This document shows positions 1 to 64,000 of a stretch of DNA of 64,000 nucleotides, piece after piece. Source of the stretch: Verrucomicrobiota bacterium (GTDB lineage Bacteria; Verrucomicrobiota; Verrucomicrobiia; Opitutales; Opitutaceae); assembly GCA_016871755.1 (NCBI GenBank), contig VHCJ01000007.1, positions 62,001 through 126,000 of the forward strand. The letters are read 5' to 3'. The notes beneath the pieces were generated by a model. That model was not told the origin of the DNA. It saw only the letters and a list, made by a program, of their open reading frames with translations, and searched no databases. Within the stretch, counting starts at the first letter, position 1. Every line of letters starts with the position of its first letter. The position numbers and the translations under genes were made by a program.

Positions 1-119
1 CGCGCGGGCGGCAGAAATCGGCTTGAACGCGGCTTGTCGGCGGGCGGATTGTCGGCGTCGCCGGGACGGCGTGGGCCGAACTCCCGGCGCCGTTTCCGCC
101 CCAACCCCGCTTTTTTCCC

Positions 120-1310
120 ATGACCTCATTGTCCCTGCGGCGCATCGCTGCGCCCGTTTTGTCCCTCATGGCTCTCGCGCTTGCCGGTTCGCTGGCGGCG
201 CAGCCCGCAACCGCCCCGGCGGCGGCGCCCGCGCCGAGCGGCGTGGCGCGGCTCGATCCCACGATGGGGGCGAGCCAAGGTGCGGCGGCGGCGCTCACCT
301 GGCACGACGTCACCACGTGGGGCGTGGAAGGCCGCGAGTGGACGGAGCGTCCGCGCGCGCGCTGGTTCGACCGCTTCCCGGCTGAGGCGCAGAAGACCGT
401 GACCGACAAAGTCTGGAACCTCAGCCGCGACTCGACCGGCATGGTGGTCCGCTTCCGCACCGATGCGTCCTCCATTCACGTGCATTACAAGCTGATGAAG
501 GCGCAACTGGGCATGCCGCACATGCCGGCGACGGGCGTCAGCGGCGTGGACCTTTACGCCCGGAACACGAAGGGCGAGTGGCGCTGGGTGGGGGTGACCC
601 GTCCGGACGCGCAGGAGGTGAAGGTCGAAATCATCAAGGACCTCGCCCCTGGTCTCCGCGAGTACGCGGCGTACCTCCCGCTGTACAACGGCGTGGAGTC
701 GATGAGCATCGGCGTGCCTGCAGGAGCGGCCTTTGAGGGACTCGCGCCGCGCCCGCGGCCGATCGTCTTCTACGGCACCTCGATTACCCACGGTGCCTGC
801 GCCTCGCGGCCCGGCATGGTGCACCCGGCGATTCTGGGCCGACGGTTCGACCTGCCGGTGGTCAATCTCGGTTTCTCGGGCAACGGACGGATGGATGCGG
901 CGGTCGGTGCCTTCCTCGTCGACATCGACGCGGCCGTCTACGTCATCGACTGCCTGCCGAACATGGGTCCGGGCGGCGTGACCGAGCGCACCGCGCCGCT
1001 CGTCCGGCAGATCCGCAAGTCCCGCCCGCACACCCCGATCGTGCTCGTGGAGGATCGCCGCTACACGAACGACTGGATCACGCCCGGCAAAGCGAAGTTC
1101 CACGACGAGAACCACGCGGCGCTGCGGGCGGCCTACGAAGGCCTCCTGCAGGAAGGCGTCAAAGGACTCTACTACATCGAGGGCGATCACCTCTACGGTG
1201 ACGACACGGAAGGCGCGACCGATGCTTCGCACGCCAACGACCTCGGCTTCATGCGCCAGGCGGCGGTGATGGAGCCGGTGCTCCGCGCGGCGCTGGCGGC
1301 CTCGCGCTGA
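120..1310 (+). CDS. Exported SGNH/GDSL-family hydrolase
   Basis: A 396-residue protein with an N-terminal signal peptide ending near residues 25-30 after an Ala-rich stretch. The C-terminal half carries SGNH hydrolase blocks: GTSITHG (nucleophile Ser, block I), FSGNGRMD (block III region) and DASHANDLGF (catalytic Asp-x-x-His near the end). The N-terminal half resembles the beta-sandwich that precedes the hydrolase in bacterial GDSL-like acylhydrolases. It probably removes ester-linked acyl groups, such as acetyl groups on polysaccharides, outside the cytoplasm; the substrate is inferred. The ATG lies just after a T-rich stretch with no clear Shine-Dalgarno, and a terminator follows the stop. 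Confidence 0.85.
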   Translation: MTSLSLRRIAAPVLSLMALALAGSLAAQPATAPAAAPAPSGVARLDPTMGASQGAAAALTWHDVTTWGVEGREWTERPRARWFDRFPAEAQKTVTDKVWNLSRDSTGMVVRFRTDASSIHVHYKLMKAQLGMPHMPATGVSGVDLYARNTKGEWRWVGVTRPDAQEVKVEIIKDLAPGLREYAAYLPLYNGVESMSIGVPAGAAFEGLAPRPRPIVFYGTSITHGACASRPGMVHPAILGRRFDLPVVNLGFSGNGRMDAAVGAFLVDIDAAVYVIDCLPNMGPGGVTERTAPLVRQIRKSRPHTPIVLVEDRRYTNDWITPGKAKFHDENHAALRAAYEGLLQEGVKGLYYIEGDHLYGDDTEGATDASHANDLGFMRQAAVMEPVLRAALAASR

Positions 1311-1328
1311 TCGCGCCAAGGATTTTCG

Positions 1329-1362
1329 GGCCGCCGTTCGCCTCGCGCGCGGCGGCCTTTTT
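1329..1362 (+). terminator. Intrinsic terminator after the SGNH hydrolase gene
   Basis: An 8-bp perfect GC stem (GGCCGCCG at 1329-1336, CGGCGGCC at 1350-1357) with a 13-nt loop is followed directly by TTTTT. It sits 18 nt past the hydrolase stop and separates it from the convergent DUF1501 gene. Confidence 0.75.
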
Positions 1363-1574
1363 CGTGCCCGCCGCGGGCTGGGCGCGGTGGTCGGGCTCGG
1401 GCGCTGGCACGCACATCGCGACCGGACGGCGTCCAAACCATCCGCCGTGGCGCGTATCCGACCCCGGGGGAAAACGCTCGCGACGCACCTTGGCGCGATT
1501 GCCGTGACGCGCGGCGCGGAACGATACCGTGCTCGCCAGCGACTGCGCCAGCGTGGGACCGCCGGGCCGCAGCG

Positions 1575-2996
1575 TCAGGTCAGGATCGGCTTCACCACGT
1601 TGCCGAACACGTCGGTGAGCCGGAACTGCCGTCCCTGATAGCGGTAGGAGAGGCGGGTGTGATCGACGCCGAACAAGTGCAGCATCGTCGCGTGCAGGTC
1701 GTGCACGCTGACGGGCTTGTCGACGGCCGCGTAGCCGAGTTCGTCGGTGGCGCCGTAGCTCATGCCCCCGCGGATGGCGCCGCCGGCGAGCATGATCGAG
1801 AACCCCTTGATGTGGTGGTCGCGCCCCTTGCCCTGGGCCATCGGCGTGCGTCCGAATTCCCCGCCCCAGACGATCAGCGTGTCGTCCCAGAGCCCTCGCT
1901 GCTTGAGGTCGCGGATGAGGGCGGCGGTGGGACGGTCGACCTCCTCAGCCTTGTACTTCACGTGGGCGACGTCGTCGTGATGGTCCCAGTCGCGGTGGTA
2001 AAGCTGGATGAAGCGCACCCCCCGCTCGGCGAGACGACGGGCGAGCAGGCAGTTGGAGGCGAAACTCCCGTCACCCGGCCGGGCCCCGTAGGCCTCGAGC
2101 GTGCGGGTCGGCTCCTTGGACAGATCCATCAGCCCCGGGACGCTCGTCTGCATCCGGAACGCCATCTCGTACTGGTTGATCCGCGTGGCGATCTCCGGAT
2201 CGGCGACGGCGTCGTGCTGGCGGCGGTTGAGCTGGTTGACGACGTCGATGATCTCCTCCTGGTCGGCGGAGGTGACGCCGGCGGGGGGCTGCATGTACTG
2301 CACCGGATCGCCGACGGACTGGAACTTCACGCCCTGGAAGCGGCTGGGCAGGAAGCCGCTGTGCCACTGGCGGGCGGCGATGGGCTGCATCTGGCCGCCG
2401 CGGCCCTGGGACATGAGGACGATGAAGCCGGGCAACTCCTCGGTTTCGGTGCCGAGACCGTAGAGCAGCCACGATCCCATGCTCGGGCGACCGGCGATGA
2501 TCGAGCCCGTGTTCATGAACGTGTGGGCCGGATCGTGATTGATCTGCTCGGTGTACATCGAGCGGATGATGCAGACATCGTCGGCGACGCTGCCGATCTC
2601 GGGGAAGAGCGAGCAGATCTCCTGACCGGATTTTCCGAAGCGCTGGAAGCCGAACTGCGGACCGTAGCACTTGAGTTCCTTGCCCTGCAGCTGGGCGATC
2701 TGCTGGCCGCGAGTGAACGACTCCGGCATCGCGGTGCCGTGCATGGCGGCGAGCTTTGGCTTCGGGTCAAACGTCTCGAGGTGCGACGGGCCGCCCGCCT
2801 GATAGAGATAAATGACCCGCTTGATGCGCGCCGGGTGGTGCAGTTGGTCCAGCACGCCCTTCCACGGACCATTGTCGCCGGCGAAGAGCGACGGATTGAG
2901 CAACGAGCCGAGGGCGAGCGAGCCCACGCCGGCGGCGGAACGACCGAGGAAAGCGCGGCGGGTGAGGGCTTCGAGGTGCAGGGAAGACGGGTGCAT
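1575..2996 (-). CDS. DUF1501 family Tat-exported protein
   Basis: A 473-residue protein beginning with a twin-arginine-like signal (TRRAFLGRSAAG near residues 12-23) and then the DUF1501 domain, a sulfatase/alkaline-phosphatase-like fold common in Planctomycetes and Verrucomicrobia. Visible landmarks are YLYQAGGPSHLETFDPKP near the start, GRPSMGSWL in the middle, and WGGEFGRTPMAQ with a GRDHH segment in the C-terminal third. Its function is not established; these genes are nearly always paired with a DUF1549/DUF1553 cytochrome gene. That partner lies immediately upstream on the same strand with a 25-bp gap, so the two are very likely co-transcribed. Confidence 0.9.
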   Translation of the reverse strand: MHPSSLHLEALTRRAFLGRSAAGVGSLALGSLLNPSLFAGDNGPWKGVLDQLHHPARIKRVIYLYQAGGPSHLETFDPKPKLAAMHGTAMPESFTRGQQIAQLQGKELKCYGPQFGFQRFGKSGQEICSLFPEIGSVADDVCIIRSMYTEQINHDPAHTFMNTGSIIAGRPSMGSWLLYGLGTETEELPGFIVLMSQGRGGQMQPIAARQWHSGFLPSRFQGVKFQSVGDPVQYMQPPAGVTSADQEEIIDVVNQLNRRQHDAVADPEIATRINQYEMAFRMQTSVPGLMDLSKEPTRTLEAYGARPGDGSFASNCLLARRLAERGVRFIQLYHRDWDHHDDVAHVKYKAEEVDRPTAALIRDLKQRGLWDDTLIVWGGEFGRTPMAQGKGRDHHIKGFSIMLAGGAIRGGMSYGATDELGYAAVDKPVSVHDLHATMLHLFGVDHTRLSYRYQGRQFRLTDVFGNVVKPILT

Positions 2997-3021
2997 CGCG
3001 GAAGATGGGGCGAAGAGAGGC

Positions 3022-6000
3022 TTAGGAACGCGTGACGGTCTCGTGGAGATTGAGCAAGGCGCGGGACACCGCGGTCCACGCCGCGAGTTCGGCCTCCGGA
3101 AGGTCGGCGGCGACCGGTGCCTCGCCGGTGGAGACGAGGGCCCGGGCCCCGGCGGGGTCGGCGCGGTAACGGGTGCGCTGCTGCTCGAAGAGCTGACGCA
3201 GCACGTGCGCCTCCTCGGCGGTTGGCGGGCGCGCCACGGCCCGGGCGAACGCCCAGTCCAGCCGCGCCGCGAACGTCCAGCCTCCCTGGCGCAGGATGCG
3301 CTCGGCGAAGACCCGCGCGGCTTCGACGTAGGTCGGGTCGTTGAGCAGGACGAGCGCCTGCAGCGGCGTGTTGGACGTCGACCGGTGCGTCGTGCACTCG
3401 TCGCGCGCCGGGGCGTCGAAGGCCATCAGGCTCGGATGGAGCAGCGTCCGCTGCCAGTGCGTGTAGACGCCCCGGCGGTGGAGCTGATCGCCCGTGTCGG
3501 CGACGTATTCGCGGCGCGGGAAGTTGAGGGGCGCGTAGTATCCCTTGGGCTGATACGGCTTGGCGCTCGGGCCACCGAGCTGCGGCGCGAGCAGGCCGCT
3601 GACGGCGAGGGCGTTGTCGCGGATGAATTCGGCGTCGAGCCGGAAGCGGCTCTGGCGCGCGAGCAGCCGGTTGAGCGGATCATGTTCCTCGACCCCCAGC
3701 AGCGGCATGGACGAGCGGCGGTAGGCGCGGGAGCTCGTGATCAGGCGGACCATGTGCTTCACGTCCCAGCCGCTCTCGCGGAATTCGACGGCGAGCCAGT
3801 CGAGCAGTTCGGGATGTGAAGGCCAGTCGCCCTGGGAGCCGAGATCCTCGACGGTGCGCGTGAGCCCCTCGCCGAAGTAGAGCCGCCAGAGCCGGTTGAC
3901 GAACGTGCGGGCGGTGAGCGGATTCTGCGGCGACACCAGCCATTCGGCGAAGTCGAGGCGCGAGACCCGCTTCCCGTTGCGGGCGGTGAGCTTGCCGAGG
4001 AATTCGGGGATGGCGGCCTCGGCGATGGGGCCGCTGTCGTCCATCCAGTTGCCGCGCGGCAGGACGCGCAGTTCGCGCGGCGTGACGCTGCGCGAGACCG
4101 GCATGGACGGCAGGCGGCGGTAGAGATCGTCGCGGGCGATGCGCGCGGCGTTCAGGCGCTCGCGCAGCGGCGCGAGGGACGGAGCGTTGACGCGGAAATC
4201 GGAGGCGATGCGGCGCTGGTCCTCCTCGGTGCGCTGGGCGGCGGGCGTCAGCATCGCATCGAGGGTGCGTTGGGGAATGCCGGCGGGATTGGGGTCCGGA
4301 TTCGGCTGGTCGTGGAGGGCGATTCGGAAGCGGCCGAGATGCTGGTACGGATGAGCCTCGGAGTGGCGGATGCGAACCGTGAGGCGCGCATCGGGCCCGC
4401 CGGTGAACGGCTCGGCGAGGTAGAGCGCGATGCCTCCGCCGCCCCCGCGGTTCAGCGTCGCGGCGGTGGAGAGATCGCCGTCGATGGCCTTGCTCGGGTC
4501 GAAGCCCGCTTCGCTGCCGAGATTCGCCGAGGCGGACGCGATGCGCAGCGGGGTCGGACGGGCGTCGGCGGACGCCGCGCCGGCGACCTCGATTTCCGCG
4601 ATGAAGAATCCGGAGCCCGCGCGCGCGACGTCGGCCCCCGGGAAACGGTCGTCGTTGATGGTTTCCAGCCGCAGCGCCGTGACCTGGCTGAGCGGAGCGG
4701 CGACGGTGACGATGTAGGTGTCTTGGCGGGGATTTTCACCGCCCGGGACGATCGAGCCATCGTCCTTCTCGATCATGAGCGGCGTTCCGGCGGTGGAGCG
4801 TGCGGCGAGGGGCGGCTGCGGTTTCCAGGCGAGGCGACCGGCTTGGTGGGCGGCGACGATCCGGGCCTCCCACGCGGCGCGCTCCGGCGCGAGCTGGTCA
4901 TCGGTCGGCGCGGCGATCTGCTTGTTCAGCGCGGCGATCTCGGCCTCGAGCGCCTCCATCCGGCCGCGCTCCTGCGGCGTGTTGAAGAGGGATTCCTCGC
5001 TGAGGTTTTCTCGGGTGAAGCCGCCGCTCAGATTGTAGGCACCCTTTTCGTTGAGATCCGCGAAGACGGCGGCGAGGCTGTAGAAGTCCTTCAGCGTGTA
5101 AGGATCGAACTTGTGGTCGTGGCATTCGGCGCAGGCCATGGTCGCGCCCAGCCACACCGTGGAGGTCGTACGCACCCGGTCGGCGGCGTACTTGGCGAAG
5201 TACTCCTTGTCCTGGATGCCGCCCTCGCCGGAGATGCGGTGGAGTCGGTTGTAGCCGGAGCCGACGCGTTGCTCGGGTGTGGAGCCGGGGAGGAGATCGC
5301 CGGCGATCTGCTCGCGCGTGAATTGATCGAAGGGCAGGTTCCGGTTGAAGGCGCGGATGACGTAGTCGCGGTACGGCCAGTAACGCAGCGTCACATCGTT
5401 GTGGAAGCCGATGGAGTCGGCGTAGCGCACGAGGTCGAGCCATGGCACGGCCATCCGCTCGCCGTAGTGCGGGGAGGCGAGGTACTGGTCGATCAGGCGC
5501 GCGTAGGCGGCCTCGGGGTTGGCGCTGCGGACGAACGCCTCGACATCCGCGGGCGCGGGTGGGAGGCCGGTGAGATCAAGGGACAGCCGGCGGATCAACG
5601 TACGGCGGTCGGCCTCCGGTGAGGCCGTCAGGCCGGCGCGGGCGAGCCCGGCGTCGATGAAGGCATCGATCGCACCGGAGCCGGGGGCACCGGAACCGGA
5701 AGCGGCGGACGCGGGCAGCGCGGGCCGTGTCGGGGCGACGTAAGCCCAGTGCGCCTCGTACGCGGCGCCCTCGGCGACCCAGCGCTGCAGCGTTGCCTTC
5801 TGGGTGGCGGTCAGCGTGCGGGCGGAGTCCGGTGGCGGCATTTGCTCATCCGGATCGGTGGACAGGATGCGCTGGATCGCCTCGCTGGTTTCCGGGCTGC
5901 CCGGAGCCCACGCGAAGCCCTCGATGGCAGCGTCGCGGTCATCGAGACGCAGGTCTGCTTTCCGGTGGTTCTTGTCCGGACCGTGGCAGTGGAAGCAGTT

Positions 6001-6192
6001 CTCCGAAAGGATGGGCCGGATGTCGCGGTTGAAGCTGAGGGCCGCGGGAGGCGTGGCGGCGCTGGCTGAGGCGGGTGCCGCGGGTGCCGGGGCGGCGGGT
6101 GCAGCGGCGCTGGCGAGCGACGGAGTGAAGAGTCCGGCGGAGCCGAGGAAGAAAGCGTGGAGAAGCGGGCGGGCGACGCGGGCAGGATCCAT
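3022..6192 (-). CDS. Planctomycete cytochrome C / DUF1549 / DUF1553 protein
   Basis: A 1056-residue exported protein. After a signal peptide and an Ala/Pro linker comes a Planctomycete-type cytochrome c module with one CxxCH haem site (CFHCH, about residues 65-69), preceded by FNRDIRPILSENC. DUF1549 follows (about residues 160-370, with LIRRLSLDLTGLPP), then a carbohydrate-binding-like middle region and DUF1553 (about residues 720-1010, with NPLTARTFVNRLW). The whole is thought to act in extracytoplasmic polymer breakdown or electron transfer, but no reaction is proven. I chose the ATG at 6192 because it opens the signal peptide; the frame stays open 32 codons further upstream. It leads an apparent operon with the DUF1501 gene. 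Confidence 0.88.
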   Translation of the reverse strand: MDPARVARPLLHAFFLGSAGLFTPSLASAAAPAAPAPAAPASASAATPPAALSFNRDIRPILSENCFHCHGPDKNHRKADLRLDDRDAAIEGFAWAPGSPETSEAIQRILSTDPDEQMPPPDSARTLTATQKATLQRWVAEGAAYEAHWAYVAPTRPALPASAASGSGAPGSGAIDAFIDAGLARAGLTASPEADRRTLIRRLSLDLTGLPPAPADVEAFVRSANPEAAYARLIDQYLASPHYGERMAVPWLDLVRYADSIGFHNDVTLRYWPYRDYVIRAFNRNLPFDQFTREQIAGDLLPGSTPEQRVGSGYNRLHRISGEGGIQDKEYFAKYAADRVRTTSTVWLGATMACAECHDHKFDPYTLKDFYSLAAVFADLNEKGAYNLSGGFTRENLSEESLFNTPQERGRMEALEAEIAALNKQIAAPTDDQLAPERAAWEARIVAAHQAGRLAWKPQPPLAARSTAGTPLMIEKDDGSIVPGGENPRQDTYIVTVAAPLSQVTALRLETINDDRFPGADVARAGSGFFIAEIEVAGAASADARPTPLRIASASANLGSEAGFDPSKAIDGDLSTAATLNRGGGGGIALYLAEPFTGGPDARLTVRIRHSEAHPYQHLGRFRIALHDQPNPDPNPAGIPQRTLDAMLTPAAQRTEEDQRRIASDFRVNAPSLAPLRERLNAARIARDDLYRRLPSMPVSRSVTPRELRVLPRGNWMDDSGPIAEAAIPEFLGKLTARNGKRVSRLDFAEWLVSPQNPLTARTFVNRLWRLYFGEGLTRTVEDLGSQGDWPSHPELLDWLAVEFRESGWDVKHMVRLITSSRAYRRSSMPLLGVEEHDPLNRLLARQSRFRLDAEFIRDNALAVSGLLAPQLGGPSAKPYQPKGYYAPLNFPRREYVADTGDQLHRRGVYTHWQRTLLHPSLMAFDAPARDECTTHRSTSNTPLQALVLLNDPTYVEAARVFAERILRQGGWTFAARLDWAFARAVARPPTAEEAHVLRQLFEQQRTRYRADPAGARALVSTGEAPVAADLPEAELAAWTAVSRALLNLHETVTRS

Positions 6193-6318
6193 GGCGCGGG
6201 GTGGAGTGAGGCAGGCGGGCCGCTGCGCGGAGCAGAACGCTCCGGAGCCCCGCGTCGTCAACGCAACTCCGCCCCCGCCCCGAGGCAACCCCGCGTTTCA
6301 GGAATTTTCCCTGAAATT

Positions 6319-7350
6319 TCAGCGCGCCTCTGGAGCGTCGACGACCGGCGGGATGCGGGCGGCGATCACCTCGTGCCGTTCCCGGCTGATGCCGTAGATG
6401 ATCCGGTCGGGTTCGGCGCTGCGGTCCCAGGCCCACGACTGGCCTTCGAACGGCACCTCAATCGTGGTCACGTACTCCAGCGTGACGCCGGAGCGGGGCA
6501 GGCGCAGGACGTAGAGTTCGGGTGCATCGTGACCCGTGACGTAGAGCAGACCGTCCGGCCCCCAGCTTCCGCCGGAGCAACTGCTCTTGCCCCACGTAGC
6601 CACGACCTGCGGTGGAAAGAGCCACGAGTCGAGCGGCCGCCAGTCCTCGTTGAAGCGGCCGACGTGGGTCCAGCGTTGGTCAAACCCCGGCGTGGTGACA
6701 GCGTCGTTGTAGTTCGCGAAGCAGGCCCACCAGACCCCGTCGCGCTTCTCCGCCCAGGTCAGGGAGCCCAGCCGGATGCCCAAGCTCGTGGAAGCGAGCG
6801 GCTTCAGCGTTGCGGTGTCGTACACCTCGATCGAGCTGGCCATCGGCAGCTGAGGGAAATTGGAGTGCGCGAGGATTAGCTTGTCCCCCACCACGTGTCC
6901 CCCGTTGAGGTGGATGATGGGACCGCCGCGGAGCCCGATCCACTCGGCGACCTGCTCGCCGGTGGACTTGCGATGCTTGGTCACGACGAAGTTGCCGATT
7001 CCGTAGAAGGAGTCTGCGTCGACCGCGACACCTTGGTTCGCGCCGCGGACGGGCCAGCGGGCGAGTTCGGTGGCGCGCAGTCCGCGGCGATGCAGGGTGG
7101 GCTCCGGAGCGCTCGGCAAGGCCCGCATCCACGCGCGATTTTCCGCGATGCGGGCCGCGCGGGCGGCCTCGCTCTCCCCGGCCGTCGTCGTTGCCGGGGC
7201 AATGGCCGGGGCGGCGCCCGTTGCAGCTCCCACCGGCCCGGCGGCGAGCACGGTGAGGACTGCGGCGAGCGCGAACCGGACGCGGTGACATCCGGCCACT
7301 CGGCGGGGGAGGGGCTGGCGCTGGACCAGGCGGCGGGGAAGGCGAAGCAT
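6319..7350 (-). CDS. Exported beta-propeller-like protein of unknown function
   Basis: A 343-residue protein with a long Arg-rich N-terminus and a hydrophobic segment (about residues 25-43), consistent with a signal peptide. The rest has spaced Trp/Gly/Asp-rich repeats (GANQGVAVDADSFYGIGN, GSLTWAEKRDGVWWACF, GSWGPDGLLYVTGHD, GQSWAWDRS) typical of a six- or seven-bladed propeller. Similar proteins are sometimes annotated as cycloisomerases, but I see no catalytic residues to support that. It lies 126 bp upstream of, and in the same orientation as, the cytochrome/DUF1553 gene. Confidence 0.7.
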   Translation of the reverse strand: MLRLPRRLVQRQPLPRRVAGCHRVRFALAAVLTVLAAGPVGAATGAAPAIAPATTTAGESEAARAARIAENRAWMRALPSAPEPTLHRRGLRATELARWPVRGANQGVAVDADSFYGIGNFVVTKHRKSTGEQVAEWIGLRGGPIIHLNGGHVVGDKLILAHSNFPQLPMASSIEVYDTATLKPLASTSLGIRLGSLTWAEKRDGVWWACFANYNDAVTTPGFDQRWTHVGRFNEDWRPLDSWLFPPQVVATWGKSSCSGGSWGPDGLLYVTGHDAPELYVLRLPRSGVTLEYVTTIEVPFEGQSWAWDRSAEPDRIIYGISRERHEVIAARIPPVVDAPEAR

Positions 7351-7474
7351 CGGCGGGAACGGATGACGAGCGAACGTTGCGGCGAGGGGCGGGGCGGACC
7401 AGCGGCGAAACAGGGGCCGGACTAACCAGCGGACGACGACGGGGTGGCGTACCGTCGTCGTCCGCGGCGGTCGA

Positions 7475-10400
7475 TCAGAACCGGCGGGTCAACTCGAAGG
7501 ACCACGTCCGGCCCGGCAGCAGGCTCTGGAAGACGCCCGGATCGTAGCTGAAGCCCTCGGAGGTGTTCAACGGCGGCTCCTTGTCGGTCAGGTTGACCAC
7601 GCCGAGCGAAACCTTCGAATTGCGCAGGAAGACCGGAGCGCCGGCGCCGAAGCTGTAGCCCACTGTGAGGTTGTACGTGATGACCGGATCGACGACGCGG
7701 CGGTAGACGGTCTGGCTGCCGGTGAAGAACGGCTCGATGTAGCCGGGGCGACCGAGGGATTCATAGATCGCGGCGGTGGTGGTCGCGCCGGAGTCGTGAG
7801 TCTTGCCGACGAAGTAGGCGCCCGCGAGGGCCGACCACGCGCCGCGGCGCCAGGCGACCGTCGTCGTACCGCGCCAGCGGGCGGCTCCGCCCGCGTAGAG
7901 ACCGTTGTTCAGGACCGGCGGAAGATTTGCCGGGGCGAGGGTGGACTCGGACTTGGACAGACGGGACCACTCGGTGTTCAGGACCACGTTGCCGAACGGG
8001 GTCTGGGGCACGACGTAGCGGAGACCAAGGTCGAGCCCCGCATGCTCGCTGGTGGAAATGTTCACGAAGGGCCGATTGAGGGAGAAGATGCGACCGGCGG
8101 CGGCGCGGAGGGCGTCGGGCGTGGCGGCATTGGCGGTGTTGTAGGTTGCGAAGACCGCAGCGTCCTCAGGGGTCAGCGCGTAGCGCACAACATCCGGGTC
8201 GCCCTTGTACGCGGGCGTGCCGCTGCCGACGTCGATGGTGGAGATCGCCTTTCCGGCGGCGAGCTGCGAACGCGTGTAGGCGATGAGCAGGGCGGTGTCG
8301 CTGTCGCGGATCTGGGCGACGCTGCGCTGTCCGAGCAGGTTCTCGCGACTGATCTGCCACCAGTCCGCGGTGACGCTCAGACCCTTGACGGCCGGGACAT
8401 CGATGACGGTGCCGTAAGTGAATCCCTCGGATTCCTGGGCCTTGAGGTTAGGGTTGCCGCCGAAGTAGGTGCGCTGTACGTACGGACCCTCCCGGGTCAC
8501 GGGGTTGCGGTAATTGTCGGGGTCGCCGGCGCCGGCGGAGATCGTCCAGCGCGGGCTGGTGAAGAGGGCGGCGAGACTCGGGGCCATGAAGCCCTCGTTA
8601 TAGGAGCCGCGGAGCATCACCGCGGGTACCGGGCGCCAGTTCAGGCCGACCTTCGGCTTGGTGGTGTCGCCGAAGTCGCTGTAGCGCTCGTAGCGGCCGG
8701 ACGCGGTGAGCTCGACGGAGTGCAGCAGCGGCAGGGACTGATTCGGAGCGATGAGCGGTACGACCAACTCGGCGTACACGCTGGAGATGCGACGCTGGCC
8801 GATGACATCGGGCCGCGGCGGGTGGAGGAGGAAGTCGTTGTTGAGCGGATCCAGGCCGGAGCCGGCGGGATTTTCGCCGCTGAACGGAGGACGCAGATCG
8901 TCGAGCGTCTCGCGGCGGTACTCGGCGCCGGCGGCGGTGCGGATCGGGCCGGCCCACGCGTCGAGCAACGTGCCGGCGGTGCGGACATCGCCGCTCGTGA
9001 TGGAGCTGGTGGCGTTGCGCACGTAGACCTCGGAGAAGGCGTCGACGACGGCCTGCGGGTTGGAGTACGGACGATCGGCGACGACGGCGTTGTTCTCCAC
9101 CTTGAACGTGTAGCCGAACGGATTGTAGGCGTTGGCGTCGGTGCGCTGGAGGACCTGTTGCAGACGGCTTTCGCGCACGTCGCGGAAGGCCTCATCGGAG
9201 CCCTTCACGCGATTGTAGAAACCCGAGCCCTCCCAGGACCAGGAGCCACCGAGGCGTCCCTTGAGTCCGGCGGCGAGGCGGATCACATCGGCGCGGGTGT
9301 CGACGGACTCGGCGGCAAGCCCGGCGAGGGTCATGGCGGTGAAGCTGATGGTCCGCGGTGCGCCGGTGAGGCGCGGCGTGCCATCGCTGTTGGGGGTGCC
9401 GGTGGCGGAGTAGAAACGGGAGCCGTACGGGTTGAAGGGATTATCGATGGCCATGACCATGAGCTGGTCGGAGGTCGGCGCGTTCAGCGCCAGCGGCTGC
9501 CGCCGCATCGTCGACAGCGCGGTGTAGTACGACACATCGGCGAAGGCGGTGATTCGCTCGCTGACGTCGAATTCGCCGGACACGAACGCGTTGCTGCGGC
9601 GGGTGCGCGGTGCGGCCATCCCGAACTGGTTCAGATCGAGGAAGAACTCCGGATTCGCGGTGCGAGTCGGCGCGACCGCCGTCAGGGCGGGCGTGCCGTT
9701 GACCGGACGGAAGTAATTGGCGGCGGTGCCGGTGCCGATGCGGAAGGTCGGCCAGTAGCCGCGGGCGGAGCGGGCGTCGAAAGGCCCGCCGGCGACGTTG
9801 AACGGCGGTTCGGCGCGAGCCGAGCTGTCGGCGAAGCGGCTGAAGTCGCGTTCGGTGAGGAACAGCGCGTCGCGGTACAACGCCTCGATCGTGCCGAAGA
9901 TGCGTCCGCGGCCGCCGTCGAGGCTGGTCCCGAACGTGTAGGAACCCTGCACGCTCTCGCCGCCGCCGTGTTCCGGGGCGCCGATCCGCAGGGAGGCTTC
10001 GCTGCCGTCGAACTGGCGACGCAGGACGTAGTTGATCACGCCGCCGACGGCGTCGGAGCCGTAGATCGATGACGCGCCGTCGCGCAGCACCTCAATCCGC
10101 TCAATGCCCCGCGTTGGCAGCTGGTTGACGTTCACCGCCTGCGAAAGCCCGGCGGTCATCGGATTCACGGCCATGCGGCGGCCGTTCACGAGGATGAGCG
10201 TGGCGGTCGCGCCCATGTTGCGCAGGTTGAGGTTGGCGTTGTCGCCGCGCGCGCCGGACGAACCGAGGCGCGTCTCATTTTCCGGCAGGTTCACGACCGA
10301 AGGCAGGGAGGTCAGCAGATCCGCCGGCAGCACGGCGCCGCGAGCGGTGATGGCGTCTTGGTCCACGATCGAGACCGGGACGACCTTCTCGAGGTCGAGC

Positions 10401-10627
10401 CGCTCGATGTTCGAACCCGTGACGACGAAACGCTGGAGCGCGATCGTCTCCTCCTTCGCCGGGGTTGCCGCAGCGGCGGCGGTTGCCGGAGTGGTACGTG
10501 GTGCCGGAGCGACTTGCGCCACTGCGGACAGCAGCGGGGCGGCGAGCAAGGCGAGGGCGAGGGAGCCGGGGCCGACGAGGCGGCGCGGCAGATCGGGCGT
10601 GCATGGTGGCGCGGAACGGTAGGTCAT
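7475..10627 (-). CDS. TonB-dependent outer-membrane receptor
   Basis: A 1050-residue outer-membrane receptor. After the signal peptide there is a TonB-box-like ETIALQRFVVTGSN. The plug domain (about residues 60-190) has the usual ending RIEVLRDGASSIYGSDAVGG, and a long beta-barrel closes with SFELTRRF, whose C-terminal Phe is typical of barrel insertion signals. There is no SusD-like partner nearby, so it belongs to the stand-alone receptors common in Opitutaceae. The ligand is unknown; the neighbouring AbgT transporter raises the possibility of peptide or folate-breakdown substrates, but only by position. I chose the ATG at 10627 for the signal peptide. Confidence 0.9.
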   Translation of the reverse strand: MTYRSAPPCTPDLPRRLVGPGSLALALLAAPLLSAVAQVAPAPRTTPATAAAAATPAKEETIALQRFVVTGSNIERLDLEKVVPVSIVDQDAITARGAVLPADLLTSLPSVVNLPENETRLGSSGARGDNANLNLRNMGATATLILVNGRRMAVNPMTAGLSQAVNVNQLPTRGIERIEVLRDGASSIYGSDAVGGVINYVLRRQFDGSEASLRIGAPEHGGGESVQGSYTFGTSLDGGRGRIFGTIEALYRDALFLTERDFSRFADSSARAEPPFNVAGGPFDARSARGYWPTFRIGTGTAANYFRPVNGTPALTAVAPTRTANPEFFLDLNQFGMAAPRTRRSNAFVSGEFDVSERITAFADVSYYTALSTMRRQPLALNAPTSDQLMVMAIDNPFNPYGSRFYSATGTPNSDGTPRLTGAPRTISFTAMTLAGLAAESVDTRADVIRLAAGLKGRLGGSWSWEGSGFYNRVKGSDEAFRDVRESRLQQVLQRTDANAYNPFGYTFKVENNAVVADRPYSNPQAVVDAFSEVYVRNATSSITSGDVRTAGTLLDAWAGPIRTAAGAEYRRETLDDLRPPFSGENPAGSGLDPLNNDFLLHPPRPDVIGQRRISSVYAELVVPLIAPNQSLPLLHSVELTASGRYERYSDFGDTTKPKVGLNWRPVPAVMLRGSYNEGFMAPSLAALFTSPRWTISAGAGDPDNYRNPVTREGPYVQRTYFGGNPNLKAQESEGFTYGTVIDVPAVKGLSVTADWWQISRENLLGQRSVAQIRDSDTALLIAYTRSQLAAGKAISTIDVGSGTPAYKGDPDVVRYALTPEDAAVFATYNTANAATPDALRAAAGRIFSLNRPFVNISTSEHAGLDLGLRYVVPQTPFGNVVLNTEWSRLSKSESTLAPANLPPVLNNGLYAGGAARWRGTTTVAWRRGAWSALAGAYFVGKTHDSGATTTAAIYESLGRPGYIEPFFTGSQTVYRRVVDPVITYNLTVGYSFGAGAPVFLRNSKVSLGVVNLTDKEPPLNTSEGFSYDPGVFQSLLPGRTWSFELTRRF

Positions 10628-10659
10628 CGGAATGAGGCCGGGGACCTTGCCTGCGCGAT

Positions 10660-10686
10660 GTGACGCGCCCGGGGCGGGCGCGTCAC
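10660..10686. repeat. 11-bp perfect hairpin between the AbgT and TonB-receptor genes
   Basis: Inverted arms GTGACGCGCCC and GGGCGCGTCAC enclose a 5-nt loop. No T-run follows on either strand. It lies 33 nt upstream of the receptor start and downstream of the AbgT stop, so it could be a leader structure or an mRNA 3' stabiliser. Confidence 0.5.
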
Positions 10687-10798
10687 GGTGCCGCAACAGC
10701 TGCGGCGGAATGTGCCATTACCGTGTCAGCGCGACGAAGCGAGCGTCCGGAAGACCGAGCGACGCCAGACGCCGCGGGCGTCGTATCCGGTCACCGCA

Positions 10799-12358
10799 TC
10801 AGCGCGCGGGCGCGAGCGTCAGCAGTGCATCCGGGCCGAGGGGCCAGCCGAGCGCGATCCAGAGGATGAGCAGCGCGAGCCAGACGGCGAGGAACGCCAC
10901 GGAGTACGGAAGCATCGTGGCGATCATCGTGCCGATGCCGGCGGACGGGACGTGGCGCTGCGCGTAGCTGAGGGCGAGCGGGAACATGCCCATCAGCGGC
11001 GTGATGATGTTCGTGACGCTGTCGCCGACGCGGAAGGCGGCCTGCGTGAGTTCCGGGCTGTAACCCAGCAACATGAACATCGGCACGAAGATGGGTGCGA
11101 GCAGGGCCCACTTGGCCGAGGCGCTGGCGATCATCAGGTTCACCGAGCCCGTGAAGAGCACGAGGGCGATCATGAGCAGAATCGGCTGATCCTGCAGGCC
11201 AAGCCCCCGGATCAGGTCCGCGCCCTTGACCGCGATGACCGTGCCGAGGTTGGTCCAGTTGAAGAACGCGATGAACTGCGCGGCGAAGAACGCCATCACG
11301 AGGTAGGACCCCATCGTCGCCATCGCGGTGTTCATGCCCTTGGCGACATCGTGGTCGCTGCGCACCGTGCCGGCGGCGATCCCGTAGGCGAGGCCGGAGA
11401 CGAAGCCCGCGAGGAAGATGAACGCGGTCAGGCCGCGGATGAAATAGCTCTGGAAGAAGTCGGCGGGATTACCCGGATCGCGCAGGAAACCCTGTCCCGC
11501 ACCGCCCACCGGCAGGCAGCCCCAGACGGTGATGGCGGCCAGCGCGAGGGAGGCCACCGACGCCGCCATCAACCCGCGCCGCTCCGCTGTGCTCAACGGC
11601 GTGAGGGGTTCGCGTGGACTCGAGCCTTCGTAGCGGCCGAGGCGCGGCTCGACGATGCGGTCCGAGACCCACCAGCCCACGCCGGTGACCAGGAAGGTCG
11701 AGACGGCCATGAAGTAGTAGTTGGCGAAGGCGGTGACGCGGATGCCGGGCTGGATGATCTGCGCGGCCACCTCGCTGATGCCGGAGAGCAGCACGTCGAT
11801 CGTGCCGAGCAGGAGGTTGGCGGAGAAACCGCCGCTGACGCCGGCGAAGGCCGCGGCGAGGCCGGCCAGCGGGTGCCGACCCACGGCGTGGAAAATCCCG
11901 GCCGCGAGCGGCAGCAGGAGTACATAGCCGACGTCGCCGCCGATGTTCGACATCACGCCGGCGAAGACGACCATCGGCGTGAGCAGGCGGGCTGGCGAGG
12001 AAAGGACGATCAGCCGCAACGCCGCGCCAATCAGCCCCGTGTACTCGGCCACCGCGATGCCGAGGAGGCACACAATCACTGTCCCCAGCGGGGGGAAGTT
12101 GATGAAATTTCCAATCACTCCCGTCAGGATCCGGTGCAGACCCTCGACGGAGAAAAGGCTGACCACCGCAACCGCCTTGCCGGTCGTGGGATGCGTCGCC
12201 GATACTCCCGCCTCCGCCAGCGGCCAGGAGAGCAGGACGACGGCGGTGGCAAGGAGGGCGAAGAGCGTGGCGGGGTTGGGGAGCCGGTTGCCGACGCGCT
12301 CCACCGCGCCAAGCACGCGTTGCAGACGCGTGGAGGAGGAACCTGGGGTGGGGGCCAT
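10799..12358 (-). CDS. abgT: AbgT-family transporter
   Basis: A 519-residue polytopic inner-membrane protein with about 11-13 hydrophobic segments. Family hallmarks are the N-terminal ERVGNRLPNPATLFALLA, the pore-region GGDVGYVLLLPLAAGIF and VSGGFSANLL, and the second-repeat TNLGTVIA. AbgT proteins import p-aminobenzoyl-glutamate or export sulfonamides using the proton or sodium gradient; which role applies here cannot be told. I chose the ATG at 12358 because it places the VERVGN motif at the usual distance from the N-terminus; ATGs at 12406 and 12442 are also in frame. Confidence 0.85.
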   Translation of the reverse strand: MAPTPGSSSTRLQRVLGAVERVGNRLPNPATLFALLATAVVLLSWPLAEAGVSATHPTTGKAVAVVSLFSVEGLHRILTGVIGNFINFPPLGTVIVCLLGIAVAEYTGLIGAALRLIVLSSPARLLTPMVVFAGVMSNIGGDVGYVLLLPLAAGIFHAVGRHPLAGLAAAFAGVSGGFSANLLLGTIDVLLSGISEVAAQIIQPGIRVTAFANYYFMAVSTFLVTGVGWWVSDRIVEPRLGRYEGSSPREPLTPLSTAERRGLMAASVASLALAAITVWGCLPVGGAGQGFLRDPGNPADFFQSYFIRGLTAFIFLAGFVSGLAYGIAAGTVRSDHDVAKGMNTAMATMGSYLVMAFFAAQFIAFFNWTNLGTVIAVKGADLIRGLGLQDQPILLMIALVLFTGSVNLMIASASAKWALLAPIFVPMFMLLGYSPELTQAAFRVGDSVTNIITPLMGMFPLALSYAQRHVPSAGIGTMIATMLPYSVAFLAVWLALLILWIALGWPLGPDALLTLAPAR

Positions 12359-12649
12359 CAAGGCAGCGAATGAGGTGGCGTCCGGGACGCAAGCCTCCTG
12401 CGGCATGAGCTCGCTGCAGTGCGGTGCGGTGCGGAACAACACGGTGCCGTGCGGTGCGCCCTGCCACGTGGGGCCGGGCGGGTCAATCGGTAGGCTTGCG
12501 TCGTCGCCTCCGTCGCCACGCCGCGGCGCGGCGCGGCGTGGCGCATCGCGACGGTGCCCCCCGTCGAACCGTCGCGCTCAGCGCCGTTTGGCTTGCCGTG
12601 CGGGATCGGGTGCGGTGCATTTTCGTCTCCCGTCATCTCCTTTCCCCGC
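12359..12649. other. Divergent intergenic region with GTGCG runs and a 12-bp palindrome
   Basis: No gene is seen between the divergent abgT and PVC haem-protein genes. The stretch at 12417-12458 repeats GTGCG-like pentamers. A perfect 12-bp inverted repeat (CGCCACGCCGCG at 12514-12525, CGCGGCGTGGCG at 12532-12543) has a 6-nt loop and no T-run, so it is not a classical terminator. Confidence 0.6.
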
Positions 12650-15430
12650 ATGACTGACTCGCTCCGCCCCCTGGTCCGCTCGTTCCTTCGTCCGTCGCGT
12701 CACCTCGCACCCCGGTGGGTCGCGGCCGGGTGCGTCGGTGCCGTCACCGCGCTGGCCCAGCCGGCCCCGGCGCCTGCGCCGGCGTCGTCGTCCACCGCCG
12801 TCGCGGCGTCGGCGGCGAAGGATCCGGAGATCGTGACGACGGATCTCTTCACGCTGCCCGAGGGTCTTGAGATCACGGTGTGGGCGCACACGCCGCTGGT
12901 CCGCAACCCGACCAACATCGACTTCGACGAGCGCGGCCGCCTCTGGGTGGCCGAGGGCGTGAACTACCGGAGCAACGCCCAGCGTCAGCCGGCGGGCGAC
13001 CAGATCCTCGTCCTCGAGGACACCGACGGCGACGGCCGCGCGGATCGCTCCGACCGCTTCGTGCAGGAGCCCGGCTTCATCGCTCCGCTCGGCGTCGCGG
13101 TGCTCGGCGACAAGATCGTGGTCTCCCAGACGCCCGACCTGCTGGTCTTCACCGACGTCGACGGCGACCGCCGCTTTGACCCGGCCAAGGATCGTCGCGA
13201 GGTGCTCCTCACCGGTTTCAACGGCAAGAACCACGACCACAGCCTGCACTCGGTCACCGCCGGTCCCGATGGCCTATGGTACTGGAACGCGGGCAACAAT
13301 GGCGCGCTCTTCACGGACCGCTCCGGCAAGACCTTCCGGGTCGGCAGCCCCTACGATCCGAGGGGCAAGGAGCCCCTGTTCAACCCGACGCTCATCGCCG
13401 GACAGCGCAGCGACGATGGCCGCGTCTGGATCGGAGGCTTCATGGCCCGCATGAATCCGGACGGCACCAACGTCACGATCATCGGCCACAACTTCCGCAA
13501 CAGCTACGAACAGTCGATCACCTCCTTCGGCGATGTGTTTCAGTCGGACAACGACGATCCGCCGGCGTGTCGCGTGAGCTTCGTGCTGGAGTATGGCAAC
13601 GCGGGCTTCGCCTCGCTGGATGGCCAGCGTTCCTGGCAGGCGGATCGCCGTCCGGGGCAGGACATCCCGACTGCCCAGTGGCGGCAGGAGGACCCGGGTT
13701 CGATGCCGCCGGGCGATGTCTACGGCGGTGGTTCGCCGACCGGCGTGGCCTTCTACGAAAACGGCGCGCTCGATCCGAAGTGGAATGGCCTGCTGCTCGC
13801 GTGCGAGGCCGGCCGGAACGTGATCTTCGGCTACCTCCCGAGGCCCGAGGGCGCGGGATTCCGCCTCGATCGCATGGACTTCCTCACCTCGAACCCGATG
13901 AAGCAGTTCGCGGGCTCGGACTTCGTCCAAGGCAAGGTCAACCGCGAGCTCCGCACGTGGTTTCGCCCCTCGGACGTGATCGTTGGTCCCGACGGAGCGA
14001 TCTACGTTGCGGACTGGTTCGATCCGCGCGTCGGCGGCCACGCCGACTTCGACAAGGCGACCAGCGGCACCATCTACCGGATCGCGCCGAAGGGCTTCCG
14101 CTCAAAGGTGCCGACGTTCGATCTCGCGACCACGGCCGGGCAGATCGAGGCCCTGCGCAGTCCCGCCGTGAACGTCCGCAACCTCGGCTTCACGCGTCTC
14201 AAGGCGCAGGGTGAGGCGGCGGTTCCCGCGGTGGCGGCGCTGTTGTCCGATTCCAACCGCTTCATTGCCGCGCGCGCCGTCTGGCTGCTCGCGCAGATGG
14301 GCCCCGCCGGGGTCGCGCGTGTGCGCCCGCTGCTCAACGCCAAGGACGATGCGCAGCGCCTCCTCGCCCTCCGCGCCCTCCGCCGTGCGGGCATCGACAT
14401 TCTGGAAAACGCCCGCCGTCTCGTGACGGATCCGTCCCCGGCCGTGCGGCGGGAAGTGGCGGTGGTGCTGCGCGACCTTCCGGCGGCCGACAGCGTGCCA
14501 CTGCTCGTGCAACTGGCGCGCCAGTATGACGGCCAGGATCGCACCTACCTCGAAGCGTGGGGCATCGGCTGCGAAGGCAAGGCGTCGGAGGTGTACGCGG
14601 CGCTCCTCGCGGACCAGCCGGCCAAGCCGGAGTCGTGGACCCCGGCGTTCGCGCGACTCGCGTGGCGACTGCACCTTCCGGAGTCGGCGGCCGCCTTCCG
14701 CGCCCGGGCGTTGGCTGCGTCGCTCTCGCCGGAACTGCGCAAGGAAGCGATGACGGCGCTCGCCTTCATGCCCTCCGCCGAGGCGGTTGCGGCGATGGTG
14801 GAGCTGGCGACCAGTAAGGAGTTTTCGGATACGGAGACCGCGAACTGGTGGCTCCGCAACCGCATGGGCAACCTCTGGGAGCCCTTCGACGTCGGCGGGG
14901 CGATGGAGGCGCGCGGCCTGCCGAACCCGGAGAAGGCGGTGCTCACGTCCTCGATCATCCCGGAGCCCCCGGCGACGGCCTCGCCCGGACCCGGCGTTCC
15001 TGAGATTCTGGAGCTCTCCGGCGACGCGGCCCGCGGCAAGGATGCGGTCGCGGCCTGTTACCTCTGCCACAAGATCGGCCGCGTCGGGAACGATTTCGGA
15101 CCGAACCTGACGGTGTTTGGCCGACAGCAGCCGCGCGAGGTGATTGCCCAGGCGATCCTCTATCCCTCGGCGGACATTTCGCACGGCTTTGACGGCAGCC
15201 GGATCGAGACCCACGACGGCGTGGTCATCGACGGCATGATCCTCTCGCAGCGCAGCCCGATGATCGTGCGCATGATGGGTGGGACCACGCAGCAGATCTG
15301 GCGCAAGCGGATCAAGTCGATCACGCGCCACGAACGCTCGCTGATGTTCACCCCGCAGCAACTCGGCCTGACCCCGCAGTCCGTGGCCGACATCATCGCC
15401 TACCTGCAGTCGGACCTGATCGAGCGCTGA
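12650..15430 (+). CDS. PVC-type haem-binding dehydrogenase with C-terminal cytochrome c
   Basis: A 926-residue exported protein. After a signal peptide and Ala/Pro linker comes a propeller-type membrane-bound dehydrogenase domain (about residues 60-480, starting with FTLPEGLEITVWAHTPLVRN). HEAT-like repeats follow (about residues 490-740), then a C-terminal cytochrome c with one CxxCH (CYLCH near residue 803) inside the PVC haem-binding module (ACYLCHKIGRVGNDFGPNLT). This architecture is characteristic of Verrucomicrobia and Planctomycetes. It probably oxidises a sugar or alcohol in the periplasm and passes electrons to its haem; the substrate is unknown. The chosen ATG opens the signal peptide, and 32 more codons are open upstream. 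Confidence 0.88.
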   Translation: MTDSLRPLVRSFLRPSRHLAPRWVAAGCVGAVTALAQPAPAPAPASSSTAVAASAAKDPEIVTTDLFTLPEGLEITVWAHTPLVRNPTNIDFDERGRLWVAEGVNYRSNAQRQPAGDQILVLEDTDGDGRADRSDRFVQEPGFIAPLGVAVLGDKIVVSQTPDLLVFTDVDGDRRFDPAKDRREVLLTGFNGKNHDHSLHSVTAGPDGLWYWNAGNNGALFTDRSGKTFRVGSPYDPRGKEPLFNPTLIAGQRSDDGRVWIGGFMARMNPDGTNVTIIGHNFRNSYEQSITSFGDVFQSDNDDPPACRVSFVLEYGNAGFASLDGQRSWQADRRPGQDIPTAQWRQEDPGSMPPGDVYGGGSPTGVAFYENGALDPKWNGLLLACEAGRNVIFGYLPRPEGAGFRLDRMDFLTSNPMKQFAGSDFVQGKVNRELRTWFRPSDVIVGPDGAIYVADWFDPRVGGHADFDKATSGTIYRIAPKGFRSKVPTFDLATTAGQIEALRSPAVNVRNLGFTRLKAQGEAAVPAVAALLSDSNRFIAARAVWLLAQMGPAGVARVRPLLNAKDDAQRLLALRALRRAGIDILENARRLVTDPSPAVRREVAVVLRDLPAADSVPLLVQLARQYDGQDRTYLEAWGIGCEGKASEVYAALLADQPAKPESWTPAFARLAWRLHLPESAAAFRARALAASLSPELRKEAMTALAFMPSAEAVAAMVELATSKEFSDTETANWWLRNRMGNLWEPFDVGGAMEARGLPNPEKAVLTSSIIPEPPATASPGPGVPEILELSGDAARGKDAVAACYLCHKIGRVGNDFGPNLTVFGRQQPREVIAQAILYPSADISHGFDGSRIETHDGVVIDGMILSQRSPMIVRMMGGTTQQIWRKRIKSITRHERSLMFTPQQLGLTPQSVADIIAYLQSDLIER

Positions 15431-15530
15431 TGCCGGGGGGCGGGAGCCCGTGGAGTCTTCAAGCAGGCCGCTTTGGGGCGAATGCGGCTCGCTCGGCCAC
15501 ACCCGGCGACGGCGCCTCCAACTCCGTCGC

Positions 15531-17780
15531 TCAGAACTCGTCGTAGGCGATCTGCTGCGGTGTCACGCCGAGTTCCGCGAGCATCCGGGTGCAGGCCTTG
15601 ATCATCATCGGCGGGCCGCAGAGGTAGTATTCGACGGCGAGCGGGTTCGGATGGTCCTTCAGGTACTGCTGCAGCACGACCTCGTGGATCATCCCGGTCG
15701 GGCCGGTCCAGCCGTCCTCCGACAGCGGGGACGAGAGCGCGACCTCGAACCGGAAGTTGCCGTGCTGCGCCGCGAGGCCGCGGAAGTAGTCCTCGTAGAA
15801 CAGCTCCTGCCGCGACCGCGCGCCGTACCAGTAGCTGACCCGGCGGGCGGTGCGCTCGGTCTCGAAGAGGTGCGAGAGGTGGGCGCGGAGCGGAGCCATG
15901 CCGGCGCCGCCGCCGATGTAGATCATTTCCTTCTGGGTGGGCTTGACGTGGAAGTCGCCGAACGGGCCGATGGCAGTGACCGTGTCGCCCGGCTTAAGGT
16001 TGAACATGTACGCCGAGCCGACGCCGGGCGGGCAGTCCTGACCCGGGGGTGGTGTGGCGATGCGGACGTTGAGACGGAGCGTGCGCTCGGTCCGCTGGTT
16101 GCTGGCGAGCGAGTAGTTGTTGCGGCGGCCGCCCTGCGGGTGATGGGCGACGAGATCGAACACGTGCTGCCGTTCCCAGACCTCGGCGTACGGAGCCGGG
16201 ATGTCGAACTCGCGGAAACGCAGGTTCTCGTAGGCGGGGATGTCGAACTGGAGGTAGTCGCCCAGCGTGAAGGCGACTGTCCCGGCGTCGTCGAGGGGTT
16301 CGAGGATGAGTTCCTTGATGAAGGTGGCGACGCTGCGGTTGCTCACGACCCGGAGGCGGTAGGTGCGCTCGGGCCGGGCGCCGGCGCCGCCGGGGCGGGC
16401 GACGTTGAGATGGATGCGGCCGTGGCGTTCCTCGATTGGGTAGGTGGCGAGGCCGCGGCAGACCGGTGGGCGCGCGGGCGAGCCGTCGGCGAGGTGGAAG
16501 CGACCGTTGTGCTTCGGGCATTCGATGATGCCGTCCTTGACGAGGCCGCCGGCGAGGTGGGTGTTGCCGTGGATGCAGATGCCGTCGGTGGCGAAGAGCT
16601 TCCCGGCGCCGTCGCGGATGAGCGCATAGGTCCGCTTCCCGTGGTCGAACCGCAGAACGTCGCTGGGGCCGAGGTCGCCCGCAGCGCAGACTTCGATCCA
16701 GCCCGCGGCGTCGGGCCGGGTTCCGCCGCTGATGCCGGCGGCGCCGGTCCGGGGCTTGGGCGCGGGGAGCTGGCGTTTCACATAGTGCGCCGGGTCCTTT
16801 ACTTGGCGAAGGAGGTTCGGGACGATCTCCTTCCACGCGGCGAGCAGGCTCGGATACGGCGTCGGCATGTCGTCCTTCACGATCGCGTGGAGTTCCGGGA
16901 GGCGGTGGTAGGGCACCAGCGGGAACATGTGATGCTCCACGTGGTAGTTCATGTTCCAGTACAGATACCGGTGGATGGCGTTCATGTAGACCGTCCGGCA
17001 GTTGAGCCGGTGGTCGAGGACGTTCTCCGCGAGGCCGGCGTGCTGGGTCTTGCCGTAAAGCACCATGAGCCAGGAGCCGAGGAGGTTGGTCAGGCCGACG
17101 TAGAGCAGCGGCAGGATGCTTTGCGTGACGACGGCCAGGGCGATGACGCCGGCGTAGATCGCGACGTAGATGCGGGCGCGGACGTAGATCTTCGGGAATT
17201 CGCCCTCGGGGATGTACGTCTTCTCTTCCGGCAGCATGCGGCCGGTCGCGTGCGTAAGGATCTTCCGGAAGTAGACCGGGTAGACGCCGATGTTGAAGAA
17301 CGACAGGATCTGCCTTCGCAGGTGCGGCGGGCGCGGCACGGCGATCTCGGGATCGCGGCCGACGATGATCGTGTCGCTGTGGTGGCGCGTGTGGCTCCAG
17401 CGCCAGACCGTGGACTCGCGCATGACCATGAACGACGCGATCTCGTACAGCGCGTTGTTCATCCAGTCCGTCCGGAACGCGGTGCCGTGCTGCGACTCGT
17501 GCCAGCGGGAGTCGGACGTCGACGCATAGAGCACCGCGTACACCGCGTAGGGCAGGGCGGCCCACCACGTCGGCCAGAGCACGTAGGTGGCGTAGCCGGA
17601 GCCGAGGATCAGGGCGAACCAGAGGATCGTGTCGCGAATGGCCGGACCGTTGCGGCGCTCGAGGAGCTTGCGCATCGTCTCGCGCGGGACAGGGCACTGG
17701 TACCAGTCGGCCTCGGCGAGGCCCTTCTCCACGGCGCGGCGCGCGTTCTCGCCGACGAGGCTGTAATCCAACGTCATCAT
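15531..17780 (-). CDS. Fatty-acid-desaturase / Rieske / NqrF-like reductase fusion
   Basis: A 749-residue single polypeptide with three modules. Residues 1-330 form a membrane di-iron desaturase/hydroxylase with histidine boxes HESQH (94-98), HTRHH (130-134) and HVEHH (280-284) and several membrane segments. Residues 355-465 are a Rieske [2Fe-2S] domain with CIH (402-404) and CPKH (421-424). Residues 470-749 are an FAD/NAD(P)H reductase like the C-terminal part of NqrF, with NYSLAS (flavin site), GGGAGMAP (nucleotide site), CGPPMM and a terminal YDEF. The order suggests a self-sufficient oxygenase: NAD(P)H to FAD to Rieske to di-iron centre. Rhizobial MocD/MocE supplies a desaturase-like enzyme and a Rieske partner as separate proteins. 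The substrate is unknown. Confidence 0.85.
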   Translation of the reverse strand: MMTLDYSLVGENARRAVEKGLAEADWYQCPVPRETMRKLLERRNGPAIRDTILWFALILGSGYATYVLWPTWWAALPYAVYAVLYASTSDSRWHESQHGTAFRTDWMNNALYEIASFMVMRESTVWRWSHTRHHSDTIIVGRDPEIAVPRPPHLRRQILSFFNIGVYPVYFRKILTHATGRMLPEEKTYIPEGEFPKIYVRARIYVAIYAGVIALAVVTQSILPLLYVGLTNLLGSWLMVLYGKTQHAGLAENVLDHRLNCRTVYMNAIHRYLYWNMNYHVEHHMFPLVPYHRLPELHAIVKDDMPTPYPSLLAAWKEIVPNLLRQVKDPAHYVKRQLPAPKPRTGAAGISGGTRPDAAGWIEVCAAGDLGPSDVLRFDHGKRTYALIRDGAGKLFATDGICIHGNTHLAGGLVKDGIIECPKHNGRFHLADGSPARPPVCRGLATYPIEERHGRIHLNVARPGGAGARPERTYRLRVVSNRSVATFIKELILEPLDDAGTVAFTLGDYLQFDIPAYENLRFREFDIPAPYAEVWERQHVFDLVAHHPQGGRRNNYSLASNQRTERTLRLNVRIATPPPGQDCPPGVGSAYMFNLKPGDTVTAIGPFGDFHVKPTQKEMIYIGGGAGMAPLRAHLSHLFETERTARRVSYWYGARSRQELFYEDYFRGLAAQHGNFRFEVALSSPLSEDGWTGPTGMIHEVVLQQYLKDHPNPLAVEYYLCGPPMMIKACTRMLAELGVTPQQIAYDEF

Positions 17781-17889
17781 GGTCTGTCCGGAGTTTGAGT
17801 TTCGGGTATTGGGTCCAGTCCGGCGCGTGGCTGCGTCAGGGCCTGCATTCGGGACTGCGGCGAGCCGGATCCGCCGCGTCCCCGGCTGA

Positions 17890-19191
17890 TCAAGGCGTGT
17901 AGTACGAGCCCATCGCGGCGACGATCGCAGCGCGGGCGGCGGCGGGGTCGATCACGCCGTTGTGGCGCCAGAGGATCTGGCCGCCGGGGGCGACGAGGAT
18001 CGTGTGCGGCACCGGGCCGGGCCATTCGGGATCGAGCACCGCCGCGAGGCGCTCCTGCGAGCCTTCGGTCGTGAGATAATGGTTCGTGCGACGGCCCTCA
18101 CGTTCGACGGATTTCTGCCGGCGCCCGCTCAGCCCGGCACCCTGTTTCTGGAGGAAAGCCTGGGCCCGGGCGAGATCCTTGGGGTCGTCGAGGCTTACGC
18201 TGATGAAGTCGAATTCCCGCATGTCGTACTGGCGGGCGATTTCGACGAGGTCCGGGAATTCCTCTACGCACGGCGCGCACCAGGTCGCCCAGACGTTGAT
18301 GAGGCGGTGCTTGCCGGTCGGGTTGGCGCGGAGCGCGGCGAGGCCGTCGGCGTCGATCTTTTCCACGGTCACGGGGGTCCGGTCCCACGCGGCGGCGGCG
18401 GCGACGTGGCCGGCGCGCTTCTCGCGCCACTTGGTCGAGCAGCCGTGCGGCTTGGTCCGCTCGACCGGCACGGGGCGGCCATCGAGCAGGGCGAAGATCG
18501 CGTTGCGGGCGTCGGGGTGGCGGATCGTGGCTTCGTCGACGAAGCGGGAATCATCGAAGCGGCCCGCGTAGCGGAGGCGGCGCTCCTTGTCGAAAATGAA
18601 GACGTGCGGCGTGGCGAGGCAGCCGTAGGCCCGCGCGACCTGCTGGGTCTCGCCGTCGTAGAGGTACGGGAAGTCCCAGCCGTTCTTGGCCGCGTAGGGC
18701 TTCATGTCCTCGAACGAATCGTTGTACTCGCCGTAACCGAGCTCGTCGATGCTCAGGCCCTCGGGATGGTTGGGGTTGATGGCGACGAGCGCGAAGCTGC
18801 GCGAACGGAGTTCGTTGCGGAGCGCTTGGAGGCGTCGCTCGATTGCGTGCGAGGTCGGGCAGTGATTGGACGTGAAGAGGACCATCAGCACATCCGGCCC
18901 GGCGAAGTCGCTGAGCTTCCACGTGCGGCCATCGATTCCCGGAAGCGCGAAGTCCGGCGCCGCGTCGCCGATCTGCAGCGTTCGCAGCGATGGCGGGTGA
19001 CCCGAGGCGTCGAGCTTCTCCAGCGCGGGTGCCGCCACGGCGGCGTTGGCGGCGCGGCTGGAGGGGGGCGTGGCGACGATGGCGGCGACGACCGCCGCGA
19101 CGCAGAGGGCCGCGGCGAGGGTCCGCTTGGCTTGGGCGGTGGGCGTCACGGTGGTCGCGCGGCGGAGGAAGGAAGCGTGGAACGAGGGCAT
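17890..19191 (-). CDS. Exported protein with two thioredoxin folds (redoxin + TlpA-like)
   Basis: A 433-residue protein with a signal or anchor helix at about residues 24-42. The first thioredoxin fold (about 72-240) begins with the peroxiredoxin/redoxin motif IGDAAPDFALPGIDG. It has a single Cys in the usual active-site place (NHCPTS, Cys111) and a second Cys before the cis-proline (GCLATPH, Cys191). The second fold (about 275-430) has a complete TlpA-type WCAPC (304-308). Two domains in one chain suggest periplasmic disulfide reduction or peroxide handling; the substrate is unknown. It lies 109 bp upstream of the desaturase fusion, in the same orientation. Confidence 0.8.
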   Translation of the reverse strand: MPSFHASFLRRATTVTPTAQAKRTLAAALCVAAVVAAIVATPPSSRAANAAVAAPALEKLDASGHPPSLRTLQIGDAAPDFALPGIDGRTWKLSDFAGPDVLMVLFTSNHCPTSHAIERRLQALRNELRSRSFALVAINPNHPEGLSIDELGYGEYNDSFEDMKPYAAKNGWDFPYLYDGETQQVARAYGCLATPHVFIFDKERRLRYAGRFDDSRFVDEATIRHPDARNAIFALLDGRPVPVERTKPHGCSTKWREKRAGHVAAAAAWDRTPVTVEKIDADGLAALRANPTGKHRLINVWATWCAPCVEEFPDLVEIARQYDMREFDFISVSLDDPKDLARAQAFLQKQGAGLSGRRQKSVEREGRRTNHYLTTEGSQERLAAVLDPEWPGPVPHTILVAPGGQILWRHNGVIDPAAARAAIVAAMGSYYTP

Positions 19192-19584
19192 TTGGTGGGG
19201 GTGAAGTTCAGGAGGATCGGGAGAGGTCGGCAGGATGAGCGACGGCCGCAGTGGACACGACGGCGGGGCGTGCTGCGGAGGGGGGTATGCGAGACCGGGC
19301 TCTGGGCGAGGCGGTGCGGGAGTCGTGTCGCAGGGCAGCGGGTATGGACGTCGAGGGCGGCGAGCGCGAGCGGTGCGCTCGGTCCGAGGCCTCCGTCGCG
19401 CGGGGGGACGTCCGGCGATGGAGGATCAGGGCGGACGGCGGACCGTAACGCGCTCAGCCGCGCTGGCAAGTGGATCGCCGAGGTCCGGGCTCGATTCCGG
19501 AACGGGTGTGGAGGGCGGGGCGAGGCTCGGTATCCGGTCCGCGTGCCCGGTTGCATCGGACACTCTTTGTGTATCTCTTTTAAG
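19192..19584. other. Divergent intergenic region, GA-rich, no gene seen
   Basis: This 393-bp gap separates the divergent thioredoxin-type and amidohydrolase genes. It is G/A-rich on the plus strand, with short GGCGG and GGAG repeats but no clean period. The last 40 bases turn A/T-rich, which fits a promoter and leader for the amidohydrolase gene, but I cannot define -35 and -10 boxes with confidence. Confidence 0.5.
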
Positions 19585-20937
19585 ATGAGCATCCGGCATC
19601 CGTCTTTCCCCGCGGCCGTCGTTCTGGCCCTGAGCCTGGCCGCCGCCGCCGTCGCGCAGACCCGTCCGATCGCCTTCCAGGGCGGGCGGATCCTTCCGGT
19701 GGAGGGCGCGCCGATTGAGCGGGGGGTATTGATCGTGCAGGATGGCAAGATCGTCGCGGTGGGTCCGCAGGACTCCACGCCGATTCCCTCCGGCGCCGAG
19801 GTGCGGGATGTATCCGGGAAAGTGCTGATGCCAGGGTTGGTGGACTCCCACAGCCACATTGGTGGCGGCAGCGGTGTCGGGGCTGATGGCTCCGGGCCGA
19901 TCCAGCCGGAAGTCCGTGCGCTCGATGGCATCGACGTCGGCTCGTCGTCCATCGCCAAGGCCCGGGCCGGCGGCATCACCACGGTGAATGTCATGCCGGG
20001 CTCCGGCCACCTCATCAGCGGCCAGACGCTGTACTTGAAGCTGCGCCCGGCGCGGACGATCGACGATTTGCTGATCCGCCTGCCCGATGGCTCGCCGGCT
20101 GGCGGCCTCAAGATGGCGAACGGCACCAATCCGCGGCGCGACGCGCCGTTCCCCGGGACGCGCGGCAAGGCCGCCTCGCTGGTGCGGGAGCGCTATGTCG
20201 CGGCGCAGGAATATCAGGCGAAGGTCGCCCGCGCGAAGGACGATCCCGAGAAGCGTCCGGCCCGCGACCTTGCCCTCGAACAACTCGGTGAAGTGCTCGC
20301 CGGTCGCCGGGTGGTGCAGCATCACAGCCACCGCCACGACGACATCATGACGGTGCTGCGGTTGTCCAAGGAGTTCGGTTTCAAGGTCGTCCTCCATCAC
20401 GTCAGCGAAGGCTGGAAAGTGGCGGACGAAATCGCCGCGGCCGGCGTCGCCTGCTCGATCATCTACGTGGACAGTCCCGGGGGGAAGCTGGAGGCCCGCG
20501 ACATGGACATCCGCATCGGCGCGATCATGGAGAAGGCGGGCGTGCGGGTGGGTTTCCACACCGACGACCCGATCACGGATTCGCGCCTGTTCCTCCGCTC
20601 GGCCGGCATGGCGGTGCGGGGCGGGATGTCGCGCGACGGCGCGCTGGCCGGACTCACGCTGGCCAACGCGGAAATCCTCGGCCTGCAAGACCGGATCGGC
20701 TCGCTCACGCCGGGCAAGGACGCCGACTTCGTCGTCCTCTCCGGCGATCCCCTCAGCGTCTACACCCACGTCGAGCAGACCTGGATCGAAGGCGCGCTGG
20801 CGTTCGACCGCAGCCGCCCTGCCGACCACCTGTGGGCGGTCGGAGGCCCCGGTGCCGGCGATCCGCTGCGCCCGCATTACTGCTGCTTCGGCAACGCCTG
20901 GGGCGTGATCGCGGCCGCCAACGCCGCCGCGCAATGA
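19585..20937 (+). CDS. Exported amidohydrolase with complete metal-binding site
   Basis: A 450-residue amidohydrolase of the imidazolonepropionase/prolidase-like group, with a signal peptide ending at VAQ (about residue 25). Metal-ligand motifs are present: HSH (89-91) after GLVD, an HHSHRHDD cluster (246-253), HH (271-272) and HTDDP (325-329). The C-terminal GKDADFVVLSGDPL closes the family's small beta domain. It should hydrolyse an amide or cyclic amide outside the cytoplasm; the substrate is unknown. The frame is open far upstream, but the ATG at 19585 is the one that opens a signal peptide. The paralogue downstream follows after 52 bp. Confidence 0.88.
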   Translation: MSIRHPSFPAAVVLALSLAAAAVAQTRPIAFQGGRILPVEGAPIERGVLIVQDGKIVAVGPQDSTPIPSGAEVRDVSGKVLMPGLVDSHSHIGGGSGVGADGSGPIQPEVRALDGIDVGSSSIAKARAGGITTVNVMPGSGHLISGQTLYLKLRPARTIDDLLIRLPDGSPAGGLKMANGTNPRRDAPFPGTRGKAASLVRERYVAAQEYQAKVARAKDDPEKRPARDLALEQLGEVLAGRRVVQHHSHRHDDIMTVLRLSKEFGFKVVLHHVSEGWKVADEIAAAGVACSIIYVDSPGGKLEARDMDIRIGAIMEKAGVRVGFHTDDPITDSRLFLRSAGMAVRGGMSRDGALAGLTLANAEILGLQDRIGSLTPGKDADFVVLSGDPLSVYTHVEQTWIEGALAFDRSRPADHLWAVGGPGAGDPLRPHYCCFGNAWGVIAAANAAAQ

Positions 20938-20989
20938 GTCGGCCCCGCTGCGCCGCTGCCACCCTGACCCTCGTCCGCTCCTGCCTCCG

Positions 20990-22315
20990 ATGAAGACCTT
21001 CTCTTTCCTCCGCGTCCTTCCCTCCCTCTCCCTCGCTCGGCCCTCGGCCCGCTGCGTCGCGCGAACGCTCGCGCCGGCCTTGCTGGCACTGATGATTGCG
21101 GTGCCGGCGTCGTCTGCCGCCCCCGAGGCGGCGTCGCCGGCGCCCGCCGCACCCGTGAGCGCGCCGTCGGTCGCGATCCGCGGTGACACCGTGTATCCGG
21201 TCAACGGATCACCCCTGAAGGACGGGCTGGTCCTGATCCGGGAGGGTCGCATTGTCTACGTGGGTCCGGCGGCGGGCCAGTCCTACGGAGCGGACGTCCG
21301 CGAACTCCGGGCCGCGGTCGTGGTGCCCGGCTTGGTCGATGCGCGGGCGACGGTCGGCGTGTCCGGCATGCTCAATCAACCCCATGATCAGGAGCAGGTG
21401 GACCGCTCGGCGCCGCTGCAGCCGGAACTGCGGGCGGTCGACGCTTACAACGCCCGCGATGAACTCGTGGCGTATGTCCGCGCGCGTGGCGTCACGACGG
21501 TGCACACCGGCCATGGCCCGGGCGTGACGATCTCGGGTCAGACCCTTGTCGTGAAGACGAAGGGTCGGACGGCGGAGGCGGACGTGCTGCGCCCGGCGGC
21601 GATGATCGCCGCCACGCTCGGGGCGGATGCGACGACGGCGGATCGTGGCAAGTCGCCCGGCACCCCGGCGAAGGCGGTGGCGCTCCTGCGCACGGAACTG
21701 ATCAAGGCGAAGGAGTATGCGGACAAGCGCGCGAAGCTGCCGGAGGACAAACGTCCGCCCCGCGACCTCCGGATGGAGGCGCTCGGCCGCGCGCTCGACG
21801 GCTCGCAGCCCCTGTTGATTTCGGTGGACCGCGGCCGGGACATCCTGGCGGCCCTGCGCGTCGCGCGGGAGTTCAACCTGAAGATCGTGCTCGAAGGCTG
21901 CGCCGAGGCGCCCCTCGTGCTCGATGAGATCAGGACCAGCGGCTTTCCGGTGGTGCTGCATCCCACGATGGAGCGCAGCTTCGGCACGCGCGAGAACCTG
22001 AGCATGGAGACGGCGGCGGTGCTGCGCCGCGCCGGCATTCCCTTCGCGATCCAGAGTGGCTTCGAGGATTACGTGCCGAAGACCCGCATCGTGCTGTACG
22101 AGGCGGCGGTCGCGGCCGGGCAGGGCCTTGACCGCGACGCCGCGCTGGCGGCGATCACCCTCGACGCGGCGCGGATCATCGGCGTCGCCGACCGTGTCGG
22201 CTCGCTCGAGGTGGGCAAGGATGGCGATGTCGCCCTCTACGACGGCGACCCCTTTGAGTACGTGACCCGCTGCGTGGGCGTGGTGATCGACGGGGTGGTC
22301 TACCCGGGCGAGTAG
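20990..22315 (+). CDS. Amidohydrolase-fold paralogue lacking metal ligands
   Basis: A 441-residue exported paralogue of the preceding gene with the same domain order and ending (VGKDGDVALYDGDPFEYVTRC). The ligand positions are replaced. HSH after GLVD becomes ARA (GLVDARATVG, 114-123), the HHSHRHDD cluster becomes SVDRGRD, LHH becomes LEG, and FHTDDP becomes IQSGFED. It therefore looks catalytically inactive, and may be a regulatory or structural partner of the upstream enzyme, perhaps in a hetero-oligomer. The pair is very probably co-transcribed. Its fold assignment is secure; its role is inference. Confidence 0.85.
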   Translation: MKTFSFLRVLPSLSLARPSARCVARTLAPALLALMIAVPASSAAPEAASPAPAAPVSAPSVAIRGDTVYPVNGSPLKDGLVLIREGRIVYVGPAAGQSYGADVRELRAAVVVPGLVDARATVGVSGMLNQPHDQEQVDRSAPLQPELRAVDAYNARDELVAYVRARGVTTVHTGHGPGVTISGQTLVVKTKGRTAEADVLRPAAMIAATLGADATTADRGKSPGTPAKAVALLRTELIKAKEYADKRAKLPEDKRPPRDLRMEALGRALDGSQPLLISVDRGRDILAALRVAREFNLKIVLEGCAEAPLVLDEIRTSGFPVVLHPTMERSFGTRENLSMETAAVLRRAGIPFAIQSGFEDYVPKTRIVLYEAAVAAGQGLDRDAALAAITLDAARIIGVADRVGSLEVGKDGDVALYDGDPFEYVTRCVGVVIDGVVYPGE

Positions 22316-22386
22316 ACGCTTCCTCGCCGACGCGGCGACGAAAACGCGTTGCCGGCGGAGCGGCGGGCTGGAACGATGGACGGTCG

Positions 22387-23322
22387 ATGACTGCCGCCGC
22401 TTCCGCCCGCCTCCGTCCCGACTGGACGTCCGCGCCGGTCCTTTGCTTCGGGGAAATCCTCTGGGATCTCCTCCCGCACGGAGCCTTTCCGGGCGGCGCG
22501 CCCTTCAACGTCGCGTCGCACCTCCAGCGTCTCGGCATCACCGCGGTGCCGGTGTCCGCCGTGGGGCGCGATGCGTGGGGTGAGCGTCTCCTCCGAGTGA
22601 TGGCGGAACGCGGCGTGACCGATTCCGGTGTGGCGCGGTTGGGCGATGCGCCCACCGGCACGGTGATGGCGGAGCTCACGCCGCGCGGCGATGCGCGCTA
22701 CACGATTGTGAAGGATGTGGCGTGGGACCGCATTCCGGTTTCGGCCGACGTGGAAATCCCGGCGGCGGCGTCGCGCGCGCTGGTCTACGGATCGCTGGCC
22801 CTGCGCAGTGCGGCGAACCGGGCGACGCTGGAGCGGCTGTTCGAGGCGGTGCCGAATTACGCGTGGCGCGTGTTTGACGTGAACCTCCGCGCGCCCTTCG
22901 ACGACCTGGCGGTGGTGCGCGAGTACGCGCGGCCCGCCAATCTCCTGAAGCTCAACGCCGAGGAAGCGGCCCGGCTGGCGGGCGAACCCGGGCGCGATGC
23001 CGGGGCGGAGGAGGAGCATGCGCGCCGCATCGCGGCGGAGACGGGGGTCGGATTTGTGTGCGTGACATCCGGAGTGCGGGGCGCCGGGGTGTTGCGCGGC
23101 GGCCGCTGGACCTGGGAGCCGGGGCGGACGGTGACGGTGGTCGACACCGTGGGTGCGGGCGATGCCTTCCTTGCGCAGTTGATCGCGGGGCTGCTGGCCG
23201 GCGGCCGGAGTGAAGCGCGGCTGGTGGCGGATGCGTGCCGCCGCGGCGAGTGGGTCGCGAGCCGCGCCGGAGCGTGCCCGGACGGTCCCGGCCCCGAGCC
23301 TGATTCCACGCTGAGTCCCTGA
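22387..23322 (+). CDS. PfkB-family carbohydrate kinase (fructokinase-like)
   Basis: A 311-residue ribokinase/PfkB kinase. Family features are CFGEILWDLLPHG at the N-terminus, the substrate-site GGAPFNVASHLQRLG, and the ATP/anion-hole motif DTVGAGDAF near residue 250 with the catalytic Asp. FGEILWD and the overall length favour fructokinase or another hexose kinase; the exact sugar is uncertain. It starts 71 bp after the amidohydrolase pair in the same orientation and may be read through from them. Confidence 0.88.
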   Translation: MTAAASARLRPDWTSAPVLCFGEILWDLLPHGAFPGGAPFNVASHLQRLGITAVPVSAVGRDAWGERLLRVMAERGVTDSGVARLGDAPTGTVMAELTPRGDARYTIVKDVAWDRIPVSADVEIPAAASRALVYGSLALRSAANRATLERLFEAVPNYAWRVFDVNLRAPFDDLAVVREYARPANLLKLNAEEAARLAGEPGRDAGAEEEHARRIAAETGVGFVCVTSGVRGAGVLRGGRWTWEPGRTVTVVDTVGAGDAFLAQLIAGLLAGGRSEARLVADACRRGEWVASRAGACPDGPGPEPDSTLSP

Positions 23323-23347
23323 CGCGCCGCGGCGCCCCCGGGAAACG

Positions 23348-23884
23348 TCACGGTTCGACGGATACCAGCGTCACGTCGAAGATCAGACCGGAGCCCGGCG
23401 GGATGCCCCCGGCGGCGCGGTTGCCGTAGCCGAGGGACGGAGGGATGAGCAGCTCGATCCGGCCGCCCGGGCCGATGAGCTGCAGCCCGGCGCCGAGGCC
23501 GGGGAGCAGGGCGTTGAGCCGGAAGGTGGAGGGCGTCGTGACGGAGTCGAAGACCCGGCCATCGCGCAGGCGCCCGGTGTAGGTGAGGCGGACGGTGGAG
23601 AGCGGGCCGGGCGCGGGACCCTCGCCGCGCGTGATGATGCGATGGCCGAGACCGCTGGCCCGGAACGTGAAGCCCGGCTCATCGGCGACCTCGCCGAACC
23701 CGTCGCGTCGCCGCGCCTGCAGCGCAGCCTCGGCGGCCGCGGCCTCGGCGGCGGCTTGGGCGGTGGCGCGGCGCAGCTCGGCGGGACGGTGCACGCCGAA
23801 CCACCAGCCGGCCCCGCCAAGCAGGGCCAGCGCCAGACCGATGGCGGCGACGGAGGAGGCGGAGGGGGTGGAAGGGTTTGCCAT
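23348..23884 (-). CDS. Membrane-anchored FKBP-type peptidyl-prolyl isomerase
   Basis: A 178-residue protein with an N-terminal transmembrane anchor (about residues 12-32), a charged Ala/Arg-rich linker and a C-terminal FKBP domain. FKBP landmarks are VRLTYTGRLRDGRVFDS, FRLNALLPGLGAGLQLIGPGG and LIPPSLGYGNRAAGGIPPGSGLIFDVTL. It should catalyse prolyl cis-trans isomerisation on the periplasmic side. It is transcribed convergently with the PfkB gene and divergently from the BadF-type kinase gene. Confidence 0.88.
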   Translation of the reverse strand: MANPSTPSASSVAAIGLALALLGGAGWWFGVHRPAELRRATAQAAAEAAAAEAALQARRRDGFGEVADEPGFTFRASGLGHRIITRGEGPAPGPLSTVRLTYTGRLRDGRVFDSVTTPSTFRLNALLPGLGAGLQLIGPGGRIELLIPPSLGYGNRAAGGIPPGSGLIFDVTLVSVEP

Positions 23885-24104
23885 GGAGAGAGGATGAATC
23901 GGACGTCCGAGGATCGGTCGACGTCGAGCGGGGATCGCTTGGGCGGCCTGCGGATGCGCGACGGGCTAAGGAACGGACCCTGCTCGTCGCCGGGTTGGGT
24001 TTCAAGTCGGAGCGGAGCGGCCGGTTGGTGGCCGACCGCACCCTGGGGAGTGGGCGCGTCGACTCTAGGGTAAGCCTTGGATTGCTCTGGTGGAGATGCG
24101 TGAT

Positions 24105-25106
24105 ATGTTGGTGGAGATGTGGTTGCTCGGCATTGACGGGGGCGGAACGCAGACGCGCGCGCTGATTGCGAGTGCGGACGGTCGTCTTTTGGGGGTGGGG
24201 CGGGCGGGAAGCTCGAACTATCACAGCGTCGGCCTGGAGGCCGCGGTGGCGGCGGTGGCGGAGGCCGCGGACGCGGCGGTGGCGGAGGCCGTGGCGGCGG
24301 CGCACGTGCATGGCCACGCGAAGGCGGCGTTTCTCGGTCTCGCTGGCGTACGGTCGGCGGCGGACCATCAGGCGTTTCGGGAGCCGCTGGCGGCCTTGGG
24401 TTTGACGGATGCGTCGGAGCGGCTGGGCCTGGACCATGACCTGCGGATCGCGCTGGCGGGCGGCTGCGCGGAGGGCCCGGGAATCGTGATCATCGCGGGT
24501 ACCGGGGCGGCGGCATACGGACGCGACCCGGGCGGGGCCACGGCCATTGTCGGTGGCTGGGGCTGGCTGCTGGACGACCAAGGCAGCGGGGTGTGGCTGG
24601 CGTTGCGCGGCTTGCGCGCGATCATGGAAGCGACAGATGGGCGCGGGCCGAGGACCCGGCTTGAGCCGGCGATCTTTGCCGAATTGAGCGTGACCTCGGC
24701 GCGGGAGGCGATGCAGTGGACGATGCGGGCGGACACCGCCCGCTCGCAGCTGGCGAGTCTGGCCCCGGTGGTGCTGGCGACGGCGGAGGATGGGGACCGC
24801 GTGGCGCAGGAGATCGTGGCGGAAGGAGCGCGCCAGCTCGGCCGCCTCGCGCGGGCGCTCGGCGAAACGCTGGAGTGGCCGGCCGGCGCGGCGATCCCGG
24901 TGGTGCCGGCTGGTGGCCTGCTGGAGCGCCGCTCATACCGCGACGCGGTGCGGACGGAGCTGGCGGCGGCGGACGTGAGATTTGCGCTGCTGGACGCGCC
25001 CGCGCCGCCGGTGGCCGGGGCGGTCTTCCTCGCGGCGGAACTGGCCGGCGCGCCGCTCAGTGCGGCGGCTCGCCAGCGTCTGGCGACGGAGCTGGCGACT
25101 CGCTGA
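24105..25106 (+). CDS. BadF/BadG-type ATPase, probably an amino-sugar kinase
   Basis: A 333-residue actin-fold ATPase of the BadF/BadG/BcrA/BcrD family, which includes N-acetylglucosamine kinases. The phosphate-1 loop is GIDGGGTQTR near the start. GLAGVRSAAD, IIAGTGAAAYG and GGWGWLLDDQGSGVWL are typical of the kinase subgroup. An activator-type role for reductases is unlikely because no radical enzyme or reductase is nearby. The ATG at 24105 has GGAG nine bases upstream; an ATG at 24117 abuts another GGAG and is less suitable. Its 3' end overlaps the convergent glycosyltransferase gene by 50 bp. Confidence 0.82.
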   Translation: MLVEMWLLGIDGGGTQTRALIASADGRLLGVGRAGSSNYHSVGLEAAVAAVAEAADAAVAEAVAAAHVHGHAKAAFLGLAGVRSAADHQAFREPLAALGLTDASERLGLDHDLRIALAGGCAEGPGIVIIAGTGAAAYGRDPGGATAIVGGWGWLLDDQGSGVWLALRGLRAIMEATDGRGPRTRLEPAIFAELSVTSAREAMQWTMRADTARSQLASLAPVVLATAEDGDRVAQEIVAEGARQLGRLARALGETLEWPAGAAIPVVPAGGLLERRSYRDAVRTELAAADVRFALLDAPAPPVAGAVFLAAELAGAPLSAAARQRLATELATR

Positions 25107-26235
25107 TTGCGGCGGTGAGGTCGGCGATGAAGCCGTCCACCACGGCGTCCCAAGAAAGCAACTCCGCGCGCGCCCGGGCGGCCGGGCTCAAGGCGTGCCG
25201 CAGCGTGGCGCTCCGGGCGATCCGCTCCGCTTGCGCGATGAAGGCGGCCTCGTCGCCCGGCGGGCAGGTCAGGCCTTGCTGCCCGTTGACGATGAATTCG
25301 CGGGCGGCGGCGTAGTCGAAGGCGCCCACCGCGAGACCGCTGGCCATGGCCTCGGTGACCACGTTCCCGAACGTCTCGGTGTGGCTGGCGTGGAGATAGA
25401 CATCGCCGGACGCGTAGTGGCGGGCGAGGTTCACGCCGGTGTAGAACCCGGTGAAGACGGCATCCGGCCGCATCCGTTGGTACGTGGAGAGCAGGGGCCC
25501 GTCGCCCACGAGGACCAGCAGTGCGCGCGGCTGGACCGCCTTGAGGGCGTCGAAGGCGCGGAAGAGCAGCGGATAGTTCTTTTCGGCGGCGATCCGCCCG
25601 ACGTGGACGACGACGAGGTCCTCGGGCTTCGCGCCCCACGCCGCGCGCAACTCCGGGTCGCGCCGCGCGGGCGAGAACAACGACGTATCGACTCCGCGGG
25701 AGAGGAGGCGAAGGTTTTCGTAGCCCTCCGCTTGGAGCGTCTGCTGCAGGTGGCGGGTCGGCACGAACGTCCGCCGCGTGCGGTTGTGCACCCGCCGCAG
25801 CCACGACGCGATGACGGGCTGCAGCCAGCCCACGCGGTAGTCGCGGGTGTATTGATCGAAGTGCGTGTGGAAACTCGACGTCACCGGCAGCCCCAGCTCG
25901 AGCGCGGCACCGATGGCCGACGCCCCCAGCGGACCCTCGGTGGCGATGTGGACCAAGTCGGGCCGTCGCTCGCGCCAGAGCCGCCGCAGCCGACCCCCGG
26001 CGGGCAGGCCGATGCGCAGCTGCGGGTAACCCGGCATCGGGATGCCCGGCAGCCGGATCTGCTCGCCGGCGAGGCGTCGGGTGACGGAGAACCGCGGCGA
26101 CTCGTGACGTTGCCGCGGGCGGATGACGGTGACCCGATGGCCCCGGTGGGACATCCCGTCAACGAGCCGCCCGAGTGTCATGGCGACGCCGTTGATCTCG
26201 GGCGCGTAGGTTTCGGTGACAAGGGCGAGGTGCAA
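25057..26235 (-). CDS. Glycosyltransferase family 4 protein
   Basis: A 392-residue GT-B fold glycosyltransferase. The N-terminus LHLALVTETYAPEINGVA is the classical first strand and loop of GT4 mannosyl/glucosyltransferases. ATEGPLGAS and VHVGRIAAEKNYPLL mark the domain junction, and ETFGNVVTE supplies the E-x7-E donor-binding motif. I chose the TTG at 26235 because the first ATG (26181) would remove the essential first strand. The frame continues open far upstream, antisense to carB, which is clearly spurious. It probably acts in lipid or cell-envelope glycosylation. Confidence 0.85.
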   Translation of the reverse strand: MHLALVTETYAPEINGVAMTLGRLVDGMSHRGHRVTVIRPRQRHESPRFSVTRRLAGEQIRLPGIPMPGYPQLRIGLPAGGRLRRLWRERRPDLVHIATEGPLGASAIGAALELGLPVTSSFHTHFDQYTRDYRVGWLQPVIASWLRRVHNRTRRTFVPTRHLQQTLQAEGYENLRLLSRGVDTSLFSPARRDPELRAAWGAKPEDLVVVHVGRIAAEKNYPLLFRAFDALKAVQPRALLVLVGDGPLLSTYQRMRPDAVFTGFYTGVNLARHYASGDVYLHASHTETFGNVVTEAMASGLAVGAFDYAAAREFIVNGQQGLTCPPGDEAAFIAQAERIARSATLRHALSPAARARAELLSWDAVVDGFIADLTAAISESPAPSPDAGEPPH

Positions 26236-26397
26236 GGAGTTTGCCCGCAGGCGGTAACAACGGTGAGACCCTCGGGTTAAGGGTGCGTGGCACCCGCGTG
26301 ACGATCCGGCGAAAAGGGGAGTCCGGAAGCGCTTGGGACTGCGACTTCCCGCTTGCCGCTGGCGGGAGGCGGGCCAACCCTCCGGACACTCACGCCC

Positions 26398-29300
26398 ATG
26401 CCCAAGCGTACCGACCTCAAGTCCATCCTCATCATCGGCGCCGGTCCCATCGTGATCGGACAAGCCTGCGAGTTCGACTACTCCGGCACGCAGGCGTGCA
26501 AGGCCCTGAAGGAAGAGGGTTACCGCGTGATCCTGGTGAATTCGAATCCGGCGACGATCATGACGGATCCCGAGTTCGCAGACGTCACGTACATCGAGCC
26601 GCTGACGGTCGAGTTCCTGGAGAAGATCATTGCCGCGGAGCGGCCCTCGGCGCTGCTGCCCACGCTGGGCGGCCAGACGGCGCTGAATCTCTCGATGGAC
26701 CTGTTCAAGAAGGGCATCCTCGAGAAATACGGCGTCGAGATGATCGGCGCGAAGCCGGATGCCATCTCCAAGGGCGAGGACCGCGAATTGTTCAAGCAGG
26801 CGATGATCAAGATCGGTCTCGACGTGGCGCGCTCGCGCACGGTCAAGACGATGGACGAGGCCCGGGCGGCGGCCGAGATGCTCGGCGCCTTCCCGCTCAT
26901 CATCCGTCCCTCCTTCACCCTCGGCGGCTCCGGCGGCGGCATCGCGTACAACCGCGAGGAATTCGAGCGCATCTGCGCGAACGGACTCGACCTGTCCCCG
27001 GTGCACGAAGTGCTCGTCGAGGAGTGCCTCCTCGGCTGGAAGGAGTACGAGATGGAGGTGATGCGCGACTACAAGGACCAGTGCGTCGTGATCTGCTCGA
27101 TCGAGAACTTCGACCCGATGGGCGTGCACACCGGTGACTCGATCACGGTGGCGCCCTCGATGACGCTGACCGACAAGGAGTACCAGGTCATGCGCGACGC
27201 CTCGTTCGCGGTGATCCGCGAGATCGGCGTCGAGACCGGTGGCTCCAACATCCAGTTCTCCGTCGATCCCCAGACCGGCCGCATGGTCGTGATCGAGATG
27301 AATCCCCGCGTCTCGCGCTCCTCGGCGCTCGCGTCGAAGGCGACCGGCTTCCCGATTGCGAAGATCGCGGCGAAGTTGGCGGTGGGCTACTCGCTGGATG
27401 AACTCCGCAACGACATCACGCGCCTGACGCCGGCCTCGTTTGAGCCGACGATTGACTACGTGGTGACGAAGATCCCGCGGTTCACCTTCGAGAAGTTCCC
27501 GGATGCGGATCCCACGCTGACCTCGGCGATGAAGTCGGTGGGTGAGGCGATGGCGATTGGCCGCACCTTCAAGGAGTCGGTGCAGAAGGCGCTGCGTTCC
27601 CTCGAAGTGGGCGCCCGCGGCTTCGGCGGCGGCGGCAAGTGGGGTGGCGATGAACTGCCGGAGCGCTCGGTGATCGTGGCGAAGCTCGCGACGCCGAATG
27701 CGGAGCGCATCTTCTTCCTGCGTTACGCCTTCCTCGCCGGGTTCACGGTCGAGGAGATTTTCGAGCTGACCAAGATCGATCCGTGGTTCCTGCACCAGCT
27801 GCGGGAAATCTACGAGATGGAGCAGGACCTGAAGCGCCACCGCCTGCCCTCCGCCCCGGCGGATGCGCGCCCGGCGGCGACGCCGGAGCTGTTGCGCCGC
27901 GCGAAGCAGTTCGGGTTCTCCGACGTGCAGCTGGCGCACGTCCTGAAGACGGATTTCGCGACGATGCGCGCCGAGCGCAAGCGCCTCGGCATCCAGACCA
28001 CGTACCGGCTCGTCGACACCTGTGCGGCCGAGTTCGAGGCGTTCACGCCGTATTATTATTCCAGCTACGGCGATGAGAGTGAAGTCATGCCGGGCGGCAA
28101 GAAGCGGAAGATCATGATCCTCGGCGGCGGTCCGAACCGCATCGGCCAGGGCATCGAATTCGACTACTGCTGCGTGCACGCGAGCTTCGCGCTCCGCGAG
28201 ATCGGCTTTGAGACGGTGATGGTGAACTCGAACCCCGAGACGGTTTCGACGGACTACGACACCTCGGACCGCCTCTACTTCGAGCCGCTGACGCTCGAGG
28301 ACGTGCTGGAAGTCTACCAGCAGGAAGGCTGCGACGGCGCGATCGTGCAGTTCGGCGGCCAGACCCCGCTCAACCTCGCGACGGCGCTGAAGGCGGACGG
28401 CGTGAACATCATCGGCACCTCGCCCGAGAGCATCGAGGCGGCGGAGGACCGGAAACTCTTCGCCAAGATCCTCGACAAGGTGGGCCTGCGTCAGCCGGCG
28501 AACCGCACGGCGATGAACCAGGCCGATGCCCTGACGGCGGCGCGCGAGCTCGGCTTCCCCGTGCTCCTGCGCCCGTCCTTCGTCCTCGGCGGCCGCGGCA
28601 TGTTCATCGTCTACAGCGAGGAGGAATTCCGCGCGGTGGTCCGCCAGGCCTTCGAGGTCATGCCGGACAAGCCGGTGCTGATCGACGACTTCCTTGAGGA
28701 TGCGATCGAACTCGATGTCGACTGCATCGCCGACGGCGAGAACAGCGTGATCGGCGGCATGCTCGAGCACATCGAATTCGCCGGCGTGCATTCCGGTGAC
28801 GCAGCGATGGTGATGCCGCCGCACACCCTCTCGCCCGCGATGCTGGACACGGTCCGTGCGGCGACCCACGCGCTCGCCCGCGAGCTCAAGGTCATCGGCC
28901 TGATGAACGTCCAGTTCGCGATCAAGGACCAGCAGCTCTACGTCCTCGAAGTGAACCCGCGCGCCTCGCGCACCGTCCCGTTCGTCGCCAAGGCGATCGG
29001 CGTGCCGATGGCCAAGCTCGCCGCGAAGGTGATGACCGGGCTCAAGCTCAAGGACCTCGGCTTCACCCGCGAGCACACCCCGCGCCACTGGTGCGTGAAG
29101 GAGGCGGTCTTCCCGTTCGTGCGTTTCCCCGGCGCGACGATCGTGCTCGGCCCCGAGATGCGCTCCACCGGTGAAGTCATGGGCCTCGACGAGGATCTCG
29201 GCGTGGCCTTCGCGAAGGCGCAGGCGGCGGCCAAGCCCGGCCTGCCCACCGGCGGCAACGTCTTCCTCTCGGTCAAGGACGCCGACAAGCTCCGGGCGGT

Positions 29301-29661
29301 GGGGCTGGCGCGTCAGCTCGAGGAACTCGGGTTCTCGCTCTATTCCACGGGCGGCACGGCGAAGGTCCTGGCCGAGGCCGGCATCAACGTCGCGAAGCTG
29401 GCGAAGATCGGGGAAGGCCGCCCGACGGCGGTCGACCTGATCAAGAACGGCCAGATCCAGCTCGTGATCAACACGCCGGCCGGGATGATCCCGCGCAAGG
29501 ACGAGAACAAGATCCGCTCGGCGGCGTACGCCCACAGCGTGTGCATCATGACCACGCTCTCGGGCGCGCAGGCGGCGGTCGAGGGCATCAAGGCTCTCCG
29601 CAACAAGCGGGTCGGCGTAAAGCCGATCCAGCAGTACCGCGGCAATGTGACGCTCGTCTGA
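26398..29661 (+). CDS. carB: Carbamoyl-phosphate synthase large subunit
   Basis: A 1087-residue enzyme of the usual CarB length. Two ATP-grasp halves are visible, each opening with a nucleotide-fold motif ([21 protein letters not shown] near residue 10 and [19 protein letters not shown] near residue 575). They are joined by the oligomerisation domain, and a C-terminal MGS-like allosteric domain begins near [10 protein letters not shown]. It makes carbamoyl phosphate from bicarbonate, ammonia and ATP for pyrimidine and arginine synthesis. The small glutaminase subunit carA is not in the window. The ATG at 26398 matches the family N-terminus [16 protein letters not shown]. Confidence 0.97.
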
Positions 29662-29704
29662 GCGGGCCAGCGCCTCCGCCACGGTCCCCTCCGCGCCTCC
29701 GCCG

Positions 29705-30565
29705 ATGCCCTTGACGCCCCCGCCGACGCTCGTCGCGCTGTTGCACGGTCCGGACCAACCGGGCTTGGTGGCCCGCGTGGCCGGATGGATCTTTGAGCGG
29801 GGTGGCAACATCCTGCACGCCGATCAGCACCGCGACACGGAGGCGGGGATCTTCTTCCAGCGCGTCGAGTGGGAGCCGGCGAACGGCGATGCCTCGGCGG
29901 ACACCGCGGCGTTCCATGAATTTGGCCGCAGTCTGGGCATGAACGTGCGCGTCGCCTCCTCGGCGCACCGCACGCGCGTGGCGCTCTTCGTCTCGAAGGC
30001 GGACCACTGCTTCCATGACCTTTGCCTGCGCTGGCGCGCCGGTGACCTGCCCGGCGAGGCGGTGCTCGTGGTCGGGAATCATCCCGATCTTGCGCCGATG
30101 GCGCAGGGCTACGGCCTCCCCTTCGTGCAGGTGCCCGTGACGGCTGACACCACGGCGGCGGCCGAGGCCCGGCAGCTGGCCGTGCTACGCGAGCACCGCG
30201 TCGAACTGGTCGTCCTCGCCCGCTACATGCGGGTGCTGTCGAACGACTTCCTGGAGCGGCACCCCGGGCACGTGATCAACATCCACCACTCCTTCCTGCC
30301 GGCGTTCGCGGGCGGGCGGCCCTATCACCAAGCCTATTCGCGGGGCGTGAAGCTGATCGGTGCCACGGCGCACTATGCCACCCGGGACTTGGACGAGGGG
30401 CCGATCATCCAGCAGGATGTCCGACGGGTCACCCATCGCCACAGCGTGGAGGACCTGATCCGGATGGGGCGTGACCTGGAGAAGACCGTCCTCGCGCAGG
30501 CGGTGCGCTGGCACCTGGAGAACCGGGTGCTGGTGTACGGAAACAAGACGGTGGTCTTCGATTGA
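29705..30565 (+). CDS. purU: Formyltetrahydrofolate deformylase
   Basis: A 286-residue protein with an N-terminal ACT regulatory domain (LHGPDQPGLVARVAGWIFERGGNI) and a C-terminal formyltransferase fold with NIHHSFLPAFAGGRPY, including the catalytic Asn/His region, and the conserved Asp in DLDEGPII. PurU releases formate from 10-formyl-THF to supply PurT-type purine synthesis and balance one-carbon pools. It follows carB after 43 bp in the same orientation, so it may share its transcript. Confidence 0.93.
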   Translation: MPLTPPPTLVALLHGPDQPGLVARVAGWIFERGGNILHADQHRDTEAGIFFQRVEWEPANGDASADTAAFHEFGRSLGMNVRVASSAHRTRVALFVSKADHCFHDLCLRWRAGDLPGEAVLVVGNHPDLAPMAQGYGLPFVQVPVTADTTAAAEARQLAVLREHRVELVVLARYMRVLSNDFLERHPGHVINIHHSFLPAFAGGRPYHQAYSRGVKLIGATAHYATRDLDEGPIIQQDVRRVTHRHSVEDLIRMGRDLEKTVLAQAVRWHLENRVLVYGNKTVVFD

Positions 30566-30685
30566 GGGTGGCGGTGGGGTGGACGGGGTGGGCGGGTGGG
30601 AGACCGGGGCGGGGGGAGGGGTGCAACTCCCGACTTTACGCCTTCCGCCCACTGTGTCTTGGTGGGGGGCTACCCTGAGCTGACC

Positions 30686-31441
30686 ATGTCGACATCTCCC
30701 ATCCCCCCGAGCCCCGCGCCGCGCGCCGATGATTCGCCAGCCGCTGCGGCGGCGGAAGCCGTTCCGGTGGCGGGTCCGAGCTTCGAGGACCACTTGCGCG
30801 ACTTCTGGGCGGCGCAGCGTTCGCGCATCGTCGCGGTGGTGGCGGTGGTGCTGCTGGTGATTCTCGGCAAAGGTTTGTGGGAGATGTACGAGGTCCGGCG
30901 CGATGCCGCGATTGCGGAGGAGTTTGCGAAGGCCAAGACGGATGGGCAGTTGCGCCGTTTTGCGGCGGAGCACCCCGGTAATGCCCTTGCGGGCGTCGCT
31001 CACCTCCGCTTGGCCGACGAGGCGTACGCGGCCGGCCGGTTTGGCGAGGCGGCGACGAGTTACGGCAAGGCGGTGTCCGCTCTGGGTGAGGGCCCCCTGT
31101 CGGGGCGTGCGCGCATTGGCCAAGGCGTGGCGCAGGTGCTGGCCGGGGATCGTGCGGCGGGCTCCGCAAGCCTGAAGGCCGTGGCGGATGATTTGGCGGC
31201 GGCGGTGCCGATGCGCGCCGAGGCCGGTTACCATCTGGCTTCGTTGGCCGCGGAGGCGGGCGACGCCGCCGGCCTGCAGGCCCAACTGGAGCAACTCACC
31301 CGGATCGCGCCCCAGAGCCTCTGGGCTCAGCGGGCCGCCCTGCTCCGGCCTGTCACCGGATCGGCTCCCGCGACGGTGTCCGCCCCGGCGGCTCCGGCGT
31401 CCGCGGCTCCGGCCGTGACGTTCCCGCCGCCCGGCGAGTAA
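30686..31441 (+). CDS. Membrane-anchored TPR protein (YfgM/DUF2133-like)
   Basis: A 251-residue protein with a Pro/Ala-rich cytoplasmic N-terminus, one transmembrane helix (about residues 47-67) and an Ala-rich helical-repeat region (about 85-215) resembling TPRs. This is the layout of YfgM/DUF2133 proteins, which associate with the Sec translocon and periplasmic chaperones. The C-terminal Ala/Pro tail is low complexity. The ATG at 30686 follows GAGCTGACC, a weak Shine-Dalgarno at best. Confidence 0.7.
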   Translation: MSTSPIPPSPAPRADDSPAAAAAEAVPVAGPSFEDHLRDFWAAQRSRIVAVVAVVLLVILGKGLWEMYEVRRDAAIAEEFAKAKTDGQLRRFAAEHPGNALAGVAHLRLADEAYAAGRFGEAATSYGKAVSALGEGPLSGRARIGQGVAQVLAGDRAAGSASLKAVADDLAAAVPMRAEAGYHLASLAAEAGDAAGLQAQLEQLTRIAPQSLWAQRAALLRPVTGSAPATVSAPAAPASAAPAVTFPPPGE

Positions 31442-31458
31442 GGCGGCGGGCGACCGGC

Positions 31459-31535
31459 TGGTCGGGGCGATAGGATTCGAACCTACGACCTCCTGGTCCC
31501 AAACCAGGCGCTCTACCAGGCTAAGCTACGCCCCG
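31459..31535 (-). tRNA. tRNA-Pro (anticodon UGG)
   Basis: The minus strand folds into a full cloverleaf. A 7-bp acceptor (CGGGGCG with CGCCCCG) includes the C1-G72 pair typical of bacterial proline tRNA. The anticodon stem CCTGG/CCAGG holds loop TTTGGGA, so the anticodon is TGG. The T-arm has GGTTCGAATCC. The discriminator is A, and the 3' CCA is encoded in the DNA. Confidence 0.97.
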
Positions 31536-31691
31536 CAACCGGAAGGCGAATCTTGTCGGTGGACGGGAGGTGTCAACGCATTCCCCGCCGGCTGAGCGGG
31601 GAGTTGTGCGGATTGTGAAAAGTTCGTGCCAGTCTCTGCTTGCGTCGTCCCCGGGCCTCTCGTAATTCCAAACGCATCCGCTTTATTTCTC

Positions 31692-32210
31692 ATGGACACG
31701 ATTTCTCGGGAAAACACCAGCTACCTTCCAGTCGCCGGTGTCATTGTTGGAGTCCTCGCGCTGGTGCTGGCCGGAGTTGCGCTGGTCAAGGTCTCCTCCA
31801 CCTCCAAGACGGTCACCGCTCACACGGAGCAGCTGACCCGAATGGACACGCTTGAAAGTGAGGCGCGCACGGCAGCGACCTCGTCCGAGCGGGCGAGTTC
31901 GGCGGTCTCCGCCCTGCAGCGTTCGACGCAGGACGCGTTCAACGCGGTCAGCCTCGAGCTCGGCAACGTGAAGGGCGAGATTTCCAAGCTGCAGGAGTCC
32001 GCGAAGGCTCCGCGCCCCGCCGCCGCCGCGAAGGGCGGCTCTGGTCCCGCCACCGCGGGTGCCGGCGAATACGTCATCAAGTCCGGTGACACGGGCGCCA
32101 AGATTGCTCGCGCGAACAACGTTTCCCTGCCCGACCTCATCGCCGTTAACCCGGGCGTGAACTGGTCGAAGCTGAAGGTCGGCGACAAGGTCAAGCTGCC
32201 GAAGCGCTGA
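31692..32210 (+). CDS. LysM-domain membrane protein
   Basis: A 172-residue protein: one transmembrane helix (about residues 12-34), a coiled-coil-like region rich in Ser/Ala/Glu (about 40-105), a short Ala/Gly linker, and a C-terminal LysM domain (EYVIKSGDTGAKIARANNVS... to KVGDKVKLP). LysM binds peptidoglycan or chitin-type glycans, so the protein probably tethers the inner membrane to the cell wall. It is flanked upstream by a divergent tRNA and downstream by a strong terminator, so it is likely monocistronic. Confidence 0.85.
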   Translation: MDTISRENTSYLPVAGVIVGVLALVLAGVALVKVSSTSKTVTAHTEQLTRMDTLESEARTAATSSERASSAVSALQRSTQDAFNAVSLELGNVKGEISKLQESAKAPRPAAAAKGGSGPATAGAGEYVIKSGDTGAKIARANNVSLPDLIAVNPGVNWSKLKVGDKVKLPKR

Positions 32211-32232
32211 GCCGAATTTGACGCTTTCCTCC

Positions 32233-32264
32233 GCCCCTTCGGCTCTCCGCTGAAGGGGCTTTTT
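32233..32264 (+). terminator. Intrinsic terminator after the LysM gene
   Basis: An 8-bp stem (GCCCCTTC at 32233-32240, GAAGGGGC at 32252-32259) with an 11-nt loop is followed by TTTTT. It lies 22 bases after the LysM stop. Confidence 0.85.
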
Positions 32265-32391
32265 GTTGTCCCGGCACGCCGCCCACCGCCCCACCGCCTC
32301 GACGGCTCCACCGCCCCGCGACCCAATCCGCCGCCGCGGCATTGGCACCGTCCGCCCACGTCCCTTTCCGAACGCTCCGTTTCGCTTCAAC

Positions 32392-32997
32392 GTGAACCCC
32401 TCTTCCTCCGACGACACCCCCGGCCGCGTCGTTCCCGCGCTCTGGCGCCGCGGCGCCGAGCGCCGCCTCGCGGCCACGCGCGTGTTCGACCTGCACGGCG
32501 TGCACTTCCAGCATCCGGTGCGCGGCACCGACCGAGAATTCATCGTCGTGCAGGTTCGCGACTGGGTGAACATCGTCGCCCTCACGCCGGAGAACGACGT
32601 GGTGCTGGTGCGGCAGTTCCGCTTCGGAATCGAGGCACTTTCGCTCGAGGTCCCAGGCGGCGTGATCGAGGCCGGCGAGGATCCGGTGGCCGCAGGCCTG
32701 CGCGAGTTGCGCGAGGAGACGGGCTTCGTCGGGCAGCGGGGCCGCCTCATCGCCTCCGTCCACCCCAACCCGGCGATCCAGAACAACCGCTGCCACCTGG
32801 TGCTCGTCGAGGACGTGCGCCGCGTGGCGGAGACGGAGTGGGATGCGGACGAGGAGATCGAGGTGGTGACCCTGCCGTTCGCGGAGGCCCTGGCGCGGAC
32901 CCGCGACGGCGGCATCACGCACGCGCTCGCGCTCAACGCCCTGCACCTCGTGGCGGCGCTGCGGAATGGACCCGGTGCCCCGGGCCTGCCGGCGTGA
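32392..32997 (+). CDS. Nudix hydrolase
   Basis: A 201-residue protein with a complete Nudix box (GX5EX7REUXEEXGU): G-VIEAG-E-DPVAAGL-RELREETGF. The preceding strands (VVLVRQFRFGIEALSLEVPGG) are those of the ADP-ribose pyrophosphatase-like subgroup, so a nucleoside-diphosphate sugar is the likely substrate. I chose the GTG at 32392; the frame is open back to a TTG at 32263, but that lies inside the preceding terminator and the extra residues are Pro/Arg-rich with no family match. Confidence 0.85.
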   Translation: MNPSSSDDTPGRVVPALWRRGAERRLAATRVFDLHGVHFQHPVRGTDREFIVVQVRDWVNIVALTPENDVVLVRQFRFGIEALSLEVPGGVIEAGEDPVAAGLRELREETGFVGQRGRLIASVHPNPAIQNNRCHLVLVEDVRRVAETEWDADEEIEVVTLPFAEALARTRDGGITHALALNALHLVAALRNGPGAPGLPA

Positions 32998-33066
32998 CGT
33001 TTTGCCTCCTCCTCCGGCGCCGTTTGACATGCGTGGCGGACCGGGCCACGCTGAGGGTCGTTTTTC

Positions 33067-34329
33067 ATGTCCGCCCCCGCTCCTGCCTTCGCCAACGCCC
33101 CGACCGCCCTCGGTGAGTCGTCGGGTGACCGCATCCCGGTCGCCCTCGAGCAGGAGATCCGGCGCATCTACGAGCGCAGTCCGCTCTACGGGGAGCGCTT
33201 CCCCCTGCACGCGGAGCCCCTGCGCTGGTCGTGCTACGAGGAACTCCCGGCGCTCTCGAAGAAGGAGATCGTGCAGCGCGGCCACCAGGCGTTCTTCCGG
33301 GACTACCGCGACATCGAACGCGGCTTGGCGGAGAAGCGCTTCGAATACGAGTCGACGGGCGGCACGACGCAGTCGCCGATGACGGTGATCATGGAGGATG
33401 GCTGGTGGAACGCGCAGACGGCGCGGGCCTACCTCGCGTCTCCGATCCTCCGGCAGTTCGTCGGCCGGCCGTACCGCAAGTGCGTCCTCGCACCGGTCGG
33501 CTGCTCCAGCAACCTCTGTCCCTACGAGGATCATCCCTTTCCGCACCGGTACTTCGACGGCACGGTCTACCTGAACCTCTCGAGCGATCCCTTTGTCTTC
33601 CCGGAGAGCGAGTGGGACCGGATCGTGACGGAGTTGCAGGCGGTGAAGCCGGAGGTGCTGGAAGGCGAACCCGTGTACCTGTCGCTCCTCGCCCGCGCGG
33701 CGAAGCGGCGCGGCGTGACGGTCCCGAGCCTGAGGGCGGTGATCCTGACCTACGGCAAGGCGAGCCGGCAACACGCGGAGCGCATCGCCGACGTCTTCCC
33801 GGCTCCGCAGGTGGACCTGTATGGATCGACGGAGGCGGGCTACCTCTTCGTCGGCGAGGCGTTTCGGGATGATTCCCAAGTGATCGACGCCAACGCGTTC
33901 GTGGAACTCGTGGCGTACCGCGGGCTGGCGGACGTGTTTCAAGTCTTCGTGACCACGCGCGACCGGGAGGCGATGCCCCTGCTCCGGTACCAGACCGGTG
34001 ACATCGTGCGGCGTTTCCCGACCGGCTACCGCCTGCTTGGGCGGGAAGGCGGTCTACATTTCCGGGCCGACGGTTCCCTCGTGTCGCCCTCGGAGGTCGA
34101 CGCGGCCCGGCCGCCGGACTTCCGGTGCTGGCACTACTCGTTGGTCCAGACCTCGGAGCAGCGGTGGGACTTCCATTATGTGGCGGACGAAGGGGCGGAC
34201 CATCCCGCGCTGGAGGCCGCGCTGGCCCGGTTGCTCGGAGACGGAGCCCGCGTGGTGGCGTTCCGGAGGCGGTTCATCGCCCCGGCGGCGAGCGGCAAGT
34301 TCGCCCTCCTCAAGCCCCTCGGACGCTAG
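33067..34329 (+). CDS. PaaK-like adenylate-forming enzyme
   Basis: A 420-residue member of the phenylacetate-CoA-ligase-like branch of adenylate-forming enzymes. Visible are the phosphate-loop ESTGGTTQSPM (about residue 98) and the A5-like DLYGSTEAGYLF (about residue 253). The C-terminal mini-domain has RLLGREGG and ends in ASGKFALLKPLG. PaaK-like enzymes activate aromatic or other acids as acyl adenylates; without neighbouring pathway genes the acid cannot be named. It starts 69 bp after the Nudix gene in the same direction. Confidence 0.8.
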   Translation: MSAPAPAFANAPTALGESSGDRIPVALEQEIRRIYERSPLYGERFPLHAEPLRWSCYEELPALSKKEIVQRGHQAFFRDYRDIERGLAEKRFEYESTGGTTQSPMTVIMEDGWWNAQTARAYLASPILRQFVGRPYRKCVLAPVGCSSNLCPYEDHPFPHRYFDGTVYLNLSSDPFVFPESEWDRIVTELQAVKPEVLEGEPVYLSLLARAAKRRGVTVPSLRAVILTYGKASRQHAERIADVFPAPQVDLYGSTEAGYLFVGEAFRDDSQVIDANAFVELVAYRGLADVFQVFVTTRDREAMPLLRYQTGDIVRRFPTGYRLLGREGGLHFRADGSLVSPSEVDAARPPDFRCWHYSLVQTSEQRWDFHYVADEGADHPALEAALARLLGDGARVVAFRRRFIAPAASGKFALLKPLGR

Positions 34330-34401
34330 GGCTCGGGAGACGGCCGCTGGCAGCGACCTTCTCTTTGCGTTTAGCCGGGCTAATAGCCTTGGCACCAAGC
34401 T

Positions 34402-34448
34402 GAAGCAAAGGGTCCGGCCCTTTACACTTTTGCTTCGCCGTTTGTAAC
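34402..34448 (+). promoter_or_regulatory. Candidate sdh promoter overlapped by an inverted repeat
   Basis: A possible sigma70-like promoter has TTTACA (34421-34426), a 16-nt spacer and TGTAAC (34443-34448), 70 bp before sdhC. A perfect 8-bp inverted repeat, GAAGCAAA (34402-34409) and TTTGCTTC (34429-34436), with an inner GGG/CCC pairing, brackets the -35 box, as an operator or attenuator might. Confidence 0.4.
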
Positions 34449-34517
34449 GTCCCACGCATTGTGCCTCCGACGGCCTCCGCGCCCCCTCGGAGGACCTTTC
34501 CCCTGAACCACCTTACG

Positions 34518-35315
34518 ATGAGCCTCTCCGGCAACCTCTTTCGCACGTCCATCGGCCGCAAATTCCTCATGGCGGTCACGGGCTTCATCCTCATCGGCTT
34601 CGTCACCGGCCACCTTGTGGGCAACCTCCAGGTGTTCGGGCACCCGGACAAGATCAACGGCTACGCCCACTTCCTGCAGTCGCTCGGCGGCGCGCTCTGG
34701 GCGGTCCGCCTCGTGCTGCTGGCCGCGGTGATGATCCACGTGTGGGCGGCGGTGACGCTGACGCTCGACAGCCGCAAGGCGCGCGGGACGGAGGGCTATG
34801 ACGTGCGCCGCTGGATCCGGGCGAGCGTGTCGTCGCGCTACATGCGCCTGTCCGGGTTGGTGGTGCTGGCGTTCATCGCGTACCACCTGGCGCATTTCAC
34901 GCTCGGCACCGTGCAGACGGACAACTTCAAGGGGCAGCTGGCGCCGTACGCGATGGCGGCCGACTTCCACCTGCTCGGCTTCCCGGTGGTGGCGAAGGGC
35001 GAGGCGGTGGCGGATGTCTACAGCATGGTGTTCCTCGGTTTCGCGAACCCGTGGGTCTCGCTCTTCTACGTCGTCGCGATCGGCCTCCTCACCGTGCATC
35101 TCCTGCACGGGTTCGAGTCGATGTTCCAGACGATCGGCTGGAAGAGTTCGACCTGGGCGGGTTGGCTGCGCGGCGTCGCGGTCGCCTTCTGCCTCGCGTA
35201 CCTCGCGGGCAATGTCGCGATCCCCGGCCTGATCCTCTCCGGCGCGGCCAAGCCTGCGGCCGGCACGACCGCCGCCGAGCGCCTCGCCGCGCCGACCAGC
35301 ACCGATCCCCGCTGA
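34518..35315 (+). CDS. sdhC: Succinate dehydrogenase cytochrome b subunit
   Basis: A 265-residue membrane subunit of the type B (SdhCAB) succinate:quinone oxidoreductase, with five transmembrane helices. Candidate haem-ligand histidines lie in GHLVGN, MIHVWAA, YHLAHF and VHLLHGF, matching the di-haem cytochrome b558 family. It anchors SdhA and SdhB and passes electrons between succinate/fumarate and menaquinone. It is first in the sdhCAB operon, with a 63-bp gap to sdhA. The extra C-terminal Ala/Thr tail is unusual but harmless. Confidence 0.93.
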   Translation: MSLSGNLFRTSIGRKFLMAVTGFILIGFVTGHLVGNLQVFGHPDKINGYAHFLQSLGGALWAVRLVLLAAVMIHVWAAVTLTLDSRKARGTEGYDVRRWIRASVSSRYMRLSGLVVLAFIAYHLAHFTLGTVQTDNFKGQLAPYAMAADFHLLGFPVVAKGEAVADVYSMVFLGFANPWVSLFYVVAIGLLTVHLLHGFESMFQTIGWKSSTWAGWLRGVAVAFCLAYLAGNVAIPGLILSGAAKPAAGTTAAERLAAPTSTDPR

Positions 35316-35378
35316 GGCGGACTTCGCTCCGCACCGATCCCCTCCTTTTCAACCTCACCTGCGCGCGCCGCGTTCCCC

Positions 35379-37301
35379 ATGGCCAAACTCGATTCCAAGA
35401 TCCCCTCCGGCCCCCTCGCCGAGAAGTGGCGGAAGCACAAGTCCGAGATCAAGCTCGTCAACCCGGCGAACAAGCGGAAGTACGAGGCCATCGTCGTCGG
35501 CGCCGGCCTCGCCGGCTCCTCCGCGGCGGCGACGCTCGCCGAGCTCGGCTACAAGGTGAAGTCGTTCGTCTTCCACGACAGCCCGCGCCGCGCCCACTCG
35601 ATCGCCGCGCAGGGCGGCATCAACGCCGCCAAGAACTACCAGAACGACGGCGACAGCGTGTATCGGCTTTTCTATGACACGCTGAAGGGCGGCGACTACC
35701 GCGCCCGCGAGGCCAACGTCCACCGCCTCGCCGAGGTGTCGGTCAACATCATTGACCAGTGCGTCGCCCAGGGCGTGCCGTTCGCCCGCGAGTACGGCGG
35801 CCTGCTCGCCAACCGTTCCTTCGGCGGCGCCCAGGTGTCCCGCACGTTCTACGCGCGCGGCCAGACCGGCCAGCAGCTGCTGCTCGGCGCGTACTCCGCG
35901 CTCTCCCGCATGGTCGGTCAGGGTGCGGTCGAACTCTTCACCCAGGAGGAGATGTGCGACCTCGTCGTCGTCGGCGGTCAGGCCAAGGGTATCATCACCC
36001 GCAACCTCGTGACCGGCGAAATCCGCCGCTGGGCGGCCGATGCCGTCATCCTCGCGACCGGCGGCTACGGCAACGTCTTCAACCTCTCCACCTACGCCCG
36101 CGGCTCGAACACGACCGCGATCTGGCGCGCCTACAAGCGCGGCGCCTGCTTCGGCAACCCGTGCTACACGCAGATCCATCCGACCTGCATCCCGGTCACC
36201 GGCGACTACCAGTCGAAGCTGACCCTGATGTCCGAGTCGTTGCGCAACGACGGCCGCATCTGGGTGCCGAAGCGCAAGGAGGATTGCGGCAAGGATCCGG
36301 CGTCGATCCCGGAGGCCGACCGCGATTATTACCTCGAACGCCTCTACCCGAGCTTCGGCAACCTCGCGCCGCGCGACATCGCGTCGCGCGCGGCGAAGCG
36401 GGTGTGCGATGAAGGTCGCGGCATCGGCGAGACCGGCCTGGGCGTGTACCTCGACTTCTCGGAGGCGATCAACCGCCTCGGCGAGGCCGCGGTGCGCGAG
36501 CGCTACGGCAACCTGTTCGCCATCTATCAGGAAATCACCAACGAGAACGCCTACCGCACGCCGATGCGCATCTACCCGGCGGTGCATTACACGATGGGCG
36601 GTCTGTGGGTGGACTACAACCTGATGTCCAACGTCCCCGGGCTGTTCGTGCTCGGCGAGGCGAACTTCTCCGACCACGGCGCGAACCGCCTCGGCGCCTC
36701 GGCCCTCATGCAGGGTCTGGCCGACGGCTACTTCGTCATCCCGTACACGATCGGTGACTACCTCGCGTCCCAGAAGCCGGGCTCGCGCCCGTCGGCGGAC
36801 GGCCCGGAATTCCGCGAGGCCGAGGCGAACGTCCGCGGCATGAACCAGCGCCTGCTGGGTGCCAACGGCACGCAGCCGGTCAGCCACTTCCACAAGCGCC
36901 TCGGCCACATCATGTGGCAGTACTGCGGCATGTCCCGCACCCGCGAGGGCCTGCAGCAGGCGCTGCGCGAACTGGCCACGCTCCGCGAGGAGTTCTGGGC
37001 CACGGTGAAGGTGCCGGGCTCGGCCGACACGCTGAACCAGTCGCTCGAGAAGGCCGGCCGCGTGGCCGACTTCATCGAGCTCGGCGAGCTGATGTGCCTC
37101 GACGCGCTGACCCGTGAGGAGAGCTGCGGCGGCCACTTCCGCGAGGAGCACCAGTACCCGGATGGCGAGTGCAAGCGCGACGACGAGCGCTATGCGCACG
37201 TCGCGGCGTGGGAGTACCAAGGCCCGGGCAAGGAACCGCTCCGCAACGTCGAGCCGCTCAACTACGAATTCGTGAAGATGTCGCTGCGCAACTACAAGTA
37301 A
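35379..37301 (+). CDS. sdhA: Succinate dehydrogenase / fumarate reductase flavoprotein subunit
   Basis: A 640-residue flavoprotein. It has a dinucleotide-binding [12 protein letters not shown] (about residues 45-56), the covalent FAD attachment histidine in [11 protein letters not shown] (about residue 72), and active-site regions QIHPTCIP and the [10 protein letters not shown] motif late in the protein. This is the catalytic subunit for succinate/fumarate interconversion in the TCA cycle or anaerobic fumarate respiration. The N-terminal extension before the FAD motif is typical of the type B family. Confidence 0.96.
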
Positions 37302-37351
37302 GCCGCCGCCCCGCCGCCCCGTTCCGCAACCCGTTTCCCGCTCCTCCTCCC

Positions 37352-38164
37352 ATGGTCGCCGCAGGCTCCCCCAAAACGATCTCCGTCACCCTCCGCGTCT
37401 GGCGTCAGGCTGCTCCGAACCAGGCCGGCCGCTTCGTCGACTACCCGGCGCGGGACGTGAGCCCGAACATGTCGTTCCTCGAGCTGCTCGACGTGGTCAA
37501 CGACCAGCTCACGGTCACGGGCGAAGAGCCGATCGCGTTCGCGCACGACTGCCGTGAGGGCATCTGCGGCACGTGCTCGCTCGTGATCGACGGCAAGCCG
37601 CACGGCCCGCACCAGGGCGTGGCGAGCTGCCAGACCTACCTCCGCAGCTTCAGCGACGGCGCGGTGATCACGGTGGAGCCCTTCCGGGCCCAGCCCTTCC
37701 CGGTGGTGCGTGACCTCGTCACGGACCGCTCGGCGTTCGACAAGATCCAGCAGGCCGGCGGCTACATCACGGCGCGCGCCGGGTCGGCGCCCGACGCCAA
37801 CGCGGTGCCGGTGCCGAAGGCTGATGCGGAGCTGGCGATGGACGCCGCCCAGTGCATTGGCTGCGGCGCCTGCGTGGCCGCCTGCAAGAACGCCTCGGCG
37901 ATGCTGTTCGTCGCGGCGAAGGTTTCCCACCTCGGCCTCATGCCGCAGGGCCAGCCCGAGCGCGACCGCCGCGTTCTCGCGATGGTGAACACGGCCGACG
38001 ACCTTGGCTTCGGCAGCTGCACCAACCAGTACGAGTGCAGCGCCGCATGCCCGAAGCTGATCAGCCACGACTTCATCGCCCGGCTGAACCGCGACTTTAT
38101 CGGTGCGACCTTCCGCTCGGGCTTCGCCGCGACGCCGGCGAACACGGGCGGCGGCGCGGGTTGA
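37352..38164 (+). CDS. sdhB: Succinate dehydrogenase iron-sulfur subunit
   Basis: A 270-residue iron-sulfur protein carrying all three clusters. The [2Fe-2S] ferredoxin domain has CREGICGTC followed by a later Cys in GVASC. The [4Fe-4S] motif is [11 protein letters not shown], and the [3Fe-4S] motif [12 protein letters not shown]. It links flavin electrons from SdhA to the haems of SdhC. The ATG at 37352, 50 bp after sdhA, opens the ferredoxin domain; the frame is open further upstream within sdhA and is spurious there. Confidence 0.95.
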
Positions 38165-38182
38165 GCGCCGCCGGGGCGGCCC

Positions 38183-38668
38183 TCAGCGGCCGCCGGCGAC
38201 GGGCAGGATGCCGGCGAGGTCCACCGAGCCCTCGCGCCGGGACTTGATCTCCATCCGCTCCTCGCCCGCGGTGACGAACAGCGTGCTCTCGATCCGGTAG
38301 GACGCCTGGGACTGCTGCGACAGCGTGCGGAGCACGCCGAGCAGCGCGCCGTTCTTGACCATCACCGTGACGTCCTGCGTGCCGGTGGAGAGCGGGGCGA
38401 GACCCACGGGTTGGTTGCTCACGGCCTGACCGATGTAGGTGCCGTTGAGGTAGAACTTGTGGCGCGAGCCCCTGAAGCCGACGGGCACGACGTTCTCGTT
38501 GGTGTAGCGCAGGCCGAGGACGACCTCGGTCTCCAGCAGGTCCGGCTGCGCGGAACGGATCGTGACGACATCGACTCCGAGGCCGCCCAGCTTGGTCCCG
38601 GACGTGCAGCCCCCGGCGAGCAACGCGAGAACAACCAGCGGGAACCAGAGAAAGGCTTTGCGATTCAT
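38183..38668 (-). CDS. LEA14-like lipoprotein
   Basis: A 161-residue lipoprotein with lipobox LAGGC at the end of the signal peptide (about residues 17-21). The mature part (LETEVVLGLRYTNENVVPVGFRGSRHKFYLNG... GTQDVTVMVKNG) resembles the LEA14/WHy beta-sandwich found in bacterial LEA type 2 proteins. These are linked to desiccation or envelope stress, but the function here is unknown. It is convergent with sdhB (18-bp gap). Confidence 0.75.
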   Translation of the reverse strand: MNRKAFLWFPLVVLALLAGGCTSGTKLGGLGVDVVTIRSAQPDLLETEVVLGLRYTNENVVPVGFRGSRHKFYLNGTYIGQAVSNQPVGLAPLSTGTQDVTVMVKNGALLGVLRTLSQQSQASYRIESTLFVTAGEERMEIKSRREGSVDLAGILPVAGGR

Positions 38669-38816
38669 GCCTCGGTGGATGGCGGGAGGACGCGAGAATC
38701 GCAAGACTCCGCCCACGCAGAGCACCCGGAAACACTCCCGCTTTGGGTAATCTCCAACAACCCGTCTCCTATCGCACTAAGCTGGCATCAGCCGGCCGGT
38801 CACCGACCGAATTGGG

Positions 38817-39089
38817 TCAGAAGAGGGAGAGGGCGCGGGCGCTTTCCAGACCGACCCAGGCGACGAGGCCACCGACGGAGGCGGCGACGGCGAAGCGGAC
38901 GACCCGTTGGCGCCGCAGGCGGGCCTCGTGTCGGTCGGACGGCACGCCGCGGCCAAGACCCTGCTGGGCCATGAAGCTGACGAACTGCGCGTTGCGCAGG
39001 GCGGTGCGGCGGTCCAGGCGCGCATTGTCGACCTTCCCGAAGGGATGGTGGGGACGATGGAAGATCGCTTGGAAAAGCTGCCTCAGCAC
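38817..39089 (-). CDS. Small protein with C-terminal membrane helix
   Basis: A possible 90-residue protein. The first two-thirds are polar and Arg-rich (ALRNAQFVSFMAQQGLG); a clear transmembrane helix follows at the C-terminus (VVRFAVAASVGGLVAWVGL), ending four residues later. A tail-anchored topology would fit. The start is a GTG with no Shine-Dalgarno, and I recognise no family, so an ATG further in or a spurious ORF cannot be excluded. It is divergent from lysA. Confidence 0.4.
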   Translation of the reverse strand: MLRQLFQAIFHRPHHPFGKVDNARLDRRTALRNAQFVSFMAQQGLGRGVPSDRHEARLRRQRVVRFAVAASVGGLVAWVGLESARALSLF

Positions 39090-39181
39090 GCGTTGGAGAA
39101 GCTAAGTTTTGATTCGTTTTTTCAAGGGGAAACGCGCACTTTCTCGCTCCCTCAGTCACTTTTTCGCGAACCGCTTCTTCC

Positions 39182-40486
39182 ATGCATCACTTCCGCTACA
39201 CGGGCAATGAACTGCACTGCGAATCCGTCACGCTTGCCGAGGTCGCGCGGCTCTACGGCACGCCGACCTACGTCTACAGTGCGGCGACGATGGCGGACAA
39301 CTACACGCGGCTGGCGCGGAGCCTTTCCGGGCTGGACGTGCAGGTCTGCTACGCGATGAAGGCGAACTCGGCCCTGGCGATCCTGCGGCACTTCGCCAAC
39401 CTCGGAGCGGCCTTCGACCTCGTGAGCGGCGGCGAATTGCGCCGGGTGCTCGCGGCGGGCGCGAACGTCAAGCGCAGCGTCTTCGCCGGGGTCGGCAAGA
39501 CGAATGAGGAGATCGAACTCGCGCTGCGGAGCGGGATCTTCTCGTTCCACGTGGAGAGCGAGCCCGAGATGGCGCGCATCAACCACGTCGCCGGTCGTCT
39601 GGGCTTCAAGGCACCGATCGCCATCCGCATCAATCCCGATGTCGATGCCCACACGCACGCGAAGATCACCACCGGGAAGTCGGACAACAAGTTCGGCATC
39701 CCGCTGAAGGTCGCCGGGGCCGCCTACGAGGCAGCCTCGAAGTACCCGAATCTCCACATCAAGGGGGTGCAGATGCACATCGGCTCCCAGCTGACCGACG
39801 TGGCGCCGTTCGTCGAGGCGGTGCGCAAGGTGTCGCCGTTCGTCGCCGACCTGAAGGCGCGCTACGGCATCGACTACTTCTCGATCGGGGGCGGCATCGG
39901 CATCGTCTACCGCGACGCCCTCGCCAGCGGCTCGGCCGAGTGGTGGGATGCGCAACCGGCCGGCCAGCGCCCGCTCACTCCCGAGGCCTACGGCGCCGCG
40001 CTGGTGCCGCTGCTCCAGCCCCTCGGGCTCAAGATCCTGCTCGAGCCGGGCCGCTTCCTCGTCGGCAACGCCGGCGTGCTGCTCTCGCGCGTCGAGTACG
40101 TGAAGCGCGGCTCCGCCAAGAACTTCGTCATCGTCGACGCCGCCATGAACGATCTGGTGCGTCCGGCGATGTACGACGCCTTCCACGAGATCGTCCCGCT
40201 GCACCGCGACACGTCGCGCGCGGCCATGGTCGCCGACATCGTCGGCCCCGTGTGCGAGAGCGGAGACTGCTTCGCGAAGGAACGCTCGATCCAGCAGCTC
40301 GGCGAGGGTGAGTACGTCGCCTTCCTCAGCGCCGGTGCCTACGGCTACACGATGGCCAGCCGCTACAACACGCGCGGCATGGCCGCCGAGGTGCTCGTCA
40401 AGGGCAGCACCTTCGAACTCATCCACGATCGCGAGTCGTTCGAGACGATGATCGTGAACGAGCACGTGCCGGCGTTCCTCAAGTAG
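39182..40486 (+). CDS. lysA: Diaminopimelate decarboxylase
   Basis: A 434-residue PLP enzyme of the alanine racemase-fold group. The Schiff-base lysine is Lys60 in CYAMKANS. SIGGGIGI is the phosphate-binding glycine loop, EPGRFLVGNAG follows, and CESGDCF carries the catalytic Cys donated across the dimer. It makes L-lysine from meso-diaminopimelate in the last step of lysine synthesis. The start ATG follows an A/T-rich promoter-like stretch. Confidence 0.95.
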   Translation: MHHFRYTGNELHCESVTLAEVARLYGTPTYVYSAATMADNYTRLARSLSGLDVQVCYAMKANSALAILRHFANLGAAFDLVSGGELRRVLAAGANVKRSVFAGVGKTNEEIELALRSGIFSFHVESEPEMARINHVAGRLGFKAPIAIRINPDVDAHTHAKITTGKSDNKFGIPLKVAGAAYEAASKYPNLHIKGVQMHIGSQLTDVAPFVEAVRKVSPFVADLKARYGIDYFSIGGGIGIVYRDALASGSAEWWDAQPAGQRPLTPEAYGAALVPLLQPLGLKILLEPGRFLVGNAGVLLSRVEYVKRGSAKNFVIVDAAMNDLVRPAMYDAFHEIVPLHRDTSRAAMVADIVGPVCESGDCFAKERSIQQLGEGEYVAFLSAGAYGYTMASRYNTRGMAAEVLVKGSTFELIHDRESFETMIVNEHVPAFLK

Positions 40487-40844
40487 CCGGAAACGGTCCG
40501 TCGCCCCGCCCTCCGCGGCGTCCGCCGGCCCCGTTCCCGTCGCTTCACCAGCCCCGCCCGGGGGCGGTCCCTGCCTCCGGTCGGCTCTGCCGAGCGACCC
40601 CGTTCCCGGTGTTCTGGCGGCTCGTCCGCCCGCTCCCCGCGGCGCAGGGTCGCGGCGTGCCGCCCTCCGTCCCCGTTGCCCCGCTGCGTGACCGCGCCCG
40701 CCGTCGTTGGCGGGGCGGCGCGGCGGATCCCCGCCCGGACCCCGGCCACCGGGTCCGCCGGACCCCCACGCTCTTTCGTCGCTCCCCGCTGCGCGGGCAA
40801 TCCCGTCCGCGGGCGCAAATCCGGGAGTCGCGAAGCACAACACC
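40487..40844. other. GC-rich spacer before the double-glycine peptide ORF
   Basis: This 358-bp stretch after lysA is about four-fifths G+C and C-rich on the plus strand. I see no gene with convincing codon content and no clear terminator with a T-run. Short Pro/Arg-rich open frames here look spurious. Confidence 0.5.
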
Positions 40845-41045
40845 ATGAACTCAGTCCACGCGTTGATCCTCGATGAAGCCACGCTCGCCCGCTGCCAGGG
40901 CGGCTTCCTGCCGACCCTGCCCCTGACTTTCCCCCTGCGCCTCGACGACGTGCCGGGGCTGTGCGAGCCGCTGCGGCAGTTGATGCGGCCGCAGACCCTG
41001 GCGGACTTCCTCCGGCAGTTCGGGCTGTCGTCGGTCGAGCAGTAA
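40845..41045 (+). CDS. Candidate double-glycine-leader peptide precursor
   Basis: A 66-residue ORF whose first 20 residues match the C39-type leader consensus. LDEATLARCQGG has Leu at -12, Asp in the usual Ser place at -11, Leu at -7, a small residue (Cys) at -4, and Gly-Gly at -2/-1. Cleavage would release a 46-residue peptide beginning FLPTLPLTF, Leu/Pro-rich with a single Cys. The leader match and the C39 peptidase remnant 52 bases downstream support it together. No Shine-Dalgarno is obvious within 15 bases of the ATG. The mature peptide matches no class I know. Confidence 0.55.
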   Translation: MNSVHALILDEATLARCQGGFLPTLPLTFPLRLDDVPGLCEPLRQLMRPQTLADFLRQFGLSSVEQ

Positions 41046-41097
41046 AGCCCAGGTCACCGGCGGTGGACGGCGCGAGCGGCTAAAGAGGGGGGTGAGC

Positions 41098-41151
41098 GTG
41101 CGTCAGCGCGACCAGACCGACTGCGGGCCGACTTGCCTCGCCTACCTGTGC
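41098..41151 (+). pseudogene. Truncated 5' end of a C39 leader-peptidase gene
   Basis: A GTG with GAGGGGGG five bases upstream begins MRQRDQTDCGPTCLAYLC, the start of the peptidase C39 domain of bacteriocin-processing ABC transporters: catalytic Cys in DCG, oxyanion Gln in RDQ/RQ. Homology stops after about 18 codons. The frame then runs antisense into the 3' end of the convergent large gene until 41289. The catalytic His/Asp and all transporter domains are missing, so this is a gene remnant. Confidence 0.7.
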
Positions 41152-44100
41152 CGGTCACAGTCAAGGGGCTGGCGGCCGAGGGTGCCGACGAGGGAGGAGC
41201 GGTACGCGGGGGAGGAGAGGCGGGCGAGTTCGCGCTGGGCGTGGATGAGGCGGCCGCGAATGCCGAGCCGTGCCGCGACGTCGGCGTAGTGCGGCTGGTC
41301 GAGGAAGAGTTCCAGCGACTGCACGTGCCGGGTCCAGCGGCGTTGGTCCTCCGATTGCTGGGCGTCGAGGCGCGCCGCGTACCACGCGCTGGCGAGCATG
41401 TGCTCGCGGCCGAACAGCTGGCGCACGCCCGGCGCTGCGAGGTCCTCCCCGCTCGCAGTCCGGCCGTGCGCCATGATCTCGAGCAGCGCCCGCAGCGGCG
41501 GGCAGGCGAGCGCGGCGCTGCCGTCGTTGAAGTAGCTTTCCGCGACCCGGCGGTGCGTCGTCACGATGTTGTCCATGCCGTCCGCGAAGATGTCCGCATC
41601 CTGCAATTCCGGCTGCAGCATGTCGTCGGTGAAGACAGCGTGGGGATGCGCGAAGACGCGGCCGAAGTAGGTGCGGACGAAGCCGCTGGTGATGCGGTAC
41701 CCGAGCCGGCTCGCCGGCACGGTGCGGCCGGCGACGGTGAAGTCGCGGCAGGGCTCAAGGCTGCCTTCCGCGATCAGGTGCCGTGCGCTGCGCTCCAGCG
41801 GGCTCATCCGCGCGAAGACCTCCGGTACGAGCAGGCTGACGTCGTGGTCGACGCGCACCTTCGGCCCGACGTAGCCGGCGGCGGAGAGGTAGACGTCGTG
41901 ACCCGTGAGGATCAGCGAGACGAGGGCGGCGTTGAGGTCGATGACCGGCGGCAGGGCGTTGAAGGGCGACTTGGTCAGCGCGCCCTCGGAGCCGGCGCCG
42001 GTGGTCGACGGCGACTTCCCAGTCATCGAGCTGATGAATTCCATGAACAGCTCCGGCAGCTCGAGGTGGTGGATCGGGTTGAAGACGCAGAGCGACCGCA
42101 CGCCGGGCTCGGGCGGGTTGTTGCGCCGGCCGGGGATGACGAGGTGCACCGGCGTGAGCGGGGCGGGGCCGCCGGCGGGCAGCTTGCGCCGCAGGCTCTG
42201 GCTCAGGTGGGCGAGGGCGGTGCGGTGCGGGTTCGCGAGGTCCGGGCGGAGTTGCAGGTAGCGCGGGTTCCTGGACGGCTTGCCGTCCACGAGCCGCGGG
42301 TGGGCCGAGGAGACGAAGTAAGCCGGCCGCGCCCCCGGGGCAGCCGCAGCGCGGATCAGCGCCTGCATCGGTGGCGTGAACGCCGCGAAGCCGATCGCAT
42401 CCTCCATCAGCGCACGGGCGTCGTCGCCCGTGAGCGGTGCGTAGTTCGACAGGAAGTTGCCCGGGCTCGCGATGTCGGCCTCGGCCTGGTTGTCGTAGCC
42501 GCGGTGGATCGCGTCGTCCGGACGCTGGAAAAGCCGCGTCTCGCAGTTCTGGACGAACTTCACGGCGGTCCCCGGCGGCAGCGGGGGCTGCGACGGCGGG
42601 AGCAGGGCCCGGGCCACTTGGTGGGCCGGGACCACGATCGAGGCGGTGATGTCGTCCTCCAACTGCACCTTCTCCGCGGGATGGAAGTCGTGTCGCAGGC
42701 CGAAGACGCGCCATGAGCCGTCGCCGGAGAAGCCGACGCGCAGCGTGTTGACGACGACCGTGCGGCCGCCGTGCCGGAGTTCGTTGGCCGGGCGGCCGTT
42801 GATCTGGTCGACCGAGAAATGCCGCCGCCACTCGTCACCCCACTCGGGCCGGTGGAAGCGCTTGATCACGAAGACCAGTTCCTTGATGTGCGGCGGAATC
42901 GAGCGCAGCCAGTCGTTGTAGACGTCGGTGTAATCCGCCGCCGAGGGCGTGAGCAGCTTGATCACGCTGCCGAACGAGCGGGCTGGGCTGAGGATCGGCC
43001 GCCGGTCGGGCTCGCCGCGTTGGGTGCGGAAGCGGTCCGCGTAGTCCCGCGCGAGGATCGCGGCCACCGCGTCCATGTCCTTCTCGAAGTCGGCGACGAA
43101 GACGCTGCCGGACATGATGGAGTCGGTGATCGCCTTGGAAATTTCCGACTTCCCGCCGCCGGAGACCGTGCACGGCTTGTGGCAGACGAGGCCCTCGGCG
43201 AGGGTGCCGACGAGGCGCCAGCGGCTCGGATCGGCTTCGTCCGCCTCCAGATGCACCCGGTAGCCGCCGGGCCGCATGTAGGTCTTGCCGGCAAGGAGGC
43301 GGATGCGCTGGCCCTGGCCATCCGGCGCGGTCCATGAGACGCTCTGATCCTTGAGGCTGAAGTGAGCCTGCTCAGGGACAAGAATGACGTCGGGCAGCAC
43401 CTGGTCCAGGGCGTGACCCTCGGACTGGGGCTGGAAGCGGCCCGGGTGACGCGCGAGGACATCGGCGACGCTGTAGAGTTCGGGCTCGCCGTAGGCCTCG
43501 AAGTCGAGGCCGAGATCGTAGGACGGGAAGACGAGGGCGCCGCCCGCGTGCTCCTCCTCGGCGAGACCGTGGAGGTTGGCGGCGTAGCTGACCTGGGTCT
43601 TCACCTCCTTCTTGCAGTAGCCGAAGTAGTTGTCGGCGATGAGGGTCACCATCACCCCCCGGGCGTCGCGCGCGCAGACCTTGAAGGCGGAGCCGCCGTT
43701 GTAGAGCTCATCCTCGGTCTTCCAGCACATCCCGTCGCGCCGCTGGCGCGGGGAGGCGAGGTTCCAGTGCGGGAGCCCGAGCGCGTGCTTCGGGACGCGG
43801 GCGAGGTGCGGGGCAAGGATGACGCAGCCGCTGTGGCCGCTCCAGCCATCGACATCGAGGGCGGCGTCGTTTTCGGGCAGCAGCGGATCGCCCGCGTTGC
43901 CGAAGATTTCCTCGACGAAGTCGAGGTTGGCGACGAGGGTGCCGGGCACGAAGAAACGGATCTCCATCCGCTTTTCCGGGATGAATCCGGGCACGCCCGG
44001 CACGACGAGCGGCCGGAGCAGCAGGGACACGAAACCCTCGGCGGGCTGCGGGTGGCGGGCGGCGAAGGGCAGGCGGGTGAGGTCGCGCGGAGGATCCAGC

Positions 44101-44594
44101 GCGATCGCGAGCAGGCGGGAGAAGGCCAGCTTCGGCACGGCGAACTTGTCATCCGGCACCGGCAGGCCGCCCTCGGCGACGTGGAAGATGCCCTGCGTGG
44201 TGCGCCGGTCGGTGACCGGGTTGTGCAGCACGCCGTTGTGGATGCGGTAGCTCTTCAGCAACGGCGACTCGTGGACATCGGCGTCCGGGGGCAACGAGAG
44301 CTCCCGGGCGAGGCCCGGCTGGTCGAGGACGAAGGTGCGGGCGGGCAGCCGCGGAGGCGGACCGACGTCGCCGAGGTATTGATTCAGGAAGTGCTGGATG
44401 CGGGCGTCGGCCGGGCACAGCCGGTCCGCGAGTTGCCGCGTGATTTCCCGGTGGCGGGCGAGGATCGGGGCGGTCAGCTGGCTCCAGGGCCGGCTCTCGG
44501 CGCCCTCGACGATGGAATGGCCCAGGAGGGCGAGGCGGAGGTTGATCGCCTGCTGCAGGCGCTGGCGGGTGGCGTGGTCCGTCGGGTGGCTCAT
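41142..44594 (-). CDS. Probable PPi-type phosphoenolpyruvate carboxykinase
   Basis: A 1150-residue cytosolic protein with no signal or membrane segments. The best recognisable site is a phosphate loop HKPCTVSGGGKSEISK (Lys about 482), followed about 20 residues later by an acidic kinase-2-like strand SVFVADFEKDMDAV. Size, this site and segments such as RTTQGIFHVAEGGLPVP and YNGGSAFKVCARD fit the large PPi-dependent PEPCKs reported from Propionibacterium and Entamoeba, which interconvert oxaloacetate + PPi with PEP + CO2 + Pi. This assignment is from memory of the family, not a search. The last residues (CDRHR) are encoded within the C39 remnant, so the native C-terminus may be altered. Confidence 0.6.
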   Translation of the reverse strand: MSHPTDHATRQRLQQAINLRLALLGHSIVEGAESRPWSQLTAPILARHREITRQLADRLCPADARIQHFLNQYLGDVGPPPRLPARTFVLDQPGLARELSLPPDADVHESPLLKSYRIHNGVLHNPVTDRRTTQGIFHVAEGGLPVPDDKFAVPKLAFSRLLAIALDPPRDLTRLPFAARHPQPAEGFVSLLLRPLVVPGVPGFIPEKRMEIRFFVPGTLVANLDFVEEIFGNAGDPLLPENDAALDVDGWSGHSGCVILAPHLARVPKHALGLPHWNLASPRQRRDGMCWKTEDELYNGGSAFKVCARDARGVMVTLIADNYFGYCKKEVKTQVSYAANLHGLAEEEHAGGALVFPSYDLGLDFEAYGEPELYSVADVLARHPGRFQPQSEGHALDQVLPDVILVPEQAHFSLKDQSVSWTAPDGQGQRIRLLAGKTYMRPGGYRVHLEADEADPSRWRLVGTLAEGLVCHKPCTVSGGGKSEISKAITDSIMSGSVFVADFEKDMDAVAAILARDYADRFRTQRGEPDRRPILSPARSFGSVIKLLTPSAADYTDVYNDWLRSIPPHIKELVFVIKRFHRPEWGDEWRRHFSVDQINGRPANELRHGGRTVVVNTLRVGFSGDGSWRVFGLRHDFHPAEKVQLEDDITASIVVPAHQVARALLPPSQPPLPPGTAVKFVQNCETRLFQRPDDAIHRGYDNQAEADIASPGNFLSNYAPLTGDDARALMEDAIGFAAFTPPMQALIRAAAAPGARPAYFVSSAHPRLVDGKPSRNPRYLQLRPDLANPHRTALAHLSQSLRRKLPAGGPAPLTPVHLVIPGRRNNPPEPGVRSLCVFNPIHHLELPELFMEFISSMTGKSPSTTGAGSEGALTKSPFNALPPVIDLNAALVSLILTGHDVYLSAAGYVGPKVRVDHDVSLLVPEVFARMSPLERSARHLIAEGSLEPCRDFTVAGRTVPASRLGYRITSGFVRTYFGRVFAHPHAVFTDDMLQPELQDADIFADGMDNIVTTHRRVAESYFNDGSAALACPPLRALLEIMAHGRTASGEDLAAPGVRQLFGREHMLASAWYAARLDAQQSEDQRRWTRHVQSLELFLDQPHYADVAARLGIRGRLIHAQRELARLSSPAYRSSLVGTLGRQPLDCDRHR

Positions 44595-44772
44595 TCAGGA
44601 AAGGATGACGTGGGTTGCGGGACGGTCAGAGGAGGGACGGGTCTGACCCGCGCGCGGCGCCGCTCTGATGGGAGAGGGGAGCGTAAAGGGCAGGGTCGGG
44701 GCTGGGTCAGAGGGTCGGGCCATCGCCGCGAGGCGAACCGAAGGGCGACTCGCGTCGGGCCGCGGTCGCACC

Positions 44773-45222
44773 TCACGCGGGGGCGCGGAGAAGTCGTCGC
44801 AGCCAGACGAGGAGCAGGGCGAGACGGACGGTCCAGCCGGCGGTGCGGATCCAGTTGCTGTCGATGAGGTGGGAAATGACGGCAGCATCGGCGCCTCGCT
44901 GAGCAAGATATTGATGAAGAGGAACTTGAACGAAGGCGGTCGAGAGCCAGAGCAGTCCGACCAGAGCCCCGGTGGCCCAGGCGAGGGGTTCGTGGCGGTG
45001 GAGGGCGAGGGTGGTGAGGGCGAGCCCCAGTTCGGCGAGCATGGCAGGGGCCACGATCCAAGTGATGCGGCTCATTTCGGCGGCGTGGTAGGCAGGAAAC
45101 TCCGCGGGGCCGACGTGGGTGAAAAGGGGGTAGAGCACCCCCTGCACGACCCAGATGAGCCCGCAGAGGAAGGCGGAAAGCACGACTTGCGCCAGAACAA
45201 GGGAACGGGTCGGGCGACGCAT
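44773..45222 (-). CDS. Four-helix membrane protein of unknown function
   Basis: A 149-residue protein with four predicted transmembrane helices (about residues 8-30, 52-73, 80-100 and 125-145). Short motifs are VQGVLYPLF after helix 1, FVQVPLHQYLAQRG after helix 3 and SNWIRTAGWTVR before helix 4. Such WIRT/QVPLH proteins are common uncharacterised membrane proteins, with some resemblance to DUF1772. It is 178 bp upstream of the PEPCK-like gene on the same strand. Confidence 0.65.
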   Translation of the reverse strand: MRRPTRSLVLAQVVLSAFLCGLIWVVQGVLYPLFTHVGPAEFPAYHAAEMSRITWIVAPAMLAELGLALTTLALHRHEPLAWATGALVGLLWLSTAFVQVPLHQYLAQRGADAAVISHLIDSNWIRTAGWTVRLALLLVWLRRLLRAPA

Positions 45223-45316
45223 CAGGGTTCAGCAAACGCTTTTGCGGGCCGGGTGCAACCGCCCTTGGCCTGGGTTGGGCTGGCTTTCGCGACTCTTGCC
45301 TTCCGGTCCAGTCGTG

Positions 45317-45991
45317 ATGCGATGGGGCACCGTGTCCGCCGCCGAACACCCTGCCTCTCCGGATCCCTCCCTGCCGCTCTCCTTGGGCGAGGAATTGCGG
45401 CACCGGGCGAAACATCTGCCGGACACGGCCATGACCTTGGGGGAGCTGATGGACACGCTGGGGGGGAGGGTTTCGGCGCTGCTGATCCTTGTCTGTGCCT
45501 TGCCTTTCTGCGCGCCGATTACCATTCCCGGCCTCTCGACTCCGTTCGGGGTTGTCATCGCCGTTCTGGCGGCGCGCTACGCGGCCGGTCTGGCGCCTTG
45601 GCTGCCGCGGCGGTTGCGGGCGGTGGCGCTGCCGCCACGGATCGTGGGGCGCGTGTTGGAAGGCGGCGGCCGGGTGGTCGGGTGGTTTGAGCGGCGCCTC
45701 TGGCCCCGCTGGGACTGGGTGGCGGACGCGCCGTGGAAGCTGCGCCTGCATGCCATCGTGATCCTCTTCTCCGCGTTGCTGCTGATGCTCCCGCTGCCGC
45801 CTTTCCCGCCGTTCACCAACACGTTGCCCGCCCTCACGATCGTCCTGCTGACGATGAGCAGCTTGGAGCGCGACGGAGCGGCGATCCTCGCCGGACACGC
45901 CCTGTTCCTCGGCACGGTCGGCTACTTCGCCTTTTGGGGAACGGTCGTGTGGGAAACCTTCCGTCGGCTGGTGCCGGCGTTGACGGGTTGA
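45317..45991 (+). CDS. ExoD-family membrane protein
   Basis: A 224-residue protein with an ExoD (exopolysaccharide synthesis) domain: LGELMDTLGGRVSALLILVCALPF, IPGLSTPFG, and several C-terminal helices with LPLPPFPPFTNTLPALTIV. ExoD was first described in rhizobial exopolysaccharide production and alkali tolerance; the biochemical role is unknown. In-frame starts are the ATG at 45317 and a GTG at 45332; the frame is open further upstream without family match. It is divergent from the four-helix protein. Confidence 0.8.
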   Translation: MRWGTVSAAEHPASPDPSLPLSLGEELRHRAKHLPDTAMTLGELMDTLGGRVSALLILVCALPFCAPITIPGLSTPFGVVIAVLAARYAAGLAPWLPRRLRAVALPPRIVGRVLEGGGRVVGWFERRLWPRWDWVADAPWKLRLHAIVILFSALLLMLPLPPFPPFTNTLPALTIVLLTMSSLERDGAAILAGHALFLGTVGYFAFWGTVVWETFRRLVPALTG

Positions 45992-46044
45992 GCGCGGCGG
46001 GGCCCGGCGGTTGCGCGCCGGGCGGTCCGGCGCAGAGTGGAGTC

Positions 46045-46866
46045 ATGTCAACACCGCCTGCCGCTCCAGGCCTGCGTCCCCTGACCCTCACCCGCTGGGA
46101 TGCGGTCCGGGGGGCAGCGGCCGATGGCGACGTGGCGGCGGTGGAGGAACCGCTGGAAGTACGGCTCGGGGGCCGGAGTCTGGCGGTGCTCATGCGCACG
46201 CCGGGTCACGACCGGGAACTGGCCCTCGGATTCCTCATCACGGAGGGCATCCTGACGGGCGTGGATGACGTCTTGGACCTCGTGGCGTGCGCGGAAGGGG
46301 ACGCGGGCAAGGGGAATGTCCTCGATGCCGTCCTTGCTCCCGGGGTGGGGGTGGACTGGGATCGCCTCCAGCGGCACACCTTCGCGTCCTCCAGCTGCGG
46401 CCTGTGCGGCAAAGCGACGATCGAGGCGGTGCGCACGCGCTGTGCGCCGCTGCGGGCGCCGCTCCGCCCGGACCCGGCCGTGCTGGTGCAACTGCCGCAG
46501 CGGCTGCGGGAGGCGCAGGCGTCGTTTGCGGCGACGGGGGCCGTGCACGCGAGCGGGCTGTTTTCCCGGTCCGGCGAGTTGGACGTCCTGCGGGAGGACG
46601 TGGGCCGACACAATGCGCTCGACAAAGTCGTCGGCTGGGCGGCGGCCTCCGGCAGGCTGCCGCTGGACGATCGCATCCTGCTCGTCAGCGGTCGCGTCTC
46701 GTTCGAACTTATGCAGAAGGCCCTCGCGGCCGGAATCCCCTGCGTGGCGGGAATTTCCGCTCCGACCAGCCTGGCGGTGGACTTTGCGCGGGAGTCCGGC
46801 CAGACCCTTGTCGGCTTTCTCCGCGGCGACCGCCTGAACGTGTATGCCGGCACCCTTGACCGCTGA
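46045..46866 (+). CDS. fdhD: Formate dehydrogenase accessory sulfurtransferase FdhD
   Basis: A 273-residue FdhD with the catalytic CxxC (CGLC at residues 118-121, in TFASSSCGLCGKATIE), the N-terminal EEPLEVRLGG and ELALGFLITEGI, and the C-terminal DVGRHNALDKVVG and SGRVSFELMQKA. FdhD moves sulfur from IscS onto the molybdenum cofactor of formate dehydrogenases. No formate dehydrogenase or other molybdoenzyme lies in this window. GTGGAG lies three bases before the ATG. Confidence 0.95.
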   Translation: MSTPPAAPGLRPLTLTRWDAVRGAAADGDVAAVEEPLEVRLGGRSLAVLMRTPGHDRELALGFLITEGILTGVDDVLDLVACAEGDAGKGNVLDAVLAPGVGVDWDRLQRHTFASSSCGLCGKATIEAVRTRCAPLRAPLRPDPAVLVQLPQRLREAQASFAATGAVHASGLFSRSGELDVLREDVGRHNALDKVVGWAAASGRLPLDDRILLVSGRVSFELMQKALAAGIPCVAGISAPTSLAVDFARESGQTLVGFLRGDRLNVYAGTLDR

Positions 46867-46914
46867 ACGGGTCTGATCGGTCGGCCTCGCATCCTCCGGC
46901 CGCTGTTTTCCTCC

Positions 46915-47778
46915 ATGCGCTTCCCGTTGACTTCCCGCCGTCTGGTCCTCCGCGGTCTGGCGACTCTTCTTGGCCTCGCGGCCTGGCTTTCGGGGGCTCC
47001 CGCCGGCGACCCGACGGAGCGTTTGCAGGCCCTCGTGGCGCGGCAGCGCGAACTGCTCGCCGCCGCCGAGCGGAAAACCTCGCAGCACGAACTGGAGGAC
47101 CTGCGGCAGCCCCTGCAGGAGCTCTGCTACGCATACGAGGATTACCTCCGGGCCTTTCCGGATCAGGCGGCCGGTTACGCAAGCTACGCGATGCTGCTGG
47201 ATCATCCCGTCATCGACGAACGCCGCCGCTCCACCGCGCTCTTCCTGCGGGCCAACCAACTCGATTCCGAGATGGCCCTCGTGAAGAACCAACTCGGCAA
47301 CCACCTCGCCGAGGACGGCAAGCCCCTCGAAGCCGTGAACTACTACCTCGCGGCGATCCGACTCGAGCCGAAGGAGCCCCTCTATCACTACCAACTCGGC
47401 ACCCTGCTGGCCGAGGCGCGCGATGATTTTCTCAAGAGCGGGGAATGGACGGCGGACAAGCTCGACCCCGCCCTGCTGGGCGCGTTTCGCGAGGCCATGA
47501 CCCTCGCGCCCGACAACTGGCGCTACGCGTACCGGTACGGCTTGGCGTTCTACGACGTCGACCAGCCCGACTGGGCGGCGGCCCTCGCCTTCTGGCAGGG
47601 GTTCGAGTCCCGCGTGAAGCCCGGCATCGAACAGCAAACCTGCCGCATCCACCAAGCCCGCGTCCACCTCGCCCGCGGGGAACGCGACCGCGCCCGAGCC
47701 GTCCTCGAGACCATCACGGAGTCCGTGCTCGATCGCCAAAAAGCCAAGCTCGTCGCGGAACTCAACGCCGCCAAGTGA
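46915..47778 (+). CDS. Exported TPR-like protein
   Basis: A 287-residue protein with a signal peptide containing twin Arg (TSRRLVLRGLATLLG) and a processing site near APAGD. The rest is helical repeat: NQLGNHLAEDGKPLEAVNYYLAAIRLEPKEPLYHYQLG is a clear TPR pair, followed by REAMTLAPDNWRYAYRYGLAFYD. It is probably a periplasmic scaffold. It follows fdhD after 48 bp in the same direction, but no functional link is evident. Confidence 0.7.
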   Translation: MRFPLTSRRLVLRGLATLLGLAAWLSGAPAGDPTERLQALVARQRELLAAAERKTSQHELEDLRQPLQELCYAYEDYLRAFPDQAAGYASYAMLLDHPVIDERRRSTALFLRANQLDSEMALVKNQLGNHLAEDGKPLEAVNYYLAAIRLEPKEPLYHYQLGTLLAEARDDFLKSGEWTADKLDPALLGAFREAMTLAPDNWRYAYRYGLAFYDVDQPDWAAALAFWQGFESRVKPGIEQQTCRIHQARVHLARGERDRARAVLETITESVLDRQKAKLVAELNAAK

Positions 47779-47782
47779 GTTA

Positions 47783-47814
47783 AGCGCCGGCGCACCCACG
47801 ATTGCGCTGGCGCT
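47783..47814 (+). terminator. Hairpin after the TPR gene, weak terminator
   Basis: An 11-bp stem with one G-T pair (47783-47793 with 47804-47814) and a 10-nt loop, four bases after the stop. It is followed by TATATT rather than a clean T-run, so its termination strength is doubtful. Confidence 0.4.
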
Positions 47815-47836
47815 ATATTACCTTTGACTCATATAG
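47813..47836 (+). promoter_or_regulatory. Inverted repeat before the ArsR-type regulator, possible operator
   Basis: CTATAT (47813-47818) and ATATAG (47831-47836) form an inverted repeat with 12 bases between, extendable to 7 of 8 matching positions. It is an A/T-rich island in GC-rich DNA 8 bases upstream of the regulator's ATG. ArsR-family repressors typically bind such repeats to autoregulate. Confidence 0.4.
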
Positions 47837-47843
47837 TGTGTCC

Positions 47844-48209
47844 ATGGCGACGTCCTGCAAGACGAGCACCCGGGTGGCGATGCGGCCTCTGAGTGAGGAG
47901 GCGCTCGCGATGATCGCGCGTCGGTTTGCGCTGCTGGGGGAGCCGATGCGGCTGCGGCTCCTGCACGCGCTGTTCGAGGGCGAGAAATCGGTGAACACGC
48001 TGGTTGAAGCGAGCGGTGGGACGCAGGCGAACGTCTCGCGACACCTTCAGGCGCTGGCCGAGGCCGGACTGTTGGGGCGGCGCAAGCACGGGTTGCAGGT
48101 CTTTTATTCGATCGCGGATCCGACGCTCTTTCAGCTCTGCGAACTGGTCTGCGGGAGCCTCGAGGAGAAGGTGGCGCGGGACGCGAAGGCGCTGTTGCGG
48201 ACCAGCTGA
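47844..48209 (+). CDS. ArsR-family transcriptional regulator
   Basis: A 121-residue winged-helix regulator. The HTH is visible as VNTLVEASGGTQANVSRHLQALAEAGLLGRR followed by the wing KHGLQVFYSI. LGEPMRLRLLHAL is the typical helix before it. A Cys pair in the C-terminal helix (LCELVC) could sense metal or redox, but the usual alpha-3 ELCVCDL-type site is absent. It is the first gene after a promoter-like A/T island and an inverted repeat. The ATG at 47844 is preferred over an upstream in-frame ATG at 47802 that lies inside the hairpin. Confidence 0.85.
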   Translation: MATSCKTSTRVAMRPLSEEALAMIARRFALLGEPMRLRLLHALFEGEKSVNTLVEASGGTQANVSRHLQALAEAGLLGRRKHGLQVFYSIADPTLFQLCELVCGSLEEKVARDAKALLRTS

Positions 48210-48315
48210 GCCCCGGGTGGGGCGGGGCGATGGGCGGCGCCGCCCGTGAATTCTGCTCGCCCCCCGCACCGCGGTGCATACCAATCCGCTGCCCTCGGCA
48301 CTCTTCCTTCCCGCG

Positions 48316-48930
48316 ATGCAAAAGACCGCGATCAAGCGCACCGTCGACATGCAGGTCATGGCCGACTGGGTCGAGCCCGGCGCCCGCATCCTTGACCTTG
48401 GCTGCGGTCGCGGAGTCCTGCTGGAATTCCTCGCCCAGACGAAGGGCGCGAAGGCGGTCGGGGTTGACATGGACTTCGAAAAAATCGCGGGCTGCGTCCG
48501 CCGAGGCGTGACCGCCTACCAAGGTGACATGCTGGCCTTCATGAAGGCGTTTCCGGACGGGCATTTTGACCGTGTGATCTGTTCGCGCACGCTGGAGGAA
48601 ATCGCGGAGCCGGCCGGCGTGATTGCGGAAGCGCTGCGCGTCGGGCGCGCGCTGACGGTGGGGTTCGTCAATTTCGGCTACTGGAAGAACCGCGTCGACA
48701 TGGCGTGGAGCGGCCGCAAGCCGCGCAACGCGGTCTACACCACCGCATGGCAGACGAGCCGTCCGGCGAACCCCCTGACCGTGGCGGATTTCGAGGATTT
48801 CTGCGTCCAGGCGGGCATCCGGATCGCGCGCCGCGTGCACCTGCGCGGCGACTGGCAGCGCCCTTGCACGTTCGCCCCGAACCTCTACGCGGGCTACGCG
48901 CTCTACGACCTCGCCCGCGCGTCCGCCTAG
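48316..48930 (+). CDS. metW: Methionine biosynthesis protein MetW
   Basis: A 204-residue SAM-dependent methyltransferase-fold protein with the MetW signature VEPGARILDLGCGRGVLLEFL, GVDMD and FDRVICSRTLEEI, and the C-terminal FAPNLYAGYALYDL. MetW normally pairs with MetX to support homoserine acyltransferase activity; metX here lies about 4.1 kb away, beyond the sugar ABC transporter, on the other strand. The 3' end overlaps the convergent ATPase gene by four bases. Confidence 0.9.
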   Translation: MQKTAIKRTVDMQVMADWVEPGARILDLGCGRGVLLEFLAQTKGAKAVGVDMDFEKIAGCVRRGVTAYQGDMLAFMKAFPDGHFDRVICSRTLEEIAEPAGVIAEALRVGRALTVGFVNFGYWKNRVDMAWSGRKPRNAVYTTAWQTSRPANPLTVADFEDFCVQAGIRIARRVHLRGDWQRPCTFAPNLYAGYALYDLARASA

Positions 48931-50438
48931 GCCGCGCGGTCGGTCTCGACCCCCGCCATCAGCCGCATCAGGGCGGCCTCGGTGGCGTCGGCGCGCGCGA
49001 CCTCGCCGACGAGACGTCCGGCGCGCATGACGAGGATCCGGCGGCAGAGCCCGAGCAATTCGGGGAGTTCGGACGAGACGACCAGGATCGCCTTGCCCTC
49101 GCGGGCGAGTTCGTCGAGCAGCGGGTAGATTTCCGCCTTGGCGCCGACATCCACGCCGCGGGTCGGCTCGTCGATCAGGAGAACGTCGCACGACCGTGCC
49201 AGCCACTTGGCGAGGGCGATCTTCTGCTGGTTGCCGCCGCTCAGGCCGGCGACGATGCTCTCGATGCTGGGCGCCTTCACGCGCAGGCGTCCCGCGAAGT
49301 GCTGCGCGCGGGTTCGCTCCTCGCTTCGCCGCACCCAGCCGAAACGCGACAAGTTCGGCAGGGCGGCCAGCGAAACGTTCTCCCGGCAAGTCAGGCCGAG
49401 CACAAGTCCCTGCCGCTTGCGGTCCTCCGGCAGCAGGCCGAGTCCGGCGCCGAGCGCGGCCTCGACGGAACCGAGCGGGAGCGGCTTCCCGCGCACGAGG
49501 ACCCGGCCCGTGGCGCGGGGATCGAGTCCGAAGATTGCCTGCAACGTCTCGCTGCGGCCGGCGCCGACGAGGCCCGCGAGCCCGACCACCTCGCCGGCGC
49601 GGAGGCTCAGGTCGATGCCTGAGAAACGCCCCGGCGAGTGCAGCCCTTCGACGCGGAGCAGTTCCTCACCGGGCGGCTGGGCGAGGTGGGCGGGCGTTTC
49701 GACGCGCAGCTCGCGGCCGATCATGCGCGTGACCACCTCGCCCGGCGAAGTCTGCCGGATCGGTCCGGTCCAGACATGGCGCCCGTCGCGTAGCACGGTG
49801 AGCGTGTCGCAGAGCGCGAACAATTCCTCGAGCCGGTGGGAGACGTAGACCAAAGTGATGCCGCGGGCGAGGAGGCGCCGGACGAGCCGGAAGAGTTCGT
49901 GGGTCTCTCCCGCCGAGAGCGAGCTGGACGGCTCATCCATGACGATGACGCGGGCGCCGGTGCCGACGGCGGCGGCGATCTGGACGAGTTGTTCCTGCGC
50001 GGTGGAGAGACTGCCCACGAGGCGGGCTGGATCGAGGTCGGCGCCGATCTCGGCCAGCAAGGCGCGGGCGCGCTGGTGCAGGGCGGCGCGGTCGACCCAG
50101 CCGCCGCGCCGGGTGGGGAGATCGCCGAGGCAGAGGTTTTCCGCGACGCTGAGGTTGGGGCAGAACGCCAGCTCCTGGTGGACCATGGCGATGCCGAGCG
50201 CGCGGGCGGCGAGCGGGGAGTCGGGGGCGATCGGACGGCCCTCGAGCAGCACGGTGCCGGCGTCGGCGGTGAGGATGCCGGCGAGGATCTTGCCCAGCGT
50301 GCTCTTGCCGGCGCCGTTCTCGCCGATCAGGGCGTGGCAGGAGCCGGGGGCGACGGAGAAGCTGACCCCGTCGAGCGCGAGCACGCCGGGGAAACGCTTG
50401 GCGATGCCGCGGAACTCGATCTGCGGGGTCGGGGACAT
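48927..50438 (-). CDS. Sugar ABC transporter ATP-binding protein (RbsA/MglA type)
   Basis: A 503-residue protein with two fused nucleotide-binding domains. The first has a canonical Walker A (GENGAGKST), signature LSTAQEQ and Walker B VIVMDEPSSSL. The second has the degenerate Walker A GLVGAGRSET with signature LSGGNQQK and LLIDEPTRGVDVGAK. This half-degenerate pair is typical of carbohydrate uptake CUT2 ATPases for ribose, galactose, xylose or similar sugars. It is the last gene of the three-gene transporter operon, 37 bp after the binding-protein gene. Confidence 0.93.
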   Translation of the reverse strand: MSPTPQIEFRGIAKRFPGVLALDGVSFSVAPGSCHALIGENGAGKSTLGKILAGILTADAGTVLLEGRPIAPDSPLAARALGIAMVHQELAFCPNLSVAENLCLGDLPTRRGGWVDRAALHQRARALLAEIGADLDPARLVGSLSTAQEQLVQIAAAVGTGARVIVMDEPSSSLSAGETHELFRLVRRLLARGITLVYVSHRLEELFALCDTLTVLRDGRHVWTGPIRQTSPGEVVTRMIGRELRVETPAHLAQPPGEELLRVEGLHSPGRFSGIDLSLRAGEVVGLAGLVGAGRSETLQAIFGLDPRATGRVLVRGKPLPLGSVEAALGAGLGLLPEDRKRQGLVLGLTCRENVSLAALPNLSRFGWVRRSEERTRAQHFAGRLRVKAPSIESIVAGLSGGNQQKIALAKWLARSCDVLLIDEPTRGVDVGAKAEIYPLLDELAREGKAILVVSSELPELLGLCRRILVMRAGRLVGEVARADATEAALMRLMAGVETDRAA

Positions 50439-50475
50439 GCGGGATCGCAGCCGCCGGCTCGGGCGGCTCGCCGGA

Positions 50476-51426
50476 TCACTTCCTCAGCCAGACATCCCAG
50501 TTCTTCTCGAACGCGTCGACGTTCTCGCGGTTCACGGGAATCAGGGCGCTGACCTCCCTCTGCGAGGGCGGGTTCTTCTTGAGGACGATGCGGTCGACGA
50601 TCAGCTCGACCGAGCGCTTGCCCCACTCGTAGCACTGCTGGGCGAGGAGAACCGGCACGTGGCCGCTGCGGATGTAGGCGAGCTGGGGCGGGAGGGCGTC
50701 GACGGAGACGCACTTCACGGAGCCCGGGGCCCACTTGAGGGCGTTGTCCGTGAACAGCGGCCAGCCACCGATCATGGCCCAGCCGGTGAGATCGGGATTG
50801 GCCTGCATGACCTGCTCGACCTTCGCGGCGGCGTCCTGCGGGGTCTCCTTGTGGTAGTACACGCCGCGGATCGAGATGCCCGGGTACTTGGCGGCCGCCT
50901 CGCGCACGCCTTGGGTGCGCTTCTGGAGGTTCGGGGCGTTCTGGTTGCCGGCAAGGATGGCGATGGAGCCCTTGCCGCCCATCAGCTTGGCGAGTTCGTC
51001 CATGAGCTGCCGGCCGCACTCGATGTCGTCGATGCCGTAGGTGACGAAGCGCTTGCTCATCGGGGCGTCGGAATCGAACGTCGCCACATGCACGCCGTTG
51101 GTCACGGCGGCGTCGATTGCGTCGGTGAGCTTGTTGGCGTCGGAGCAGCTGACCGCGATGCCCTCGGCGCCGGCGAGCACGAGTTGCTCGATGGCCTCGG
51201 CCTGCTTCTGGGCGTCCTCCTCGTTCGGCGTGCGCCAGTCGATGCGGATGTTCACGCCATGCTTCGCGCTGAGGGCCTTGGCGGCATCCTCGGCGCCCAC
51301 GCGGGCGGCTTGGAAGACGGGGTTGCCCTGGGACTTGGCGACGAGGCCGATCGTGATCGTGCGCGGCGCGGCGCTCAGGGTGACTGCGGCGGCGGCGGTG
51401 AGGAGGAACGAGATCAGGGTGCGCAT
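50476..51426 (-). CDS. Sugar ABC transporter substrate-binding protein
   Basis: A 316-residue periplasmic-binding protein of the type I (ribose/galactose) fold with a signal peptide cleaved around SAA-PR (residue 20). TIGLVAKSQGNPVFQAARVGAEDAAKAL and EQLVLAGAEGIAVSCSDANKLTDAI are characteristic of the CUT2 binding family. No lipobox, so it is a free periplasmic protein. It lies between the ATPase and the permease genes. Confidence 0.92.
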   Translation of the reverse strand: MRTLISFLLTAAAAVTLSAAPRTITIGLVAKSQGNPVFQAARVGAEDAAKALSAKHGVNIRIDWRTPNEEDAQKQAEAIEQLVLAGAEGIAVSCSDANKLTDAIDAAVTNGVHVATFDSDAPMSKRFVTYGIDDIECGRQLMDELAKLMGGKGSIAILAGNQNAPNLQKRTQGVREAAAKYPGISIRGVYYHKETPQDAAAKVEQVMQANPDLTGWAMIGGWPLFTDNALKWAPGSVKCVSVDALPPQLAYIRSGHVPVLLAQQCYEWGKRSVELIVDRIVLKKNPPSQREVSALIPVNRENVDAFEKNWDVWLRK

Positions 51427-51688
51427 GCGGCGACGGGTGGAGGTGGGGGGACGAAGGATGCGGGGGTGCCGCGTCGGATGAGGGAAGTAGGAGGAGCCGC
51501 CGCCCGAAAGGCAATCGCGGGCGAGGCTGGAGACGGTGCGTGGTCCGACGGCGGGGGCGGAGACGGTGCGTGTTCGGGCGGAGAGTGGTTGGACGGTGCG
51601 CAGTCGGGTGCGGAGTGGCCGGCGGGCGGGAAATGCGGGCGGGGGTGACCGCGTCGGACGGTTCGGGTGCGGCGCGGCGGGTGGTGGT
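51427..51688. repeat. Intergenic degenerate tandem repeat between binding-protein and permease genes
   Basis: The 262-bp gap contains three imperfect copies of about 30 bases at 51527-51620, with the core GGAGACGGTGCGTG or TGGACGGTGCGC followed by a TCGGG or TCCGACGG segment, then G-rich DNA to about 51660. No gene fits here. Confidence 0.55.
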
Positions 51689-52807
51689 TCAGTGACCGGC
51701 TCCCTGTTGCAGGCGGCGGCGGGCGAGCCAGGAGTTGAGATTGTCGAGCACCACGGCGGCGATCACGACCGTGCCGATGATGATCTGGCTGTAGTTTTGG
51801 TCGATCCCGAGGATGACGATGCCGCTGTTGATCATCTGGATGATCAAGGCGCCGAGTACGACCCCGAGAGCGGAGCCGCGGCCCCCGGCGAGGCTGGCGC
51901 CGCCGACGACGGCGGCGGCGATCACGCTCAGCTCGTAGCCCTGCCCATCGCCCGACGTGGCCCCGCCGTAGTACCCCAGCGACAGGAGCGCGGCGACGCC
52001 GGCGGCCAGGGCCGACATCAGGTACACCCCGAGCTTCACGCGCTCGATGCGGATGCCGCTGAAGCGCGAGGCCAGCTCATTGCCGCCGATCGCGTAGACC
52101 CGCCGCCCGGCGGCGAGCCGCGACAGCACGATCCAGCCCACCACGGTCACGGCGATCATCACCAGCAAGGGCATGACGCTGAGCCCCTGGCTGGTCTCGA
52201 TGCGGATGAAGTCGCGGAACGACTGCGGGAAGCCACCGACCGACTGGCCTCGGGTCGCGACGAAGGCGATGCCCCGGAACACCGCCATGGTGCCGAGCGT
52301 GACGATGAACGGGTGGACACGGAGGGCGACGATCAATCCCCCGTTCGCCAGCCCGCACGCGAGCGCGGTGCCGAGGCAGACGGCGGCCCCGGCCAGGCTC
52401 CCGGCGAGTCCGATGTCCCCGGCCGGGCCCCCGGGGCCGAAGTGATTCAGGACGAGCGCGCCGGCGACGGAGGCGAGGGCGTAGATTGAGCCGACGGAAA
52501 GATCGATGCCGCCGGAGATGATCACGAAGGCCATCCCCACCGCCATGATGGCGATGAAGCTCGTGTCCTTCGCAAGCTGAGCGAGGTTCTGGGCGTTGAG
52601 GAACTTGTTCCGCTCGACGAACGCCGGCGTGCGCTCGCCGTTTGCATCGGTGATGAAGACCCGCTCCCGGGTGCCGTCCGGCCCGGTCTGGAACAGCGGA
52701 GCCCGCACCGTCCCGCTGAACGCCGTCAGGAAGGCGCCGAGCACCAGAATGACGACGAGCAGGCCGCTTTCCTGAAAACGCAGCACATCGCGGAGCGACA
52801 GACTCAT
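51689..52807 (-). CDS. Sugar ABC transporter permease (RbsC type)
   Basis: A 372-residue polytopic membrane protein of the branched-chain/ribose permease family. It has ten or so hydrophobic segments, ISGGIDLSVGSIYALASVAGA and AAVVGGASLAGGRGSALGVVLGALII. A polar insert of about 45 residues lies between the first and second helices (about residues 33-80), longer than in typical RbsC. It starts the transporter operon on the minus strand. Confidence 0.92.
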   Translation of the reverse strand: MSLSLRDVLRFQESGLLVVILVLGAFLTAFSGTVRAPLFQTGPDGTRERVFITDANGERTPAFVERNKFLNAQNLAQLAKDTSFIAIMAVGMAFVIISGGIDLSVGSIYALASVAGALVLNHFGPGGPAGDIGLAGSLAGAAVCLGTALACGLANGGLIVALRVHPFIVTLGTMAVFRGIAFVATRGQSVGGFPQSFRDFIRIETSQGLSVMPLLVMIAVTVVGWIVLSRLAAGRRVYAIGGNELASRFSGIRIERVKLGVYLMSALAAGVAALLSLGYYGGATSGDGQGYELSVIAAAVVGGASLAGGRGSALGVVLGALIIQMINSGIVILGIDQNYSQIIIGTVVIAAVVLDNLNSWLARRRLQQGAGH

Positions 52808-53078
52808 GGGGCAGGGGGACGTAAAGACGAAGCGGGCGAACGAAGTGATCAGGCTGTCCGTCGAACGAGCAAGCGGGCAAACGAATCAACAGGCGAGCTG
52901 GCGAACCGGCTGACGAGCGATCGAGCTAGACCGAGCGAACAAGGCGAACAATTCGAACAATGCGAACACGGCGGACGAAGCGATCAAAGCAAACCACGCG
53001 AACACGGCGATCAAGGCGAGCAAGGCGATCGAAGGGAACGAGCGAACGAGCGAAGGCTGGTCGCGCCGCGCGAGCGGT
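52808..53078. repeat. Degenerate short tandem repeat upstream of the transporter operon
   Basis: From about 52828 to 53055 the plus strand repeats units of 8-10 bases such as GCGAACAAG, GCGATCAA and GCGAACGA, with drift in sequence and length. It fills the gap between metX and the permease gene, so any transporter-operon promoter lies within or beside it. Confidence 0.6.
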
Positions 53079-54371
53079 TCAACGCAGGAAACCGCGCACG
53101 AGGTCGTAGAGCTGGGGTGACTCGAGCAGGAAGGAATCGTGGCCGAGGTCGGTGTTCAACTCGGCGTAGCTGGCCCGCTTTCCGGCGCGCAGCAGCGCGA
53201 GCGTGATGTCGCGGTTCTGTTCCGGCGGGAAGAGCCAGTCGCTCGTGAACCCGACGACGAGCGACTCGGCCTGCACCGGGGCGAAGGCCTGTTCGAGGGA
53301 GCCTTCGCCGGCGAGTTCAAAGGCGTCGATCGCCCGCGTGATGTAGAGGTAACTGTTCGCGTCGAAGCGATTGATGAAACTCTGCCCCTGGTGGCGCAGG
53401 TACCGCTCGATCTCGAATTCGAAGCTCGCGAGCCCCGGCGCGGCGGGTCCGCCGTCGGCGGCGCCCGAGCCCGCGCTGGCATTCGCCGCTGCGCCTGGTG
53501 CGCTTCCCTCGCCGCCGCGCGAGCCCGCCGCGGCAGCATCGGCGTCGCCGCCGCCCGGCGCGGTTGCAGCACCCGCAGTGGCGCCCGCGGTAGTGGCGAC
53601 CGCGCGGCGGCGGCGACCGAATTTCCGGTCGAGGCCGGCGTCGCTGAGGTAGGTGATGTGGGCCATCATCCGGGCGATGGCGAGGCCGACGCGGGGGCCG
53701 CCTTGGCGGGGGTAATCGCCGCCGTTCCACCCCGGGTCCTGGAGGATCGCCTGCCGCCCGACTTCGTTGAAGGCGATTCCCTGGGCGCTTTCGCGCGCGG
53801 TGGTGGCCATCGCGATCACGCGGCGGACGAAGTCCGGGTACTCGATCGCCCATTGCAGGGCCTGCATCCCACCCATGGAGCCGCCGATGACGGCGTGGAG
53901 GGCGGTCACGCCGAGCGATTGCAGCCACCGGTGCTGGGTGCGCACCATGTCGCGAATCGTCACGCTGGGGAACGCAATGCCGTACGCGCGGCCGGTCGCC
54001 GGGTTGATCGAGGCGGGTCCGCTTGATCCCTGGCAGCCGCCGATGACATTGGCGCACAGGACGAAGTAGCGGTGCGTGTCGACCGGCTTACCGGGTCCGA
54101 TGAGGTTGTTCCACCACCCGGGCTTGCGGTCGCCGAGGCTGTGGATGCCCGCGCAGTGGTGGTCGCCGCTCAGGGCGTGGCAGATCAGGATGGCGTTGTC
54201 CCGCGCGGCGTTCAGCCGGCCGTAGGTTTCGTACCGGAGCGTGTACCCGGGCAGCACCTGACCCGAGTCGCAGGTGAAGGGTTCGGCGCTGACGAAATCA
54301 CGCGGCGTGACCAGCCCGACTTCGCCCGGCTCCGCCCCGGGGGAGATGAGGGGATCGTCGGCGTCGTTCAT
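53079..54371 (-). CDS. metX: Homoserine O-acetyltransferase with an Ala/Gly-rich insert
   Basis: A 430-residue alpha/beta-hydrolase acyltransferase. The nucleophile elbow is GGSMGG (Ser165), with Asp378 in SDWLFPPEQ and His411 in DLGHDSF completing the triad; NVIGGCQGSSGP is the family's oxyanion region. It makes O-acyl-homoserine for methionine synthesis. An Ala/Gly-rich insert of about 60 residues (about 257-316, encoded at 53424-53603) splits the lid region between KFGRRRR and FEFEIERYLRHQG. The ATG at 54371 fits the family N-terminus; 46 upstream in-frame codons look spurious. Confidence 0.92.
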   Translation of the reverse strand: MNDADDPLISPGAEPGEVGLVTPRDFVSAEPFTCDSGQVLPGYTLRYETYGRLNAARDNAILICHALSGDHHCAGIHSLGDRKPGWWNNLIGPGKPVDTHRYFVLCANVIGGCQGSSGPASINPATGRAYGIAFPSVTIRDMVRTQHRWLQSLGVTALHAVIGGSMGGMQALQWAIEYPDFVRRVIAMATTARESAQGIAFNEVGRQAILQDPGWNGGDYPRQGGPRVGLAIARMMAHITYLSDAGLDRKFGRRRRAVATTAGATAGAATAPGGGDADAAAAGSRGGEGSAPGAAANASAGSGAADGGPAAPGLASFEFEIERYLRHQGQSFINRFDANSYLYITRAIDAFELAGEGSLEQAFAPVQAESLVVGFTSDWLFPPEQNRDITLALLRAGKRASYAELNTDLGHDSFLLESPQLYDLVRGFLR

Positions 54372-54502
54372 GGCGGCGGCTGGGCCCGGGAACCAAGCAG
54401 GAATCGGCGCGGATGAAAATAGCGGACTGCAGCCCGACCCGTGCCGGCGAGGCGCAACAACCCGCGGCGGGCGGGACAGCACGTCCATCGGGTGAGCGAG
54501 AT

Positions 54503-54531
54503 ATGACATCCCTATTTAATGCTATTATTAT
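54503..54531 (+). promoter_or_regulatory. Sigma70-like promoter of the hexulose-phosphate-synthase-like operon
   Basis: ATGACA (54503-54508, 5 of 6 to consensus), a 17-base spacer, and TATTAT (54526-54531, 5 of 6) lie in an A/T-rich island in otherwise very GC-rich DNA. Transcription would start near 54538, giving a leader of about 108 bases before the ATG at 54646. Confidence 0.6.
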
Positions 54532-54645
54532 GCATCGCATATGAAACGCAATAAACCCTTTCTCGGGGCTTCCCGCTCCCGGGGTTGGGCATTTTTCGAT
54601 TCGCTATGGGGGCGGGGGTGTTTTTTGTTCTCAGTTTGTTTTCCG

Positions 54646-55361
54646 ATGCGTCCCCTTGTCCAGATTTCGCTCGACCTGACTGACCTCAACGAGGCGCTCG
54701 CGACCGCAGCACTCGCGCGCCGCGCGGGGGTCGACTGGTTGGAGGCCGGTACGCCGCTCCTGCTGGCCGAGGGGTTGCATGGCGTGCGGGCGTTGCGCCA
54801 GGCGTTCCCGGGGGTGCCGATCGTGGCTGATCTCAAGACCATGGACGGTGGCTACCTCGAGGCCGAAATGATGGCCAAGGCCGGCGCCACCCACGTGGTC
54901 GTGATGGCCCGCGCGCGTCCGGAGACGATCACCTGCGTGGTCAAGGCCGGCCGCGACTACGGGGTCAAGGTCATGGGCGACAACCTCGGCTGCGAGGACA
55001 TGGTCGCGGGCGCCCGGCACTTGGAGGACATGGGGTGCGACATGGTCATCCACCACATCGGCTATGATGAGCGGCGGGGCATCGCGGCCCGCGGGCATCG
55101 CATGCCGAGTCCGCTCGACCAGCTCCGCGAGGTGGTGGCGGCCGTGAAGGTGCCGGTGCAGGCGGTCGGCGGTCTGACTCTGGAGCAGGCGGTGCGCACC
55201 CCCGAATTGGGTGCCCCGCTGGTCGTCATCGGCGCGCCGCTGGCGGTCGATGCGGATTCGTTCCGGACCGCGGATGGCAACCTTGAGGGAACGCTCCGCC
55301 TCATCTGCGACCGGGTGCATGCCTATGGAGACGTGCCGGTCGGCGGCCCCCCCGTTTCGTC

Positions 55362-55365
<4 letters not shown>
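54646..55365 (+). CDS. Hexulose-6-phosphate-synthase / OMPDC-superfamily lyase
   Basis: A 239-residue beta/alpha-barrel of the orotidine-monophosphate-decarboxylase suprafamily, closest by eye to 3-hexulose-6-phosphate synthase and 3-keto-L-gulonate-6-phosphate decarboxylase. LEAGTPLLLAEG and the signature DxKxxD (ADLKTMDGG) are clear, and AVGGLT ends the phosphate site. Formaldehyde aldolase or keto-sugar-acid decarboxylase activity are both possible. No 6-phospho-3-hexuloisomerase gene is adjacent, which argues against simple formaldehyde fixation. Stop and next start overlap (ATGA), so translation is coupled. An ATG at 54541 is also in frame but lies at the inferred transcription start. 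Confidence 0.85.
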
Positions 55366-56396
<1,031 letters not shown>

Positions 56397-56485
56397 GCCC
56401 GCATGGCGGCAGGCCGCGCGTGGCGCGCTCCTGGCCCGCCCCGGAATCCAGACTGGCCTCCTCCCTCCGTTTTTTTCTCCCCCTC

Positions 56486-57259
56486 ATGCGTCTCGAAAAC
56501 AAGGTTATCCTCGTCACCGGCGGCACCTCCGGCATCGGTCGCGCCATCGTGGAGCGCTGCGTGGCGGAAGGCGCCCGCGTGGTCATCAACGGCATCGACC
56601 GACCGGCCGGCGAGGCGCTCGTGCGCTCCCTCGGAGCGGATCGGGCGGTGCTTTCGATCGCCGACCTTGGCGAGGCGACGGCGCCCGCGCGCGTCGTGGC
56701 GGAAGCGATCGCGGCCTTCGGTCGCGTGGACGGGATCGTGAACAACGCCGCGTGGATCGGGCGGAGCGCGATCGACACCACGAGTGCGGAGACCTTCGAC
56801 CGCATGATGGCGGTGAACCTGCGCGCGCCGATGCTGCTCATCCAAGCGGCGATCGGCTCCCTGCGCGCGCACCGCGGCTCCGTGCTGAACATCGGATCGA
56901 TCAACGCCTACTGTGGCGAGGCGACCCTCCTCGATTACAGTCTTTCCAAGGGCGGTCTGATGACGCTGTCCCGCAACCTCGCGAACGCGCTGGCGAACGA
57001 CGGCGTGCGGGTCAATCACCTCAACATCGGCTGGGTGCTCACCGAGCGCGAGTATCACCACCAGGTCGAACTCGGCCAACCGAAGGACTGGCACGAGCAC
57101 ATCCCGAAGGCCTACGCGCCGTCGGGCCGCATCCTGCGGCCGGAGGAAGTGGCCACCGCCGCCGTCTATTGGCTCGGCGACGAGTCGCGGCCCGTCAGCG
57201 GCTCCGTCCTCGAACTCGAACAGTACCCGATCATCGGCCGCAACCCCGTCAAGTCCTGA
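56486..57259 (+). CDS. SDR-family oxidoreductase
   Basis: A 257-residue classical short-chain dehydrogenase: TGGTSGIG (cofactor site), NNAA, catalytic Ser in GSINAY, and YSLSK with catalytic Tyr/Lys. The C-terminal RPEEVATAAVYWLGDESRPVSG is typical. It probably oxidises or reduces a sugar or sugar-acid hydroxyl. The ATG at 56486 is 89 bp after the dehydrogenase stop, and the next gene follows after only 4 bp. Confidence 0.9.
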   Translation: MRLENKVILVTGGTSGIGRAIVERCVAEGARVVINGIDRPAGEALVRSLGADRAVLSIADLGEATAPARVVAEAIAAFGRVDGIVNNAAWIGRSAIDTTSAETFDRMMAVNLRAPMLLIQAAIGSLRAHRGSVLNIGSINAYCGEATLLDYSLSKGGLMTLSRNLANALANDGVRVNHLNIGWVLTEREYHHQVELGQPKDWHEHIPKAYAPSGRILRPEEVATAAVYWLGDESRPVSGSVLELEQYPIIGRNPVKS

Positions 57260-57263
57260 TCCC

Positions 57264-58151
57264 ATGCCCCGCCTCGCTGCTTTTCCCAAGGACTTCATCC
57301 GCGATCTCTGCACGCCGCAGGGCATGACCCTGCAGGCGTGGGTGGACCTGGCGGCACCGCTGCGGCTGGATGGCTTGGAATTCTACAGCGGCTTCTGGGA
57401 ACTCGCCGATCGCAGTCGCTGGGCCTCGATCCGGCGCAGCGTGGAAGGCGCGGGGATGACGATCCCGATGCTCTGCTGCTCGCCCGACTTCAGCCTGCCC
57501 GAGGGCGAGGCGCGCCAGCGGGAAATCGCCCGCGAGCAGGACATGATCCGCATGGCGGCCGAACTCGGCGCCCGCTACTGCCGCGTCCTCTCCGGCCAGC
57601 GCCGCCCCGAGCTGACCCGCCAGCAGGGTCTCGATCTTGTCGTCGGCTGCATTGAGGCCTGTCTCCCCGTGGCCGAGTCCTGCGGCGTCACGCTCATCCT
57701 CGAGAATCACTACAAGGACGATTTCTGGAGCTACCCGGAGTTCGCGCAGAAGATGGATGTCTTCTGCGAGCTGGTGGACCGCCTCCATCACCCGCATTTT
57801 GGGGTCAACTACGACCCCAGCAACGCGTTCCTTGCCGGCGATGATCCGCTGGAGCTGTTGCGGCGCGTGAAGCACCGCGTCGTCACGATGCACGCGAGCG
57901 ACCGCACGCTGATCTCCGGCACCCTAGAGGACCTGCGGCGCGAGGAGGGCGGCGTCGAGGGGTACGTGAAGCGCCTGCGGCACGGGACGATCGGGCGCGG
58001 GTTGAACGACTACGACGCGATCTTCCGGGAGCTGCGCTCGGTCGGCTTCGAAAGCTGGATCAGCATCGAGGACGGCGTCGAGGGCATGGACCAGCTGGTG
58101 GAAAGCACGAACTTCCTGCGGCGGAAAATCGCCCAGCACTGGGGTGCCTGA
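57264..58151 (+). CDS. Sugar phosphate isomerase/epimerase (xylose-isomerase-like barrel)
   Basis: A 295-residue TIM barrel of the AP-endonuclease-2/xylose-isomerase-like family. Metal ligands are likely in LILENHY, HFGVNYDPSN and the His of VVTMHASD, plus the final Glu in SIEDG. Such enzymes interconvert keto sugars or epimerise them (e.g. L-ribulose, D-tagatose). It ends the operon, so the cluster may turn a polyol or sugar acid into a central sugar phosphate. Confidence 0.88.
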   Translation: MPRLAAFPKDFIRDLCTPQGMTLQAWVDLAAPLRLDGLEFYSGFWELADRSRWASIRRSVEGAGMTIPMLCCSPDFSLPEGEARQREIAREQDMIRMAAELGARYCRVLSGQRRPELTRQQGLDLVVGCIEACLPVAESCGVTLILENHYKDDFWSYPEFAQKMDVFCELVDRLHHPHFGVNYDPSNAFLAGDDPLELLRRVKHRVVTMHASDRTLISGTLEDLRREEGGVEGYVKRLRHGTIGRGLNDYDAIFRELRSVGFESWISIEDGVEGMDQLVESTNFLRRKIAQHWGA

Positions 58152-58225
58152 CGGCCTCGCGCCGCCTCCCTGCACCCGACCGGCTCCGCCGGTCGCCGGG
58201 AACGGGATCGGACGCCCCGCATACC

Positions 58226-59551
58226 ATGAATTTCCTCCTCGAGCTTCTCATCCTGTTCCTGCTCCTGCTGCTCAACGGCGTCTTTGCGATGGCGGAGATT
58301 GCCGTCGTCTCCTCGCGCAAGGCGCGACTGAAGAAGCTGGCGGACGACGGGTCCGCGCGGGCCCGGGTGGCGCTGTCGCTGGCGAACAGCCCGGACCGTT
58401 TCCTTTCGACCGTGCAGATCGGCATCACGCTGGTCGGCGTGCTGGCGGGTGCGTTCGGTGGGGCGACGCTCTCCGAGGAGTTCGAGCCGGCGATCGCGGC
58501 GGTCCCGGTGTTGAGCCCTTACGCCGGCATCATCTCGCTGGCTCTGGTCGTCGGCGCGATCACTTACCTCTCGCTCGTCATTGGCGAACTGGTGCCGAAG
58601 CGGATCGCGTTGTCCAACCCTGAGCGCCGGGCGATGCTGGTGGCGGGGGCGATGACCGCGCTCTCGCGCTTCGCGGCCCCGTTCGTGTGGCTGCTAACCG
58701 TGTCCACCAACGTCGTGCTCAAGGCGTTCGGCCTCGGCAAGGAGGTGGAGGCTCCGCCTTCCGAGGAGGAGGTGACCCACATGATCGAGCAGGGCACCAC
58801 GGCCGGCGTCTTCCACAAGGCGGAGCGGGCGATGGTCGAGGGCGTTCTTCGACTCGACGAGCGCTCGGTCACCGAGATCATGACCCGCCGCCCGAAGATC
58901 GTCTGGCTCAACGTCTCCGACACCGATGAGGTCAACTGGCGGAAGATCGTCGCCAGCGGCCATTCCCAGTTCCCGGTTTACGAAGGCACCCGCGACCATG
59001 TGCTGGGCATGGTGTCGGTGAAGTCGCTCTGGGCGAACGCGGCCGCCGGCGTGCCGAACAGCATCCGCAACCACCTCATGCCGCCGCTGTTCGTGCCGAC
59101 CACGATCAACGTCGTGCAGCTCTTGGAACTGTTCCAGAAGTCGGGCAAGCACATCGCCCTCGTCACGGACGAATTCGGCAGCGTGCAGGGGTTGGTGACG
59201 CTGATCGACGTGATGGAGGCGATCGTCGGCGACCTCCCGGAGCCCGGCGACCGCCGCTCGCCCGACGCGCAGCAACGCGAGGATGGTTCGTGGCTGGTCG
59301 ACGGCAGCATGGGCATCGACGACTTTCGCCGGCGCTTCGGCCTGCCTCCGCTGCCCGGACAGGACGACGGTGATTTTGAAACGGTGGGCGGCTTCATCGT
59401 GGACCGCCTCGGCCGGATCCCCAACGCCGGGGAGCACTTCACCTGGAACAGCCGGCGGTTTGAGGTCCTCGACATGGACCGGCACCGCGTGGACAAGATC
59501 CTGCTCGGCCCGCCGCCCCCGGCCCCGCCGGCGCCGCCCGAGGCGGATTGA
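58226..59551 (+). CDS. CNNM/CorC-type transporter-associated protein
   Basis: A 441-residue membrane protein often annotated as hemolysin. A DUF21/CNNM membrane domain of about four helices (residues 1-170) is followed by a tandem CBS pair (about 195-335; TEIMTRRPKIVWLNVSD and HIALVTDEFGSVQGLVTLIDVMEAIVGDL) and a C-terminal CorC/HlyC domain (about 350-430). The family exports Mg2+ or Co2+ rather than lysing cells. A Pro/Ala tail ends the protein. A strong terminator follows 49 bases downstream. Confidence 0.92.
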   Translation: MNFLLELLILFLLLLLNGVFAMAEIAVVSSRKARLKKLADDGSARARVALSLANSPDRFLSTVQIGITLVGVLAGAFGGATLSEEFEPAIAAVPVLSPYAGIISLALVVGAITYLSLVIGELVPKRIALSNPERRAMLVAGAMTALSRFAAPFVWLLTVSTNVVLKAFGLGKEVEAPPSEEEVTHMIEQGTTAGVFHKAERAMVEGVLRLDERSVTEIMTRRPKIVWLNVSDTDEVNWRKIVASGHSQFPVYEGTRDHVLGMVSVKSLWANAAAGVPNSIRNHLMPPLFVPTTINVVQLLELFQKSGKHIALVTDEFGSVQGLVTLIDVMEAIVGDLPEPGDRRSPDAQQREDGSWLVDGSMGIDDFRRRFGLPPLPGQDDGDFETVGGFIVDRLGRIPNAGEHFTWNSRRFEVLDMDRHRVDKILLGPPPPAPPAPPEAD

Positions 59552-59600
59552 TCCCACGAGCGCGCCGCAAGCCCGGTGCGCCCCGAGGGGCAAAAAAAGT

Positions 59601-59640
59601 GGCGGGCCGTGTACCCCTACACGGCCCGCCTTTGCTTTCT
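59601..59640. terminator. Strong bidirectional intrinsic terminator
   Basis: A perfect 13-bp stem (59601-59613 with 59618-59630) with a CCCC loop is followed by a T-rich TTTGCTTTCT run and preceded by AAAAAAA (59592-59598). It can therefore terminate transcripts from either direction. It closes the CNNM gene. Confidence 0.92.
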
Positions 59641-59650
59641 TAGTTACCCC

Positions 59651-59671
59651 AAAACTCCCGCTAGGCGGGAG
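59651..59671 (-). terminator. Minus-strand hairpin with T-run
   Basis: CTCCCGC (59655-59661) and GCGGGAG (59665-59671) form a 7-bp stem with a 3-nt loop. On the minus strand it is followed by TTTT. It would terminate a minus-strand transcript arising from 59680-59830. Confidence 0.55.
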
Positions 59672-59830
59672 AAGTGTTCTTACAGGTCAGACAGAACTCC
59701 ATGCCGAAGGTTCCGTCAATCTTCACCGCACGATTTTCCGACCTATTAGCGGCGGACCATGACCCTGTAAGCTGGGACGAGGCAGTGGGGCCTGAATTAG
59801 CACGTAAGCGTTTCTAGTTTAGCGGATTAT
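59655..59830 (-). ncRNA. Candidate structured RNA in the intergenic element
   Basis: Read on the minus strand, CTTACAGG (complement of 59764-59771) can pair with CCTGTAAG (complement of 59679-59686). This closes a domain of about 90 bases that contains further short stems, and the element ends in a terminator-like hairpin. Composition is clearly less GC-rich than its surroundings. I do not recognise it as tRNA, tmRNA, 6S, SRP or RNase P RNA. A 13-codon ORF (59661-59702, minus) with a CxxC lies inside, with its stop in the hairpin loop. Confidence 0.35.
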
Positions 59831-59875
59831 GAATTGATTCGACCTCATTGCCGAGACTTTGCAGGGTTTTTCTCC

Positions 59876-61234
59876 GTGAACCCCCTTGAAGCACCCTTCA
59901 CGGTTACCCGGCGTCGTTTTTTTCAGCGCTGCGCGACGATCGCGGCGGCCACTGGTCTTCCGATCTGGTTTATTGAAAGGCAGTTAAGTGCCAACGAGGC
60001 AGCACCCACCCCAGTGTCGGCGAATGATCGCCCGGGGGTGGCTCTGATCGGTTGCGGGGGGATGGGGACGGTGGATGCGCGGAACGCGGCGAATTACGGC
60101 GACGTCGTCGCGGTCTGCGATTTGGATGCGGACCATGCGGCGGCGGCGGCGACGGCGCTTACGGTGGAGGGCAAGCCGGCGCCGCGGATGTACGGTGACT
60201 TCCGGCGAGTCCTGGAGCGTCCGGACGTGCAGATCGTGCTGAACGGCACGCCGGACCACTGGCACACGCTGGTGAATCTTGGGGCGGTGCGGGCGGGCAA
60301 GGACGTGTACTCGGAGAAGCCTTTGACGCTGACGATTGACGAGGGGCGGCGGCTGGTCGCCGAGACGCGCCAGCATGCCCGCGTGCTGCAGACGGGCACC
60401 CAGCAGCGCAGTTCGCAGCGCTTCCGACTGGCGTGCGAGCTGGTGCGCAATGGCCGCATCGGTCGCCTGCAGGACGTCAAGGTCTGGTTGCCGGCGGGAC
60501 TCCGGGAGGGCCCCTTCGCCTCGGCGGCGGTGCCAGCGTCGCTTGACTGGGACTTTTATCAGGGACAGGCCCCGCAGGTCGACTACGTGCCGGAGCGGGC
60601 GCACGTGAAGTTCCGCTTCTGGTACGACTATTCCGGCGGGACCACGACGGACTGGGGCGCGCACCACATCGACATCGCCTCGTGGGCCATCGGCCAGACC
60701 GCCCCGGTGAAGGTCGAGGCCACCCGGCTTTCCAAGCCGATCCCGGGCGGATTCACCGCCGTCAGCGACTACGAGGTCTGGTTGACCTACCGGGATGGCG
60801 TGCGGCTGACCGTGGCGACGACGCGGGATGACGACATTTTCGGGCGGGTGGCGAATCCGCAGGGTCAGCGCAATGGCCTCCGCTTCGAGGGTGCCAACGG
60901 GTGGATCTGGGTGAACCGCAGTGAACTCCGGGCCAGCGACCCGGAATTGCTCCGGACACCGCTTGCCGCCGATGCGCTCCGGCTCCCCGTCAGCAACAAT
61001 CACATGGAGAACTTCATCGACTGCGTCCGGTCGCGCCGCGATCCGATCTGCGATGTCGAGGTGGGGCATCGGTCGGCGATGGTCTGCCATCTGGGCACGA
61101 TCGCGGTGCGCACTGGCCGCGCGCTCACGTGGGATCCCGAGGCCGGACGCTTCGTCGGCGAGCATGCGGCGGAGGGCAACGCCCACGTCGCCCGGGAAAT
61201 GCGGGCACCCTACGACTACAGCTTCGTGACCTGA
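59876..61234 (+). CDS. Tat-exported Gfo/Idh/MocA-family oxidoreductase
   Basis: A 452-residue oxidoreductase. A twin-arginine signal (TRRRFFQRCATIAAATGLP) precedes the Rossmann domain, with GVALIGCGGMGTVDARNA and YGDVVAVCDLD. SEKPLTL carries the conserved catalytic Lys, and the C-terminal beta-sheet domain follows. Tat export with bound NAD(P) cofactor fits periplasmic Gfo/Idh enzymes. The GTG at 59876 is preferred, with GCAGGG eight bases upstream; a TTG at 59834 is also in frame. The sugar substrate is unknown. Confidence 0.88.
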   Translation: MNPLEAPFTVTRRRFFQRCATIAAATGLPIWFIERQLSANEAAPTPVSANDRPGVALIGCGGMGTVDARNAANYGDVVAVCDLDADHAAAAATALTVEGKPAPRMYGDFRRVLERPDVQIVLNGTPDHWHTLVNLGAVRAGKDVYSEKPLTLTIDEGRRLVAETRQHARVLQTGTQQRSSQRFRLACELVRNGRIGRLQDVKVWLPAGLREGPFASAAVPASLDWDFYQGQAPQVDYVPERAHVKFRFWYDYSGGTTTDWGAHHIDIASWAIGQTAPVKVEATRLSKPIPGGFTAVSDYEVWLTYRDGVRLTVATTRDDDIFGRVANPQGQRNGLRFEGANGWIWVNRSELRASDPELLRTPLAADALRLPVSNNHMENFIDCVRSRRDPICDVEVGHRSAMVCHLGTIAVRTGRALTWDPEAGRFVGEHAAEGNAHVAREMRAPYDYSFVT

Positions 61235-61268
61235 GCGGCGGCGCGGAGGGGCTCGTCGGGACGAAATC

Positions 61269-62867
61269 ATGATGGCGGTGAGGCAAGGCGAACATCGGCT
61301 GAAAGCCCGGGCTTACGGGCACCGTCGCGCGTGGCTCTGCGGCTGCCTTGTCGCGGGGCTGGCGATGACGCTGGCGGAGCCTTCGGCTGCGGGTGCATCG
61401 GCTGAAGCGCCCGCAGAGCGGCCCTTGCCGGCTGCCATCAGCGCCGCCGCGCTGCGGGCGGAACTGGAGGCGCGGGTCGCCGCGCCGCGTTTCGCCGGCG
61501 CCCTGTGGGGGGTCAGCGTGGTGTCGCTTCAGACCGGGGAGGTCCTCTTTGCCCACGGCGCGGAACGGCGGATGAGCCCGGCGTCGAATACCAAGCTCTT
61601 CACGGCGGCGCTCGCGCTGGACCGCCTCGGCGGGAAGAGTCGCTTGGCCACGCGCGTGCTCGCCACGGGGGCCGTCGATGCCTCCGGTGCGCTTCCCGGC
61701 GACCTCGTGATCGCCGGGCGCGGCGATCCCGGCTGGAACCCGCGCCGGTCGGGTCAGGCCTGGGCGGACGTGTTCGCGCCCGTCGTCGAGGTGATCCGGC
61801 GTGCCGGCGTGCGGCGGATCACCGGGGACGTGATCGCGGATGGGACCTACCTGCGCGTGCCGCCCCACGGGGCGAGTTGGACGGCGGATGACTTGATGGA
61901 GGACTACGGGGCCGAGGTCTCCGGCGTGGTGCTCGACGAAAACTACGTGGAGATGGACGTCGCGCCGGGAGCGACGCTCGGAGCCCCCGCGACGATTTCC
62001 TGGCGGCAGCCGGGGCATGGTCTGGCGCTCGACGCCCGCGTTATCACGGGCCCGGCGGAGTCGGTGCCCGCGCTGCGCGTCGTCCGCCTCCCGGGGGAAT
62101 CGGTGGTGCGGGTCTTTGGAAGCATCCCGCTGGGCGGGAAGGCCCGCCTGCTGGAGGCGACCGTGCCGCGCCCCGCGGCGTGGTATGCGTCGGAGCTCAT
62201 CGCGGCGTTGCGCGTGGCCGGCATCGCGGTGGACGGGCGGCCGCGCGGCGTGCGCTGGCCGGAGGCGCCGGAGGAGCCGCGGGCGTCGGTCGTTCTTGGC
62301 GCGGTCGAATCGCAACCCGTGCGCGACCTCGTCCGGGTGATGATGAAGGATTCGAACAACCTGCGGGCGAGCCTGCTCTTTGATTTGGCCGGTGAACTCA
62401 CCCGGCTGCCCGGGACCCCTGCGTGGCGGACGTCGGAGGAACTCGGCGCTGCGGACCTGCAGGCGTTCCTGGCCGAGCGCGGGATCCCGGCGGACGAGGC
62501 GATCCTTGAGGAAGGTTCGGGACTTTCGCGCAACAACCTGGTCACCCCGGCGGTGATCGTCGCCCTGCTTCAGCGCATGGCGGGGCACCGCGAGGCGGCA
62601 GCGTGGTTCGATTCGCTTCCGGTGGCAGGGGTGGACGGCTCCTTGGAAACGCGCTTCCGCGGTGGACCCGCGGAACGGCGGGTGTGGGCGAAGACCGGTA
62701 CGCTGCGCTGGGCCCATTCCCTCTCGGGCTACGTCGACACCGTGGGCGGGGCGCGGCTGGCATTCTCGGTGATGCTGAACCGCCACCGGGTCGAACCGGG
62801 TGCGCCGGCGGCCCGGGCCGAGCTGGACGCGTTGGTGGATCGGCTGGTGGCGTACGGCGGCCGCTGA
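61269..62867 (+). CDS. dacB: D-Ala-D-Ala carboxypeptidase/endopeptidase (PBP4, S13 family)
   Basis: A 532-residue exported serine peptidase. The active-site SxxK is SNTK (Ser106, Lys109), SxN appears as SNN in MMKDSNNLRASLLF, and KTG in VWAKTGTLRWAHS. A domain of about 170 residues interrupts the catalytic fold between SxxK and SxN, as in PBP4. It trims or cleaves peptidoglycan cross-links in the periplasm. The signal peptide has a long basic N-terminus. Confidence 0.93.
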   Translation: MMAVRQGEHRLKARAYGHRRAWLCGCLVAGLAMTLAEPSAAGASAEAPAERPLPAAISAAALRAELEARVAAPRFAGALWGVSVVSLQTGEVLFAHGAERRMSPASNTKLFTAALALDRLGGKSRLATRVLATGAVDASGALPGDLVIAGRGDPGWNPRRSGQAWADVFAPVVEVIRRAGVRRITGDVIADGTYLRVPPHGASWTADDLMEDYGAEVSGVVLDENYVEMDVAPGATLGAPATISWRQPGHGLALDARVITGPAESVPALRVVRLPGESVVRVFGSIPLGGKARLLEATVPRPAAWYASELIAALRVAGIAVDGRPRGVRWPEAPEEPRASVVLGAVESQPVRDLVRVMMKDSNNLRASLLFDLAGELTRLPGTPAWRTSEELGAADLQAFLAERGIPADEAILEEGSGLSRNNLVTPAVIVALLQRMAGHREAAAWFDSLPVAGVDGSLETRFRGGPAERRVWAKTGTLRWAHSLSGYVDTVGGARLAFSVMLNRHRVEPGAPAARAELDALVDRLVAYGGR

Positions 62868-62874
62868 GGTCCAC

Positions 62875-63056
62875 GGCGGGAGCAGAGGCTGCTTCGCGGG
62901 AGCCGAGACTGTGTAGCGGGAGAGGAGACGGCGCGGCGGGTGCGGAGACGGCGTGGCGTGAGAGGAGACGGAGCGGGGGGAGAGGAGAGGGCGAGACGGC
63001 GTGGCGGTGGGAGAGGCGGCACGGCGGTGGGGGAGGCGGGACGGCGGGTGGGAGTG
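62875..63056. repeat. Degenerate 20-bp tandem repeat, about nine units
   Basis: The gap after dacB is filled by imperfect units approximating GGCGGGAGAGGAGACGGCGT, each about 19-21 bases, with one longer unit near 62971-63003. It is purine-rich on the plus strand and unlike the adjoining coding sequence. The remaining bases to 63194 show no gene. Confidence 0.65.
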
Positions 63057-63194
63057 CTGCGCCACCGCGAAGACGGCGGCGGTGATCGCGGCGGGCGCGC
63101 TGCGGTGCGGCGGGGTGGCTGTGCGTCTCGCGCCGACGGCCTGCTCGATTCAGGGATTGCGGCGGTGCGGTGACGCGGCTCGGCTCGGGGGACC

Positions 63195-64000
63195 ATGAGT
63201 GGATCCGGACGACTTGCCTCCCTCGACGCGTTTCGCGGGGCGACGGTGGCGGCGATGCTGCTGGTGAACAACCCCGGCTCGTGGTCGCACGTCTACCCGC
63301 CGCTGCGGCATGCGCCATGGCACGGATGGACGTTCACCGACCTGATCTTCCCGTGCTTCCTGTGGATCGTGGGCCTCTCGATGGCGCTGTCGTTCGCCCG
63401 CCGCGCCGACCCCGCCGACGCGGCGGGCGTCGAAGGTGGCTTGGGCTCGGATGGTTCCGGCCCGGGCGGAGTGGCCCGGGGAGGCGGTTCAAGTCGCGAC
63501 CTCGGTGTGGTGCGGCACATCTTCACCCGCTCGGCGATCCTCTTCGGCCTCGGCCTGTTCCTCGCTGCGTTTCCGTTCGGGCTTCTCGGCGATCCGTTTT
63601 CGCTGGCGACCCTGCGGATCCCGGGAGTCCTGCAGCGCATCGCGGTCTGTTTCTTGATCGCGAGTCCGTTCGTGCTCCATGGCACGTGGCGCGGTCAAGT
63701 GCTGGCGGCGCTGGGGTTGCTGGTGGTGTACGCCGCGCTGCTGCTCGCGGTGCCGGTACCGGGATACGGTGCCGGGGTGCTTGAGCCGGTGGGCAACCTT
63801 CCCGGCTGGATCGATGGCCGCCTGCTCGCCGGGCACACCTGGTCGGGCGCGCCGGCGCCGGGCTTCGATCCGGAGGGCATTCTCTCCACGCTCCCGGCGA
63901 TCGCCTCGACCCTGCTGGGGGCGGCGGCGGCGCCGCTGCTGCGGTTGCCCGTCGCGCCGGCTCGCCGCGCCGGGGCCTTCGTTCTGCTGGGCGCCGGCCT
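63195..64000 (+). CDS. Heparan-alpha-glucosaminide N-acetyltransferase-like membrane protein (partial)
   Basis: The reading frame is open from an ATG at 63195, with GGGGGA five bases upstream, to the window end; 268 codons are visible and the C-terminus is missing. The N-terminus has RLASLDAFRGATVAAMLLVNNPGSW and HAPWHGWTFTDLIFPCFLWIVGLSMAL, hallmarks of the HGSNAT/DUF5009 membrane acyltransferase family, and more helices follow. These enzymes use acetyl-CoA on one side to acetylate sugars across the membrane. A Gly/Ser-rich loop (about residues 77-100) lies between the second and third helices. Confidence 0.85.
   Translation, partial: MSGSGRLASLDAFRGATVAAMLLVNNPGSWSHVYPPLRHAPWHGWTFTDLIFPCFLWIVGLSMALSFARRADPADAAGVEGGLGSDGSGPGGVARGGGSSRDLGVVRHIFTRSAILFGLGLFLAAFPFGLLGDPFSLATLRIPGVLQRIAVCFLIASPFVLHGTWRGQVLAALGLLVVYAALLLAVPVPGYGAGVLEPVGNLPGWIDGRLLAGHTWSGAPAPGFDPEGILSTLPAIASTLLGAAAAPLLRLPVAPARRAGAFVLLGAG

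Follow-up and report, generated by a model that had tools for sequence, protein, structure and literature searches.

The locus described here raises the question of why a second copy of an amidohydrolase, from which the metal site has gone, is kept directly beside an apparently complete one. In the window, the 64,000-nucleotide stretch of DNA that was analysed, gene A (19585..20937, 450 aa) and gene B (20990..22315, 441 aa) form a + strand tandem, with both frames intact and a gap of 52 nt. The encoded proteins are 36% identical across B residues 33-435, and a search of the source genome with B returned A and B as the sole matches (E 0.001). In amidohydrolases the metal ligands are an HxH motif on strand 1, a His on each of strands 5 and 6, and an Asp on strand 8. 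By alignment to 3ooq, the best solved relative of both proteins (E 7.1e-62 for A and 1.1e-39 for B), A has H89 and H91 (HSH, 19849..19857, in DSHSHIG) on strand 1, H247 (20323..20325, in QHHSHRHDD) on strand 5, H272 (20398..20400, in VVLHHVSE) on strand 6 and D327 (20563..20565, in FHTDDP) on strand 8. The residues of B at the same positions are R119 and T121 (R-A-T, 21344..21352, in DARATVG), S278 (21821..21823, in LISVDRGRD), G303 (21896..21898, in VLEGCAE) and G357 (22058..22060, in IQSGFED), all again on the + strand. The five positions are probably the metal ligands, because they fit the established amidohydrolase pattern; on this alignment A has the full set of a metal-dependent amidohydrolase (5/5) and B has none of it (0/5). 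The original prediction of tandem amidohydrolases, the intact one followed by the stripped one, was therefore borne out for both frames.

Both A and B scored above cut-off with PF01979 and PF07969, A more highly, and all sampled proteins of such pairs were read as amidohydrolases by Pfam. No NCBIfam model reached its cut-off among the best 25 of 48 rows for A or the 20 rows for B. An AlphaFold2 model of B (pLDDT 83.2, pTM 0.82) was matched to 3ooq in a structure search with Z 48.7 and rmsd 2.1 over 376 aligned residues, and the next matches lay near Z 26, including the prolidase 3n2c and the Lys/Arg carboxypeptidase 3mtw. The high Z score suggests that the fold of B is complete, as had been claimed from the letters alone, and by its predicted fold B belongs to the amidohydrolase superfamily. 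Both proteins begin with a signal-like N-terminus, residues 1-25 of A (19585..19659, +) and a longer segment of low pLDDT, residues 1-44, in B (20990..21121, +), with boundaries drawn by eye. Scored with a home-made hydrophobicity rule (limit 1.9), A gave 2.62 and B 2.58; both pass, and export of the pair, which had also been proposed, stands as a prediction.

A match at E 1e-20 was found in 19 of 95 near genomes, the window's own included, and each of the 19 had an intact gene next to a stripped one. Four of these gave one match at this threshold, yet the second gene was present in the adjoining DNA, and no genome with a single member of the pair was found among the 95 (E 1e-20). Ten of the 19 carried the compact form, which is that of the window; the remaining nine carried a wide form, in which a second stripped domain (X) precedes intact A within one chain of ∼950-1150 aa and a stripped gene B comes next. 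Within the window's genus the pair was present in four of 10 genomes and the other six gave no match (two of the six being less than 90% complete); the pair therefore seems to have been gained or lost as a unit. One near genome that already has a compact pair holds a third, distant member (G039:C19:6296-7507, 28% to B).

Further afield, when GTDB species were scanned using the intact domain of the wide form as query, at least 590 stretches matched, of which tblastn confirmed 571, and 80 loci, selected without regard to partner, were retained. By their record titles these loci come from Planctomycetota, Verrucomicrobia, Gammaproteobacteria, Acidobacteriota, Bacteroidetes, Ignavibacteriae, Marinimicrobia, KSB1 and further groups. 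A was present in 80/80, a stripped downstream B in 76/80 and a full X in 74/80. Three of the four loci without B stop at a contig edge. The fourth, L125 (6225-7650), extends 1.4 kb past the intact gene with B absent, and directly past the stop its sequence no longer follows that of its near copy, L113; this exception is either real or assembly-made. In each of seven whole genomes the three domains lay together, with no additional match (E 1e-20). At E 1e-40, matches were obtained in 94/148 genomes of Bacteroidota (the phylum of L114), 86/148 of Planctomycetota (the phylum of L128), 29/288 of the window's phylum and 8/140 of the class of L069 (Undibacterium, placed by GTDB in Gammaproteobacteria). 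Genomes with one match only numbered 0/94, 8/86, 18/29 and 1/8 respectively. The 18 from the window's phylum all have single-copy genes with 5/5 ligands, and in the window's class all 11 matched genomes of the phylum scan gave two adjacent matches. Two or more family domains were found in 94/148 sampled Bacteroidota and 78/148 sampled Planctomycetota genomes, with domain classes assigned for part of these two scans, among the matches listed.

When 428 domains from 175 distinct loci were aligned, 175 had all five ligands, none had three or four, and 253 had two or fewer. The complete domains comprised 119 intact A, 38 compact A (L222, a single-copy gene, is counted here by its best score) and 18 single-copy domains; the stripped domains comprised 116 B, 37 compact B and 100 X. 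Every locus held exactly one intact domain (175/175), accompanied by two stripped domains in 97 loci, one in 59 and none in 19; these 19 are the single-copy genes, and the other 156 loci hold one or two stripped domains. Stripped partners were present in 79/79 loci of the pattern scan and 19/19 near-genome loci, the other 59 loci having mostly been chosen for their paired look (L165-L222 and L224, L222 excepted, were taken from match tables as apparent pairs, triples and fusions). The 80-locus scan used two peptide patterns, one containing the strand-5 His, and its intact domain was named by the strand-1 motif and ALGEN. Intactness in that scan is therefore partly by construction; the occurrence of exactly one intact domain per locus, the remaining ligands and the state of the partner are free of it. 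L151 and L160, which lie at the same places as L067 and L081, and L125, whose intact domain is shared with L113, were excluded from the 428 domains and are still inside the tallies of N-termini, order and fusions given below.

The intact gene was upstream in 32/32 compact tandem pairs. Taken from longest frames, by which overlap is possibly overstated, B overlaps the end of A in 24 of the 32 and starts 1-32 nt after its stop in eight, and among 100 wide A/B pairs 72 overlap, 16 lie within 60 nt and 12 lie beyond, to a maximum of 274 nt. The lone row reading B then A is L182, where two frames overlap at the edge of a contig. Intact and stripped domains were fused in a single frame in 21 loci, all in the Planctomycetota scan. 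Nine are X-A-B fusions (L165-L170, L178, L179 and L184; 1264-1663 aa), chains of three amidohydrolase domains with a metal site in the middle one only; eight are A-B fusions (858-926 aa), and four are of compact type (L176, L211, L212, open at one end, and L221; 855-928 aa). The last group scored best as compact A plus compact B, and in each half of the tree L176 and L211 were placed next to the compact clades. The pair thus proved conserved, constant in order and in some genomes fused, when checked as had been proposed with the original prediction. A model of the X-A chain of L095 (pTM 0.83) would fit a defined packing of the stripped on the intact domain, and the top-ranked matches in a structure search with this model were to its A half. 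Between X and A the same model (L095 1956-5006) has a run of beta-strands (residues ∼463-560), possibly an extra sandwich domain linking the two. Signal-like N-termini were scored in 32/33 compact A and 30/32 compact B, in 68/81 X-A chains, 67/100 wide-form B and 5/8 A-B fusions, and in 0/18 single-copy relatives; by these counts the compact pair looks exported and the single-copy forms cytoplasmic.

Selection on the two genes was compared over the mature region in four genomes of the genus (Nei-Gojobori, six pairs per gene), with estimates that are rough where dS exceeds 1. The dN/dS values were 0.041-0.082 for A and 0.066-0.146 for B, the B value being 1.3-2.1 times that of A, and the matched B frames contained no internal stops. 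B is under purifying selection, looser than that on A. The constraint that the original prediction had expected of B is present, and the decay that would have undone it is not.

Site loss, predicted fold, purifying selection, tandem order, the two-class ligand split, fusions and pairing together form the observed basis on which B is probably a dedicated non-catalytic partner, structural or regulatory, of the exported amidohydrolase A in a pseudo-symmetric hetero-oligomer. The signal-like N-termini of the compact pairs and the new near-invariant residues that 37 compact B carry in their old catalytic loops also speak for this reading. A would be an exported metal-dependent amidohydrolase that presumably performs the hydrolysis, and B a pseudoenzyme dedicated to it, sharing its fold with the metal site gone. 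The ancestor may have been a homo-oligomer of identical active subunits, whose places in the complex would now be occupied by B (and X), and B could stabilise A, cap or shape its pocket, or hold substrate. Selection would then retain B since it assembles with A, and A would depend on B. The recurrence of the intact and stripped pairing across several phyla suggests that the stripped twin is needed and non-catalytic, and the selection for a non-catalytic partner that had been proposed from this pair alone gains support from dN/dS well below 1, the conserved ordered pair and the fusions. Because prolidase- and carboxypeptidase-like amidohydrolases follow 3ooq among the structural neighbours of the B model, the substrate may be guessed to be peptide-like or N-acyl and to lie outside the cytoplasm. 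The broader proposal, that this is an old, undescribed complex in which an exported amidohydrolase works only when joined by one or two of its own stripped copies, in tandem or in a single chain, that supply part of its pocket or control it, has about an even chance of being right. Several results count against a hetero-oligomer: adjacency and fusion are also compatible with two enzymes of one pathway, B has the higher dN/dS, the intact gene of L125 has no stripped neighbour, single-copy relatives are partnerless, and the wide form shows signal-like N-termini less consistently.

B could instead be a ligand-binding or metal-free catalytic protein acting in the same pathway as A with no complex between them, which we consider unlikely. 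Tandem genes are commonly in one pathway, and near-invariant residues of B's own lie at the old catalytic loops, namely G.E.YVPK at strand 8, which in the window's B opens with G357, and G..N...D past strand 1 in the 37 compact B; these loops would appear to be re-used, not blank. The fusion of the two domains in 21 loci argues against such independence, and so do the neighbourhoods. Clustering of the 596 ORFs that flank 101 loci gave as its largest group an ABC-type ATPase, present at 10/101 loci and at scattered distances, and a PfkB kinase lay downstream of the pair at 5 loci, all of them from the window or its near relatives. No gene is common to the neighbourhoods beyond local synteny, and therefore no pathway is visible. 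More doubtful still is that B has built a new metal site from other residues and is catalytically active with altered chemistry. The first strand-1 His is present in 23/37 compact B and the strand-5 His in 46/118 wide-form B, X has Asp or Glu at the strand-5 position in 60/102 and Glu at the second strand-1 position in 39/102, and an HTGH stretch, the sole hint of another site in compact B, is retained in at least 75% of them. Against this, the strand-6 His is mostly Gly (32/37 compact B, 111/118 B and 92/102 X), the strand-8 Asp is Gly in 36/37 compact B, and stripped domains hold at most two of the five ligands. The claim that all sites were lost is accurate for the window's B (0/5) and too strong for its type, in which 24/37 retain one of the five. 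The 37 compact B nevertheless have no conserved ligand set, and no replacement set of His, Asp, Glu or Cys, at the five former positions, so that the alternative ligands named earlier as the finding that would overturn a non-catalytic B have only the small opening left by HTGH elsewhere in the protein.

The chance that B is a decaying duplicate hitch-hiking beside A is negligible. Its dN/dS above that of A is what such a copy would give, but the values are far below 1, and this together with the stop-free frames led to the rejection of decay, to which the fusions and the pairs in several phyla are also opposed. A young duplicate confined to a single genome was likewise rejected, as the pair occurs across the order and several phyla. 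A separate matter is the origin of B. In a rooted 64-row tree, the outgroup branches of which are long, compact and wide intact domains were sisters (99/94), B and X clustered (100/99), and every stripped domain fell on the same side of one branch, weakly (76/92). Two separate losses of the site, as read from a quick tree, were discarded, one change being enough on the unrooted tree. Read most simply, a single old duplication would have given an intact and a stripped line, with a later second stripped copy, X, and then fusions. It is less likely that the window's B arose when A was duplicated independently within the compact lineage, its likeness to the wide stripped domains being convergent. 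Forcing compact A and compact B into one clade (log-likelihood lower by 32.9) was not rejected by the AU test on the 64 rows (p-AU 0.064), but the best trees place compact A with wide A and, on the weakly supported branch, all stripped domains on one side. A separate duplication would be compatible with the hetero-oligomer explanation.

Compared with known systems, the closest protein to the hetero-oligomer proposed for A and B is 3ooq, a Thermotoga maritima amidohydrolase whose gene is presumably TM0814. It is the best sequence match of A and B and the best fold match of B; it retains the residues aligned with A's ligands, which B is without, and its entry has one kind of chain, unlike the A/B pair. 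No paper on 3OOQ or TM0814 was found in the open PubMed Central literature. A chain that works like B is pDHO of the Pseudomonas aeruginosa ATCase, described as an inactive dihydroorotase-homologous chain required for ATCase activity, alongside fungal pDHO domains without zinc ligands (PMC7053772). B fits this kind in having lost its ligands and kept its fold; the partner of pDHO is an unrelated transcarbamoylase, whereas that proposed for B is its intact paralogue. Among the 12 matches of B to solved structures none was a dihydroorotase, and the next after 3ooq had E 2.1e-06, so dihydroorotases do not appear to be the nearest relatives of B, as they would be for a member of the pDHO family. 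The AibH1H2 hydroxylase heterodimer is reported to have a catalytic AibH2, which resembles PtmU3, a protein repurposed from the amidohydrolase superfamily, and an AibH1 that is more likely structural (PMC12141560). AibH1 is still metal-binding, whereas B is without the superfamily ligands, and the chemistry is hydroxylation. AibH1H2 was absent from the best 50 structural matches of the B model, a list too short to exclude kinship. The apicomplexan PanK1/PanK2 paralogue heteromer, for which one complete active site is proposed (PMC8366970), is a parallel to A/B in how it works, the enzyme and organisms being unrelated.

No description of a paired intact and stripped amidohydrolase family was found in open PubMed Central papers. 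A dead partner of amidohydrolase fold is a known kind of protein; the A/B/X family, its breadth, the two-class split and the fusions appear undescribed in that literature. By Pfam these are amidohydrolases, yet 253 of the 428 sampled domains are missing the ligand set that marks a metal enzyme. Should the stripped copies prove to be obligate partners, an intact subunit expressed alone would fail or mislead, and this, if true, may partly explain the lack of a known function. The frequency of the family in the sampled Bacteroidota and Planctomycetota would then mark a common yet unrecognised enzyme system, and the natural series of single-copy, tandem, X-A and X-A-B forms offers material on the passage from homo-oligomers to hetero-oligomers with dead subunits.

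Other features of the proteins and of the window were also recorded. The C-terminal tail of A (20840-20937) has a Cys pair (HYCCFGN), the intact proteins of L029 and L012 likewise have tails with Cys pairs, and several X-A chains have Cys/His-rich tails. A defence role for the locus was dismissed, PADLOC giving no match. Running divergently from gene A, a frame at 17890-19191 (-) has an AhpC/TSA-type domain and a second thioredoxin-like domain (WCAPC). The frame at 15531-17780 (-) combines a fatty-acid desaturase domain, a Rieske domain and an FAD/NAD reductase, and reads like a desaturase or hydroxylase carrying its own electron chain. By eye, the long frame at 12554-15430 (+) resembles a beta-propeller dehydrogenase-type protein that has a repeat section and, close to its end, a CXXCH haem motif, and the 1102 aa frame at 26353-29661 (+), ∼4 kb past gene B, resembles a carbamoyl-phosphate synthase large subunit (CarB).
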